Shown here: piece after piece, positions 1 to 64,000 of the stretch
Numbering within the stretch: position 1 is the first letter of the stretch
Layout of the letters: every line of letters starts with the position of its first letter
Source: Siphonodentalium dalli
Lineage: Eukaryota > Mollusca > Scaphopoda > Gadilida > Siphonodentaliidae
DNA length: 64,000 nt
Assembly: GCA_032622095.1 (NCBI GenBank)
Contig: CP136068.1
Location: forward strand, 183,400,796 to 183,464,795
Direction: 5' to 3'
Program-made: the position numbers and the translations under genes
Notes under the pieces: model-generated
Told to the model about the DNA's origin: nothing
Databases searched by the model: none
Seen by the model: the letters and a program-made list of their open reading frames with translations, nothing else

Positions 1-968
1 TCAGTTATGATAATGCAGTGTTACGTGTCGGAGTTCCATGCATATAACTTTATATTAAGTTTCCGCCAGGATACAGTGGCGGGATTTTTCGTCAACTTTT
101 TTACCCTACAAATAAATACATGACGTTATATATATTGAACAGTATGACATCTGACTGCCATAATGGATATATTATAGTGTCATTTTCATGCTCACTTGCA
201 CGTCGATTAGGCCGCGTATTCAATAATAACCCCAATTTGATTACATTTAATACACACTCTCACTTCGCGAGGTCAAATACGTATTCCTGTGATAAAATAT
301 ATTTTTCTCATTACATTACTACGTTCAATTGACATCTCTTGTGGAGTTCGGAACAAATATAATATCTTCTATTGTCGCAATTATAACATTTCATTACAGT
401 TATTGATGAAGGGTCAACAAGACAACAACGATAAACCCCAATGTGGAGGCAAAACAGCATTATCTCAACTGATAGTCATGGGTGGTATACGTCGAAGGAA
501 CACCTGGACTGTCTATTTTGCTGAACCTAGAAATGTAGAACATTTTTAAAAGAATAAATATACCCTATTTAATCTTGCACTTCATGGTGGGGATGCTGAA
601 TTTATTATTACGTCACTAGCCATGATCAGCCACACGTACGTGTAACGTGTAACGCGTGTTACTATGGTGTTGCTATATATATATGAACTTCTCGGGAATA
701 GTTATGAGATATTGCGGCGCCACACCAACACGTTTATTGTTATCGACCAACGTATGGCGACACTTTGTAGATAATAGTCGGATATAGGGAAGGCGCGACA
801 ACTCTATTGTTGTATTGGTCGTTTACTGATGGTTCACTTGACACTTGTGCCACGATGATTGATACATGCGTGTTGGTTTTCCGTTCTGATCCAACCACGA
901 TAAGCGAGTACGAGAAACAACAATTGGCTTCAATCAAACTAAAATCATTCCGCGACGGGAAATCTTTG
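1..968. other. no gene recognised
   Basis: AT-rich DNA. The only ORFs are under 90 codons, lack domain-like composition and overlap one another. I see no repeat, RNA gene or exon that I can support. Confidence 0.6.
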
Positions 969-1040
969 CATGTACCGCGCTAATCGTCTATTCATGTACC
1001 GCGCTAATCGTCTATTTATGTACCGCGCTAATCGTCTGTT
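969..1040. repeat. 24-bp tandem repeat, three copies
   Basis: The unit built around ATGTACCGCGCTAATCGTCT starts at 969, 993 and 1017, with almost no divergence between copies. It is a short minisatellite with no evident function. Confidence 0.85.
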
Positions 1041-2037
1041 CTGTTAGCAGAAGATTTTGTAAAGACAGACGTTTGACACCAAACTTTTGAACGGTTTGAT
1101 CGCATACGTCTAGTTGGCATGGTCACGCGAGACAGGTGACTTTCGTTGGTAATGACAAGTTGACAACATACGTTGCAAATTACATGATTGTGCGTGTGTC
1201 TGATCCTGCTCTTTTCCCAATAGAGATATTCCGCTTGTAACGTGTGACGTGTAGCTTGTAAGGTTAATGACAGCATGTGATAGCGACAATTAACACGAGA
1301 CAACTCAAACAAATCCATGTAAGTAGGGCACATAACATTTTAACAAGACGTTGGCAATATATTAATAAATGTCGTTTCAAAAAGCATAATTCTGTAGCAG
1401 TTGAAGTCAAAAGAGTGTGTGGCAATCGGCTGAGTTATAACGGGTTATAAATTCGAAGGGTCAATCACCATATTATATTATATTATAACTAAACCTGAGC
1501 TATCTTCCAAACAAAATAAACCGTGTTTATGAATATACATTTTACTAAAATAGCGGTTTAATGCCTACACGTTATATTCCACAAGCGGAATCTCTCTAAC
1601 AACTCACTGTGCCCACTGATAATGCTGCTAGATTGATTTACTGATTAATTATGCATAATATTTACCTGTTGTATTTTCTACTGTTACTTTTCGATAGTTT
1701 AATACTTCTCTTATATCTGTTTTACCTCCAATGTCCATTGTTAGAATTTGATTCAATAAATAGTTATAGCATTACATCAATCTGATATTTTTTATTCATC
1801 TTTTTCAAAAAGGCTGAATGATTATTCGTCATATATATCCACAGCTTTCAACTGTCTGGACACTTAATTCAATTATAAAATTAATAGTAATAGAGATGGT
1901 TCGTGTCCAGTAAATAAAGTGTCAATCAGCTGTGCCCTTTTAATTACACTCTCTTTGATGACACTGTGACGTCATCTAGTTCGGGATGTCAAGCGTGATC
2001 TACCAGAGTAAACTAATAAACCTGTGTTCGATGTTAC
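1041..2037. other. no gene recognised
   Basis: A 101-codon minus-strand ORF (1028-1333) lies here, but nothing in it resembles a known domain and no splice sites frame it. The rest is AT-rich intergenic sequence. Confidence 0.5.
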
Positions 2038-2367
2038 GTATGCATGCAAGTTGGAGTGAAATTGGAAGTATCTATGGTATAAAATTAACATTGTTTTTAG
2101 TTACATTTTCCCATCTGGGAAGTTTCTATATCCCCTAATTTGCAGAAGATAAAATCCACAATCGAGGCGCGCAATGGGTGAACATCACCAACTTCAACTG
2201 GGAAACTTCTATCTGATCCTAGGTCTACCATAGCAGTTGAGGGCCTAAGCAGAATGAGGTCCCCAGATGGTGCATTTAGTGATGCTAGCCCGCTATGCGG
2301 GGTAGCGTCACTAAATTCACCCTCTTGGGACCTCATTCTGAAATGGATGACCAACTTGCATGCATAC
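2038..2367. mobile_element. hairpin-bearing inverted-repeat element (MITE-like)
   Basis: A 17-bp inverted pair (2038-2054 and 2351-2367) encloses the segment. Inside, 2250-2340 folds into a long imperfect hairpin whose outer stem is CAGAATGAGGTCCC against GGGACCTCATTCTG and whose inner stem holds GATGCTAGCCC. The same hairpin family recurs twice inside the element at 34221-34473. It has no coding capacity. A non-autonomous DNA transposon is the likeliest identity; no target-site duplication was established. Confidence 0.6.
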
Positions 2368-3288
2368 TGTACATTGGTTCGTAGATAGTCTAATCTGACT
2401 TTGTGACATCACAAATTGCGTACAAATGTAAAGCCATCGTTTTACGCACTTCCTGAAAACAGATGTCGTCGATCTGTTGTCATGATAGTTTATTTTATTA
2501 ACCCCTCTCTGTTACACTAAATCGTGGTCAGTAATTTGTCAATTATGCCACATGTTTCATACCCCAATAACACACAGACCTCGAATAACACACAGACCAC
2601 AGCACGAGCATGATGTCACAAACTGTTGACAAAATCTGAACTAATCACTGAAAGTGAATAGTAGAATAATTGGGCGTGTTTTTCAAAGTTCAGCCGAATT
2701 GCATCTAAATCCGGCTATTTTATTGTTAACTTGCTAAGTGCTTGGAAATCTTATACTGGGCTGACTTAATGTGCTGCTTGGGCTAATCTCAAATTAGGCA
2801 GATTTTGAGGGATTGATGAATAAGAATACGTTCAGCTTTTTATGGGAATAATTAATCTAATACTATATAGTTATGAGGATGAATATTGTGAGTGTGTGTT
2901 ATTATGGGATATCGCGCTGTGGTTGTTAGTAACACACTTAGTGAGAACCGCCTTTGTGGTTCATTCATAGGACCCATCGAGAACAGCGCCATATCCCCCA
3001 ATAACACACACCCATTACATTCATTTCTTGAATACACTTAGCTGTGATTTACAAGCATATATCGGTGAATTAAAAGTGATAATGTCAACCTGTGAAATAC
3101 GTTCTCGTTAACCATCGATGATTACGTTACATAATAAACTCGGTTGCATGGTCCTATAGGTAAAACCATCGTTTTCTGTTTTCGGAATTCTCAATATGTC
3201 TCAAGGTGAATGAAAATATTTAAGTTTCTCCTATTTAAAACCACATATCAGGAGAGAAATATCACAAAAACAATTATGTTGAGGATCA
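2368..3288. other. no gene recognised
   Basis: AT-rich sequence with short ORFs only. It contains a near-repeat of the phrase AATAACACACAGACC at about 2567 and 2583, and nothing else I can name. Confidence 0.5.
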
Positions 3289-4310
3289 GGTAATTTGTTT
3301 TCAAACATTTCCGGTGATTTTAATGCTCGGACAGGCGAGTTAAAACATTAGACAATCACTGAAAAAATTAATGAACAAAACCTACTCGCTTCCAAATACA
3401 TGTAATTATATTGAATATAATGAATTACCTCCAAAACAAATGGACATAATTTCAAAATATCATGGACAAATGCTTATTAATGTACGTATGTACAACACAA
3501 TAGTCAATAATGTTGAATGAAATAAGACTCACTGGTGACGTTTCATGTTATTTTAATTTAATTAATCATAATGGCCAGAGAACTATGTACTATATTATGC
3601 TCTCATAAATCATTACATAATAAACTAAAACAATACGGAGTTCTTCCACCAAATGGATACACTGACCATTGATCTATTTCCACAGTGATATGTACAATCT
3701 GAATAATTGTCTAATAACGATTGTAGCGCCAATTCATCACGTGTACAAGGATCTTTCAAATGGACTGAATATAGCGCCAATCATTTAAATATCATAATGA
3801 CAGATCCTGTACTTATTGACAGTGCACTAAATATTAATGATAAAGCAACAAATTATCTCATGAAATAACCAAACTCTTTATAGAGCAATCTCATAATTTC
3901 TGTAAATTCAGAAAATTCAAGCCCTAAAACCAAAGGCACAACGGGAATCGGACTTAATAAAATGTGGGCGACAGAAGACTGCTTCCACATGTGAAAAGTG
4001 GTTAGAAACTTAGGTCGCAGATTAATGAAAAACCTAATAATACAGATATTAACATGCAAAAGAAGATACAATTATACAATAGAAACTCAAAACGTAGGAT
4101 GAAAATAAGTTATGAGAACAAATGTTTGAAATTAAACCAAAAAGAACCAAAGCATTTTTTTAAAATAATACATGATATCAAATGCGGTAATTTTTTCGAA
4201 TCCCATTACACTAGAAAAATGGACACAAATAATAGTAATGCCGATAATCTTATTTCAAATTCTCAGTTACTTTCACCTATATTAAGCTGAACATTTCACG
4301 GCGTGATCAG
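3289..4310 (+). pseudogene. decayed non-LTR retrotransposon ORF2 (endonuclease to RT linker)
   Basis: Three-frame reading gives a broken but ordered set of LINE segments. A GDFNARTGE-type endonuclease motif is at about 3313-3342. A degenerate FKWTEYSANHL stretch follows at about 3758. Near 3960-4130 come a KMWATEDC phrase and a basic RRYNYT stretch, then LNQKEPKHFFKII near 4130, as in the linker between the endonuclease and reverse transcriptase of CR1/L2-like elements. Many stops and shifts interrupt it, and no RT catalytic box survives. The longest open piece is 4054-4290. The family call rests on the endonuclease motif and the order of segments; the clade is uncertain. Confidence 0.55.
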
Positions 4311-4518
4311 TATATAAGTATGGAAATTGTCTTTGTTTGTAGCAATGGCCATGGTTCTTTTCGATCACATTTATTTAGGGGTAGGGGAAATTGAAAAGGA
4401 CCCAAGAAGAAGTGCATATTGACAACCTGTTATATACACCTTACCACCATACTAAATGGCGTGAATTTATCTTTATACCCGGGTGCCTGTGGTTGTGAAT
4501 ATAGTATCATCAACCAGG

Positions 4519-4749
4519 TCAAAAGGTCACAGAGTACAAACATAAAAGCCGGTTATCCGAAGCTGTACAGTCCAGTATATGTTGGTCGATATTTGCACCA
4601 TAGTTCACACCGGCCGCGTTCTTCATTAATGTTTCTGCTAACTGTGTTCCGGTCGCTAACAACAATAAAGTGGCCACAGAGACTCCAAACACGATGGTGT
4701 ATATCACGGCGGCCATTTTGATTGCCATGCACCAGGTGATTACAAACAC
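4519..4749 (-). CDS. possible first exon of a secreted or membrane protein
   Basis: A 76-codon minus-strand ORF has a hydrophobic run (about residues 11-33, AAVIYTIVFGVSVATLLLLA) after a short basic start, like a signal peptide or signal anchor. A polar stretch with one N and two C residues follows, and the ORF ends at a stop with no clear splice donor. I do not recognise the family. It lies just downstream, in minus-strand order, of another hydrophobic-start ORF at 5022-4828, so the two could be unrelated noise or parts of one small gene. A homologue or transcript would be needed to accept it. Confidence 0.25.
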   Translation of the reverse strand: MFVITWCMAIKMAAVIYTIVFGVSVATLLLLATGTQLAETLMKNAAGVNYGANIDQHILDCTASDNRLLCLYSVTF

Positions 4750-4827
4750 CTAATTATTTCCCATAGGCGACAGTGTTAACTAGAAGTCCCGCCGGCAATG
4801 GGTTAAGCCTATTTGAACTTCAAGTGG

Positions 4828-5022
4828 TCAATTTTCCCTTTGAACGTCATCCGCTGCACCAGTATATGACGTCAAACGCGCCCTTTTCGGTACTGTTTTC
4901 AAACGATAATCTTGCATTTCCACAACTACCCCATATACTGCACAAAACATACAGCATAAAAATACCCAGACGCCTTCCATAACATCGGGACCCCACCAGA
5001 CTCTTCCTGGACATCCAAACAT
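4828..5022 (-). CDS. possible small secreted protein or first exon
   Basis: In this minus-strand ORF an internal methionine (MEGVWVFLCC, about residue 15) begins a hydrophobic core ending near VYGVVVE, a plausible signal peptide with cleavage after a small residue. About 30 polar, basic residues follow before a stop. It has no cysteine pattern or domain that I recognise. A donor site could cut the ORF short. An overlapping ORF in another frame (4847-5110) looks less like coding sequence. Confidence 0.22.
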   Translation of the reverse strand: MFGCPGRVWWGPDVMEGVWVFLCCMFCAVYGVVVEMQDYRLKTVPKRARLTSYTGAADDVQREN

Positions 5023-5110
5023 GCATGATCGCCATATTTACGTACGCTATGATTTTATGTTCCCGCTTAGGGATATTTCCCTCAATGATAATCAACCAAT
5101 CAGCAGCCAT

Positions 5111-8100
5111 ATTTAGTTTTTATGCTGACTCGAGTTTCCCTACACAAATTCAAGAAGCGCAACTCTATATAATTAGTTGCTTGTAACCTATAGCAGTACA
5201 GGCGGTCGTGATATGCACACGATTCGCCAGTTGTACACCGGACAAATCAGACACAGAACAATATGGCGGCTGATGGCGACGGAAACGTGGAAATTAACTC
5301 TAAACTTTAAAGATCTCACCACATATAGTTACTCCTTGTGATGGGAAAACATTAACAACTTGGCGCATTTTACAGACATGTTAGATAATAAATTTTACGA
5401 AGGAAAAGATTTTTATAGACGGTCGACCTTAATATTGTATCGACCTGCGACCTGCGACCGGGGTCAGCTGTTTAGAAAGTTCGAGGTCAAGTGAACATCT
5501 GAGCGCCAACCACGAGAAGGGCGGGTATCTTGATTGATTGATTGTCCTCGTGGTGACGTTGTCGATACCCGACTGCACATCCAAACGAATTTCGCACAGA
5601 CCACAAGGTCAATAAATTCTAGCTCCTGTTTCGAGATACTTATGGGTATACTGATGTATCATCGCCATCTATGTGTTTGCTATGTGTGCAGTCTATTCCA
5701 GTCTGGGGATGCTGTCTTGAAATGATTGTCTGTGTTAATGTGAGATGCGATGTTAACCAGAGCTGTGTTAGGCTTATGCATGAAGTTTGCAAAACTGCTA
5801 TGAAGACTTATACAGGTAATATGAACTTTCCATAGACCCTGCCCACCAGGAATGAGAATTCATTGACTGCCAAAGCTGACTATATCAATTTAATGTCAAA
5901 AGGCTCGAGGACAGTTATCTTGAAATGGACCACTATAACCCTCTGACAGCAATTTCCCATTGTTCATGCGATTTCACTAGTTTCTAGGGCTATGTTTGAA
6001 GATTAAGGTTTTCGTCATTCCATCCTTATTTTTCACAGGTATATTTGGATTGAGACATTTGACTTGACATTTAGCTAGGATTCCCGGAGGCGAGAGCCCA
6101 CCTTGTTAGGAGCTCAATCACTGTTTTAGCTCCAAATTCATCAGGGCAGGCACCCTTTATCCGTTGCACGCGAATTTGTGGCGATTTGCTTTTTAGGACT
6201 ACTTTGTGGTGGGTTGCCAGGTGCGCAATGCAGTGGGCTGGCTCTTAAGCGGGTGGCAAGTTTGGTCAAGGTGGCCACGGCGGATTACACCCTACATCCC
6301 GATGATAACTAATTACTCACCGGCCTAGAATGGACGAACTTCATGTTTTTCACACATAATATTCAATAATCAACAAAGTTCTCGACAGTATATGCTCTAT
6401 GATTGTATCTGATAACAGACAATTTCTCGATTACTTTATATTTACATCTTATAAACCGTACTTTTCTTCGCGATGTTTTCTTACAGTGCACCAAACTAGA
6501 ATTGACCGGAATCGAACCCCCACCGTGAGTCCGTCGTGAAATATGACATATTTCGTCGGAATACGGTACTTTCCCATTTATAAATTTGTTTTTTAATATA
6601 TAAAACATGTAATTTTTCTATTTATGTAATTTGGGTAATAATACGACATCTTGTAATCTCGCTTTCGACTGGAGTAGTAATTCTGAAATTAGAGTATCAA
6701 CATTTTCATCTGTAAACGGCACAAAACTTGTGGATAATCAGCAATGAAATTAATTCCGACGACTTAAACAAACTGTCAGCATCTATTTCACATCATACAT
6801 TTGCCCGATGGAAGGATCGATTTGCTTTCGTGGCAGATTTTCATGTACCTGCCACGAATTCATAAATGACAACATCAGGAACATGTGTCTACAATAGAAA
6901 TATGGCGACTAGCTCCCCAAGGAAAACTGACTGACAGGTTTTAGCGGACGTTTTTCACACGTTACCATGAACACTAATCTAAAGAATTGTTCCTTGGCTC
7001 TTCATGTTATGTCACTTTTCATACTGGGCTGCCTAATGATACTGTTGAGGTATAGTTTTTTACATTTGACTGCCCAAACATGGTCATAATATTGCAGATA
7101 TATTCTGTTTCCAAGTCACTTTTCTGGTACATAAAGCTTTTTATTTCACATATATTAGTGGCTCCCCCTTTACCGCGATGTATGCTCTAATTTTTCTCAT
7201 GTTATGTCTATTTATGTCTGATTTTAGGTGGACAAGGGCAATTTTGTCAGCCCGTTTTTTAGACATTTTTCATGAAACAGACTTTTCCATCCCCATAATT
7301 CAATTCCGTTGGTGTTTTCTGGTCATCATATAGGATATTACCGATGTTACTATTACAAAATCTGTTACATAATATTTATGTATGCGGGCACATAGGTTAT
7401 CGTGTAGATTGAGCGGATTTCTACGACACTATTGTCATGTTCAAATTAATTATTATTTTAGATTTGATCATTGTGGTCCAGTGAGTGGGGTTTTTGCTAT
7501 GAGTGCTAATTAGCCTCACGAGGACTGAACTCGTTTGGGTCGTGATTCTTTTGCGATATCTTTGCTCAGACGAGATTGGTTGCATAAATGCTTACGTTTC
7601 AATGAATTTATAGTAACTTATGCCTTCCTTCAAGGTTGGGGCAGACCATTTGCCATGGCAGGATTCTCATCATGACAATTCATACTATATGGGTATCACC
7701 CGCAGTCTATCAATAATTTTGAGTAGATACCACCACATTGCGACCGGTTGCCAAAGCAACTTCTTTGCGAAAATTTATGATGTTGGGGCTGTAATTTCGC
7801 TATATGACGTTATGTTTGAATAAAATATAAATGGTTTTCCTGAAGCTAAATGATCCAGGGCTATTTTCCACAATCTGAAACTAACCTTGCTCTCAAATCT
7901 TCCTTCAGACGGTGGGCGCCATTCAAAATGGCCATCGAACCACCCTTTCTAATGTTACAATGCTTACTTTTATATAATTTTATAGCCATGTACGCGTTAA
8001 TTTCATGCTGTGTCCGTCTATTTGGCATGACAGAATTATCCAGGTGACCACTCATAATATACGGGTCTTCAGTCGTGGTCTATAAATCTTCCAAAATAAT

Positions 8101-8969
8101 TTGGTCAATGCCCCCAAATTGCGTCCGGTTGACGGGGCAACACATTTTGGGGTATTTTTACTTATAATTGGGAAGTTTTATCATTTTTGGTTCGTGCGAA
8201 GACCTCTTTTTATCATGCGGGAAAAGAGACATTCAAACGCGATTTCGTAATTCGACGCAATAGGCTGAATAGCCTAACCTTCAACCGAGTTCCGGGTCAA
8301 ATACGACGAATGACGTAACACAAAATAAAACGCATTTGTTGACACCGTTTGAAGAGTTTATTATTACATAAAATGATCGTTATTGATTAATTATTGATTA
8401 ATTATTGATATTTCTTGTTGCATATTGGCTGTTATCAATATTTACACAAATGGTATTAATTATTTCTTATAATTGCTCCTTTGGTCAACTTTGACTATCG
8501 GAAAATGAAAATGAAAATATGCCGCTGAAAAAAAATGTAATCGATATTAAAGTCCCATCCTTTCGGCAACATGGAATTGGTTTTAATTACTTAACTGATT
8601 AATATAGTAATTTGCCTTTTATCTGTGTTGAAATGAGAAATGGTAATTGTCTTGTTTTGCTACCATTAAATTAAATAAATTAAGTAAAATACAGTGACAT
8701 TATTTTTTAATTATTTTTTATTACATTTTTGCGCACGTTGGCATCTCTCCGAGTGCATTCTAGTTTCTTTTTGGTTTCGGGAGTTACATAATTGCAGTAC
8801 GGTCTGCGAGTTTAGTCTTTGAACGTAACAAGGGAGAATATTTCTAAGTCTCGGCTCAGAATTTGTTGGCACTTCAGTATAACGGGGCATTCATCGCCCA
8901 GTTCTACATTCCAGGGGGCACATTGTCGTTCCGAGTAGTCAACATTATACAGTTGTCGTCCGTTGTAGA
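5111..8969. other. long stretch without a supported gene
   Basis: About 3.9 kb with only short ORFs. A more GC-rich block at about 6060-6310 lies in otherwise AT-rich DNA but has no open frame. At 6506-6518 the minus strand matches a pol III B box (GGTTCGATTCC), but no tRNA fold or A box could be built around it. Around 8380-8420 a run of ATTGATTAATT words occurs. Confidence 0.45.
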
Positions 8970-9078
8970 GGGAGACATTGAGATTTGTCACCCGCTCGAG
9001 AACGGAATGTCTCCCGAGGAGCGAAGCTCCGAGGGAGACATTCCGTTCTCGAGCGGGTGACAAATCTCAATGTCTCCC
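8970..9078. repeat. 109-bp near-perfect palindrome
   Basis: Arms 8970-9015 and 9033-9078 are 46 bp each and perfectly inverted by direct comparison. Each arm starts and ends with GGGAGACATT or its complement. The 17-bp centre holds its own small hairpin, GGAGC-GAA-GCTCC. A shorter, diverged hairpin with the same GTCTCCC and TTTGTCGCCC blocks is at 15697-15753, so this is probably a dispersed foldback element. Confidence 0.9.
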
Positions 9079-9252
9079 GAGAAGAAGGGCAACAACTGTT
9101 TTGTTATCCGATTATACCACAGAAAATATCCTTGCCATCCACACGCACGATGCTGCACTGAATCATGAGTGCTTTCTTTCCCGATTATGTATATTTTCAG
9201 TGACTACTTATCGTCCCATAGGATTTCTGTTCCATAAACGATAGTCAAGCTT

Positions 9253-9620
9253 TTAAGCGTTTGATAATTCGCGTTTATTTACGATCATTTTGGTGGTCAA
9301 ATCGTCAATATCGGTCCATGCAATGTAAACCAATAAGCCATATAGGTATGTTCTCGTCTTCTGCAAGGCATATTCAATGTCGTCTTGTGCGCGCAATTTA
9401 CTCGCGATGTTCATTTCATAACGGTCTTCCCCGAAATCTATTGGGAAGTTGTCAATTTCATTAATGTACATTCATATGTGTCAGTGCTCATGGCGATCCT
9501 CACATAAAATACTTCTATGATCACATTGCAGACATTGCGGGAGATAAACGTACAGTACAATTCATTCGCGACAAACGTATGCATTACGTTGTCTACCAGC
9601 GAACATTTATAACCAACCAA
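9253..9620 (-). pseudogene. coding-like minus-strand sequence in two frames
   Basis: Two overlapping minus-strand ORFs (9620-9438, then 9471-9253) each read like protein. The downstream 72-codon piece is charged and balanced (for example FGEDRYEMNIASKLRAQDDI) and ends at a stop. The upstream piece would connect to it by a single frameshift near 9440-9470. I recognise no family. It may be a shifted fragment of a mobile-element or host gene, or an exon with a misread junction. The coding impression comes from amino-acid composition alone. Confidence 0.3.
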
Positions 9621-10440
9621 CCTAAAGGGATCCTCTCTTTCAATCTTGCATCATAATGTCGACATGAACAAATTGAATCACCGAGATGTTTCGATGTAAA
9701 AAGTAAATAATAACGCTTGTCCGATAAAAGTATCAACTTAAAACTTAAGAATATTAGTGTTCACTAAATATATGCAAATTAGCAAACACCACAACTGGTG
9801 TGTTTTGCGAATCCGTGGGGTATATAAGATCTATGATTTTTATTTCAGCCAAACCTTGGCTGTTTATTTCACACCGGTTTCTGGGATAACCTGTGTGTCG
9901 ACTGAGAACCTGTGTGTCAATTGAGGAGAACACACGGAGGATTTGTGTAAATGTTAGCCCAAACGACATTTCGAAATAACGACGGCTTTGTTGTTTATTT
10001 CGAGGAATAATACCGCATCATATGAATTCAGCCCAAATATATTGACAGGTGTCAAGGGTCTAACTCTATTCTGAGCAATAAAAAACTAATATTAATAAAT
10101 ACCGAGTATATTTAATTTAACGCCAATGGGTCGTTTATGTGCGTTTAAGAGTGTATTTATGCCTAAAGCAAAGTGAAATAACGATCTTAAAATGAATTGG
10201 CCGGTATATTTTATTAGTTATCAGGGTTACCAGGGTCGTAGTTGCATAAATTACAATATATTTTATGTTTATGCTAAGATAACTTGATCGGTATTGAGGT
10301 TAACACAAATCCCATATATGGAAATTCCAAATATGGAAAGTGACGTGCGCAAAACAGCTGCATCTCGGTTATCTGGGTCAGATATATTTATAGCGTCGAA
10401 GCGAACAAATGTTGTCAAATTCCACGTCTGAATACGCGTC
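9621..10440. other. no gene recognised
   Basis: A 71-codon minus-strand ORF (9754-9969) partly covers a short duplicated phrase, AACCTGTGTGTC, at about 9891 and 9908. No domain or exon signals were found. Confidence 0.45.
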
Positions 10441-10449
10441 TTATTCACT

Positions 10450-10600
10450 GCATGAAAAGCGAGATTTATAAAATATAAATGTCGCATAAATTTAGGACCC
10501 TAAATTTATGCATGCATTTACGCATATTAAATTCGCCTTTATACAAAAATATAAATCTCGCATTTATATTTTTAAATCTCGCATAAATGCCGCATTAATT
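10450..10600. repeat. island of GCATAAAT words on both strands
   Basis: Short words related to CGCATAAAT and ATTTATGC recur with variable spacing, in both orientations. A second, denser island of the same kind is at 11221-11600. The sequence is not a regular tandem array. Confidence 0.6.
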
Positions 10601-11220
10601 TCGCTCATTACTGTAACCAACGGCGGGTTTAAATCTTGGCCCATAATTTAATTACTACCATGAGGATATGTGAGGCATGTATCATTAACACGAGCTAACG
10701 GCCGGATACCTAGGTTTCTTTGTCTGCTAACAAAGCTGATGCGAAGACGCGTGTGAATGAGATGGGAACTCGTTTTACCAAGGGTAAGTTAACACATATG
10801 TGGCTATGAAATGAAGGCATTTCACAATTTATGTTGCCGATTCATTCTTTCATCAATTCGCAGCGTGATCGACACATGTCAAAATTAATATTTTAATATT
10901 TTATCGTTTATACTTATTTCCCATGCGATCACTTAATTATTTAATTTTTATTCTTTATTGCAGAAACTACGAAAATTGATGACGGCAAGATACAACTATG
11001 ACACAAAGTGCCATGTCCAAGTAGTTCATATTATATTTGTGACTGGAATAACCAACAATATAGGGCAGCATTTTGTTGGCAAATTACTACACATGGAGAT
11101 ACCATAATCAGGGCGACACATGTGTATACGTATAGTTAGATATACACATCCGTGTCGCCTTATATGCTGGTTACAAGCCAAATGTCACCATAAAGTAGAT
11201 TTCACAAAAATATATGGATA
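10601..11220. other. no gene recognised
   Basis: Spacer between two ATAAAT islands. Around 11110-11160 a CGACACATGTGTATACG phrase is followed by an inverted partner, CACATCCGTGTCGCC, suggesting a small imperfect hairpin. Confidence 0.4.
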
Positions 11221-11600
11221 TATATGTTCAAATCCAAATAATTTATACGGGGTATAAATGTGCATAAACTGGAGTATATAACCAGAATAAATGTAGCTAT
11301 ATATATTTATGCAGCTTTATTCAATGAATAAATTTCGCATTTATGCATAAACAGGTCGATAATAAATGTGCATAAACGTACGAATAAATTCCGAGTTTAT
11401 TCTGTTGAATAAACGTGGGTTTATTCAGTGAATAAATTGTGTATAAATGCCGGCCTTTATTCATGAATAAATTGTGAATAAATGTGCATAAATTTCGGGA
11501 TTTATGCACATTTATTCAGTGAATAAATTTCTGATTTATCCAGATTTATGCACATTTATCCGGAATTTATGCAATGAATAAATTCCAGTTTCCATGCAGT
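11221..11600. repeat. dense island of GAATAAAT / GCATAAAT words, both orientations
   Basis: About 380 bp consist largely of GAATAAAT, TTTATTCA, GCATAAAT and ATTTATGC words separated by 2-10 varying bases. Words and complements alternate, so the strand can fold back at many registers. This is neither a simple microsatellite nor a fixed-period minisatellite. The 62-codon minus-strand ORF here is a by-product of the words. Confidence 0.75.
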
Positions 11601-11730
11601 GATTCTCACTTATACCGTGTTTATATCAGTGTTATTCTATGTGTTGTTGTGTATTGTATTACTTTGATCAAGGTTGCGCTATTGTTATTCTCACAAAAGG
11701 TAAATTTGATGCGTGTTTGATGCGTGTTTA

Positions 11731-11784
11731 CATTTCAAAATTGCGTCGGCCATGTACCATTTCAAAATTGCGTCGGCCATGTAC
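11731..11784. repeat. 27-bp tandem duplication
   Basis: CATTTCAAAATTGCGTCGGC plus CATGTAC occurs at 11731 and again at 11758, nearly identical. An 11-bp duplication (GATGCGTGTTT) lies just before it. Confidence 0.85.
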
Positions 11785-12674
11785 AGTAAACACTAACAGT
11801 GCGACGGAATTCCACATTCCTTAATTACGAGACTAATTTATCGAATGAGGTCAAATTTTTGCATATAACAAGACTCGTATGTTATTCTGCACCATTCCGA
11901 CGAGTGCCGAATTTCATTTCGCATTATTTTCGTTTTTATCGAAAAATAATCGTTCTCTATGACTGGAGATTCCCATGTAAATTTTTTCAACGAAAAAAAA
12001 TTCATTGTTTTGCCAATTTCAAGCTAGTTTATAGCATGGTCATGGCATAATTTGGCCTAGCGAGTGTCGGTAGACGTTTCTTGAGTGCACAACAAATTTT
12101 GGTCCCAACGAAGCAGGCTAAAATCCTGAAATTTGTCAATTTTACTTTGCGTGTGAAGAAAATATTCACATAAACTTCCAAAATTGGTTCAAATATGCTC
12201 AACAACATTCAGTTGAATGGTGACATTATTTATATTCACCGACTAACTTCCACGATGAATCAAATTTGTTTTTATTTGTGACAATTATGTCGCGAGAGAT
12301 AAAAATGTAAATTTTTTAAAGAAAATGTTAAATTTTAGCTCATTTTAAGACTTTAATTGCTTGTAGATCGGTGTTAATTATCTTCGTCAATGATGTCATG
12401 TCACGCTTGTTAATAATTCATTTGTTCGGAAATACTTATTGGGGGTCGAAATGTATAAAATTTAACTACCACCACTTCCAAAAACAACACCGATAAACAA
12501 TAACGCTCTTTGTTCCATGCAATGGAAATGGCTATTTATTGTCCTGATATCAGTGATATAAATGAATGCCTAAAATTAGTATTATCCTGAAATAAATTTA
12601 TGCCACTTTGGCGAACATGGGAACCACGGTACAATTTATGCCATTTAGGCACACTTCAGAGTGAAATCAGGGCT

Positions 12675-12775
12675 TATATTTCGGCGAGAATCCAAATCTA
12701 GATTCTCGTAAATATTCTCGCAAATTACCCTGGATTCTCGTGAAAAAGTATATATGGATTCTCGCAAAATCAGAT
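12675..12775. repeat. island of ATTCTCG words
   Basis: ATTCTCGTAAA, ATTCTCGCAAA and ATTCTCGTGAA recur at least five times with irregular spacing. It is a small word island of the same general style as 11221-11600. Confidence 0.6.
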
Positions 12776-12800
12776 GAAATATATGCCCTGGAAATATAGC

Positions 12801-13770
12801 AAATCGTTTAATGCTTTAGAATTTTTGTTTTCGGAGATTTATATATATGCTTAAAGACATATTATGGACTTGTTATGGACTTTTTCGGGTGCGAGAAATT
12901 GATAAGTTAGTGCTCAGGCACTTTGCCAACCTGGGGAATGTTATCATTCTACTAACATCACTGAAAATTTCCAAAACAATCTGCCACACCACTTCATAGA
13001 GAACATCGTCTGAACTACTCCAAATTGTAAATATTTACATCTCGATTCGGGGCGCAACTATCGGCTATAATTAAACAAAAATGATTTCGCCATCGAGAGT
13101 CATTGCATTTAACTAATATATAAGAATGACGTTGTGTATCATCCATTTGGATTAATATTCGCAACGAATAACTACTTTGAGAAAGATTATTCTTAATTTC
13201 TATTTGATCACTCTGCCCGGTGTCTGCCGGAGTGTTTCACATCACTTTAATCAAGGAAGACTGTTCAGAAAAACTGCATTTCAAGAAATCGTTTAATGCT
13301 TTAGAATTTTGGTTTTCGGAGATTTATATATATGCTTAAAGACATATTATGGACTTGTTATGGACTTCTTCGGGTGCGAGAAATTGATAAGTTAGTGCTC
13401 AGGCACTTTGCCAACCTGGGGAATGTTATCATTCTACTAACATCACTGAAAATTTCCAAAAAAATATACCACCCCACTTCATAGAGAACATCGTCTGAAC
13501 TACTCCAAATTGTAAATATTTACATCTCGATTCGGGGCGCAACTATCGGCTATAATTAAACAAAAATGATTTCGCCATCGAGAGTCATTGCATTTAACTA
13601 ATATATAAGAATGACGTTGTGTATCATCCATTTGGATTAATATTCGTATCAAATAACTACTTTGAGAAAGATTATTCTTAATTTCTATTTGATCACTCTG
13701 CCCGTTGTCTGCCGGAGTGTTTCACATCACTTTAATCAAGGAAGACTGTTCAGAACAACTGCATTTCAAG
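12801..13770. repeat. tandem duplication of a 485-bp dispersed repeat
   Basis: Two copies lie end to end (12801-13285 and 13286-13770) at about 97% identity by eye, so the duplication is recent. Each runs from near TTAAAGACATATTATGGACT to GTTTCACATCACTTTAA. Diverged relatives are at 17807-18115 (plus), 45113-45485 (plus), 45508-45853 (minus) and 51131-51563 (minus). Solo ends of the GTTTCACATCACTTT type are at about 35311 and 56409. Both ends of the better copies sit in TTAA. No coding capacity is evident; it is likely a non-autonomous element. Confidence 0.85.
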
Positions 13771-13839
13771 ATCACCAAACAACTTTCCTTTTTAGGGCCA
13801 CCACATCTTCCCAAAGATGTACTTCTTCCATTTTGCTAT

Positions 13840-14110
13840 CAAAGACCGAAAAATGTCGTTAAACTAGAGATCCAAATACCCACTAAGGGCCCATATATCT
13901 TGAAATATTAAAGACCGAGAATGTCGTTAAACTATAAAGACCGAAAAATGTCGTTAAACTAGAGATCCAAATACCCCCTATATCTTGAGATATTATAAAG
14001 ACCGAAAAATGTCATTAAACTATTATAGACCGAAAAATGTCGTTAAACTAGAGATCCAAACATCCCCATCCCCTATTTTTTTAGACAATTAAGAACGAAA
14101 TATGTCGTTG
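13840..14110. repeat. irregular repeat of AAGACCGAAAAATGTCGTTA units
   Basis: At least five copies of a unit containing GACCGAAAAATGTCGTTAAA, some followed by CTAGAGATCCAAATACCC, lie directly after the 485-bp tandem pair. Spacing varies because the second half of the unit is missing from some copies. Confidence 0.75.
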
Positions 14111-15696
14111 CACCATTAATACATAATTTGTGTATATGAAAGTCTGGCACCCATTAGCAGTTTGTTTTCAGTACATTTTAATATTTATTGGAACGTAAAC
14201 AATTATTCGCTGGCAGAAATCATGTTAATATCGCCTTTCGTTACTGGTTTCCTCGACTCAAATATTTCTCACTGCTCAATACTTATAATTAAAAAAAATG
14301 TTCTGTGTTTTGTGTCACTTCTTAATAGCATTATGTATTCTGCTATTGACAAGAAACAAAGTTGCAGTATACCTTAAAGGTACGGAAGGCCTTGGTGGGT
14401 ATCCTGTGAACATATTTCCACCTGTCAAAAACCGCTACAAACGAAAATAATATTCAAATATAGACATACTTTGTTAATATACAAATGAGAAATATCTCAT
14501 AAACAGTATGTTATTGTCGTAAATTTGACGATTGTTATGTAAACAAAGCATAAAAAGTTACTTTCTTGGTGTTTCTTTATATTATGATGGTAAACATAAA
14601 GAGCGTTCTTTGTTGCTCAATTCCTTATTTGGAAATAATAAAGAGCGTTTATACCATTTGTGTGTGATTAGCCAGTAGCATTGTGCTGCCTTCTATAACA
14701 CAATCAGACTCTTGTTTAGGTAAAATTTAGTAGGTCTTTATGTGAGCATGATGTTTACGCGATAGTGATCGTATATTTGAACCAAAATGTATGCGTTTTA
14801 ATATTTTTCTGTTTACAGTGTTTGGAACAAATATGAATATTTTCGACAACTAAGTCCCTTTAATATAACTAATATAACATCCCTCATCCAATAATCTCCA
14901 AATTGCATATCTAATTTCAATCCTAGTTACACGTCACGTCGCCCCTCATCATTTGCCAATTGTACACCCTTTTTTTGCTGCTGCTGCAATTGTTCAATTT
15001 CTTTAAAAATTATTGAAAAAATGGCCCTCCCGCCCGCCGACATTTACCTCTGATTTTTTTTTTTATCATCGGTCCGCACCAAAATTGAGCACACGTCCCT
15101 ATATAATATACCTATTTAAACCGAGTATACACGGTGGTGTAATAGATCAACCGTTAATTTAACCGTTTAGGTAGCATATTTCCACGTATACGTGATCACG
15201 ACAAATCCCTGCTGATCTGTTATTAATGAACCAAACACTTAACATGTCAACACACTCTGGCCCGCCAATGCTACAGTGTATAAGCGTAACGGGGCAAATA
15301 TGCACATTATATTGGCAGCTAACGAGAGCATTCATCATCAGCAATCTGCTCACCCCTTTTAGTCGATACGATAGAAACTAAACGATTTGGTACTTCTAAT
15401 TACCCGTACTTAATTACACTACTTGCGTGTTAATAAAGTACGACCCCATTACCACTAAAGGTGAAACATGGAATTTAGAACATTAATATTCACTCTTACA
15501 TAGTTCCGCATTCAAGGTGTAATCGTATGTCAGTTGTAACGTTGTGAAACTGCAACCGAACTGAATTATTCTATGCTAAATAGTTCATGGCTGACCTGAT
15601 GCATGCATCTTAGTTTTCTTGTTACATTGTAATGATGCGAAGTAGATGAGTTACTGCAGTGTGTGTTTGGAGATATTCTTGCAATATAACATCAGG
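14111..15696. other. no gene recognised
   Basis: AT-rich sequence with short ORFs. It contains a poly-T run near 15053-15064 and two AAAGAGCG phrases near 14600-14650. Nothing else is supported. Confidence 0.45.
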
Positions 15697-15753
15697 CGGG
15701 CGACAAAAACAATGTCTCCCGGGTAAGCGGGAGACAGTGTGATTTGTCGCCCG
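15697..15753. repeat. 57-bp hairpin related to the 8970-9078 palindrome
   Basis: CGGGCGACAAA at the left pairs with TTTGTCGCCCG at the right, and GTCTCCC pairs with GGGAGAC inside around GGGTAAGC. The same blocks occur in the longer palindrome at 8970-9078, so these are two members of one foldback family. Confidence 0.75.
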
Positions 15754-15818
15754 GCACGTGACGGCACATAGGACAATCACAAGGGTTGAACATAGGGAGG
15801 ATGATAACAATGTACAAT

Positions 15819-16188
15819 GAGGCCTGTTCAACGGGTAGTTTGTGATTTCCTTTCGGTACATCAGCCGGCTGTGTACAGATCTGTTGTGGTCCTGCGATAT
15901 GTCGTGTTCTCTTTCGGAAGTGGTCTTCATACTCATATCAACTGCGAACTTGCTTGTTTTCGAGAGGGATTTCCCCGATTCCTGGATAACTCCGTCGCGT
16001 ACTTTGCGATCGCAGGACGAGGTACAGCGATTAGGGCTTTTCACATTCGGATTGGTCCAGACATTCCTCATCCCCAAAGAATTAATTGTGTTGCGGATCT
16101 CCATCATCCACTTACTGTTGAAATATCCAGTGTGCCACAAGGCCATCATTACATCATATAATTTTAGTGTGATTCTGTTTATGGGCAT
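15819..16188 (-). pseudogene. fragment of a non-LTR retrotransposon polyprotein, C-terminal region
   Basis: The first 123 codons of a minus-strand ORF (16188 downward) follow the layout of the tail of invertebrate LINE ORF2 proteins. A tract around YDVMMALWHTGYFNSK (residues 11-26) precedes WMMEIRNTINSLGMRNVW (27-44). A basic segment with RKVRDGVIQESGKSLS (61-76) follows, then MKTTSEREHDIS (87-98). The element's own reading frame ends near residue 123, and the ORF then runs through unrelated DNA including the hairpin at 15697-15753. The catalytic RT and the 5' part are absent. Assignment is by recognised pattern only. A plus-strand ORF over the same bases (15842-16285) is treated as its shadow. 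Confidence 0.5.
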
Positions 16189-16549
16189 ACAAATTAGTCT
16201 GGCCCATTACGATATATATGAGGCCAGATTTCATTTTCACGGTTATAGGGCACATCCCAAGTTTGACATACACGAAGGACGTTGATGTGGAATTTTTTTT
16301 CCCCACCCATACTGTGACTTTCAGAATCCATTTTTCTTGCTTTTCGAACCGAGCTAGATTCTCATACCCCCCCCCCCCCCCATCTCCGATTCGTTCGCCA
16401 TAATGGGGTTACGAGTAATGGATTTTTCGTAGCCTTCCAGAATTCTCTTTGCTCAGTTTGTGATTTCTGGCGTTAATGAGTAGTGCATAGGTTGCGTTTT
16501 AGTTTCGTTCAATACCCCTAATAAGGTTTCAAAGTAATTTGATTCCACC

Positions 16550-16957
16550 ATGTTTTTGTTGTGTGTTAGTTTGTTTTTCTCGTCGGGGAAAGTTGTACCG
16601 GCAGGCAATTATACTGCCCACATTCAGTTGGCTGCCGGTTGCGCGGTTATATCTAACCGAAGGGGTTACAATGTAATGTTTATTTTTCCAGTAACATGTC
16701 GAAATAGTAGTTGCGTCATAATACAGAATATTACAGGCGGGGTATACATTACGATGGATAAGATATACATCTTCACGTGCACATACCTTTCATCGGGACA
16801 ACAATTGTCCCGCGGTTACACACCTATACTGTGGATTATCTCCCCTGTCAACGGATACCGTGGTTGTTGGTTCCAACCTACTATCTGCGTCGTCGATTTC
16901 GGTGGCATTTTTCCTTTATTTGGAAGTCTGTGGCAGTCAGGGTTCGCGCAAAAATAA
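16550..16957 (+). CDS. uncharacterised ORF with a signal-peptide-like start
   Basis: A 135-codon ORF opens with ATG in a strong CCACC context. It begins with a hydrophobic stretch (MFLLCVSLFFSSG, then a small-residue region near PAGN) that could be a signal peptide, followed by a mixed sequence with five cysteines and one N-x-T site near residue 20. No domain is recognised. The end of the ORF runs into a repeated TTTGGCAAAAAATATTTT word that is also found at 17413, so the stop may lie in repeat DNA. It could be chance; no introns, relatives or polyA signal tie it to a gene. Confidence 0.25.
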   Translation: MFLLCVSLFFSSGKVVPAGNYTAHIQLAAGCAVISNRRGYNVMFIFPVTCRNSSCVIIQNITGGVYITMDKIYIFTCTYLSSGQQLSRGYTPILWIISPVNGYRGCWFQPTICVVDFGGIFPLFGSLWQSGFAQK

Positions 16958-17480
16958 TTCACATTTGGCAAAAAATATTTTCATTTGGCAAAAGTTTTGG
17001 CAAGTCACATTTTAATTCCTCAAGCAATTTGGACAAATATTGATCAATCAATACCATTAATTTCAGGATACTCTTACATCGTAATTATATTAGTGGTGTT
17101 TTATAAGGTTGGGGGACAGTTAACGCCTCTATTTAGATGCAGTTAATCTCATATAATTAGTACTGATGGTTGGAGGGATTACTAATCCTCCCGTGAGGTG
17201 CCCTACTGACGGAGAAACCGTTCTACCATTGTATTGTTCGGTGATTGGCTTATTGTTGTATGATAAACCACAATAGCGATGAGAGTATTTATAATTATTA
17301 ACTAACTGCCTTCTATCGATAACAAAAGTCGTTCAAACCGCGAGTGTCGAAACATAATACTTGATAAAAATGGTACTATCAGGGATAACATTTGGTAACT
17401 GCTCCAATACTTTGGCAAAAAATATTTTTATTTGGCAAATTATTTGGTAAAAGTAAATTTCGGTCCAGCGCGGAACCTGG
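16950..17480. repeat. scattered TTTGGCAAA words
   Basis: TTTGGCAAAAAATATTTT occurs at about 16962 and 17413, with related TTTGGCAAAAG, TTTGGCAAGT and TTTGGCAAATT words nearby. A similar AATTGGCC cluster is at 46530-46620. Confidence 0.5.
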
Positions 17481-17806
17481 TGGAAGTGTTCTGGATGGCA
17501 CATTTCCCGAGATGCAAGTATCCGGATTGTCATTGTCGGGTAAGTTGGGTACAGTTTGCATACAACTGTCTCATATACAGGTTATAGTACTGCCTCAATG
17601 TCCCATATATTCCTTGCCGTTCTTGTAGCGTCACTAGTCAGGAGGGGCTTGAGTGTTCTCCCTGTATCGGCATACTGTTGTATACGATCAGAAGGGCCAT
17701 TGGTTTGTTAATCGACTATCCCTCCATTCAGTGACTCCGTCTTGTACACGGCCATTAGTAATTCAGGTTATGCCTCTTGATGGTTCCAGTCATGAATTAA
17801 ATACAT

Positions 17807-18115
17807 ATTATGGACTTGTTCGGGTGTGTTAAACTTTCAAGTTAGTATTCATGCAGTATACCAACTGGAGGAATGTAGAAATCTACTAAGTCGCAGAAAT
17901 TCTCAAGCTAATCGGCCGTAGCTCTTTATATAAAACATCACCAGCAATACGCTCAATTGTAAATGTTTACTTCTCGATTCGGGACGCAAATATCGGCGAC
18001 TAAGCAACAAACCGATTTGTCATGGAGAGACGCTGGATTTAATTAATATATCATAATGACAGTGTCTTCTATCAGTTTGGATTTAAATAAAACACAAACA
18101 AAACACAAGATGTCA
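17807..18115 (+). repeat. diverged copy of the 485-bp dispersed repeat
   Basis: It starts with TATTATGGACTTGTTCGGGT and keeps in order the blocks around ACTCGAATG-like text, CAATTGTAAATGTTTAC, CGATTCGGGACGCAA and ATATCATAATGACAG. The right end (the GTTTCACATCAC block) is lost where the LINE-related sequence begins. Confidence 0.7.
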
Positions 18116-18199
18116 GCATAATTCACTTTCTAACAAACGGATGAGGAGGTACTCACAAGTGAGTCGGCACTTCTCCTTGTTCCCCCGGGCGGACAGCTC

Positions 18200-19255
18200 G
18201 GGTGGCCCGTGCACTCGTATAGTTACAGGTTGTACAAAATCGGTCCCCCATGATAGGTTGCTCTTTGAACTCGGATGGGAGAAGCTGGACAGTATGCGGT
18301 ATGTTAAACGAATGAGTATATTTTACGATATTGCAAACAACAAAGCCCCCGCCTACTTAACTCTGCTTCTTCCGTCAAAGGTTAAGGATAACTGTGATTA
18401 CGAACTGAGAAATGCATCAAATTTACATCGTCCCATTTCAAATAGCAAATGAACAGATAAAACTTTCTTCCCATATGCGTTATGGATTGGAACAAATTGG
18501 CTGACAAAAATAAAAGGAAGAAACATTCCACTCGATAGGTTCAAGAATGCACAAATAACTAAGCCATTACAACCACCAACATGTTTTTCATATGGTAAAC
18601 GGCTATTAAATATCCTTCATTGTAAACTGAGGTGTGACTGTGGTAATCTACAAGCTGATAAACTTAAAAATTATATAGCAATTTCTGCTAGAGGTAGGTG
18701 TGGACATTCTGTAGCAAATGCTTTCCACTATTTTTTTGAATGCCGCCCACACTTTGAAGAAAGAATTACACGCCGTAATAATCTTCTGCGCTTTAATATA
18801 CAGTCAGTTAAGGCACTTATATTTGGGGACCCGAACTTAGAACAGTTATAAACTGAACATATCTTTCCAGCTGTGAAAAATTACTTACGAGATACAACTT
18901 AAGAGGAAAATCCGACAAAGTTCTGTTAAGACGCTCGAATCATTTGAATGCAAATTGTACAAATGTTAACAATGCACCATGAGGTACATGTATCACATTT
19001 AAAACAGCTACTTGAAATCATTAATGAAATTATTTAGAATTGGTGGGGTGCTGAGACTACACCCTGTACTTCAAATAATATACAATGGTACACTGTATGT
19101 ATACACTTGTACATTATGTTATACCTATCGTGTTGACAACCCACATTATTATGTATCGGTGTTAAAACGGAAATTGGGAGAGGGGGTTATGTTTAAGTGG
19201 ATCGAACTTGTCCTCCAATCCCAATATGTATTGTTGTATACTTATTGGTAATAAA
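18200..19255 (+). pseudogene. 5'-truncated LINE copy, C-terminal ORF2 plus 3' UTR
   Basis: Reading begins at RIVTGCTKSVPHDRLLFELG (about 18203), the usual conserved block near the end of LINE ORF2, and continues through APAYLTLLLPSKV and NILHCKLRCDCGNLQ to a Cys-His block, CGHSVANAFHYFFEC. At least three stops and one or more frameshifts break it (first stop near 18450). The 3' UTR continues to about 19255 and matches the UTR of the minus-strand copy at 20893-22400. It is inactive and lacks endonuclease and RT. The two copies are oriented tail-to-tail. Confidence 0.8.
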
Positions 19256-20892
19256 TATGGTTAAACCAAACTCGGTTAGGTAATATTCCTCATGGGGAGT
19301 GGTGTCGCGGTGATCGTATGGTATACATAGGGTCGTGGTCCGGTTTGACCACTTGTTTGTCCGTCCGTCCGTCCGTCTGTATGTAGACACTTTACGCATG
19401 GTGCTATAACTGACCTATTTTCACGCTGATCGGTGCCAAATGTTGTGTATGAATTTATCCGCACCAAATACAGATCGAAGTCGATTATGGGCTTGATCTG
19501 ATAAATTTTAAAGGATAATGGCCCTTTGCCATTGAAATCATGCATGCTTCGACAATTCAACCATTTTTCAGCTGTTAGGTTCCATAAACTTGGTCTGAGT
19601 TTCTCAACGCACGACTACAGATCGAGTTCGAATATGGTTTGATCCGATATTCTTCATGACGTTCTGCCCCTTTGATTGTTTTCTTCCTGTCTGACAATAT
19701 ATCTTAGTTACACAATATGCACTGTCCCGGTAGACTGTTATAAACCCGGTTTACAAAGCCATGAAGTTTTTTCCCACATGTGTGTTGGCCATCAGATGCG
19801 ATATCATTGAGGGGAAGGTTTCTGCTATCATTTGTATACGCATGGTTATTTCCATTGCAGCTTAGAGGCCTAACCTGGTTTTACTGTTTAGTTGCATTAC
19901 TGTTGGTGGTTAATGCAGTGATTGTGTTAAGTATATGGTTGGTTGCTTCAGCTACCCTAGTTGGTGTGGGCGTTCGCCATGATGTATCGGTGGGTTTTGG
20001 TGCATCATACGGTGGTCTCCGGGCTATAACGGTCGTCATCCGGTATGGCGTGCTGGCCGGGGCGTCGGTTACGCCTCTTTTTCTGACCTTAGTACTTGTT
20101 CTCTCCTTTTTTTCAGATGCCACAAGCGACAGCAATGACCAGACACCGATTATTACCCGATGTCCCGGTGGAAGTGGTTCGACCATCGCGGGTGACCAGG
20201 CATGCATTACCAGCCGGCATCCCTGCCCGTTCGAAGGGGATGCCCGCCAGGAGTGGTACATATTCTACGGCCGCGCCTACAATTGTTCGTCCCGTACGGC
20301 CGCGGGTCACGCGTGTGCATGGCAGTGTGCGTCATAGGTCGGTGCGGTCGACTACAGCTTCATTGGTTGGTGCGCGATCGTCGCGTGGTCGGGCGCGTGC
20401 TGTGGTCATGCCCGATGAGTTTGCATCGGTGGCTGCTTCGGCCGATATTCGCGGGGAAGACGAGCAGTGTGTTTCCGGGCCAGGATAGCGGGCCTCTCAT
20501 CGCAATCCCGTTAGTGCATTCTGCAGAGGACAAGGCGCGTCTGGCTCAACAGTTGCAGGACGCATGGTTGGGACTTGGTGGCATCGTCTCCCGTTCAGGG
20601 TGCCGCGGTCCCTCGTCGGCATTAGGCCAGCCACAGACTAACGCTACCGTGGCTTCTGATCTCGAAATTCCACCGGCTAGCCCCATGGGCCGGCCCGGAA
20701 CCGACTCCGTTGCCTGCGTCGCTGACCATCGACACCTTGTGGGAACTATGACTCGGCTACTCGATGCTGCCCTTACTTGTTCATCTCGGCAGTATGCGCC
20801 CGGCACTGGGGGTTTTTTGTTCAGTTTGCTTCCCGCTTTAACGTCCGATCGTATCCGCCCGTTAACGTGAGCACGCTGTGGCTCTTGGTTTA
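19256..20892 (+). other. GC-rich block with overlapping ORFs between two LINE tails
   Basis: This segment lies exactly between the 3' ends of two inverted LINE copies. Its second half (about 20000-20870) is clearly richer in G+C than everything around it and carries long plus-strand ORFs. One reads from ATG 20117 to 20488, just after a CTTTTTTTTCAG acceptor-like site; it is Arg/Pro/Ala-rich and ends with an acidic stretch (MPDEFASVAASADIRGEDEQ). The neighbouring frame stays open to 20870 and looks protein-like after about 20485 (EDKARLAQQLQDAWLGLGG). A single frameshift would join them. I do not recognise the protein; a mobile-element ORF or horizontally introduced DNA are possibilities. GTCC repeats (19361-19377) occur near the left side. 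Confidence 0.4.
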
Positions 20893-22400
20893 AAAATATT
20901 TATTACCAATAAGTATATAACAATACAGATTGGCATTGGGATTGGAGGACAGGTGCGATCCACTTATAAATAACCCCCTCTCCAAATTGCCGCTATAACA
21001 CTGATACATAATAATTTTGGTTGTCAAAACAATAGGTATAACGTATTTAGAAGTGTATACATACAGCATATCATTGTATATTATTTGAAAAATAGTTTGT
21101 ATAGTCTCACCACCCCACCAATTCTAAATAATTTCAATACTGATTTCAAGTAACTGTTTTAAATGTTATACATGTACCTCATGGTGCATTGTTAACATTT
21201 TTACAATTTGCATTCAAATGATGCGAGCGTCTTAATAGAACTTTGTCGGATTTTCCTCTTGAGTTGTATCTCGTAAGTAATTTTGCACAGCTTTAAAGAT
21301 ATGTTCATTTTCTAATTGTTTTAAGTTCGGGTCCCCACATATTAGTGTTTTAACTGAATGTATATTAAAGCGCAGAAGATTATTACGAAGTGTAATTCTT
21401 TCTTCAAAGTGTAGATGGCATTCAAAAAAATAGTGGAAAGCATTTTCTACAGAATGTCCACATCTACATGTAGCAGAAATTGCTATATAATTTTGATGTT
21501 TATCAGCTTGTAGATTACTACATTCACACCTCAGTTTACAATGAAGGATGTTTAATAGCCGTTTACCGTATGAAAAATATGTTGGTGGTTTTAATGGCTT
21601 AGTTACTAGTGCTTTCTTGAACCTATCGAGTGGAATGTTTCTTTCTTTCTTTTCATCCAATTTGTTCCAATCCATAACGCATGTGGGGAAGAAAGTTTTA
21701 TCTGTTCTTTTGCTATTTGAAATGGGACGATTTAAATTTGATGCATTTCTCAGTTCGTAATCACATTTATCTTTAACCTTTGACGGAAGAAGCTGAGTTA
21801 AGTAGGCGGGGGCTTTGCCGTTTGCAATATTGTAATATATACTCATTCGTTTAACATACCGCCTACTTTCCAGCTTCTCCCATCCGAGTTCAAAGAGCAA
21901 CCTATCATGGGGGACCGATTTTGTAACCGTCAGCAAAGTAAATTGCTAGACCACCTCCTCGTTCGTTTCTATCCAATCTAATTGGCCCCTGATAATTAGG
22001 AAGCAGTATTTTTTCGCTTGGAAATCCAACATTTAAATGGGTTTCTGTAAAACAAACAATATCATATTCATCAATATGCTCAGTTAGTTTGGACAATTTG
22101 TGTCTTAGACTTCGGACATTATAATGGTAAATTGATAATGTCTCCTTCTCACGCGGACCTGGATTTTTATGCACGTCATTGCTCAAAATAATCAAAAGCA
22201 TACTTATTAGAACTGTACGAACAAGTAATTTTTGCATGTGTCCGAATTTAGGCAATTTAATGTTTGAAGTATTACCACGTCGAGTTTTGGAAAATTTATC
22301 CACATTGCACCTACTGGTACGTAAGTTTAAAAGCCCTATCGCCTGCCTATATTGCACTAGATTTGATGTCATGGCTGATTAAATTGGAAATAACTCACGT
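20893..22400 (-). mobile_element. internally deleted non-LTR retrotransposon (CR1/L2-like)
   Basis: Minus strand. The N-terminal ORF (22372-21905) has a hydrophobic segment (about residues 49-64), the motif NDVHKNPGP (65-73), then endonuclease hallmarks: YNVRSL (84-89), FTETHL (108-113) and a DRNERGGGLAIYF block (134-146). It then jumps directly to the C-terminal end of ORF2 (21936-21232), with TKSVPHDRLLFELGWEKL, LLPSKVKD, WNKLD and a Cys-His block (C157, C159, H168, C173). The rest of the endonuclease and the entire reverse transcriptase are missing. The C-terminal 234 codons are uninterrupted. The 3' UTR runs to about 20893. The hydrophobic plus NPGP arrangement resembles the 2A-like peptides known at the start of some invertebrate LINE ORFs, but the usual glutamate is replaced by histidine, so ribosome-skipping activity is uncertain. 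Confidence 0.8.
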
Positions 22401-22479
22401 TGCTGTTTACAGGCAGGCAATGGGGTATGGTGTACGAAACCATATTCGTGACAGCGTTCGCTACAAGTGTGTTCGTTAG

Positions 22480-24869
22480 AAGAGTGTGATGAGTGGTGAG
22501 ACAAACAATCATAAATTCGAAATACAAACAAGATACATGTATGTATAAATAAACATATATAAGTACATATTTTGCGTGATCATGAAAATGACACGCTTGT
22601 TCCCGTGTTGATTAATCACTATAAATTATGAAGCAAGCCGATTATAAAGAATTCAGTATGTTAGAATTTATTTTGTGTTCGTTAGTCTTAGTGCCAATCG
22701 CTGTGGCATATATTGTATTATTACCTTTAGTCCCTCTACAATTTAACTGGCATTTCATTTTCGATGAGAATGTCAAGTCGCATTATTTTAATTTCACATT
22801 ATTTTGAAATACATAATGTTTTTGAACTGGTCACAAAATGTACCCGCTTGGGACATTTGTACAGGCATACTAATTTGTGGTTTTTTTTGGAGCTAATAGA
22901 GTTACCTCCTTCATCTCGGCAAATAGGGTTTCCACCTTGATCTATGCATTTGGGCCATAACACTCAGATATTCGTTTATTATAAATGGTCATCGTTATGA
23001 GACTCTTCCCCAGTCATGTTGTAATACAGGGGTGGGTGGAATATTAATATAATAATAAATTGGTAAACCAAATCCGGACATTTACGGGACCACCCCTACA
23101 CACCCAACATACTCAAAGCCAGACCTAGTGTGCAGACCCCATTTAAATTCATATACGGTACATGTATAAAGCAAGCACACATAATAATATATATAATAAT
23201 GAACATAATGAAAATGGCTGTTCCTGAAACTATTTTGGTATCTGATTGTCGCATATAACTCCGATGTGTGCGGCCAAGACCTTTAGTAGACGATGGCAAA
23301 ATATGACGAGGGATTGCATGTGAGTTGCTTATTTGTTATTTAGGTCAGGACACCTTTTGTGGGACACGATATTTCAGGTCCATGCTTTGTCAATAAAGTG
23401 TCTGGAGCCGAGACTTGAGTATAATATTCATGTTTCTTTATTTTCTCCGGTTTTCTGCGTGCGTTCTAAATGTGTGATACTGGATGTATTACTGCACAGT
23501 CTGTAGACTGGGTGTATGGCTGCATGGTGCAGTTTATACCAAAAATGGACACTGAGATGTTATCCACATTTAATTTCGGACTGGTCTCGTGGTAGTGATT
23601 TCGTGAGTATGGCGGTACACGCACAGGGGTTTGACAAGATGATAGTAACTAAAAATATAATTTGTAATTTAATTTGAAATATAATTAAAACAATTAAAAT
23701 AATTAATTAAGTAATTAAATAATTTATTTTAATTATTTAATAAAATAACCAAATAATTCAGTAATTTAAAATATATTTTGTACACTTGTGTATTTATTTT
23801 AATAGTATTTACTATCATTCTGACAAACTCCTGTGGCACAAGTTGATCTGATTCGTACTTTGTGCGACCCACTGTAGATGCTTTTGACTGAGGGAAAGTA
23901 TACCATATCACAGTAGCCATGGAACAGACCAACAACTTCCCCCAATGAATAAATCAATAATTACAACCACTGATTAATCAATTAAGGAAGCCATCGATCA
24001 AGTTTCATAATTCTATGACGGTTAGTGTTAGCCATATCCAGTGATGCCGATACAAGTTTGCATACATTAATTATATAATTTTGCTGCCCGTTACAGTTCT
24101 TTCATTGGTATTAGTAATACTCACATATAACTGCATAAGAACCATAATATTACACACATTGTACATACTAAGTTATGCATATAAATATGGGTAATCAAGT
24201 AATTGCTTAAATTTGTTTGGGGTCGAGTGATGGTCCCTAAATTTCTTTCATTTATTAAAGATGCTGTTGTTTTGGCTTCCAGTCACAACATTAGTATAAG
24301 GAGAATAAAAATAATTTATAAGCATTTAGATATGTTGAACGTATGACATCTGTATCTTTTGGAATAATATATAAAATATAAATGTTAATAGGCTCGTGGA
24401 TATGTAGTGTTAGGGATTTTGTTTCTAACTGGACTATTATTTATTTAAATATCTATTATTTATTTATGTATTTTTAAAAATTATTTATTTATATATTATT
24501 TATATTATATTTATTTATTATTTAAATTTTTGTTTTGTTTATTTTTGTTTTCATTTTTTACAATTCATGATGTCATGAATGTCCGCTTATTTCAGACTTG
24601 AAAATAGATTTCATAAGAAGTGACTGGAAACCTAAATACACCCTTAGATGCTACATAATATTTTAATGTGATGGAACTTGTAATGGACAGCAAAAACACT
24701 AACATTTAATGCATAAAAAACTTTGTGAATCCGTATAATATGGTGGGTTAATGTTTACTAATTTTAATATGTAATCTATATGCGACTTACATGATTTTGT
24801 ATTCATACATACACATGTATGCATATGTACACATGCATACACACATCTGCATACACATTTGTACTCACA
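22480..24869. other. gene-free AT-rich stretch
   Basis: No coding ORF is supported. Two very AT-rich patches are AATTAA words at 23650-23790 and ATTTATTT words at 24425-24545. A CATACACATGTATGCATATG-like cluster of short palindromic words is at 24805-24870. Confidence 0.5.
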
Positions 24870-24875
24870 CATACA

Positions 24876-25190
24876 TCAAGTTGGGGGTTTAACCCAAACA
24901 GACTTAGTACAGTATAGCTTTATGGATTATGTGATGTATAGCATAGTAAATGCCAATAATAATTCTCAGAATTGCTTACATCAAACTGGGGGTTTTACTC
25001 AAAACATGATGCATAACAAAATTCCACAAATAATTCTCAGGATTTATGGCACCAAGTTAGGGGTTTTTCCCAAACAGACTTAGTATAGTATAACTTTATG
25101 GAATATGTGATGTATAGTAAATTCCACAATTAATTCTTAGAATTACTTACAATAAGTTGGGGTTTTTACTCAAACTGACTTTATGTGATG
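24876..25190. repeat. two-part higher-order repeat, about 174 bp
   Basis: GTTGGGGGTTTAACCCAAAC-like blocks start near 24878, 24981, 25054 and 25153. Blocks 1 and 3 match each other (followed by AGACTTAGTA), as do 2 and 4 (ACTCAAA), giving a period of about 174 bp made of two alternating half units. Confidence 0.75.
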
Positions 25191-25415
25191 TCTTTCATTC
25201 AAACACGGGCGGCAAATGTATCTTGCTTTGTGAGGAGGAACCGTGACTGGTGTATGTACAATGGTTGTTAACTGCAACAAAGCAGCATATTTAATCCTCT
25301 TTGAACACTCCGTCAGGAGAGATCTGGTCACACACCCGGTCATGATCGGTTTGATATATTTCAATTGTCCAGAAATAGTTTGAAGTGTCTTATCAATGAC
25401 GTTTCTGGTGCTCAT
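25170..25415 (-). CDS. coding-like ORF of unknown function
   Basis: An 81-codon minus-strand ORF begins at an ATG in an AAAATGA context and has an even, protein-like composition. It ends with a short Cys-containing stretch (YICRPCLNERHH) suggestive of a metal-binding knuckle, though only one CxxC-like pair is visible. It starts about 410 bp downstream of the lectin stop at 25828 and on the same strand. It could be a small separate gene, a first exon, or chance. No donor was settled on. The family is not recognised. Confidence 0.25.
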   Translation of the reverse strand: MSTRNVIDKTLQTISGQLKYIKPIMTGCVTRSLLTECSKRIKYAALLQLTTIVHTPVTVPPHKARYICRPCLNERHHIKSV

Positions 25416-25827
25416 TTTCGTCGTCTTTTATTCAAAAATAAGTTCCAATCTACCACAGGCGAACCACGACCTCCCAAACTCTAGATGCGGCGTCCTTGTA
25501 TGTCCACATGTGCATCTATTTCCGGTAGAATCTTTGCTAGGCTGACACATATTAGAAGTGGATAAAGTATCAAACATCGAAATATAATAAATATGTGCTT
25601 TGACGGGTGTGTTCCTCGATTCAAATGAAATATTGTTTATCCCCGAAGTTGAGAAAAATGTAAGTTATGGATGCGAAATCGGACAGGGGTATCTTTGCCA
25701 AAACATATTGTGAAATAAATCGTAATCGGAACATTCCATGCAACAAAACCTGAGAGTTCCGGATTGTGTAACAACTGTGTACATGACAGGCGTAAATTAA
25801 GCATCATGTTCCACTAATGGAGTATTT

Positions 25828-26045
25828 GGTTCACTTCTGACACATGAACACACGCTGGTTGACGTCACACCCAGCATCACCGAACCTGTACATGCTGTAC
25901 ATATTAGAATACAACACGATCGCGCAGTCCTCGTAACCAACGTCTGGTTCCTGACCCGCCCATGCAATAAATGGGAGAACCAACCCATTCCATGAGTACA
26001 GGGTATTGTTTCCATAGACATCCCTCCCATCAGTCCACATCTGCG
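25828..26045 (-). CDS. C-type lectin-like gene, terminal exon
   Basis: The minus-strand exon begins after a clean acceptor (TTCTAATTTCAG, exon from 26045, phase 1) and runs to TGA at 25828-25830. It encodes the C-terminal half of a C-type lectin-like domain: QMWTDGRDVYG, a long-loop region with W, an EPD triplet (GQEPD), then YEDCAIVL and a final CDVNQRVFMCQ with the two conserved cysteines. The WND calcium-ligand triplet is replaced by a YRFGD stretch, so classical sugar binding is doubtful. With the exons at 28119-27919 and 41867-41660 it would form a type II membrane lectin. The usual WIG core strand between the half-domains was not found and may be missing or lie in an unseen small exon. 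Confidence 0.8.
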
Positions 26046-26609
26046 CTGAAATTAGAACAATAGACGATATGTCTGAGTGTTATTATTATTTTGAATATCG
26101 ACTTGAATAATTGAAAAACAACTTCCACACACAGTTATAGCCTTTTCTCCGCACCAAATACTAACACTATCGCCACTATATTTGTATCGTAATATCATAT
26201 CATACAATTAATTGATAATTTAAGAACAATCCTAACTCTCATTATGATTATCTAACTTTGAAACATACGGAAACCAAATCAACTGACGCACACTCATTGT
26301 AATAAAAGAGTTAAGAATAATGTATGATTATTATTAATATAACAGTTTTGTTATTATTCATTCGTGGCAATTTATTTTATTGTATTTTATTTTCCAGATT
26401 CGTCCAATAAACATTTGAATTGAATTCGATAAACTAAACATAACGGAAGCCGGTTGACGCCATTGTTATTTTGTGTAACGAGCTCAAAAACCTCTGATAA
26501 ATATAACAAGCACATTAATCACCTCGTGACGGGAGCTGCGCAACAATATATACCCTGGATTATCGTATGTATGCGAGTAAAAACACAGGGAGCCTCGGAT
26601 ATGTAAGAG

Positions 26610-26720
26610 AATGACATGCCAATGCATTATACTATATATGCAAGCCGTCATATAGGCGACTCGTACATGTATAATGCATACCATAACTCGTATATTATAA
26701 CATAATGCATTGGCACGTGG
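26610..26720. mobile_element. decayed hairpin element related to the MITE at 42342
   Basis: CCAATGCATTATACTATATATGC-like text on the left and CATAATGCATTGGCAC on the right flank a TATAGGCGACTCG core, the same order of blocks as the central hairpin of 42393-42461. It is heavily diverged. Confidence 0.5.
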
Positions 26721-26944
26721 TTTTCTCAAAATTTCAGGAAGCTCTAGTCAAGGAATGGTTAATTTGTCCGCATTTTCGAACGAGAAGTTTCATGTTCTGT
26801 ATTAGTTTGTAATCATCGTCGTTTTAAATCGCTAACGTAACTATAATCATCGTTACCATCGTCGCTGTTATCGCCGCATTCCTATCGTTGTTATGTCGTA
26901 TACTATATATAGTCAACGCCAACATCACTGACATCGTCGTTGTC

Positions 26945-27934
26945 CGTAAGTTCTTATCGCATACAGCACTAACCTTTGTCATGTCCCCGTAAGTCGTTAT
27001 CGCATACAGCACTAACCTTTGTCATGTCCCCGTAAGTCGTTATCGCGTACAGCACTAACCTTTGTCGTGTCCCCGTAAGTCGTTATCGCGTACAGCACTA
27101 ACATTTGTCGTGTCCCCGTAAGTCGTTATCGCGTACAGCACTAACCTTTGTCGTGTCCCCGTAAGTCATTATCGCGTACAGCACTAACCTTTGTCGTGTC
27201 CCCGTAAGTCCTTACCGCGTACAGCACTAACCTTTGTCGTGTCCCCGTAAGTCGTTATCGCGTACAGCACTAACCTTTGTCGTGTCCCCGTAAGTCATTA
27301 TCGCGTACAGCACTAACCTTTGTCGTGTCCCCGTAAGTCGTTATCGCGTACAGCACTAACCTTTGTCGTGTCCCCGTAAGTCGTTATCGCGTACAGCACT
27401 AACATTTGTGTGTCCCCGTAAGTCGTTATCGCGTACAGCACTAACATTTGTCGTGTCCCCGTAAGTCGTTATCGCGTACAGCACTAACCTTTGTCATGTC
27501 CCCATACGTCGTTATCGCGTACAGCACTAACCTTTGTCGTGTCCCCGTACGTCGTTATCGCGTACAGCACTAACCTTTGTCATGTCCCCATACGTCGTTA
27601 TCGCGTACAGCACTAACCTTTGTCGTGTCCCCGTACGTCGTTATCGCGTACAACACTAACATTTGTCGTGTCCCCGTAAGTCGTTATCGCGTACAGCACT
27701 AACCTTTGTCATGTCCCCGTAAGTCGTTATCGCGTACACCACTAACCTTTGTCATGTCCCCGTAAGTCGTTATCGCGTACAGCACTAACCTTTGTCGTGT
27801 CCCCGTACGTCGTTATCGCGTACAGCACTAACCTTTGTCATGTCCCCGTACGTCGTTATCGCGTACAGTACTAACCTTTGTCGTGTCCCCGTGCGTCGTT
27901 ATCGCGTACATCACTAATCTTTGTCGTGTCCCAG
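26945..27934. repeat. 43-bp minisatellite, about 23 copies, abutting a lectin exon
   Basis: The unit is 43 bp, with core phrases GCACTAACCTTTGTCGTGTC and CCCGTAAGTCGTTATCGCG. Identity between copies is very high. Variants are CATG/CGTG, AAGTCG/ACGTCG and one copy shortened near 27405. Read on the minus strand each unit holds GGACACGACAAAG followed by GTTAGT, a good splice donor, and the final copy merges with the end of the lectin exon at 27919. The plus strand also carries GTAAGT in most copies. The array therefore appears to have grown from an exon-intron junction. Confidence 0.95.
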
Positions 27935-28119
27935 TTCCGTTATTAGTGCTGCCACATCATCCAGCATCGCTTGACTCTCAATGGTTATGAGATGAGCTCC
28001 GTCGTCCTCACACGACATCTGTGCGATATGACCAGTCACAGGAGCATCTCCGAACCTCAGTTGATAATTCATACCCGCGAGGATTCGTAGTTCGTACACA
28101 GAAGAAGGGACGTTGGTGG
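27919..28119 (-). CDS. C-type lectin-like gene, N-terminal half-domain exon
   Basis: The exon starts at 28119 after a pyrimidine-rich acceptor (CTGTTTGTCTTCAAG). If it ends at 27919 it is 201 bp, phase 1-1. It encodes NYQLRFGD, then MSCEDDGAHLITIESQAM, the typical core Cys and GAHL signature of C-type lectin domains, followed by LDDVAALITELGH. The expected donor is ACAAAG plus GTTAGT, as in the adjoining minisatellite units. In the copy touching the exon the G is A (ATTAGT), and reading on gives an immediate in-frame TAG. The gene may therefore be splicing-defective in this haplotype or use another signal. The frame agrees with exon 1 (41660, phase 1) and the last exon (26045, phase 1). Confidence 0.7.
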
Positions 28120-28139
28120 CTTGAAGACAAACAGAGATA

Positions 28140-29394
28140 GAATTACGTTTGATATATGTTCACGCCGTTACTAATGTATGTTTCCTTATAACAATGTTAA
28201 AGCAGTTACCGGTAGGTTTCGTTTCGTATTTATATCAGTGTTTATTTTCGTACTTATATGGGTTGGTGTTGAATAATGGTCGGACAAACTTGCTAACACG
28301 GAAAACAATTAGGTCAAGGGGTGGGTTCCACAAATGCCCAAAGGTAAACACTCATCACTAGTGTCTAAAATTCTGTTATGACACCCGCTGTAAATGCAGC
28401 AAAATACAGAAGATAGCAAAACGTTCAATAACAACTGTTGAAACCCGATGACGTTATGAGGTAATATAGCCTGGTTAAATCACAATTGGTATCAATTAAT
28501 GAAGCAATATTGATCTAAATTATAAATACAATCTGCAATTATCAGTGTGTGCAATAAGTATAGAACACAGTTGGGTGAAACTGTTAACGTTAGTGTTCTC
28601 ATGTGTCCTGTCGCCTGGGTGAACTCGAATGGATGGTTCTCATCCACCTCCGTGTAAGACCAGACTCGTGCAATAACGTTAACCGGTTCACAGTTGTGTT
28701 GCTCTGTCTATATACTGGCACCAACTCTGCATAATATTTTTTTCACTGTAGCCTCTTTTACATTAACTCCCCCTTGGCTTGTTGTCGCTGCATTAATCTT
28801 ACTGTGAATGTGATTAAAAAGTGGTTCGACAAAATTTGGAAAGCAAGCTATTACACCTATATTTCTGTTCGCAATTGGTCAAAGATTTATTTTTGAACAA
28901 TTTTGACCAAAATGTTTCAAATCTAGGAAGTGATCACCTTCCCAAATATAAAAATCAGTTCCACGAGGTGCTAATGCTGATTCACCGTTCAGCTTTCGTT
29001 GCAATTTATATGCGTATTTATCAAATGTAGCTTTCGAACGATGTATAATATACATTTTTACGTTGCTTAGAACGCAAGAAAATTTAGTTTATATCTCACT
29101 TCCCGTTCTTTTTAACGGAATAGTCATCTTTTAGCCGGAACTTGTTCCCGTTCTTCGCCCCGTTCCTATTAATCAATCCCACCACATACCTGTACTCCAA
29201 CTTGAACTAAATTAAGATATGCATCTCTGTAACTGGCGTGCCCCCTCCCTATTGAATTATGATACTGTATAATTATATAAAATAACAAAGATATATGTTC
29301 TCTATCATTTTTGAACTTGTTGACTATTACAATATAACTTTTAAAATTAAAACTCATCTTGAGTGTGTAGAATGAAGTGAAACAATGTTATCCG
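28140..29394 (-). other. part of the proposed lectin intron, no exon seen
   Basis: This begins the 13.5-kb interval between lectin exon 1 and the half-domain exon. Short ORFs only. A pair of partly inverted phrases (about 28577-28600 and 28675-28700) includes AACGTTA words. No domain signal. Confidence 0.4.
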
Positions 29395-29500
29395 TACACT
29401 GACAATATATTCGGTTTTTGTTGGTATTGATCAATACCAAATCTGATTCACTTGGTTTTGATCAAAACCAAATCTGAATCCCTTGGTTTTGAGGACATGT
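29395..29500. repeat. small island of GGTTTTGATCAAAACC palindromes
   Basis: GGTATTGATCAATACC and GGTTTTGATCAAAACC lie within 60 bp, followed by a half word. The same word dominates 37260-37675, about 8 kb away. Confidence 0.85.
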
Positions 29501-29859
29501 TCAATACTATATATTGGTTTTTACCGATAGTCTTCAAGAGTTATCGTTACTGTTTCCGTCTAGCACATGGCCAGATTGGAGGTCGCCATTTTATTTCGAA
29601 GCGACAAACACATTCTAGTGTTAAAATCACAGCAAATAACCTAGACTGGTTCAATGGGCGATCACAGATATGTTTCCTGATGGCCGGACAACTTATCTTC
29701 GGGAATCTTGACAAGTATGTATCTACTAACTATTAATTATAGGATGCTTTCGGTTTCGACTTCAACTTAACACGAAATCTTCAAACGTATTTTGTATCAG
29801 CACACAAGCTCATATATGGGCACCAACACGATAGAGAAGTGACAGAACATTTCAAACTC

Positions 29860-31200
29860 AACAAATAAGATTATGCCTTTGTCAATGGATAAGACATAAC
29901 AAATTTTCATCAAAAATACTTTCTCAGTATATTTGATAAAAATGTGTACTGCTGTTTGAAATTGTTCATGTCCACAGTAATTTATCAGGTTTAGAACTTT
30001 AGGTCATGTTTATGGAATGGCATGTACTTTTACATTTATTCCTTATTTGCGCTTAAGCTTGAATCACTTACGCGTAAATGCAAATTATTTATGCTTAAAT
30101 GCAAATCATTTACGCTTAAGCACGAAAGAATCATAATTTTCATATTTAAGCTTAAGTGTAATGCATTAAGACATTATGCTTGAGCGTAATACAGATTTCC
30201 ATTATGCTTTTCAAGGCATAATCTATTAAACTTAAGCGAAATGCCATTACGCTTAAGCGTAATGTCGTTATGCTTAAGCGTAATGTCAATACTCTTAAGC
30301 GTAATTCATATTCCATATGTGAAAACTCCCCTGAAGCTGAAATTGATGCAGCCAATTCCTGACGCCAGTAACTTTTGACAAATATCTAGCTTAAATGGTA
30401 TCATTATATGTAAGCTAATAAGGCTATGCAAATATGCAATGCTTAAGCGTAATGGTAGTGCGCTTAAGTGTATTTTCAGTGCTTTGTGACTAATTGGATT
30501 CTCTCTATATTAAATCTATTTTGAGCCCTGAATATGCTTAAGCATAATTAGCTATTAAATGTGAATTTGGCCTCCCATACCAATATGGGTGAACCACAAA
30601 TCAATCTTTATTTAGACCGATCTGTCTAAATGTGTTGGCCAATCAGTCTAAACAGATTGAAAGTTGACAATTTGCCAATAGATAAGACATAAAATTTTCA
30701 TAAAAAAAAATCTTAAAGTTGAAAAAGACATTTGGCAGTTTATTTGACAAAAAATTGTCATTCCGTTTGAAAATTATCATGATTCATGGCAATTTATCAG
30801 GTCTAGGTGAATATGTGTATGGGAGGCCATGCGCAAATTACTTACACTTTAGAAGCGAAAAATTATGGACCGTATTTATGCTCAAGCGCAAATAAGGTAC
30901 AAATGTTAAAATCGCATCCCATATGGGTGAACCACCGAATGTTCTTTATTTGACCATTCGGTCTGAAAAGTATTGACCAATTGGTCTAAAGTTTTCCTGT
31001 CAGTACCTTCTCTGACACCGGTCTAACTAAATTGTAAGAGAAGGAAATTCCGGCAAGCATTTTCACATTTATTCATTATTTGCGCAAAAGTGCAAATTAT
31101 TTACTCTTAAGCACAAATTATTTTCCCTTAAGCGCAAATTATTTACAAATGAGCTCAAATCATTATCATTTATTCTTAAGCACAAAATTGACAAATGGGT
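29860..31200. repeat. duplicated region rich in GCTTAAGC words
   Basis: Two diverged copies of an approximately 800-bp block are visible: the GGATAAGACATAA...TTTATCAGGT phrase is at about 29887-29990 and again at 30680-30803, and CATATGGGTGAACCACC-like text at about 30583 and 30928. Within it, CTTAAGCGTAAT, CGCTTAAG and TTAAGCGCAAAT words recur in both orientations at irregular spacing, densest at 30040-30310. The CTTAAG core is a 6-bp palindrome, extended to ACGCTTAAGCGT in some copies. Confidence 0.75.
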
Positions 31201-31874
31201 CACCCAGACCTGTTTTAATTTTATAATATTTCATTAATTAATCATATAATCAAAATTAAGATATTATGTCACAACACAGACATAAAAATTTACTAAGGCT
31301 AAGGGGTTACTTATACCACCCCACCCACTGAATAATTATTGTTTTAAATATAAAAACTTTATGCCAACAACAGCTGTAGATGTATGATGTTATATTTATA
31401 TGGACATAAATGTACGTCGTTTAATAAATGGACCCGATATTTACGACCTATTTTAATCATGCAACAAATTAAAAAATTATTTTCATCATGCCATGTATTC
31501 GTATCTTCGAATTATTGAAAATTATGAAATTAGCACATGCTGCACACCCACTGAGCCTCACTTGTGTCTACTTAGTGCCCACGGAACCAAACAGGTAAGG
31601 TCATATAGGCAGAAAATTACGGCATACAAACTGATTACCGGTATAATTTTCCTAAAAAAAAAAAGTGATGAAATAAATTACCTCGAGGCAGCTTTTAGTT
31701 TGCCTCCTGGTCTTTCGGCAGACATATATTCTCAAAATATTTGTCTCCACATTGATATAATGACCACCATCCATGTGGTTATATATCAGTGTCTACTGTT
31801 AACACAATGAAGTCACATTTAATGTCATGTCAATGCTGTTAAGAGTACGAACATGTAGTCGGTCATGTCACTTA

Positions 31875-32129
31875 GGGGCTGTTACATGAGCCGGCCAGCC
31901 GGGACAACTGTTAGTTGAGACAACTCGGTTAGCCTGGACAGATCGGTAGTCAACGTCAACCGAGTTGTCCCAGCTAACCGAGTCGTCCCAGCTAACTCGG
32001 TTTGCCGAGTTGACCCGGCTCATGTAACAGCACACCATTATTTTAGTGAGAAAGCACAGAGGGCCTAGGTACCTGGCAGACTGGGTTGTCCCGTCTAACC
32101 GAGTTGTCCCTCTCATGTAACAAGCCCAT
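31875..32129. mobile_element. inverted-repeat element with GGGGCTGTTACATGAG ends
   Basis: The left end GGGGCTGTTACATGAG pairs with CTCATGTAACAAGCCC at the right. Inside, CCGAGTTGTCCCAGCTAAC and its complement recur several times, making nested hairpins. A further CTCATGTAACAGCAC at about 32018 looks like an internal copy of the end. It has no coding capacity; MITE-like. The target duplication is unclear. Confidence 0.7.
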
Positions 32130-32204
32130 AAATACATAGGCCTACAGGGCACTCAAAGAATTCTTGGAAAAATGACCACATCATGCTTGATTCTAGAGGC
32201 CCCC

Positions 32205-32425
32205 ACCCCCTTTTCGTACGCCGTATTCCACGCCCTGTTGTGAGGTACGCCGTATTCCAGCCCCTCTGTTAGGAGGTATTCGGTATTCGGTATTCCAAAT
32301 ATACCGGTATTCGTACGCCGACCATCCAAAAAATGAAGTTTTTCATATATTTGTATGTATTCCATATGGCTGTTAACTGGTATTCCGTATTCCACCCTCT
32401 GTATTCCATGGGGTGGGGATGGGGG
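32205..32425. repeat. island of GTATTCCG / GGTATTCGGTATTCC words
   Basis: GTATTCCA, GTATTCGG and ACGCCGTATTCCA recur about ten times over 220 bp with irregular gaps, plus CGTACGCC. Small inverted pairs occur. ORFs on both strands are by-products. Confidence 0.65.
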
Positions 32426-32829
32426 CCTCATTCTAGTTCGCAATTTGGGAACTACGATTCGTCAATATTTAACAGATTTACAATGATTTTTCACCAGCAA
32501 ATTCTTGATGAATATATAACAATTAAACAGTGATTTATTTACAAACATCAATTTCAATGGAAAACTATTAGTACATGACTTCCGAATGGACACTCGGAAC
32601 TATCGGATCGTTCAATGAAAATGTTCCGTTGCATGCACTGTGGAAGGCGAAAATAAAATTATTGGTGCAATCAATAATCGCATTGAAATCACACCAAATT
32701 TTATTGTAATTGACCCACTCTACCCGCTGTCAGTTCATAATCTAGCTAATCCACATTACTTCATGATTGGGAAATCATCAGATAAAAATAATGCAATTGT
32801 TCTTGCATAGAATTGAATATTTCTCAAAC

Positions 32830-33680
32830 CAGTTGGTGGTGGGGGGGGGGGGGGTATTTTTTTTCAGGGCACGTATGCCGGGGTGGGTGTGTGTTCGATG
32901 GGACCAACAATTTTTTTCCGCAACTCAAATTTTTTTCCCCTGCATGTTTTTGTTACTGTTTTTGCAATGAGTTTGGCTTAAAGGTACTCAATCCGATCAG
33001 ACGCTCCTAAATTACTATTTCTTTGGCTTCGGGGTTATTAAGTGGTTTAAACAGAAAACTCGAGTGGTAATAATTTACCACTCCATTTTTTCTGTTTAAA
33101 CTCTAGTTTCGGGCCCAGAAACAATTTAAATAACTAATTTGAAAAATCTATATCTGATCACGCTGAGCTTTGACAGGTAGGTTCCTTGACTCGATTCAAA
33201 TATATTTTAACCCCGAAGCCAAAGAAATAGTAATTTAGGAGCGTCTGATCGGACTGAGTACCTTTAAAACACCTTAGAATAAGAGAAATAATGTAATTAT
33301 AACTGCTAAACTGGCTGCAGGCAGTTATCGTGTTGTATTTTGTTACAAATTTTGAAATCCAAGATGGCCGCTGGCAGCCATGTTTTTTTTAGCCGAATGA
33401 CCCCAAAATGACACATTCCTATTTACATGTTATGTTAACATTCATGAATGCACAGAAATTCATATACAGCTGTTTACAGTGAATTCCCTCCCCACACCCT
33501 CGCAAATCTCTGTTTAGTGATAAAAGGGGGGTTGGCACCGTTGGGTGTCAAAAAAACTGCCGAAAACAGAAAAACAATTTGGATGTGGGGGTCAGTGAGT
33601 CCCAACTAGGGTCGAAAAGTAGAAATCAGCATACGTGCCTGATTTATTTTCCGAGCCCCCCCCCCCCCCTTATCCAGTTA
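32830..33680 (-). repeat. older dispersed repeat, interrupted by a MITE
   Basis: The minus strand of about 33680-33268 followed by 32977-32830 matches the plus strand of 61030-61365 block by block: GGCACGTATG, a TTTTCGGCAGTTTTT run, ATGGCTGCCAG, GGCCATCTTGGATTTCAAAA, AAAATACAACACGA, then AACTCATTGC. The block is interrupted between 32978 and 33267 by a separate element. G and C homopolymers (32837-32852 and about 33657-33669) lie at its ends. Confidence 0.8.
32982..33263. mobile_element. 282-bp MITE with about 56-bp terminal inverted repeats in TTAA
   Basis: The ends AGGTACTCAATCCGATCAGA (left) and its complement (right, to 33263) pair over about 56 bp, flanked by TTAA at 32978-32981 and 33264-33267. 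The inner part has a second inverted pair, GTTTAAACAGAAAA and TTTTTCTGTTTAAAC. It is non-coding. A TTAA duplication is typical of piggyBac-type transposition, though the tips do not start with the common CCC. A diverged relative lies at 34626-34985. Confidence 0.85.
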
Positions 33681-34220
33681 TGATTCTCTCTTAACCAAAA
33701 TATGGTAATACAGACCAAATAAGGAATTTACTATGATAGTATTGTGAGTTGTAAGTTGTAGATGCACCAAACACAAATCTAAATATTAGGAAACGATGCA
33801 TTATCGCGACTCTGCTTATAAACAATTCACTGCTCTTTTTGCTCGACTTGCATTTTCTGACACAAAGCGTGTTTTGTGAATAATATCACATTCATATAAT
33901 AATTATGCTATACTATATAATAGTATCTTCTTGAGGAAATTATCATAATTTGATAAATGTTATTTCTAAACTATAACCTAAATGAAGGCCGCCCGCCCCA
34001 AAGTCATGAAGAATGTGATTACTCACACCCCCACCCATGATGGGTATTTCACCTGTCATCAAAACATGCTACATGTATGACATGCCTGCAATAATGTTTT
34101 CTTTGTTTGAAATCCTATATGTCGTAGCCAGTACATTGGAAATATTTATATCCAGAACAATATGTGATATTTTAAGTAAATCTATAGATGTACATGTCAT
34201 TTCATATACTAGTGCATGTC

Positions 34221-34473
34221 CAAGCCTTGAAATGGTGTGCCTGTCATTTGCAGAATGAGGTCCCCAGAGGGTGAATTTATTGATGGTACCCCGCACAGTG
34301 GGCTAGCATCATCAAATACACCCTCTGGAGAGCTCATGCTGCTTACACCTCAGCAGAAGGAGGTTCACAGAGGGTGAATTTGTGATGCTAGCCCACTATG
34401 TGGGGTACCATAACTAAATTCTTCCTATGGGGACCTCATTCTGCAAATGACAGACACACTATTTCAAGGCTTG
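34221..34473. mobile_element. 253-bp MITE made of two hairpins
   Basis: The outer arms (34221-34267 and 34427-34473) pair, for example CAAGCCTTGAAAT with ATTTCAAGGCTTG and TTTGCAGAATGAGGTCCCC with its complement. Each half also contains its own hairpin around GATGCTAGCCC and GGGGTACC, the family seen at 2250-2340. The ORFs at 34037-34296 are shadows of this structure. Confidence 0.85.
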
Positions 34474-34625
34474 TTGGTATCATTTTATAAGACCTGTATG
34501 TTATATTTGATAGAGGACGGTCAGCTAGAAGTCTTGCTGTGGAAGTAAATTGACTGGAAGACATACACTGGACCAAAGTTGGAACTTGGATGTATTCAAT
34601 TTACAACTAAGTTTTTATATATCAC

Positions 34626-34985
34626 TTAGAAGATGTATAATCTGATTTGACGCCCCCTAAATTACTATTTCTTCAGCTTCGGGTTTAAATAATATTTTAT
34701 TTGAGTTGATGATCCTATCCCTCAAAGCTCTGAGTTATCAAATATGTTAATTTTATCCACCTCGATTATTTGTCAGCCTACCAAACATTCCACTGACTTC
34801 TTCTAGAAATATGCAGATATACAAGATATTGAGAGGTCTCTTTAGGTCATCGCAAATCAATTTCGGAAGATAACATGATGAAAAGTAATGTTGGATGACT
34901 ATTGGCTTTCGGTGTAAATTTCCGTTGTTGTTCATGTTGTAACTGGATGATCCGGGGACAATCAGATCAGATTGTGCACCTTTAA
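34626..34985. mobile_element. diverged relative of the TTAA MITE
   Basis: The left end contains CCTAAATTACTATTTCTTC and AGCTTCGGGTTTAAAT, matching the inner part of the 32982 MITE arm. The right end, ATCAGATCAGATTGTGCACC plus TTTAA, matches its tip. The centre is unrelated. Confidence 0.6.
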
Positions 34986-34999
34986 CAAAAAGCCTTATG

Positions 35000-35960
35000 T
35001 TGTATGTTTGTTGAATTTATGTCTAAATTCCCTACCTATGGAAAAGAGTCCAAACAAATAATGTCTAGCAGATTGTGTACTTCTAAGTGTCATGGTATGG
35101 AATAAGACTAAATAAAATAATACCTGTGAAGGGTAACTGGAGATTAAAAAAACAGGGGCAATTGGGGGGGGTGAATAATCACCGCATTTTGCACTTTAAT
35201 TCACAGAATACTGATGACACTTTATAAACCATAGCCATAATAGCCTTATAAATGGCCTGGTAAATATCCAATAACCTGATGTGCTTTTAAAGACAAATTA
35301 GAGTGATGTGAAACAATCCAGTGAGGTGTTCCCGGACCTGCTGATGGAATAATAAACAATCATGCCAAAATAAGTTAGCCAAATGGTCAGAAAACAACAT
35401 CATTGTTATAAACAAATTAAACTCAGTGACTAGTATAATAGTATTGGGACAATCATTTCAGTAATGTTTATAAGGTGCCCTGAATAAAGTAGTAAATGTT
35501 TACATTTGTGCGTGGTTCAACCGTTGTAGTTTCTGAAATGCTACAGTGGATATGGTTGGAATTTTAGTTCTTAATCTCAGGTTTTTGCTACATAATTCCA
35601 GTGGGGATAATGTTTGGATACTAACTGATTGTTTATATGCACCCATATATGCCTGTTTAAAAAGGGGGATGTATTATGCTGCATGTCTGTCTGTTCGCTT
35701 TTGGATTCCAGATGTCGGATGATAACTTTAGATAGTCTCAACTGAGTTGAATGAAATTTGAAATGTGTGTGTTTTAGTGTACAAAATACAGGTCAAGTTT
35801 GAGTTTTGGTTCAGCACGTCAATTTCACCAGAGCTAAAGGCCTTTTGTTGGAATTGCCATGGGCATATTTTGCCATGCCCTAACAATGCTTTTAATATTC
35901 AATGAAATAAGTCTGTAATATATGTCTTTAAGTCTGACTTTTCCTAAACATAGTATTTTA
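35000..35960. other. no gene recognised
   Basis: AT-rich DNA. A solo end of the 485-bp repeat family (AGTGATGTGAAACAATCCAG) is at about 35311. The stretch 35640-35900 reads like a worn dispersed repeat but has no partner in the window. Confidence 0.45.
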
Positions 35961-35975
35961 TGCATTTCTTTTCAG

Positions 35976-36108
35976 AGTATGTTCGTTCACTGGCATTGGA
36001 AACTTTAGTTCCAGAATGTGCACAGTATTCAGAGGAGGCATGTGTGTTATCTGTGCAGATACAATATGTTATTCGTCAACTTTTCATTCATAATGCAGCC
36101 TGTGGGAA
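35976..36108 (+). CDS. possible internal exon, unknown gene
   Basis: A 133-bp segment is bounded by a good acceptor (GCATTTCTTTTCAG) and a GTTAGT donor, and is open in one frame. It encodes about 44 residues with a protein-like mix: YVRSLALETLVPEC, then EEACVLSVQIQYVIRQLF and HNAACGK. It contains three cysteines and an amphipathic segment. The phases would be 1 in and 2 out. No family is recognised and no partner exon was found within a few kb, so this may be a lone pseudo-exon. Confidence 0.3.
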
Positions 36109-37259
36109 GTTAGTAACATGCTATGCCGTCAAGTGCTGCTATATTCATCAGATGCCAATATAAAGGAGTTTGCTGATCTTTAAATTTCTACTGCATGACA
36201 GGTGTAAACAGATTAGCTGTCATTCTTGGGAATGTTCAATATAAGAAGGGTGTGATGAACTATATATTAAGTGTTAATTCATTGCAATTGTTGCAATGGT
36301 GAGGTGTGCACAGACATCAGGAATATACACTGCTGTGGAAGAATGGCTAGGATGACAATTATTCCTGCTGGATATGTTTGAATTAAAGTTTAATTTCCAA
36401 AATCTCACTGTCTTCATTGATGTTTATCTTAAAACTTCATTCAACATTGATGCAACCAATTATGTCATTTGGACAATTTACTTCATCTTCGACTCTTAAT
36501 TTTGGTTGCTTATGATATGATTCATGAATGGGGTGGCCTCACATGTGCAGGCAAATTACATGCCTCAATTTAAGGTTACTGACAGCACTTAAATGGTAGA
36601 ATAGTCCTCAGAGGTTTGTGATTTCAGGAAATTTTACATGTAATTTGCCACATCTTGCAGCATCTTGCGGAATTTAGTTCTATGCCAGCATGCACACTTG
36701 AAAAATTAATCACAAAATTATGTGAGAAACACTTGACTGTTTTCGTACCAACTGTTTCTATCATAATAATTTCAGGACTGTGTAAACAGTAAATAAGTGA
36801 TAACCGTAAAACAAAAAAAATTACATGGTCACCGTTTATTTTCTGTTTACTTGGCAACCAACATTATTATGGTAGAAACCATCAAAAATAATGGGTTTTC
36901 GTATAATTTGAGATTTGACCAATTGGCAAAAAGAACCCATATACATGTACATGTATGTTTGTGGGAGGGTATGAAAGCCATAATATAGAAATTTGATAGC
37001 CTGTAGTATGCAAGTGATCAGCTGAATTTTTGTTCTGGAAATGGAATCTGGTGGCATCTGTTTCAGACTGTCTAAAGCCTTTTTATAATTAGCCCTTTAA
37101 CATATCAATGGATTGGTAATTATAATGAAAATCAATTCATTCATGTGTTGCATATATTTTGTTGACTATGGATATGGTTCAATAAATGGGTGGATTTAGT
37201 CTACAGTACCCTTAAAGGTTGCATAAGTATGTTGTATGGCACATTTATCAATAAATTGT
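36109..37259. other. no gene recognised
   Basis: AT-rich sequence with ORFs under 80 codons. It contains an AAACAAAAAAAATTACATGG stretch and nothing I can assign. Confidence 0.45.
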
Positions 37260-37675
37260 GCAAAAAAGGAACTTTTTGGTCAAAACCAAAATTGTTTTTT
37301 ATCAAAACCAAAATTGGTTTCATATATAAAACCAGTGTGGGTTTTGATCAAAACCAGTTGGCGCTTGGTATTTGGTTTTGATCAAAACCTAATTTGGTTA
37401 CATATATGGGACAAAAGTTCAATACCAATTTTGGTTTTGATCAAAACCAGTTGGCGCTTGGTATTTGGTTTTGATCAAAACCTAATGGTTACATATATGG
37501 GACAAAAGTTCAAAACCAATTTTGGTTTTGATCGAAACCAAATATTCATACAATTTGGTTTTGATCAAAACCAATTTTGGTTTTTATCAAAACCAGTTGG
37601 CGCTTGGTATTTGGTTTTGATCTGGTTACATATATGGGACAAAGTTCAAAACCAAATTTGGTATTTTAAAAATCC
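37260..37675. repeat. tandem and palindromic repeat of GGTTTTGATCAAAACC
   Basis: GGTTTTGATCAAAACC or close variants occur about ten times. A longer unit of roughly 100 bp (palindrome, AGTTGGCGCTTGGTATTTGG, palindrome, TTACATATATGGGACAAA) is repeated three times with variation. The 154-codon plus-strand ORF (37236-37700) is a by-product. The same word is at 29395-29500. Confidence 0.9.
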
Positions 37676-37679
37676 AAAA

Positions 37680-39380
37680 CGTTTAAGAATGTACACATAA
37701 GGGGTAGGAGCTCCATAAGTTCTACTCGTTGTGCTTTGATCCTTTTATCTCATGAATATCACCAACTATTTTTTTCTGCATTGGTATTCTTTATTTCTTT
37801 CAATGTATTCAGGGTGCATAACGCCATTAATATTGACACATATTTGTGTCGTGCCAGAACATGTTTTTGTGTTCACGACCATTTTGTGGTCGCATAAGAA
37901 GTGCAATTCATCTTCTGTTTGTTTGTGACAAATATTGCAGAAACGCGTTGCCGCATTGTTATTCTTCTACTATACATGCCAATTTGTGTATGGAGCGAAT
38001 GGGCGCTCCATCGTCAATTTAGCGCGTTTATAATTGTCTTGGTAATGTTAAATAGACATAAGGCACTCACAATGAGTAATTTGAGACAAGGATGAGCATG
38101 CATCACGTGTTAAAACATTTGCCAAGTAAATATCACTGTTTTGATAACTCTTTAACTACCACACATCACGTGTTAAAACATCTGTCATATGTAAACGCCA
38201 CTGTCATATTGCCAGTCATATTATCAAAAAACATTTGAGTATATTCTGCTCAAATCTGGAAGTTAAACATTACAAAAGGTGAGATCAATTGAACATATTC
38301 CAGTATACACATATACCGAACAAGAGGTATATAATACAGTACGAAGAACACAATTATGTGACACCAACCAGCAGATATAATATGGTGCACCAGGGGGCAT
38401 TTGCTGTTACATTATTAATATGGCTGAAGTGTTACACGAAAATTCACACATCAATTCATAAGTAATACGTCGAAAACGGTCACAAAATATCATACAGTTA
38501 TTAATTAGAACACTCTTTATTACCTACAGATTTTGGTGCGAATGAAGCATGGACGTTCTGTATACGAGACGATCTTTTGATTTTTGCTAGACTGACAACA
38601 ATACAAAACATGCTAAAACGTCTCCAAAACCTCATGTTAATGGGTTCATTGGTGGGATCTAATTATTGTTTTAATATAAAACGTACATATGTTGGCTTTA
38701 TGTTGCCATGTGTGCATGTGTTACATATATATATGTAAATATGATAAGTCTGAGAGAGAAGAGGGTTTGACACCAAGCGCCAGGTGCTTTTATGGAGCCA
38801 TCTCCTCAGAAAAGAAGAGTATGTGCGAAATGAAAAGAGAAAATTAGAGATCGAGAGGTAGGAGACAAGAGATATGAAGAGGGAAACAGAGCCATGGATG
38901 AAGTAAAGGTCGAATATAGAGAATGAAAAAAAGAAACAAGACATTATGACAAATTTAAAACATGAGATGATCACTGCTCTGTGTATATCAGTATAATTTA
39001 TAAATTTTAAATTAACGTTTGATTCATTTTACTATTACTTATGGATTAGCCAAACGAATTGCCAGTCGAGATGAGTCACTTGATCGTTATGCCTATATAG
39101 ACACAGCTATTTTGCTCAGGTTGCATGATGCAATGATTCGATTCATTCAAATACTTTGAATTGACTCATTCCTTTTCGAACACCAGTTGTACATGGGACA
39201 TCATATAGAAATACACGCGTCCTCTGTACTATAATCGAACTTATTTTGTCCAGACTTCTAGACTAGTGGTATTTGGATTGAATGACTTACGTACATAGCT
39301 ATATATAAGGCATATATTTCCCCCTGCTGTCGGGTATTCGTCAAAATAACCGCTCGGCTACTCCTCGGTAAATTATTGTT
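37680..39380. other. no gene recognised
   Basis: A short direct duplication around CATCACGTGTTAAAACAT lies at 38101 and 38164. A purine-rich stretch (GAGAGAGAAGAG type) is at 38750-38940. No coding evidence. Confidence 0.45.
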
Positions 39381-40100
39381 CCGAATACCGTACAGTTTGG
39401 TGTATATCATCCGAATACCGTACAGTTTGGTGTATATCATCCGAATACCCTACAGTTTGGTGTATATCATCCCAATACCTTACAGTTTGGTGTATATCAT
39501 CCGAATACCCTACAGTTTGGTGTATATCATCCGAATACCCTACAGTTTGGTGTATATCATCCGAATACTCTACAGGTTGGTGTATATCATCCGAATACCG
39601 TACAGTTTGGTGTATATCATCCGAATACCCTACATTTTGGTGTATATCATCCGAATACCCTACAGTTTGGTGTATATCATCCGAATACCCTACAGTTTGG
39701 TGTATATCATCCGAATACCCTACAGTTTGGTGTATATCATCCGAATACCCTACAGTTTGGTGTATATCATCCGAATACCCTACAGTTTGGTGTATATCAT
39801 CCGAATACCCTACAGTTTGGTGTATATCATCCGAATACTCTACAGGTTGGTGTATATCATCCGAATACCGTACAGTTTGGTGTATATCATCCGAATACCC
39901 TACATTTTGGTGTATATCATCCGAATACCCTACAGTTTGGTGTATATCATCCGAATACCCTACAGTTTGGTGTATATCATCCGAATACCCTACAGTTTGG
40001 TGTATATCATCCGAATACCCTACAGTTTGGTGTATATCATCCGAATACCCTACAGTTTGGTGTATATCATCCGAATACCCTACAGTTTGGTGTATATCAT
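39381..40100. repeat. 30-bp minisatellite, exactly 24 copies
   Basis: The unit CCGAATACCCTACAGTTTGG plus TGTATATCAT is repeated 24 times with no length change. A block of marked variants (ACTCTACAGG, then ACCGTACAG, then CCCTACATT) occurs at 39561-39650 and again at 39831-39920, so nine units (270 bp) were duplicated as a block. Because 30 is a multiple of 3 the array is open on the plus strand as a 10-residue repeat (PYSLVYIIRI), giving a 264-codon ORF (39376-40170). Part of the minus strand is open too. I treat the ORF as a by-product. Confidence 0.97.
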
Positions 40101-40123
40101 AAACATAACGGGTGAACGTCCAC

Positions 40124-40260
40124 TATATGAGCTTATTTCAGAATCAAATAAGGTCAATATGAACCTATGATAATATTGAGGTCAATATGAATATATGATA
40201 ATATTGAGGCCAATATGAACCTATGATAATATTGAGGCCAATATGAATCTATTTGCACGA
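40124..40260. repeat. 28-bp tandem repeat inside a dispersed repeat
   Basis: GGTCAATATGAACCTATGAT-type units start at 40152, 40180, 40208 and 40236. The surrounding text (GAGCTTATTTCAGAAT, then CACGAGGATAT) recurs without the tandem expansion at 52269-52330. Confidence 0.85.
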
Positions 40261-40261
40261 G

Positions 40262-41659
40262 GATATATTGACATCTAACTGTGACTGGAACTAATATATT
40301 TTCATGTAATACATAACATGTTGCGTGAGATCGGACGTGGTGGAATTTGGTGTCTGCAGTTTATTGACAATGCACACGTACATGTATATAAAATTATGAT
40401 TCTCAATTTATCTAACTACGTATTTGCCTTCTCGTAGGTGTTCCTATCTCGCGATCTCAACAACCCCTCTTTCGTTTCCCAACTGACTACCCCGGGCTAA
40501 GTTAGAACAGCTAATTTTGTATGGTTCTGAATGGACAAAGTGTGGTTATTGCATCATGTTCGCGGTGTCTGACCGCGATCTGTCCAAATCGAGGAAATCC
40601 ATTATGCGTATAAAACATTCAACAAAATTCATGTTGCGACATAATTATTTTAATAAATTATGTGACGATTGTTGCAAACTGACGATAATTGAGACGTTGT
40701 TCCTGCACTCTAAATGTGTTTACGCGATAACAATTTAGCCAATATTAACTTCACTTATGCGTTGTTTGTACCCGAGCGGTAAATTGTTGAGTAAAATCAT
40801 TGTCCAAAATCGGGTAAAATTTACCCAACGTTCGCGTGGTGCTATATGCACCATTGTTTTCGGTAAAATGTTACCCAACGCGATTTAGAATGTACCACCA
40901 TTATTAACCAATTGACAAACATATACACGTACGTTCTGGAATGTTTAATACAAACACTGCTTTAGATTGGGGAAAAATCGCACAAATGACAACTTCCTAA
41001 AAAAAATAACGGTACCTTTTCTTAGCATCATTTTTTACCCACTTGCACCATTCAGCACCATCCCCATAGCAAATAAGCAGGATCACTTTATACAAGGCGT
41101 AGGTCTGATAATATGGACCTATCCATACGTTCCGCCCACCTGTAGACTGAATTGTTACTGTTACTACGCACCACAAGCCATCTCAATTTCGCTATCTCTT
41201 CAGTGCTAAAATGGCTTCCGATAAGAACGGACTGTGTTGTTAAACGCCATGTAACACGGTAATATAGTTTTTTTTCTGAATTTTCAAGATACCTATGTGT
41301 GTATATATGCATCTTGTAAAAGTGACTGTCGTTAGATATAAACAAAAATAGAACCAGTTTTTAAACAAAAAAACAGATGTGATTGTTAGGCCATTTCCGA
41401 TAACCAACAAAGATCGATGTTTACGTTGAATCAAACTGTGTAAATGAAGCCATTATCAAACTTTAATATCAAATAGCAAATATAATATCGAAGCTATGTT
41501 AATAGTTCACACCTTGATGAAATAAACCAAACGGAGTTGTAATTTGGTAATTAATCTATAATCCCTCTTTTGTCGAAATAAATATAACGATATCAGTTTA
41601 CCATTGAGACACTTTGGTCAAATACAATTGTGTATGCGCATCACATAGATTAAGCTTAC
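40262..41659. other. no gene recognised
   Basis: This includes a GGTAAAATTTACCCAACG palindromic phrase near 40813-40880 that appears twice in part. The 3' portion is the start of lectin intron 1 in minus-strand order. No exon was seen. Confidence 0.45.
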
Positions 41660-41867
41660 CAGCGCTTCTTAGGAGTCTGCTATCCCGATAAACCACAACC
41701 GCAATGCCGATGGATACGATGGCAAACACAACAAGCATCCCGAAACAAACCATCTTAACTCGTCGCGTTAGAACCGGATTTTTAACTGTCGGGTCCATAA
41801 TTATTTCAGCTGTATCTGATTCTCTGCCCAATCCTACTGACACATTGTAAACCTTTGATGAACCCAT
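41660..41867 (-). CDS. C-type lectin-like gene, exon 1 (cytoplasmic tail and transmembrane anchor)
   Basis: From ATG at 41867-41865 the minus strand encodes about 69 residues to a strong donor (GTAAGC, exon end 41660, phase 1). Residues 1-38 are polar (MGSSKVYNV, then TAEIIMDPTVKNPVLTRRVK). About 22 hydrophobic residues follow (MVCFGMLVVFAIVSIGIAVV), then YRDSRLL, the layout of a type II single-pass membrane protein. An in-frame upstream ATG at 41921 would add 18 residues; the downstream start is preferred because it puts a short tail before the anchor, but this is not proven. Donor phase 1 matches the acceptor of the lectin half-domain exon at 28119, implying a 13.5-kb intron. The linkage is inferred. 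Confidence 0.6.
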
Positions 41868-42341
41868 TGTCCGTATATATCGACTGTTGCTAGAACAGTC
41901 ATGCAGATGTAGTAGGTCCAACCTATATTAACTTATAAATTCGACCCAGACATTATTCGAGCGTGGTAATGTGCAAAGTTCGCTCCGTGTCGGCACACTA
42001 TGCTGAGGAGTTCGACAGTTTATATCACGTGGTTCGATATATACACAAGAGATTATACATGCATGTCCATGTATAAGTTATTCAGCGCATCGCGTGTTAC
42101 GTAGGATTAAGGACGCGCGAGCGCGCACCATCATCCAAACCACACCCTTGAAACACACTGCCAGCAATCTATGTTTATTTCGCATTACAATGTGAGTGCA
42201 GTGTTTCAGTTAATACTTACAGTTCTTGTATCCGGATAAAGGCCAAGTGGTTGAATGTTTATTCGTGTGTTTGGCTATGTGCGTTTACCTGTCACGATTT
42301 TGTCGCGAAAATATATCACCCCATGTCCGATTACGCCCAAA

Positions 42342-42760
42342 TGTGACCTGCCATATCAAATCCAGTCGTAAGTCGGGATTTTTTTTACCCTGTGCCAATG
42401 CATTCTCTTATATATGCGAGTCGACCATAGGTCGCCTCGCATATATGAGAATGCATTGGCCTAACAATTTTTATCATTCTTTTTAAATAAAAGTTTCTCA
42501 CAATTTTTAGGACATAAAATAAAAAAAACATCCATTACCCTGCAGGGAGCCCCACACGTCTGCTCATGTTTGTCTGGGGTTCTGTATAGGTGAAATTATA
42601 AAATTGTTAAAGAATACAAGAAAAAAATATATTAAAATTGTAAAAAATTGTTAGGCAAAATGCATTCTCTAATATATGCGAGGCGACCTATGTAAGAGAA
42701 TGTATTGGCACAGGGTAAAAACATCCCAACTTACGACTGGATTTGATATGGCGGGTCACA
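42342..42760. mobile_element. 419-bp MITE with about 70-bp terminal inverted repeats
   Basis: TGTGACCTGCCATATCAAAT at the left end pairs with ATTTGATATGGCGGGTCACA at the right, and pairing continues through ACCCTGTGCCAATGCATTCT and beyond (about 70 bp with few mismatches). Inside, 42393-42461 is a second hairpin with GCATATATGAGAATGCATTGG in one arm. A partial extra copy of that arm lies at about 42661-42707. It is non-coding; the ORF at 42226-42486 is a shadow. Confidence 0.9.
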
Positions 42761-42779
42761 AATATTGACCATGTCTGAG

Positions 42780-44231
42780 GCACATTCTAGAATACATCCT
42801 AGGCAAATCGGTACAAGACAACATGTGATATGTCGTGTTTCCCAAAATGTCACCAGGGATCCCTCTTATACCTGAGTTGAGGAATATTCGCCCAAATCAA
42901 AGATGGTGGCCAATATGGCGACCGAAATTTGAATACAAGCCTAAATTCCTTTACTTTCTTACGATGGGCGTTATTGTTTCGCGATTTCTACCAATCATTA
43001 CATGTTGATATGGAATAGTGAGATGAAGTGTTTATTATGGTTTGTCAATTGATACTCACATTCAAGATTGCTGCTAAATTGTTGGCTAGAAATTGAAAAG
43101 AAATCGATATTTGTTTCACATACTAATTTCAACTTGTTGTCATGATATCGGTATGTATGGACGAAACTGTACATAAACCATCTACTAGTTCAACTTAAAC
43201 GTATCAAAACGCATAACATAGCTCGTATTCTTCTGGAAAGATGAAAACCCACAATTAACATCGCGATGTGGAATTTCGAAATCCAAAATATTTACTGATA
43301 TAAGGCGTTACCTTCTCTAAAGACGAATGTGGTTTCAGCGACGTCCGTCATATAAATTCCGGACAAACTCCGCGCATCGTTCGCCGTCGTTGTTGATATC
43401 GTTATCAACGGTGCAACGGTAAAGCAGTGACGATATTTTACTGCATGTCATGTTTGTCATTGTATACCGTAGTTGTACGACTTGAATGGTCGCATATGAC
43501 CAAACAAACTGTTCCTTATCGTTTAGAATATATGTATGAACATTGGTACAAATTGGTCACGTGGCCACGGAATGTCACAATACAGGCACATGCCACCTCT
43601 GTTGACATTATGGTGACCTGATATATTGCATGAATAATAAAAAGCTTTTATTATCAGCTGTGGGAAAATTGGTGCACAGAGGTACCAAGATACGGGAAAT
43701 CTCACGGATGGGTGCCGTTGTCCTCAAATGACTTAACTGACTTAAAGGTATTGATAGTAAGCACCAAAGAGCGTTTATAAATATGTTCACAAGATCCTTC
43801 TTAATGATGTTGCGTTATTGTGTAAGCAGGGAAACGTTACAGATGAAGCCGGTTGGATATGTGTTGACATCTGAGCGAGTTCAGCTGAGTTTGGAAGTGT
43901 TGATCCGATATTATATAGGTAATTGAAGACCCGAGCTGTTATTTGGATTAGCGTGTGTTATTGGTGAGCTTATCATCTCGTCTATATGGCTGTGTAAGAC
44001 AACCAACTGGCGTGACGCCACGGGAGTATGGTTAATCTCACAGATCATTGCTCTTGCTCCATACATGTACAGTTCTGTCCGTGTGGAAGCGACCCTGGGT
44101 GAAAATATTCTGGATCATTTCGCCACGGGACTTTGAGCCCACACAGCATATATGTATATGTAAACATGTTTGGACGCACACTGTATACGTGGTCCAATCG
44201 AAATGCGACAGGGATTGGTGCAAGGGTGTTG

Positions 44232-44232
<1 letters not shown>
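42780..44232. other. no gene recognised
   Basis: Short overlapping ORFs on both strands near 43427-43790 and 44038-44320 lack splice sites or domain features. A TTGATATCGTTATCAACGG palindrome lies near 43391. Confidence 0.45.

Positions 44233-44233
<1 letters not shown>

Positions 44234-44276
<43 letters not shown>
44234..44276. repeat. (TA)n microsatellite
   Basis: About 21 uninterrupted AT dinucleotides. It is encoded in the ORFs there as Y-I runs. Confidence 0.97.
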
Positions 44277-44277
<1 letters not shown>

Positions 44278-44893
44278 TAGGAGACCAGTCTCTCCCTCCG
44301 TCTGTTCGCTCACTATGTAGTCTCGTTAACGGTCACCCGTGGCCAAAGTTTGTTACCTGTAGTTGCCTGTTGTGTATGCTTAGTAATTAGTATGGTAGTG
44401 TCACAGTTGATGTCTTCGCCAATAAGGCTTCACATAGACTGTAAATATATGCGGCTAGTGTTATGGACGTAGATGCTCTGATGGAGTTATATCTATGCTC
44501 CAGGTCTGAATCGGAATAACTATTCGCGATATTTCTATTCGCTTTATGAAAGAGAGCAGTACTTGTCGTGTAGTCAGTCATACGTTGATGCTGCACCTTT
44601 GTCGATTAAATGTTCTCAGGAGTGATGTGAGAATGATATGTAACGCAATGGCGAATTATGGCAAACAGGATAGAAACGTCCAGTGGAGCCGGCCTGCAGA
44701 TCGGGCCTCATTTAAAATTCAAAAGTAGCTTTCAGTGATGGCATCTCAGTCACGAGAGATCTCCTTTTAGCACAACACAAAGAAACGGAATTGGCAGGGG
44801 TAAGAATGGTGTTGCAGCAAAGAGAATATCGGTTTGTTTGAATGGTGGGTACCATTCATTATCAAGTGGATTGCTGACATGGCTTGAAATCGA

Positions 44894-45086
44894 TCAGACG
44901 GGTGGTTGCTGATAGCATGACATTACTGGCCAATGAGAGACAGGCCAGTCCATTTCGTCCACGGTAACGTACTGTTTACTTTTGGGTGACAAAACCCGAG
45001 GACTGCCATCGCGTGTATATTCTAATTGTTTTCGGAAATTTGGCAACAGCGTACAGAGATGCAGCTTTCGATAATATGGGTAAGCT
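44894..45086 (-). CDS. possible terminal exon, unknown gene
   Basis: On the minus strand a good acceptor (ATGGTCTGTTTCAG, exon from 45086, phase 2) opens a frame to TGA at 44894-44896. It encodes about 63 residues with a protein-like mix, including KLHLCTLLPNFRKQLEY, DGSPRVLSPKSKQYVTVDEM and WPVSHWPVMS. No family is recognised and no upstream exon was found, because a 485-bp repeat copy begins within 30 bp upstream. It could be the last exon of a gene whose intron received that repeat, or chance. Confidence 0.3.
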
Positions 45087-45112
45087 CTGAAACAGACCAT
45101 GTCGTTTACATG

Positions 45113-45853
45113 TTAAAGAAATATTATGGACTTGTTCGGGTGCGTGAAACTGATTAGTTAGTATTCAGGCGCTATGCCAACTAGAGGAATGTAGCATTCT
45201 ACTATCGCCGACAATCTCAAGCAAATCGACTATACCACGCCATAGAAAATCTCGTCTGAACTACACTCAATTGTAAATATTTACATCACGATTCGGGACG
45301 TAACTGTCGTCGATGAACTAAAGAAAATTATTTCGCCATCTAGAGTCACTGCATTTTAATTAGTATATGAGAACGACGTCGTGTGTTGTTAATTTGTATA
45401 TACTATGTGTTAACATAACTACTTGAGAAAGATCATACTCCATTTATATTTGATCACCCTACCGGAGAGTTTCACATCACTTTAATGTCATAGACACTAC
45501 GTCGTCACTAAAATGGTGTGAAACACCCTAGTAGAGTGATCAAATATAAACGGAGAATAATCGTGTTCGAAGTAGAGCTATTTATAAATATTATATCCAA
45601 ATATACAACACACACAGTCATCGATGGCGAAATAGCTTTGTTAGTTTATCGCTGATAGATGCGTCACAAATCGAGTAATACATATTTACAATTAAGTTGT
45701 TCAAACGATGTTTTCTATGGAGTGGTGTTGTCGATTTGCTTCAGATTTTCGGCGAGATTAGTAGCATGTTATATTGCTCCAAGTGGCATAACACCCGAGT
45801 ACTAACTCATGAGTTCCGCACACACACGAACAAAGTACAAAATATGTCTTTAA
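45113..45853. repeat. two head-on inverted copies of the 485-bp family
   Basis: A plus copy (45113-45485, TTAA at both ends) is followed after about 22 bp by a minus copy (45508-45853, ending in TTAA). The blocks match in mirror order: AAAATTATTTCGCCATC against GATGGCGAAATAGCTTT, CAATTGTAAATATTTAC against its complement, and CATCACTTTAA against TTAAA-like text. This makes an inverted repeat of about 350-bp arms with a 22-bp spacer. Confidence 0.85.
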
Positions 45854-46116
45854 AAAGGCACCACTTCGTGAATTTTCTTCGTGAAAAATCTCAATTTCAA
45901 ACAAGGGAAAAATCAATATTCTTTATAGCCAATGTATGCTATAGTATATATTTATTTATTTTATTGAAATTTTGGATAGTACATGACACATTATGACATA
46001 CATGAAAAACCACATGCATGCACATCATAATAGTCAACAGCTACAAGCGCTTACTGGTAAGCGTCATGCATTCCTAAATACATACGCAATATTATTTGAT
46101 CAGGCGCCATTTGTTA

Positions 46117-46240
46117 TTCTCGGAATGAACATCCCTTATTCTGTGTGTGTTATTTTATTCTCGGAATGAACATCCATGATTGTGTGTGCTATATTTTTCT
46201 CGGAATGAACACCCATTGAACATCCATGACTGTGTATGTA
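46117..46240. repeat. about 50-bp repeat, three copies
   Basis: TTCTCGGAATGAACATCC (or ACACCC) recurs at about 46117, 46159 and 46196, with an additional GAACATCCATGA copy at 46218. TGTGTGTGTTATT or related text lies between. Confidence 0.8.
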
Positions 46241-46529
46241 TTGCTTTCTAGTTTTCTGTCTGATATCGTGCATTTCTTCGGTTTGCTTTGCTTTTATTTT
46301 ATTTTTGGTTCGTTTGTATATTTGTGTATTCTTTTTTAACAATTTTTAGTTGAATTAATATATATAAGGCTGACTGTTAGATGGTAGGTAGTGGTATACT
46401 CGGGTATATTGTCAAGTACCAATAGTGGTGTTAGAGAAGTCTATATACAAGGTATTTGAACGTATGGACATAATAAAGATAGTTGTTAAATAAATAAAAA
46501 ATATCCAGTAATTGTGAGACGAGAAATGG

Positions 46530-46625
46530 ATTAATTTGGCCAAAGTTGTTTTTAATTTTTAAAACATCAGAATTGGCAGGAATTGACCAAAAAAAATCAG
46601 AATTGGCCAAAAAAATGTAACCTGT
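46530..46625. repeat. AATTGGCC word cluster
   Basis: TTTGGCCAAAG, AATTGGCAGG, ATTGACCAAAA and AATTGGCCAAAA recur within 90 bp, together with CATCAGAATTGGC and AATCAGAATTGGC. It is a small word island. Confidence 0.55.
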
Positions 46626-46773
46626 CACACTCGTTTGTTTGGTGCTAAAATATGATGCCCCTCGACTGAGACGGCAGCGTTGAGAGTTATCGTTTGCGGT
46701 TGATACATTTCAAAGTATGTATATACGTATACCAATTGTACCATGTCATGGCATTTCACGATACATAAGTAGG

Positions 46774-47063
46774 GGGCATTGGTGGCTCAGTCGCTTATGG
46801 GTCAAACTCCAAACCGCCTCGCCATCCCGCGCTGGTGATGGGGGTTAAAATCCACATGCTTCCAACTCGAAATCGGTATCTAGTGAAGTTGCCAGTTACT
46901 AGCCGATGGTCGTTGTCCTGCCGCACGTGATCGACGAGTTTATCGGCCATTGAACTCACTGTTAGATTAGCCATAAGTGTGCGGATTTCCCCACAACTAA
47001 AACTGGCAATGTCGTGATATGACATTAGTTGCGGAAAGTGACACTAACCCCAAATCAATCAAT
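46774..47063 (+). mobile_element. tRNA-derived SINE with target-site duplication
   Basis: The head reads like a tRNA: an A-box-like TGGCTCAGTCG at about 46783 and a B-box-like GGTTAAAATCC at about 46842. A roughly 200-bp body and the tail CCCCAAATCAATCAAT follow. A 15-bp direct repeat with one mismatch (CGATACATAAGTAGG at 46759 and CGATACGTAAGTAGG at 47064) flanks it, a target-site duplication showing retroposition. The ATCAATC-type tail is common in molluscan SINEs. The minus-strand ORF across it is a shadow. Confidence 0.85.
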
Positions 47064-47084
47064 CGATACGTAAGTAGGACGTAT

Positions 47085-49113
47085 ATATATATATAGCTAT
47101 ATATATACATATATAGGATATATAAATAGCTCTATAGCTATATATATATATATATACTAGAAGGTGACCCGACTTCGTCCGGGCTTTGACCTTGAATTGT
47201 CTATTTTGAAGGCCAAGGTCAAGTGGGGTCACGATTTGACCCGTCCAAAACACTGCCCGAACAAAAGTAACCGACAAAAGTACCCGTCGAAATCCATCCG
47301 GTTTTAACCCGATTTGACCTTGTAGAAGGTGACCCGACTTCGTCCGGGCTTTGACATTGAATTGACCATTTTGAAGGTCAAGGTCAGGTGAGGTCAAACA
47401 CCAACACCCCAAAAATGGTGGAAATCGGCCCAGCGGATACCGGGAAATCGGCCCAGCGGATACCGAGATACCCTATGCATCAAATTTCGTCCGTAAAAAT
47501 CCGCCAGTTTAACCCGATTTGATTTCCACTCAAGTACATGCATATAAACGCGCCTCATATACACACGCTCATTAATTATCAAGTTTCAACGTAAAGATAA
47601 ATTACCATCGGTGCCCGAGATATCGCCAAGACGTCTGAAACAGTCAAATGCATCGGCCGGTTAAGCGTTAACGTGATCTAACGTTATGACCTCTAACGAC
47701 GTCATAGAAGTTACGCATTGTTTTTATCCTGATGGAAGATAGTACCACTTCTTCTTGATAATTGAGGCAGATAACTAAAACGGATACATACCCATTATAT
47801 ATCGTTGGAAAGAGGAAACACGAAAGATTCTCACAGTGTCGTTATTATGACTGGCATTTTATTATTCGCGCTGTTTCGAATAGATTTGTAAGCACCGAAC
47901 TCAAATGAAAGTCCCGTAACACAGCGTAAAAACAGATTTGACCTCGGCCCGTGAAAAGTTGACCTCGGATCTGAAAATCAATAGGCCCATGTTCGTTCCC
48001 GGGTCGAATTACGTGTCCGTACCAAGTTTGGTCGAAATCGGTCCAGCCGTGTTCGAGTCCATCGCGAACACACACACACACACAAACACACAGATCTTCC
48101 AAAATATATAATAGATATATATATATATATATATACTAGAAGGTGACCCGACTTCGTCCGGGCTTTGACCTTGAATTGACCATTTTGAAGGTCAAGGTCA
48201 GTTGAGGTAACGATTTGACCCGTCCAAAACACTGCCCGGACAAAAGTACCCGACAAACGTGCCCGTCGAAATCCATCCGGTTTTACCCGATTTGACCTTG
48301 AATTTATTATATTGAAGGTCAAGGTCAGGTCGGGGTCACGATTTGACCCGTCCAAAACACTCAGTTGACAAAGGTACACCCATGTATCAAATTTCGTCGA
48401 AATCCCATCAAAATTGGCGATTTGACCTTGAATTGACCCGATTTCAAAGGTCAAGGTCACGTCGCACGGGCAAATGAATATGCTTATGAGACTCCCCATA
48501 CGAATGTACCCCCGCATACCAAGTTTCATCGAAATCCCGTGATATTCGGGCGTTTGACCTTGAAATTACCAGATTTCAAGGTCAATGTCACGTCGCACGG
48601 ACAAATTAATATGCCTATGTTCGTTCCCGGCCGAAAATACCCCCACATACCAAGTTTCATCGAAATCGGGTGGGCCGTTTTCGAGTTCATCGCGAACACA
48701 CAGACAGACACACAGACACACAGACAGATCTTCCAAAATATATAATAGATATATATATATACTAGAAGGTGACCCGACTTCGTCCGGGCTTTGACTTTGA
48801 ATTGTCCATTTTGAAGGTCAATGTCAAGTGGGTCACGATTTGACCAGTCCAAAAACACTGCCCGAACAAAAGTACCCGACAAACGTGCCCGCCGAAATCC
48901 ATCCGGTTTTACCCGATTTGACCTTGAATTGATCATTTTGAAGGCCAAGGTCTGGTCGAGGTCACGATTGGACCCGTCCAAAACAATCAGTGAACAAAAC
49001 TAACCCCACGTATCAAATTTCGTCGAAATCGGGTGGGCCGTTTTCGAGTTCATCGCGAACACACAGACACACACACAGACAGACACACAGATCTTCCAAA
49101 ATATATAATAGAT
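47085..49113 (+). mobile_element. three head-to-tail copies of a retroelement-like dispersed repeat
   Basis: Heads (ACTAGAAGGTGACCCGACTT) are at about 47156, 48134 and 48761, with an internal partial head at about 47324. Tails ending ATCTTCCAAAATATATAATA are at 48094, 48728 and 49090. Each copy has an internal AAGGTCAAGGTCA-rich body, an AAATCGGGTGGGCCGTTTTC-type phrase and an ACACACAGACAGAC run just before the tail, and (TA)n lies between copies. This layout is seen at the 3' ends of many invertebrate retroposons; I could not fix the family. ORFs on both strands here are shadows. Confidence 0.8.
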
Positions 49114-49124
49114 GTGGGGGGGGG

Positions 49125-49262
49125 GCGTGTGTGTATATGTTCAACGAAATAATGTTGCATGCAGGATATTTAGTTGGTTTGTTATTGTGTTAATGCTAGA
49201 AGATTCATTGCGTTCTTGATTGGTTTTCGATTTTACTGAGCTATTTATTTCAAAAGATGTGT
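49125..49262. other. short spacer, no feature
   Basis: It contains only a G homopolymer region just upstream (49113-49125) and GTGTGT text. Confidence 0.4.
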
Positions 49263-49556
49263 TCACAAACGGAAACATATGTTCGTGTCGTTTTGTGTAC
49301 GGATGGCTTTTAATTTGTTCAGCTCTTTAGCCTGATGGAGTTGGCGTGGATATTCCAACAACTGAAACGGACCATGGCCAGAGTTCGCCTGTTCGGGCTG
49401 ATGTCCGTTGCTGTGGTGATTATATGTCTGCGGTTCGTGTTGGGGTTCGGAATATATGTCCCAGGTTTGTACTTGCCTCTCGGTTAGCATAATATTGAGA
49501 CACCCTTTCCGTGTTTGTCTTAACGAGTCCGCGATCGGTATTGGCTTGCCTGGTAG
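49263..49556 (-). CDS. glutamine-rich ORF, unknown
   Basis: The minus strand is open for about 97 codons from after a TAA near 49557 to TGA at 49263. It reads PIADSLRQTRKGCLN, then (from the first ATG at 49490) ERQVQTWDIYSEPQHEPQTY and a Q/H/N-rich stretch, ending KLKAIRTQNDTNICFRL. The composition is like a hydrophilic C-terminal tail rather than random AT-rich DNA, but no domain, splice site or family was recognised. An overlapping ORF in another frame (49420-49650) is ignored. Confidence 0.25.
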   Translation of the reverse strand, partial: LPGKPIPIADSLRQTRKGCLNIMLTERQVQTWDIYSEPQHEPQTYNHHSNGHQPEQANSGHGPFQLLEYPRQLHQAKELNKLKAIRTQNDTNICFRL

Positions 49557-49679
49557 TTAACCGTGGTGATTGCCTTTGTGAATCCCGGTTAATTGTTATT
49601 TTTATTGCAGACAGCTTGTAGATTGAGAGACATACGTTAGTACAACACAAAGCAATGATTGTTTAGTACGTAATTCATG

Positions 49680-50337
49680 GCCCAGCTGAGTACTTATGAC
49701 TGTAGAGAAGCTATTTGTAAAACTTCTTACGTTTTCACTGATTACGACAGCGCAGACAGTTTCTTATATATAGTTCAGCAACAGAGACCAGAGCAAAATC
49801 GGGTCAATCATGTCGCCGACCAAGACGTATTATATACTAAAATGTCCGATAAATCGGTTAAAACGTGCATTGAGCAATTCGCCGTATGTTATTGGAAACT
49901 CACCTGTACTGTATCGTAAACCCATGCGTAAGAACTATAAGAGTTTAGTTAGTTATACCTATATGCTAAGGTTCATTATGGGGTAAATATCACCCCCGTG
50001 TTGCTGCAAAATGAGATAATGCTGGAATCCACCAATACAACTAGCCCAGCAGTCGCCGTGGACTACCCTTCAAATACTGGCCAAAGAATGGTACATAGCT
50101 GAAGCGGTGACCCGTTTAGTCCATGCATATAGCAGCCTCCTGGTACCTCTCCACAGTGAGACAGGCGTGAACAATACAGGATTAAACACTCAACAATCAT
50201 CAGGACGAACACAACAGAGATAACAGAGAACAGAAATATCACAAACGAAGAAACTGAAAACAATAATTCAAACATCAGACGAGCAATACAATATATAACA
50301 AAAATTGAATCTAAAACACTGTTGAGAGGCACGACTA
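49680..50337. other. no gene recognised
   Basis: An 80-codon plus ORF (49677-49919) and an 89-codon minus ORF (50063-50332, very hydrophobic because of T-rich DNA) are the only candidates. Neither has splice or domain support. The GGGGTAAATATCACCCCC phrase at 49980 resembles the B-box area of the SINE at 50338-50572 and may be a worn fragment. Confidence 0.4.
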
Positions 50338-50572
50338 GCCGATTGATTGAGTCGGGTCAACTGAACCACCCATCTTGAAGAGGTGTAGGACCAAAGTAGA
50401 CCATGAGCTAAGTCGTATCCGCAGGTCGATGCCTCATGTGATACAACCGCCCTAGTACCTCCAGGACTCCTATACCACACCTCACGGAATGCACCCCGTG
50501 CAAACAGGATGCCACATTATGGGATTTTTACCCCTCGCAGTGGGGCTGCATGCCTATTCTACCACGGGCCCA
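50338..50572 (-). mobile_element. tRNA-derived SINE, second family
   Basis: Read on the minus strand, the head CCCGTGGTAGAATAGG is A-box-like and GGGGTAAAAATCCC is B-box-like at tRNA spacing. A body of about 170 bp and a tail TGACCCGACTCAATCAATCG follow. The body differs from the SINE at 46774, but the tail style is shared. No target duplication was resolved. Confidence 0.6.
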
Positions 50573-50580
50573 AACGGGGG

Positions 50581-51128
50581 TAAATTAGCATAAACAATGA
50601 AATCCTTGACAGATGAAAATAAAATTATTTAAAACTTAAAATATGCCTTATAGGATACGTTCATACACTGGCAAGTTTGCACGGTATGGTGTGCAGGCAT
50701 TTCGTCATAGAAAACATTATCATGCCAGAAGATAAACGGAAACAAAATTATTGAATGCATCTGTACCACAAAAAATTACGTGCGCAGTAAAATATATGTA
50801 GTTCCACCTGTAGGGATGCTACCGGAATTTGTCTGTAGACAGCATGCAATTATCTCGCAATAATAAATCATACAGGTGTTTGCATGCAACTGTCAGTAGC
50901 ACTATTTACAAGTGGAACTACATAAATATTACTCATGGCACCATGTAGATTTCTAAGAAGAAATTCTTGCAAAAAGATACCATGCAAACTTACCAGCGTT
51001 ATGAGCGTACCCTTACGTAACTCATATCATAATTTTGACATGTCAGGTACCCATGCAATGTCATCGCCACTAGGTAAGTATATTGCCTGATTGAATAGAG
51101 GAATAACAACTATTCAACGTCCGATGTA
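50581..51128. other. no gene recognised
   Basis: It contains an imperfect inverted pair: AGTTCCACCTGTAGGG near 50801 and AAGTGGAACTACATAA near 50910, about 100 bp apart, with GCATGC text between. Possibly a worn MITE. Confidence 0.4.
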
Positions 51129-51130
51129 CA

Positions 51131-51563
51131 TTAACGTGATGTGAAACAGTCCGGTGGGATGTTCAAAAGAAATTGACAATAATCTTGCTAAAAGTAGTTA
51201 TTTTTACGAATATTAATCCAAATTTACCACACACAGCTCTTTGCTTATATATTAATTAAATGCAACGACTCTCGATGGCAAAATCACTTTAGTTAGTTTA
51301 TCGCCGATAGTTGCGTCCCGAATCAAGATGTAAATATTTACAATTGAGCGTAGTTAAGACGATGTTTTCTATGGAGTGGTAAGGTAGATTTATTTGAAAT
51401 TGTCGGTGATGTTAGTAGAATGCTACATTCCCCAGGTTGGGATAGCGCCTGATTTACTGACTTATCAATTTCACACACCCGAACAAGTCCATAGTATGTC
51501 TTTAAACATATATGTCGTGTAACATTTCCAACTATGTTGAACAAGTCAATAGTATGTCTTTAA
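51131..51563 (-). repeat. minus-strand copy of the 485-bp family with a duplicated end
   Basis: The boundaries are TTAA at 51131 and TTAA at 51560. The terminal block AACAAGTCCATAGTATGTCT is present twice (near 51480 and 51540), so the end of the element was duplicated with about 33 bp between. Confidence 0.85.
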
Positions 51564-51569
51564 CTAGCA

Positions 51570-53680
51570 GTCGGATCTCCCGAAGATCATCACATTACGG
51601 GTTATAATAGGATTTATTTTAGGTTCATAATCATAGTGTCGACTTATAATGACTTGCTATGAGTCTACAAGAAAACCATAGTCAGAAATGGTAACGCGCT
51701 CAAGATCATATAGTATATACCCATGCTTGTAATTATAAAATATATTGGTTTCGCGTATGACCAACTCAGAATTCCGTTAAAATAACAATAGCAAACAGAA
51801 CCTAATTAACGAACCGGCGGCCGACTCGGCAGTCTCCGACCACAACCATCAGTGAGCTGCAGAACGAAAAATAGCTATAAAAGTTGAAATATAAGAACTA
51901 CAAATTATCTTTTTAATTTCTTTTATTGGTAATTGACATAGATTGTCACAAACCAAAAATCAACATTATTGACTTAATAATGTAAAGGACAATAAACGAA
52001 ATTGAAATTCCCAACTACACCTTTTACCGGACTCGGCCTCCTGGTCGCGCAGTTCGACTTTTAAATCGGAAAACCAATTAGCTATAAATAAAATGCCCAT
52101 CGGACCACATCTTTCAAGAATTTGCAGAACAGCATACACGCGGCGCGCGCAAATGATGGGCGGAAAATAACACGAATAAAACAACTCACGACATAACAAA
52201 TGTACGCTCTTTCAAATGTGATTGCACTGTGTCCAGCGCCATAAAATGGAAAACGGATAGAAGTAAACTATGGGCTTATTTCAGAATACAAAATCCAATA
52301 TGAATCTATGTGAACCTACGAGGATGTTTTGTAACTTTCGACGCTCACTAGGCACTAGGATTATCAGTACAGTGTCGGTATTGTTGAAATATCGTTCGGC
52401 TCCGAAGTGATACGCAATAGTACCCGGATGTGTATTTTATTTTAACAAATGTTCTCTCCGAGACGTATGGCGTAATTCCGTTGATAAATCTGCACGACGC
52501 ATCGCGAATTTAATAGCATTGCGATGTCAAACTCTTTGCAACCAACGGACTTAGAATAGATAAACGTTCGTATCATTTGGGGTTTGAGATAACGCCCCCT
52601 GATTAAGTTTTCCTACCAATGTGCTATAATGCTGGTGATCCTGCTGGATTCCTTGATGCTGTTAAAGACCACTAATGCTACAAATGTTCTAAAGTTGTCT
52701 TTTACGCGGTGTTCATATAATCTGAAAAGTTATTACAAACATTCCAAAACATACATATTACTAACATGTTAATAATGGTTGTATTAGTTCTTGTAATTTG
52801 AATATAATCGAGATGGCTATTCACCTTTCGCAAACAACAGCGCCGCAATTATTTATATTTTTGAATGTTTCATAGACACTGACTTTTACAACAGCAAATA
52901 ACAGCAAATAATGATGATCTAACAACTGATCCCGAACCACCAACACGTGGTCCCGAACCATTATTAAGTCACGTACAATAGTTGCGCTCTTCCAATAATG
53001 AGACACAACTCCTATGAATAAAACTGTTTTCAAAGTTAAACCATCCGATCAATATGGGGAACAGGACTTGTTTATTTAAAAAAAAAAAACTTCATCAAAA
53101 TAAAAAAAACAATATTACACAGACTGTGTTCAAAAGTTCGGGTATGAAATGTTACTTGAACTCATTTGTAAAAAATGTTCAAAAAAGAGAGCGAAGATGA
53201 TAAATTCAAAGAGTTGGAAACTCATTTTAAAAGCTCTGTATTTAAATATCATTCCTTACATGACTTTGGCGAAAATAATATGAAAAGTGAATTTCAAAAA
53301 AAAGTAACAATCATTCTCACATTTTGTTCATAAGGGTTCAAACTGGAGAATAAGGAATATTATTCACCTGTAAGTTAATATTCCTCGTTATATACCCATC
53401 AGAGCTTCATTCTATATAGATACACCAGCAGAACTGCAGAGATTACAGTCACTTATAAGTGTGGTGAATGAGGATACTATGTGCTTTATTTAGTCAATCA
53501 TGGCTGATTTACGACCCCAACAAAACCACCCACTATATGTGAATAAGCGTGCGAATTATCTGAGCGATCTGGAGTTAGTACGGATTGTTATTCCCTCAGG
53601 GAATCAGTCAAATCCAGACAATCGAGTCAACGATTGATATTTCAGTGTACTGATTCGGTTATGAGGAGAAACAATTGTAT
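51570..53680. other. no gene recognised
   Basis: AT-rich. The text at 52269-52330 is a copy of the repeat surrounding 40124-40260. An A-rich stretch is at 53078-53110. There is no convincing ORF. Confidence 0.45.
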
Positions 53681-53689
53681 TCTATCTGT

Positions 53690-54295
53690 TTATGTGATAT
53701 TAGTACCTCGTTCTTAAATTGGGAAGTTGGCGGGTCAATATCGGGAGAGTGGAGTGGGGACCGATGATATAATCTAGCTATTTAATACTGAAATGCGTGT
53801 GGCAATTCGTCGGGAATAGTACCTCGGTCATGAGATGAAACGTGAGTGGGGAAGTCCAGGGGTTTAGAATATGTCGTTTTCGAGGCTGGGGTGGGTGTCA
53901 TCGAGCAATCTGACACAGATATGAGAGTCGCGAATCATATAGGAATAATACGTTATTAATAAAATTAGAAGCGTGTGGGGAAACGCAGAGTATTTTGGTT
54001 TAGAATAATTCATGTTTCCCAGCGGCGGGAGAGTGGGCGGGCAAAGAAGTTCGTGTTGGGGTTTGGAATATTTTATATTTCCGAGGGGTGGGGGATCGGA
54101 GTTTGACTGTGCGATTCATCTAGGAATCTGGCACTGAGCAATGTGAGCGTTGCAAATCATATAGAAATAATACATCGTTCATAAAATAAGAAGCAGACTG
54201 GGCAAAATGTGAACGTTTTTGTTGTTGTAATAATTCATGTTTCCGGGTAGGGATCGTCTAGATAACTGACACTGGTATGAGCGTCACAGATGATA
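53690..54295. repeat. degenerate tandem repeat (first part)
   Basis: Units of about 110-150 bp share AATCATATAGGAATAATAC, GTTTAGAATAATTCATGTTT and GGGAGAGTGGG-like phrases, loosely repeated at about 53750, 53870, 53990 and 54130-54290. The same phrases resume at 56466-56660 (GGTTTAGGATAATATATGTT, CAAATCATATACATG, AATAATACATCGTTCCC), so the array is split by the intervening insertion. Confidence 0.7.
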
Positions 54296-54299
54296 GGAA

Positions 54300-56460
54300 T
54301 AATTTATATCTATATTTGCGAATGTCTGTCTGTCTGTCTCTCTATCTGTGTTCTATATAAATTCACAGGGGACCACCTAGATGGCACAAACGGGGTCTAT
54401 TATGGGTAACTTTGTACGAGAAAGATAATGGGAGAGGGCACCAAAATTGATACACAATATTGTTAGCGCCAATTTCCACCAAATTGATACACCTTCTTAT
54501 CCGTGATATGAGGAATCTAATAGTGTGATTTTAAAGACGTCATATTGGTGCTGCTTTGGTGAGAGATGGTGGTGGGGTGGTGTGGTCACTAAATTAAAAA
54601 AAATATATAGTCGCGGATTAGCACGAAACTTACAAATAATAATCTCAATGATATCAGGAGTCTAATTGTGTGGTTTAAAGATGTCAAAAGTGAGGCCATT
54701 CGAGTCAGGGGTGCCTAGAGGGTGAGAGGGACACAAACATTGATAAACAATATGTTTAGCGCCGATTTCCACCTGATTGATACATATACTTCTCCGTGAT
54801 ACGAATAATCTAATCGTGTGGTTTAAATGCGCCAAATTGGTGCCTTTTGGGTGAGAGATATACAATGGTGGCCCTAAATTTAATACGAATGTGTATACTC
54901 TCCAATTTTCATAAATTTGATATATATTCATCTCTATAATGAGTCTAAGTGTGTGATTTAACGATGTCAAAAGTGGCGCCGTTTGAGTCCGAAGTAGGGA
55001 CGGGAGGGTCACCAAAAACTTATAAAAATATGTTTAGTGCCATTACCATCAAACTCATACACGTTCTTCTCAAAAGATACAATGAATCAAATATTTGCGA
55101 ATATCTGTCTGTGTTCTATATATAACTTTAAGGGTACAATCGAGATGGCACCAAGGACGTCTAACAGGGGTATCTTTTTACGAGTAAGATAATGGTGCGG
55201 GTTAAAGTGACAAAAGTGGCGCGGTTCAAGTCATGCATGAGGGGATTTGCATCAAAGTTGATACAAATATATTTAGCACTGATTCCACCAAATACATGCA
55301 CGTTCTTCTCTAATGATATGGATATGATGAATTAAATCACATATGGGGTCGTTTGGGTCATGGATGGCGAGAGGAGATTCACTATCATTTATAAGATTAT
55401 TCAATTCGCCGATATCCAACAAAGTTATATATAGTCACCCAGGCCATCTCCGTGTCGTTCTACGGAGTTTTGGCATTCCAATTTCAAAACCTCGATAAAT
55501 GGTGACCGAATTATGTCACTTGAACAATAATATCTTCTCAACTGTCATATGTATATAGGGATGGATATCAGGGCATTCCTATAATGATCTAGAAACACAG
55601 ATACATAGAAGAAAGTCAAAAAAAGGATATTTTATCAATCTATTTAAGATATACATATATTCATTCAAACTGAGGGACCTTGAATCGTCAGAGGATTGCA
55701 TATTAGAATGGCTCATCTATATATTATAACACGATTGAGTCTGTCGCATTCAATATAGTTTCCACAAGAAAAGTTACAATTGCCAAGAGATATGGAAATG
55801 TAGAGCAGGCCTGTTCAAAAATAGTGGCCACAGTGTGCAGTCAAATATGGTTACTTCTGAGATAAAGGAAAACGCAGTCCGTAGCACATGACTTTTCAGG
55901 ATCCTCCAATATTGACATCTGACAATGATATATCTGCCCGATACAGAGGAATAACATAAACAACTCAAAATATCGCTGTGTCGGGCACATGTAGCTGCTA
56001 TACAAACATAACAGCAATTCTTTTAAACTGAAAATGATTAGCCAGTATATAGCACCAGAACAGAGGAGCACCTGGACATATCTTTAAAACATCTGTATCT
56101 TCATGAAGATATGATAAACTAGATTGATTGATTGAACTAATGTGTTTTATAGTGTTCATGTTTCATGCTATAACGTCTGAAGTATATATACGCAGTTGTA
56201 AATAAATAAATACTTCTTTATTGGTGGGACGGATTAAACGCGATAAACAAAATCATAATTGCTCCGACCTGACAAGTTGAGCCACTACTTATATTCCATG
56301 TGTAAGAATCATGTTTTGTGATGCCATTTTGAAATACAATTTATGAGAATACGTGTAACACTTTGAGAGCAAGAGTATTCGCTATTCCCACCATATATCC
56401 ACAGAGGCTTTCACATCACTTTAACCTGGGCAACGCCGGGTGACCCTGCTAGTACTTCTA
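54300..56460 (-). mobile_element. retroelement-like insertion splitting the degenerate array
   Basis: On the minus strand the head CTAGCAGGGTCACCCGGCGT at about 56430-56452 resembles the ACTAGAAGGTGACCC head at 47156, and the far end at 54310-54345 has an ACAGACAGACAGACATTCGC tail. Inside, 54300-54440 is repeated at about 55085-55220 (TGCGAATATCTGTCTGTGTTC, then ATGGCACCAA, then TTACGAGTAAGATAATGG), a period of about 780 bp. A solo GCTTTCACATCACTTTAA end of the 485-bp family sits at about 56407. No intact ORF was found. Confidence 0.6.
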
Positions 56461-56465
56461 TATAA

Positions 56466-56660
56466 ACTGATAATGCCGAGAGTTCGGGGTTTAGGATAAT
56501 ATATGTTTCTGGTGTGTGGGAGATTGGTGTTGCCTTCATCTGCAAATGGGATGCTGATATGACCTTCGCAAATCATATACATGTAAGAATAATACATCGT
56601 TCCCAAAAAGTGTGGGTGGGCCAATGCAGAGCGTTTGTGTTCAGCATAAATTATGATTCT
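56466..56660. repeat. degenerate tandem repeat (second part)
   Basis: This continues the units at 53690-54295. The 62- and 86-codon plus-strand ORFs here are by-products. Confidence 0.65.
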
Positions 56661-56774
56661 TGGCTGCGAAACGGTTTCCAAAAACATTTCTTTGTTTTGT
56701 AACATCTCCCAGTCTATTCATATTGTCAATTTGTTTAAATACCCAGAGGGGAATAATGGAAGAGATTTTCAGAC

Positions 56775-57074
56775 ATGTCTATATGGTGGTATAAACGTTA
56801 TGACGTCACGAGATCGGGAAGAGAACAGTTCCAGAACCCAAAGCCTGCACCCATCCGCCAAAAAAGACTGGCAGGTACCACGAATGACCAGCGCAACCCT
56901 ATTGAAATCTTAAACTCTCTTTATAGACACACTGACCCCACCACCCCTTTAACCAAACCCGGGACAATAGCCTATAGTATGAGGCGACGCGGGGATATTA
57001 AGGGCATGTCCAAATTAATTGTCAACACAACACATCCCAACCGGGCAACAACTTCATGCATGTATATACGGTAA
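56775..57074 (+). CDS. coding-like ORF, unknown
   Basis: A 99-codon plus-strand ORF has a protein-like hydrophilic composition in its second two thirds: KPAPIRQKRLAGTTNDQRNP, EILNSLYRHTDPTTPLTKPG and MRRRGDIKGMSKLIVN. It ends at TAA at 57072-57074. No domain, signal peptide or splice site is recognised. It lies about 300 bp before another coding-like region on the opposite strand, so both may be pieces of one unrecognised mobile element. Confidence 0.27.
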   Translation: MSIWWYKRYDVTRSGREQFQNPKPAPIRQKRLAGTTNDQRNPIEILNSLYRHTDPTTPLTKPGTIAYSMRRRGDIKGMSKLIVNTTHPNRATTSCMYIR

Positions 57075-57385
57075 TTTAATTGCATGTGTTTATCTCTGAA
57101 CTCAGAAACAAATTAAAAACTAATACTATAAAATAAATTGATTACATGGTGACAGCCTTTACTTCCTTTTTACAGTTACACATATTAAGGGTCACTTTTT
57201 CATCGTTTTCTATTAGTTGTAGACTTAGACAATGTGACACCCGGACATCTAGCAATCGATTTGTGCCTAACATTCAATTTGAGCCAACTTGAGTCGGACA
57301 ACGATTCAGACATTTTTCACCAAAATGTGTATTAGATGTATATAGTTATACTCCAATCCAAATGACAATTTGTATTGTAATATTT

Positions 57386-57893
57386 TTAAACCAATCGGAT
57401 ACGAATTTTATGAAAGCGTTGTGATTTTGTGTACGTAGTATCAGATATAAGACTAGATATAAGTCTCGTCACAACACGTCCAGGAATACCAATATCGATT
57501 GACATGACTGTGTCGCTTTTCAAAGTTTCACCGGTAAGGGGATTGTGATGCTTAATTGTAAATCCTTGAATGAAGCACTCAACATGATAAACACACTGGC
57601 GTTTACCACCTAAGGCGCACCTGTTGTTCTGGCAATCCATTCATCAGTCCCATGAGACTGGTGGCATATTGTGTTCGCTGCAATGTCGCCAACGAACACG
57701 ACTTGAGAGGTGATTGAAAATCAGTCTTTAGAAACTGACACAATGTTCTATTGAACTGAATCTTCAAATAGGAATTACCGCTCGGTTCATCGACGCTCCC
57801 TGGGTCTACTTGGATAGATCTTGAAAATGGCGATGCAGAATAGCTTTTAACTCCTTCTAACTCAATTGTAAATTTATTGGTTAATCTTGGCAT
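57386..57893 (-). pseudogene. frameshifted unknown protein-coding sequence
   Basis: A minus-strand ORF from ATG 57893 reads naturally as protein (MPRLTNKFTIELEGVKSYSA, VDPGSVDEPSGNSYLKIQ, TLCQFLKTDFQSPLKSC) to about 57640. A second frame, also protein-like, takes over from 57640 to TAA at 57386 (NNRCALGGKRQCVYHVECF, GFTIKHHNPLTGETLK, VMSIDIGIPGRVV). A +1 shift near 57636-57645 joins them into about 165 residues without other stops. An alternative is a CAG/GTGCGC splice donor at the junction. The family is not recognised. Confidence 0.45.
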
Positions 57894-57899
57894 CGATCA

Positions 57900-58371
57900 C
57901 AAATAAATGGGTTCGTCGTTCTAACGTTGTCCGACCAAGAACTAACACACACAGCACCAAACATATTTTCTCAATTTGCGAGAATTAACACTTAAGTAGA
58001 GAAATGTTCTAATAGGTAGAATAGCTAGAAAAACAGTTCTGACAAATGTTTCTAGGACCAAGAAACTTAAGAAATTGTTTTCTAGACTCAAGAAAACCAA
58101 GAATGATCGTTTTCTTAAATAATAAATTAAAATCACCTGCATAGATTTTTCTTTAATACAATTTAAGCAAAATAAATCTTAATGTACAGTGTTTACTCGA
58201 AACTAGAGCATTATTTTCTTACATAAGTTGTTATTTTCTCGGTTCAAGAAATGTATAGAAACTTAACATTTTCTAGGGAGAATGTTTTAATCTGGGAACA
58301 TATATCAACCTGCATGGGAAACTGCGCACCTGCGATTTTGAGTTCGGTCGGACTCATTATTGCACGTTTTC
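57900..58371. other. AAGAA/TTCTT word patch, no gene
   Basis: TTTCTAG, AAGAAAAC, CAAGAAT and CTTAAGAA words recur at 57965-58260 on both strands, a loose word island. At 58322-58350 ACCTGCGATTTTGAGTTCGG precedes the 22-bp array; a diverged copy, ACCTGCGAATCTGAGTTCGG, follows the array at 59397. Confidence 0.5.
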
Positions 58372-59333
58372 GACATATAATCGTACATCCTGGTACGCAT
58401 CTGTTTTCGACATAGAATCGTACATCCTGAGACATAGAATCGTACATCCTGGGACATAGAATCGTACATCCTGGGACATAGAATCGTACATCCTGGGACA
58501 GATAATCGTACATCCTGGGACATATAATAGTACATCCTGGGACATATAATCGTACATCCTGGGACATATAATAGTACATCCTGGGACATAGAATAGTACA
58601 TCCTGGGACATATAATAGTACATCCTGGGACATAGAATAGTACATCCTGTGACATAGAATAGTACATCCTGGGACATAGAATCGTACATCCTGGGACATA
58701 GAATCGTACATCCTGGGACATAGAATCGTACATCCTGGGACATAGAATAGTACATAATGCGACATAGAATAGTACATCCTGGGAAATAGAATAGTACATC
58801 CTGGGATATAGAATAGTACATCCTGGGACATAGAATAGTACATCCTGGGACATAGAATAGTACATCCTGGGACATAGAATAGTACACCCTGGACATAGAA
58901 TGGTACATCCTGGGACATAGAATAGTACATCCTTGGACATAGAATAGTACATCCTGGGACATAGAATAGTACATCATGGGACATAGAATAGTACATCCTG
59001 GGACTTAGAATAGTACATCCTGGGACTTAGAATAGTACATCCTGGAATATAGAATAGTACATCCTGGGACATAGAATAGTACATCCTGGGACATAGAATA
59101 GTACATCCTGGGACATAGAATCGTACATCCTGGGACATAGAATAGTACATCCTGGGACATAGAATAGTACATCCTGGGACATAGAATCGTACATCCTGGG
59201 ACATAGAATCGTACATCCTGGGACATAGAATCGTACATTCTGGGACATATAATCGTACATCCTGGGACATAGAATAGTACATCCTGGGACATAGAATAGT
59301 ACATCCTGGGACATAGAATCTTACATCCTGGGA
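58372..59333. repeat. 22-bp minisatellite, about 43 copies
   Basis: The unit is GTACATCCTGGGACATAGAA plus TA or TC. Nearly every copy is 22 bp (rare 21-bp copies such as near 58890). Variants are AATCG against AATAG, GACATAT against GACATAG, and GACTTAG. AATCG copies cluster at 58377-58500, 58676-58730 and 59110-59250, showing block duplication. All three minus-strand frames are open for hundreds of bases because the unit has no stop in any register; the ORFs of up to 250 codons there (M-Y-Y-S-M-S-Q-D-V type) are by-products. Confidence 0.97.
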
Positions 59334-59339
59334 TGCTTA

Positions 59340-61029
59340 TTCTGTCATTTTGCAGTCAATTGTTTTAAACTTGGCTCAGATATTAACCACCTGTTGAACC
59401 TGCGAATCTGAGTTCGGTTGGACCCGTTTTGGCAGAGTTCTTACCATTGTGCCGATTGTTCTTGATCTTCAGCTCGTTAGCTCAATAACTTTGAACTATT
59501 GATCGATTTAAAAAAAAAATTGCATAGGTGCTGGTGTTAAAATTATCTTGAAGGAATTCGAAAACCAGATTCTTCCGATTTAGTTATGGCCTGTATTTTT
59601 CCGATTTTTCTTGCTTTTCACTATTAGAGGATTCCGGATGATGACTTTAATTCCGAACATAGCAAATCCTTCAGTTAGCCATCGTGTCAGAGGACATTGT
59701 TGTCGGCCAACCTTATTTCCTATATGATTGCGACGGGCACATGAGCCCATTCTCACCCATCGGAAACATGAATTAATCTTAACCACAAAACGATGGGCAC
59801 TGCCGCGCTGTACATTTGTACCAGAGTCCTAGATTATAATCACGGTCCCCACTCCACTCTCCTGCCTACCGGGAATATGAAATATTCAGGAAATGCACAA
59901 TCAACACAATATTTACGTATATAGACTATATCTGATTTTGTGACGTCACCAATTATTATCTAATACGATAAGATGTTTTGAATTTTTGCGTGCGCTTTTG
60001 TCTCACAGTAGATCGGTGGGCTTAAAGCATTCATGTCGTAATCTGAAATAAACGTGTGCGTCTTTCAATGGCCGGCGTTCGAAAATGAGGGGAGTTAATA
60101 TCGGAATAGTGCACAGTGAAGTTCACTCGTAGCCGCGGTTGACATTTTATTGAGAACATAATTATAACATATTATGAACTGTCAAATATTGTCAATGGAG
60201 TGGCCTAAATTATGAATGTCGCGCGCAATGGGAAAATCTCAATATCTCTGGCTGGGCTGGAGACAATACTGGAATCGAAATCGTAATTCGTGATGCAAGC
60301 AAACGTTATTATATCATGTTTAAATTATCATAATATTACAGAGTACATACGTGAATCTGATAATCATCAGACGTCCTTCTATTTTTATGAATCGACAAGA
60401 GACACATATGTATCAACAAAGCAGACGATACATTCAGGTTGTCGCAAATTCGGTCGATGATGAAAGCAACATGATGACGTTGCTCGTCGAGTTTCATTGA
60501 AATCAACATGATGACATTTTATGAATGAAATGAACTTGAAATCGACAAGCTTCTTCGTATAGTACACATCTCAATCGGATTGCGCACACAGTGTCAATAA
60601 TATAATGGTTAATTTCAGTAAAATACTCGCCTCTAGACAACAACCAACAGTCTTGAATTTTGAATACTTTCAGTTTCATGTTGGTTGTTTATATTCTATA
60701 ATAATTTGTTGAAAAGGAATGGCTTTTAAAGTTTTTTATTTAGGTTTTAAGTTTGAGTCGGTGAGCTCGTAGTCTGTTTGCATTGTGAATCTTTGATTTC
60801 TCACATGCCTTAATGTATATGATTGACCTAATTTATACATGAAATTGCTATACATATAGAGCCACTCCGTCGGTGAACCCTTGTGCATTTCTGGAGTGTA
60901 ATATGTCATAATCACACCACAATATAAGGCATAATTTGATAGGAATTGGCATCTATGAAGTTATTTTAGAGTATTGAAAAGACACAGATACATCCTAGCT
61001 TATGCATGTGTTTTAGCTGTGGTTCGTTA
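59340..61029. other. no gene recognised
   Basis: AT-rich with short ORFs. The phrase near 60460-60520 has AACATGATGACGTT and AACATGATGACATT 30 bp apart. No coding evidence. Confidence 0.45.
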
Positions 61030-61365
61030 AATTCGCTAGAGTACAGGGGGGGTCGGAAAAAAAATTCAGGCACGTATGGCATTTTTTCCCTTTCGATCAA
61101 TTTTTGTACCAACCCACCCCACCGCCAATTTTTTTTCCGTTTTCGGCAGTTTTTGAGGTCATTCGGCCAAACAAACATGGCTGCCAGTGGCCATCTTGGA
61201 TTTCAAAATTTGCAACAAAATACAACACGAAAATTGCCTGCAGTCAGTTTACCAGTTAGAATTACATTATTTCTCTCATTCAAAGTGGTTTTGAAGCCCA
61301 ACTCATTGCCAAAACACTAAAAAAAACAAGCAGGAAATTTTTCACCCTCCCCTGTAGAGTATGGT
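61030..61365 (+). repeat. uninterrupted copy of the dispersed repeat at 32830-33680
   Basis: The blocks GGCACGTATGGC, GTTTTCGGCAGTTTTTGAGG, GGCCATCTTGGATTTCAAAA, AAAATACAACACGAAAATTG, GGTTTTGAAGCCCAACTCAT and CAAGCAGGAAA run without a break. In the other copy a MITE sits in the middle. C/G homopolymer tracts bound it. The 104-codon ORF is a by-product. Confidence 0.8.
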
Positions 61366-61369
61366 CATA

Positions 61370-62335
61370 TTACGAGGCATACAGAACGAGTATATGTCAT
61401 TAGCGTAGCAGTTGTAATTCCATAACGAAAGTCGTGATGCATTAAGATTCGTCGACTACGATTGTTACAAGTAACACCAGGGAGGTCCAGTGTCACCCAT
61501 GTAACCTCTGATGTCTACATATATATGGTACATAATGTATAGTCTCCATTGCTGTGTGGTATATACCATCTCATTCGAAACCGGCTAAATAATCTTTGTA
61601 CTGTTTTAATTCTTATTCCAGAAAAAAAACACCGTTTCACCCATAAGCATTACACTGTATACAAAATTGTATATCATTACTGATGGATATGGATGCTACT
61701 CCATCGTCACCTAGTAAATGCTCATTGAGACATACCAATAGAACAATGATTGCATCATGTCATATCAGCCTAATTTGTGATCATGGTTCCATGGTGGCTT
61801 GAAATTACGGATATCCCAGTCTTTACATAATTTCCAAAAATCCACGAAACGCATGCAGGCTACAAGCAGTTAATTTATCCAGATAATGGCCATTGTCATT
61901 TGTTTAGGGAAACAATGTTATGGTATAGCTGAATGATTATTCAACTATTGTATAGAACTCTTGCTTTTAGTGTTTAGGCGTGTATGGCGTCATTAATGTT
62001 TACAATACCATGAAACCGAATTTCTTCGGAAACGGTGAAGTTGCCAATTTTATATTCCCCCGTTGGTCGGATGTATTCCTCTGAAGAATAATTGTGTTGC
62101 AACTAAATTCCATTTCTTGAAAACTAATTGTGGCATATACTGTGGCACATACTGTATAAAGTATTAAGTATCCACACATCTACCTTTATCTCTGAAAACG
62201 GATCGGAACGAATGTATCAAGAGCGTTAATAATAACATAAAAATTCACACATTTAATTGCTCCACTACATTTACCTCAAGGTCAATCATTTCACATTTAA
62301 TATAATTATAGCCGATTATCCTTTCCTTCACACAG
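61370..62335. other. probable upstream intron of a lectin gene, no exon seen
   Basis: AT-rich. It ends at a good acceptor (CTTTCCTTCACACAG) for the lectin exon. No first exon was found in this interval. Confidence 0.4.
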
Positions 62336-62524
62336 GCCAGTCATGCACTGACACATTTGCAGTTAGCGTCAAAGAGTCGTTCAAATTGGGTACGACTTGT
62401 TATTATGGATTTGATGATCAACAACGAGGCTATGATAAGGGCAAAGCTCTGTGTGAAAGCGGAGGGGCACATCTACTCTGGCTCGAGGATGATCAGGAGA
62501 GACTGGATATAAAAGATCATACGG
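62336..62524 (+). CDS. C-type lectin-like domain exon, second gene
   Basis: A 189-bp exon, phase 1-1, between a pyrimidine-rich acceptor and a GTGAGT donor at 62525. It encodes QSCTDTFAVSVKESFKLG, TTCYYGFDDQQRGYDKGKAL and CESGGAHLLWLEDDQERLDI. The latter two match the start of a C-type lectin domain, with the conserved core Cys before GAHL and a helix rich in K, D and Q. The extra N-terminal cysteines (C at residue 4 and C in TTCYY) fit the long-form domain. Length and phases parallel the minus-strand exon at 28119-27919, so the two genes share exon structure. The downstream half-domain exon is not in the remaining 1.5 kb. Calcium-site residues would lie in the missing exon. Confidence 0.85.
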
Positions 62525-64000
62525 GTGAGTGAGACAATAATTTGACTCCCTCATATTACATTGCTGTACGTATACTGGTACAAATAATATGTTTAGATCT
62601 GTACAGGTTATCAACATAAAGCAGCATATCCGATGTACAAGCAACACGCGATTCACAGTTACATTTACAATCATGTTTAAATGGGGACTTTCCACTAAAT
62701 CAGATCGTTTATTTCCTATATTACAGAACATATGCAACACATGCATTGAATTTTACCCTTGGATGAGTGCAAATGTGCTCTCCGAATGATGTAAATATGG
62801 TAATTATAATGAACACTATGGGATTCTTCCTCAATAATGACGGTTGACATACATGAGACACACCGACCATTCGTCATTACGACCCTGCATGGAATTTGCA
62901 ACAGCAGTGAATACTGTCACAAGATATCTGTGGATACTCTTTATGTATAAACGGCAACTTCTCTCTGCTTATGAACACCACCCGGACATTTAAGCGACGC
63001 ATCCTAAAATAACATGCCATTTCATCCCAATGAATGTTAACGCACAGACGAAGGGTTATGGAATGAGTACGAAATACACCCAGCGATAATCGCCATTCAC
63101 ACGTTGATCACGGTGGTGAACATCAACAACTCAACATCGTGCACTTGTAACTCAGTACTATTTAGTTATTAGCGAGTTTGCGATACCCGTCCGACGGGAA
63201 CGGGTACGGGTGAATCGGTGAACATCGTCACTGTAACTTGGGTACTATCAATGCACCTCATAAAGCGATAGCGATTTGGAACGGGTAGATGTGTCACATT
63301 GACCGGTAACCTTTCACTACGATTTTCTCACTCAAATGTTCATTAATTCAATGAAATTCCAGTCAGATATGCGTTAACCTATTTATTGAAGATTTCATGG
63401 GCAACAATCATGGATAAAGTTGTCATTTAAACCCAGGTTTCATGTTCAAATTATCGAGGCGGCATCTAACACTTAGATAAATACGGAAGGCCGATCTCTT
63501 CACTAACAACTTTGTTCACTGCATTAATGACAAGTTGTGTTAATAGAGTGAGTAGATGGTGCTATAGACACAGTCTCGACCCATTGCAGGGACGTGGCTA
63601 TAAATGTTATCCGCGTTATGTAGGGTGCCCACCTTCGAATTTCTAACTATATCCCTTGAACCATATAAAATTCACATGTTAGCGCGTAATTTCTTTTGCA
63701 ACCCCCCGCTGGGCTTTGATTATTCCCCATCTGGTTCCTCACAACCGCTTGGATAGTAGCATATTCTAAATGAATCAGTAGTCTTTTTGTCACTAGCCGG
63801 CCGGGATGGGCATATATACAATCCACTGGGCCGATATTGCAGACAAAAATATGTCTAGACCTGAGTCTGAAAAATCCTAATATCTTAATATCCAGTGGTC
63901 TAACGCCATGCAAATTCACCCCTGATTTTGGTTTCTTAAACTAATTATCAGTTTCTGACTGACCACTGGGGAAGGACCGGAACACACCCGATCGACCATG
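62525..64000. other. lectin intron and flank, no further exon seen
   Basis: Short ORFs on both strands only, including a 90-codon minus ORF at 63647-63919 without domain features. GGGAACGGGTACGGGT-type text lies near 63197. The next lectin exon must lie beyond 64000 if the gene is intact. Confidence 0.45.

Follow-up and report, generated by a model that had tools for sequence, protein, structure and literature searches.

A putative junction-derived minisatellite beside a lectin exon that has lost its own splice donor in the scaphopod Siphonodentalium dalli

Can an exon that has lost its splice donor be served by copies of that donor lying immediately downstream? The question is raised by a locus of the scaphopod mollusc Siphonodentalium dalli, where an exon encoding half of a C-type-lectin-like domain ends on AT instead of GT and is followed by a tandem array in which 22 units keep GT. 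The stretch of DNA analysed, here called the window, comprises 64,000 nucleotides (assembly GCA_032622095.1, contig CP136068.1, positions 183,400,796 to 183,464,795), and positions below are those of the window. The locus offers what appears to be a clean case of a junction-born minisatellite, for which 51 paralogues from the same genome serve as controls. It is also a natural test of how splicing proceeds once an exon has lost its proper donor and has 22 copies of that donor lying next to it.

The lectin exons and their family

27919 to 28119, minus strand: lectin exon A, first half of the C-type-lectin-like domain, 201 nt, phase 1 at both ends, acceptor ...ttcaag
25831 to 26045, minus strand: lectin exon B, second half of the domain, open frame ending VFMCQK-stop, acceptor ...tttcag

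Both exons are on the minus strand and share a phase-1 junction with the array in between; exon A joined straight to exon B would read ...LGHDKAQMWTDG.... Exon A is supported by its open frame and by 51 paralogous exons with an identical end point. Its relatives are plentiful, with at least 150 matches in the genome at E <= 0.001 (150 of 471 candidates scored), and 52 copies were compared, namely the window copy, 15 loci and 36 fetched copies, or roughly the best-scoring third of the matches listed. In addition, 20 paralogous exons B were fetched and read. Against a curated cut-off of 22.6 bits for Lectin_C (PF00059), the joined window exons score 22.2 and one paralogue 21.1; another paralogue, taken with its upstream exon, scores 22.6 versus 22.6 for Lectin_C and 21.5 versus 21.4 for PAN_1, and the exon halves taken separately gave no matches in the Pfam profile search. 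It is paralogue L029 plus L061, not the window copy, that matches 11 chains of solved structure (E up to 0.1), the C-type lectin mosGCTL-1 among them at E 1.9e-4.

In a tree of 21 copies the window copy is without a well-supported sister, and it lies 39 Mb from the lectin cluster at 142-144 Mb of the same contig. Within that cluster, three near-identical copies (L011, L012 and L013, at C8 143.04, 143.66 and 144.04 Mb) are spread through 142.4-144.4 Mb, which suggests recent large duplications. One cysteine is present in exon A of the window copy and three in exon B. A further pair, at exon A codons 3 and 36, occurs in 39 of the 42 distinct exon A proteins; both members are lost in the window copy (where the codons specify N and S) and in L060, and one in L051. 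If the two residues are indeed partners, their disappearance may represent the paired loss of one disulphide and not random decay.

The repeat array

26944 to 27932, minus strand: 43-bp minisatellite, 23 units, each with 13-14 nt of exon end and 29-30 nt of intron start
26890 to 26945, minus strand: distal flank (GGACAACGACGATGTCAGTG...), read as the original intron resuming beyond the last unit

Tandem Repeats Finder (TRF) reports the array with period 43, 23.0 copies, 95% matches and a score of 1733, and a unit map places 23 units from 27931 downward, followed by a decayed remnant at 26945. The unit at the exon side forms the end of exon A, as the original prediction had it, and the estimate made there of about 22 consecutive donor copies agrees with the count of GTTAGT in 22 of the 23 units (preceded by AAAG in 18 and by AAAT in four). 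The exon-abutting unit carries ATTAGT, with A at 27918, and three other changes, four in all; two of its changes are private, occurring in none of the 22 other units. Core units mostly have 0-2 changes, and the far unit gives way to the decayed remnant. The GTAAGT noticed earlier on the plus strand of array copies is there as well, 16 times, and no meaning is assigned to it.

A search of the 2.23-Gb genome with a two-unit query, which skips very common words, returned 11 matches, all 11 inside the window array, and on those terms the array was found nowhere else. A tandem array touching the donor is present in one of the 52 exon A copies, that of the window alone, 36 of the 52 being covered for about 200 nt past the donor; this, and the fixed place of GT in 51 of 51 paralogous exons, speaks against coincidence. 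On the far side, ACAACGACG stands at +31 from the donor of the last unit; of 39 distinct paralogue intron starts, nine have it at +18 or +24, compared with 1 of 231 control stretches. The array has the exon at one end and, to judge from these letters, what appears to be the resumed intron at the other, the layout expected from tandem duplication of a junction. Elsewhere in the window there are two further long minisatellites, at 39380-40100 (30 bp x 24.0) and 58409-59333 (22 bp x 42.1).

The lost donor and the stop behind it

27918, minus strand: donor +1 position, A for G (ATTAGT), with GT in 51 of 51 paralogues and AT in the window copy alone
27914 to 27916, minus strand: in-frame TAG just past exon A, intrinsic to a phase-1 GTTAGT donor

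All 51 paralogous copies of exon A share the codon at which they end, and GT comes next in each, in 44 as GTTAGT, in four as GTCAGT and in one each as GTTGGT, GTGAGT and GTTTGG. Against that background the claim that the exon's own donor is broken holds, the change being G to A at +1. The exon end and its continuation read ...GGA CAC GAC AAA GAT TAG, again as had been described, with the TAG at 27916-27914. Any suggestion that this stop stems from the broken donor is not supported. In phase 1, a GTTAGT taken as exon sequence yields xGT TAG, and the stop therefore arises without any mutation; were the donor intact and read through, the codons would be GGT TAG, and a stop is found at the codon after exon A in 45 of the 52 copies. 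An AT-AC type of intron was considered and rejected: the intron ends in AG, and ATTAGT is unlike a U12 donor.

Computed splicing outcomes

A script joined 93 GTs in turn to exon B, starting 20 nt inside exon A and going beyond the end of the array, and none of the 93 keeps the full domain. Four, all within exon A, stay in frame at the loss of at least 19 residues. When donors from 100 nt inside exon A onward were combined with alternative AGs no more than 60 nt from the start of exon B, there were seven open combinations of 98-128 residues, all from GTs inside exon A; two of the seven use the normal acceptor and are already among the four. Skipping of exon A would keep the frame and remove half of the domain.

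The 22 GTTAGT donors of the array all lead, on computation, to an identical truncated end, ALITELGHDKD-stop, and the expectation that splicing at the second copy would carry the stop is confirmed. The stop would lie 38 nt before the junction with the donor of unit 2, 81 nt with that of unit 3 and further with later units. The lesson is that phase-1 GTTAGT copies are no spares: each carries its own stop, so the reading frame closes whichever downstream copy is used. Now that the proximal donor is lost and the array donors truncate, none of the tested GTs restores the protein. Two of the outcomes first envisaged fare poorly: a neighbouring donor used at a cost does not restore the domain with any of the 93 GTs, and an array turned decoy finds no support here.

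The region upstream of exon A

Upstream exons of the gene were not found by blastn or tblastx against the paralogue loci. The intron, the downstream flank and 7.9 kb preceding exon A gave no blastn match to these loci at E 1e-4, and 10.1 kb compared by blastn and tblastx with four paralogue upstream regions gave exon A itself and otherwise weak, unconvincing matches. A scan for signal-peptide-like exons with phase-1 donors yielded a single exon in the window, of transmembrane type and with two start codons. It yielded none in the four paralogue upstream regions, for which reason the scan says little.

41661 to 41867, minus strand: transmembrane-type first exon (MGSSKVYNV...VVYRDSRLLRSA) with a phase-1 G|GTAAGC donor

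This exon, 13.5 kb upstream of exon A on the same strand, could be the first exon of the gene of exons A and B, which would then be a chimera, or the first exon of another gene. It has 14 genome matches including itself, and by eye the 13 others are not near the listed exon A matches. Among the three relatives' loci fetched, one (L085) has a C-type-lectin-like exon, phase 1 at both ends, at 8931-9110 of its reverse complement, 8.9 kb downstream of the transmembrane-exon relative; it resembles exon A only weakly (E 0.23). A stretch at 28493-28641, about 370 bp upstream of exon A, has its closest copy, among those scored, in the locus of a transmembrane-exon relative. As a sign of a shared gene it was ruled out, being part of a dispersed repeat, for which scoring of 40 of the 83 candidates gave at least 40 matches, its own included.

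A PAN exon, first found upstream of a paralogue, lies within 30 kb and on the same strand in at least 17 of the 52 copies. None was found within 30 kb upstream of the window copy among the matches entered (43 of 148, chosen by eye for best scores or nearness to clusters, after scoring of 150 of 306 candidates; 53 of 150 in the case of exon B). With only 17 of 52 copies having the exon that close, its absence does not single out the window copy. Two other open frames of the window, at 18087-18851 on the plus strand and 21232-22378 on the minus strand, encode similar peptides (DRLLFELGWEKL...) and look like copies of one retroelement.

Status of the assembled allele

Of the outcomes entertained in the original prediction, a gene dead in this haplotype is the likeliest, with the absence of a usable donor and the place 39 Mb from the main cluster in its favor and the openness of exons A and B against it. 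The favored account, held as probable, is of a boundary-spanning minisatellite whose exon-abutting donor was later lost, and of an assembled allele that, given the splicing outcomes above, is most likely a loss-of-function copy belonging to a large and redundant lectin family. Dead copies occur in the family, as seen from an in-frame stop in one of the 20 exons B read, that of L052/L077 (C8 182.45 Mb), probably a dead paralogue, which is about 1 Mb off and has the nearest exon A among the matches listed. With conserved residues defined as those kept in at least 90% of other rows, the window copy shows eight departures, tied second of 21, and L052/L077 shows 12; when the count is restricted to exon A, the window copy takes third place among 42 distinct proteins (7 departures, median 1), a ranking that omits one copy with a shorter exon.

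The coding exons nonetheless run for 138 codons without stop or frameshift. The dN/dS of the window copy against 20 paralogues has a median of 0.42 (range 0.23-0.60), no higher than the median of 0.45 between paralogues (187 of 190 pairs), so that death of the gene, if it is dead, would be recent or confined to this allele. This can fairly be read as selection on the protein over most of its past, followed by a donor loss of recent date.

In the one assembly read, the base at 27918 may be fixed, segregating or erroneous. The constrained look of the coding exons is also what would be expected if the A were a rare allele or an error of sequencing or assembly, with an intact donor on most chromosomes and the array harmlessly spliced out. 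Tandem arrays are hard to assemble, and there is only the one assembly; moreover, the accounts of amphioxus arrays of this type in PMC3087553 and PMC3902484 report them as harmless to splicing. Against this, the two private changes of the exon-abutting unit are as expected of an edge unit and argue that it is not a misplaced core unit, an argument that bears on the placement of the unit and not on base 27918 itself. An error or rare allele is judged unlikely, though it is the strongest competitor of a loss-of-function allele.

Less probable still is that the array donors are in use and yield either a stable half-domain protein or a transcript lowered by nonsense-mediated decay, the outcome depending on the length of the array. 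The 22 donors are identical to those of 44 of the 51 paralogues, and the computed distances from stop to junction, 38 nt for unit 2 and at least 81 nt from unit 3 on, fall on either side of the 50-55 nt rule for nonsense-mediated decay in vertebrates. However, of the four cysteines in exons A and B only one would remain in such a product, and the fold would be missing its second half; nor is there any sign of selection for a truncated form. Were the array donors used, splice-site competition would be measurable within one natural gene. An elaboration, quite improbable, has a once-silent intron array become the only donor source for exon A and tune, through array length and donor choice, a truncated lectin transcript, decay-prone from unit 3 on and possibly stable from unit 2, in a gene that is perhaps also a chimera.

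Origin of the repeat unit

The uniform end of the paralogous exons, with GT directly after in 51 of 51, divides the unit into 13-14 nt of exon and 29-30 nt of intron. Over the last 14 exon bases, agreement with the unit is 9-12 in 41 paralogues, 13 in five, eight in four and five in one. An exon lacking the unit text, such as an orthologue might provide, was sought among the same-genome paralogues, where the text is present in varied form (5 to 13 of 14 bases alike). For the intron part, free local alignment was weak, with 14 of 51 above the 95% level. A register test and a 9-mer count were chosen once this was known: across 39 distinct paralogue intron starts, unit bases +7 to +19 show 43% agreement in register, where 30 other shifts give 13-36%; of 20000 shuffles, 187 reached the in-register value. 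Homology of the intron start beyond the donor is moderate. Exon ends and intron starts of the paralogues both match the unit, in keeping with the derivation from an exon-intron junction that was first proposed, and on comparison of the letters the array is best described as a boundary-spanning minisatellite copied from the junction of exon A and its intron. That it is an independent intronic minisatellite merely touching the exon deserves hardly any credence: many paralogue introns are ACGACGATG-rich near their start and could have been repeat seeds, but the first 13-14 nt of the unit are exon in the paralogues with the donor in register, and no array was found at the donor of the 51, 36 of them read for about 200 nt beyond it.

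Proposed history

A 43-bp stretch straddling the junction, with 13-14 nt from the end of exon A and 29-30 nt from the start of the intron, would have been tandemly duplicated and then expanded to 23 units, by slippage or unequal exchange. The duplication was perhaps helped by a near-repeat, GGACA-CGAC / GGACAACGAC, found at either end of the unit. At first the exon-abutting donor would have been intact and presumably used, with the other 22 lying in the intron. Later the exon-abutting donor alone would have changed from GT to AT, after which any array donor, as computed, would add an in-frame TAG first and give a product ending ...LGHDKD-stop in which the second half of the domain is absent. 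Since 22 units still have GT, either duplication preceded the donor change or no copies were made of the changed unit, a matter of parsimony and not proof; duplication first and donor change second is the simplest order.

Comparison with known systems

The closest parallels are in amphioxus. The globins BflGb6 and BflGb9 are described in PMC3087553 as having minisatellite-like tandem duplications of intron-exon boundaries, of a type named mirages for the boundary duplications of Adh3 in work cited there, and PMC3902484 adds TnC and PGBD5 as cases. Unit lengths given in PMC3087553 are 10-72 bp for Adh3 and 150-160 bp for the globins, with haplotype differences in length and with units that are homogenised, boundary units excluded. 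As described in these sources, mirages share with the window array units that span the boundary and carry splice signals, and uniform core units with diverged edge units; the 43-bp unit is within the Adh3 range. The window array has boundary-spanning units, splice signals in 22 of 23 and a uniform core with diverged edges. It differs in having 23 units, in residing in a lectin gene and in the loss of the exon's own donor. The regular splicing that, according to PMC3087553 and PMC3902484, amphioxus mirages leave undisturbed is predicted to fail for the window allele.

Internal tandem repeats at exon-intron boundaries are described in PMC2812944 for human genes in segmental duplications, and these too are minisatellites in recently duplicated gene families by which splicing can be altered. 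There, however, alternative or new introns with transcript backing are described, whereas no tested GT of the window gives full length. In the Rogers model of intron gain via tandem duplication of AGGT segments, treated in PMC4974935 with a potato RdRp case, splice signals are likewise multiplied by duplication; in the window the donor alone is multiplied, and no new intron is inferred. Titles, abstract openings and selected passages, including some of PMC12783039, gave no published boundary array with a broken proximal donor, which is not a claim of absence from print. The window array is another mirage-type minisatellite, ordinary in kind and unusual in its lost proximal donor.
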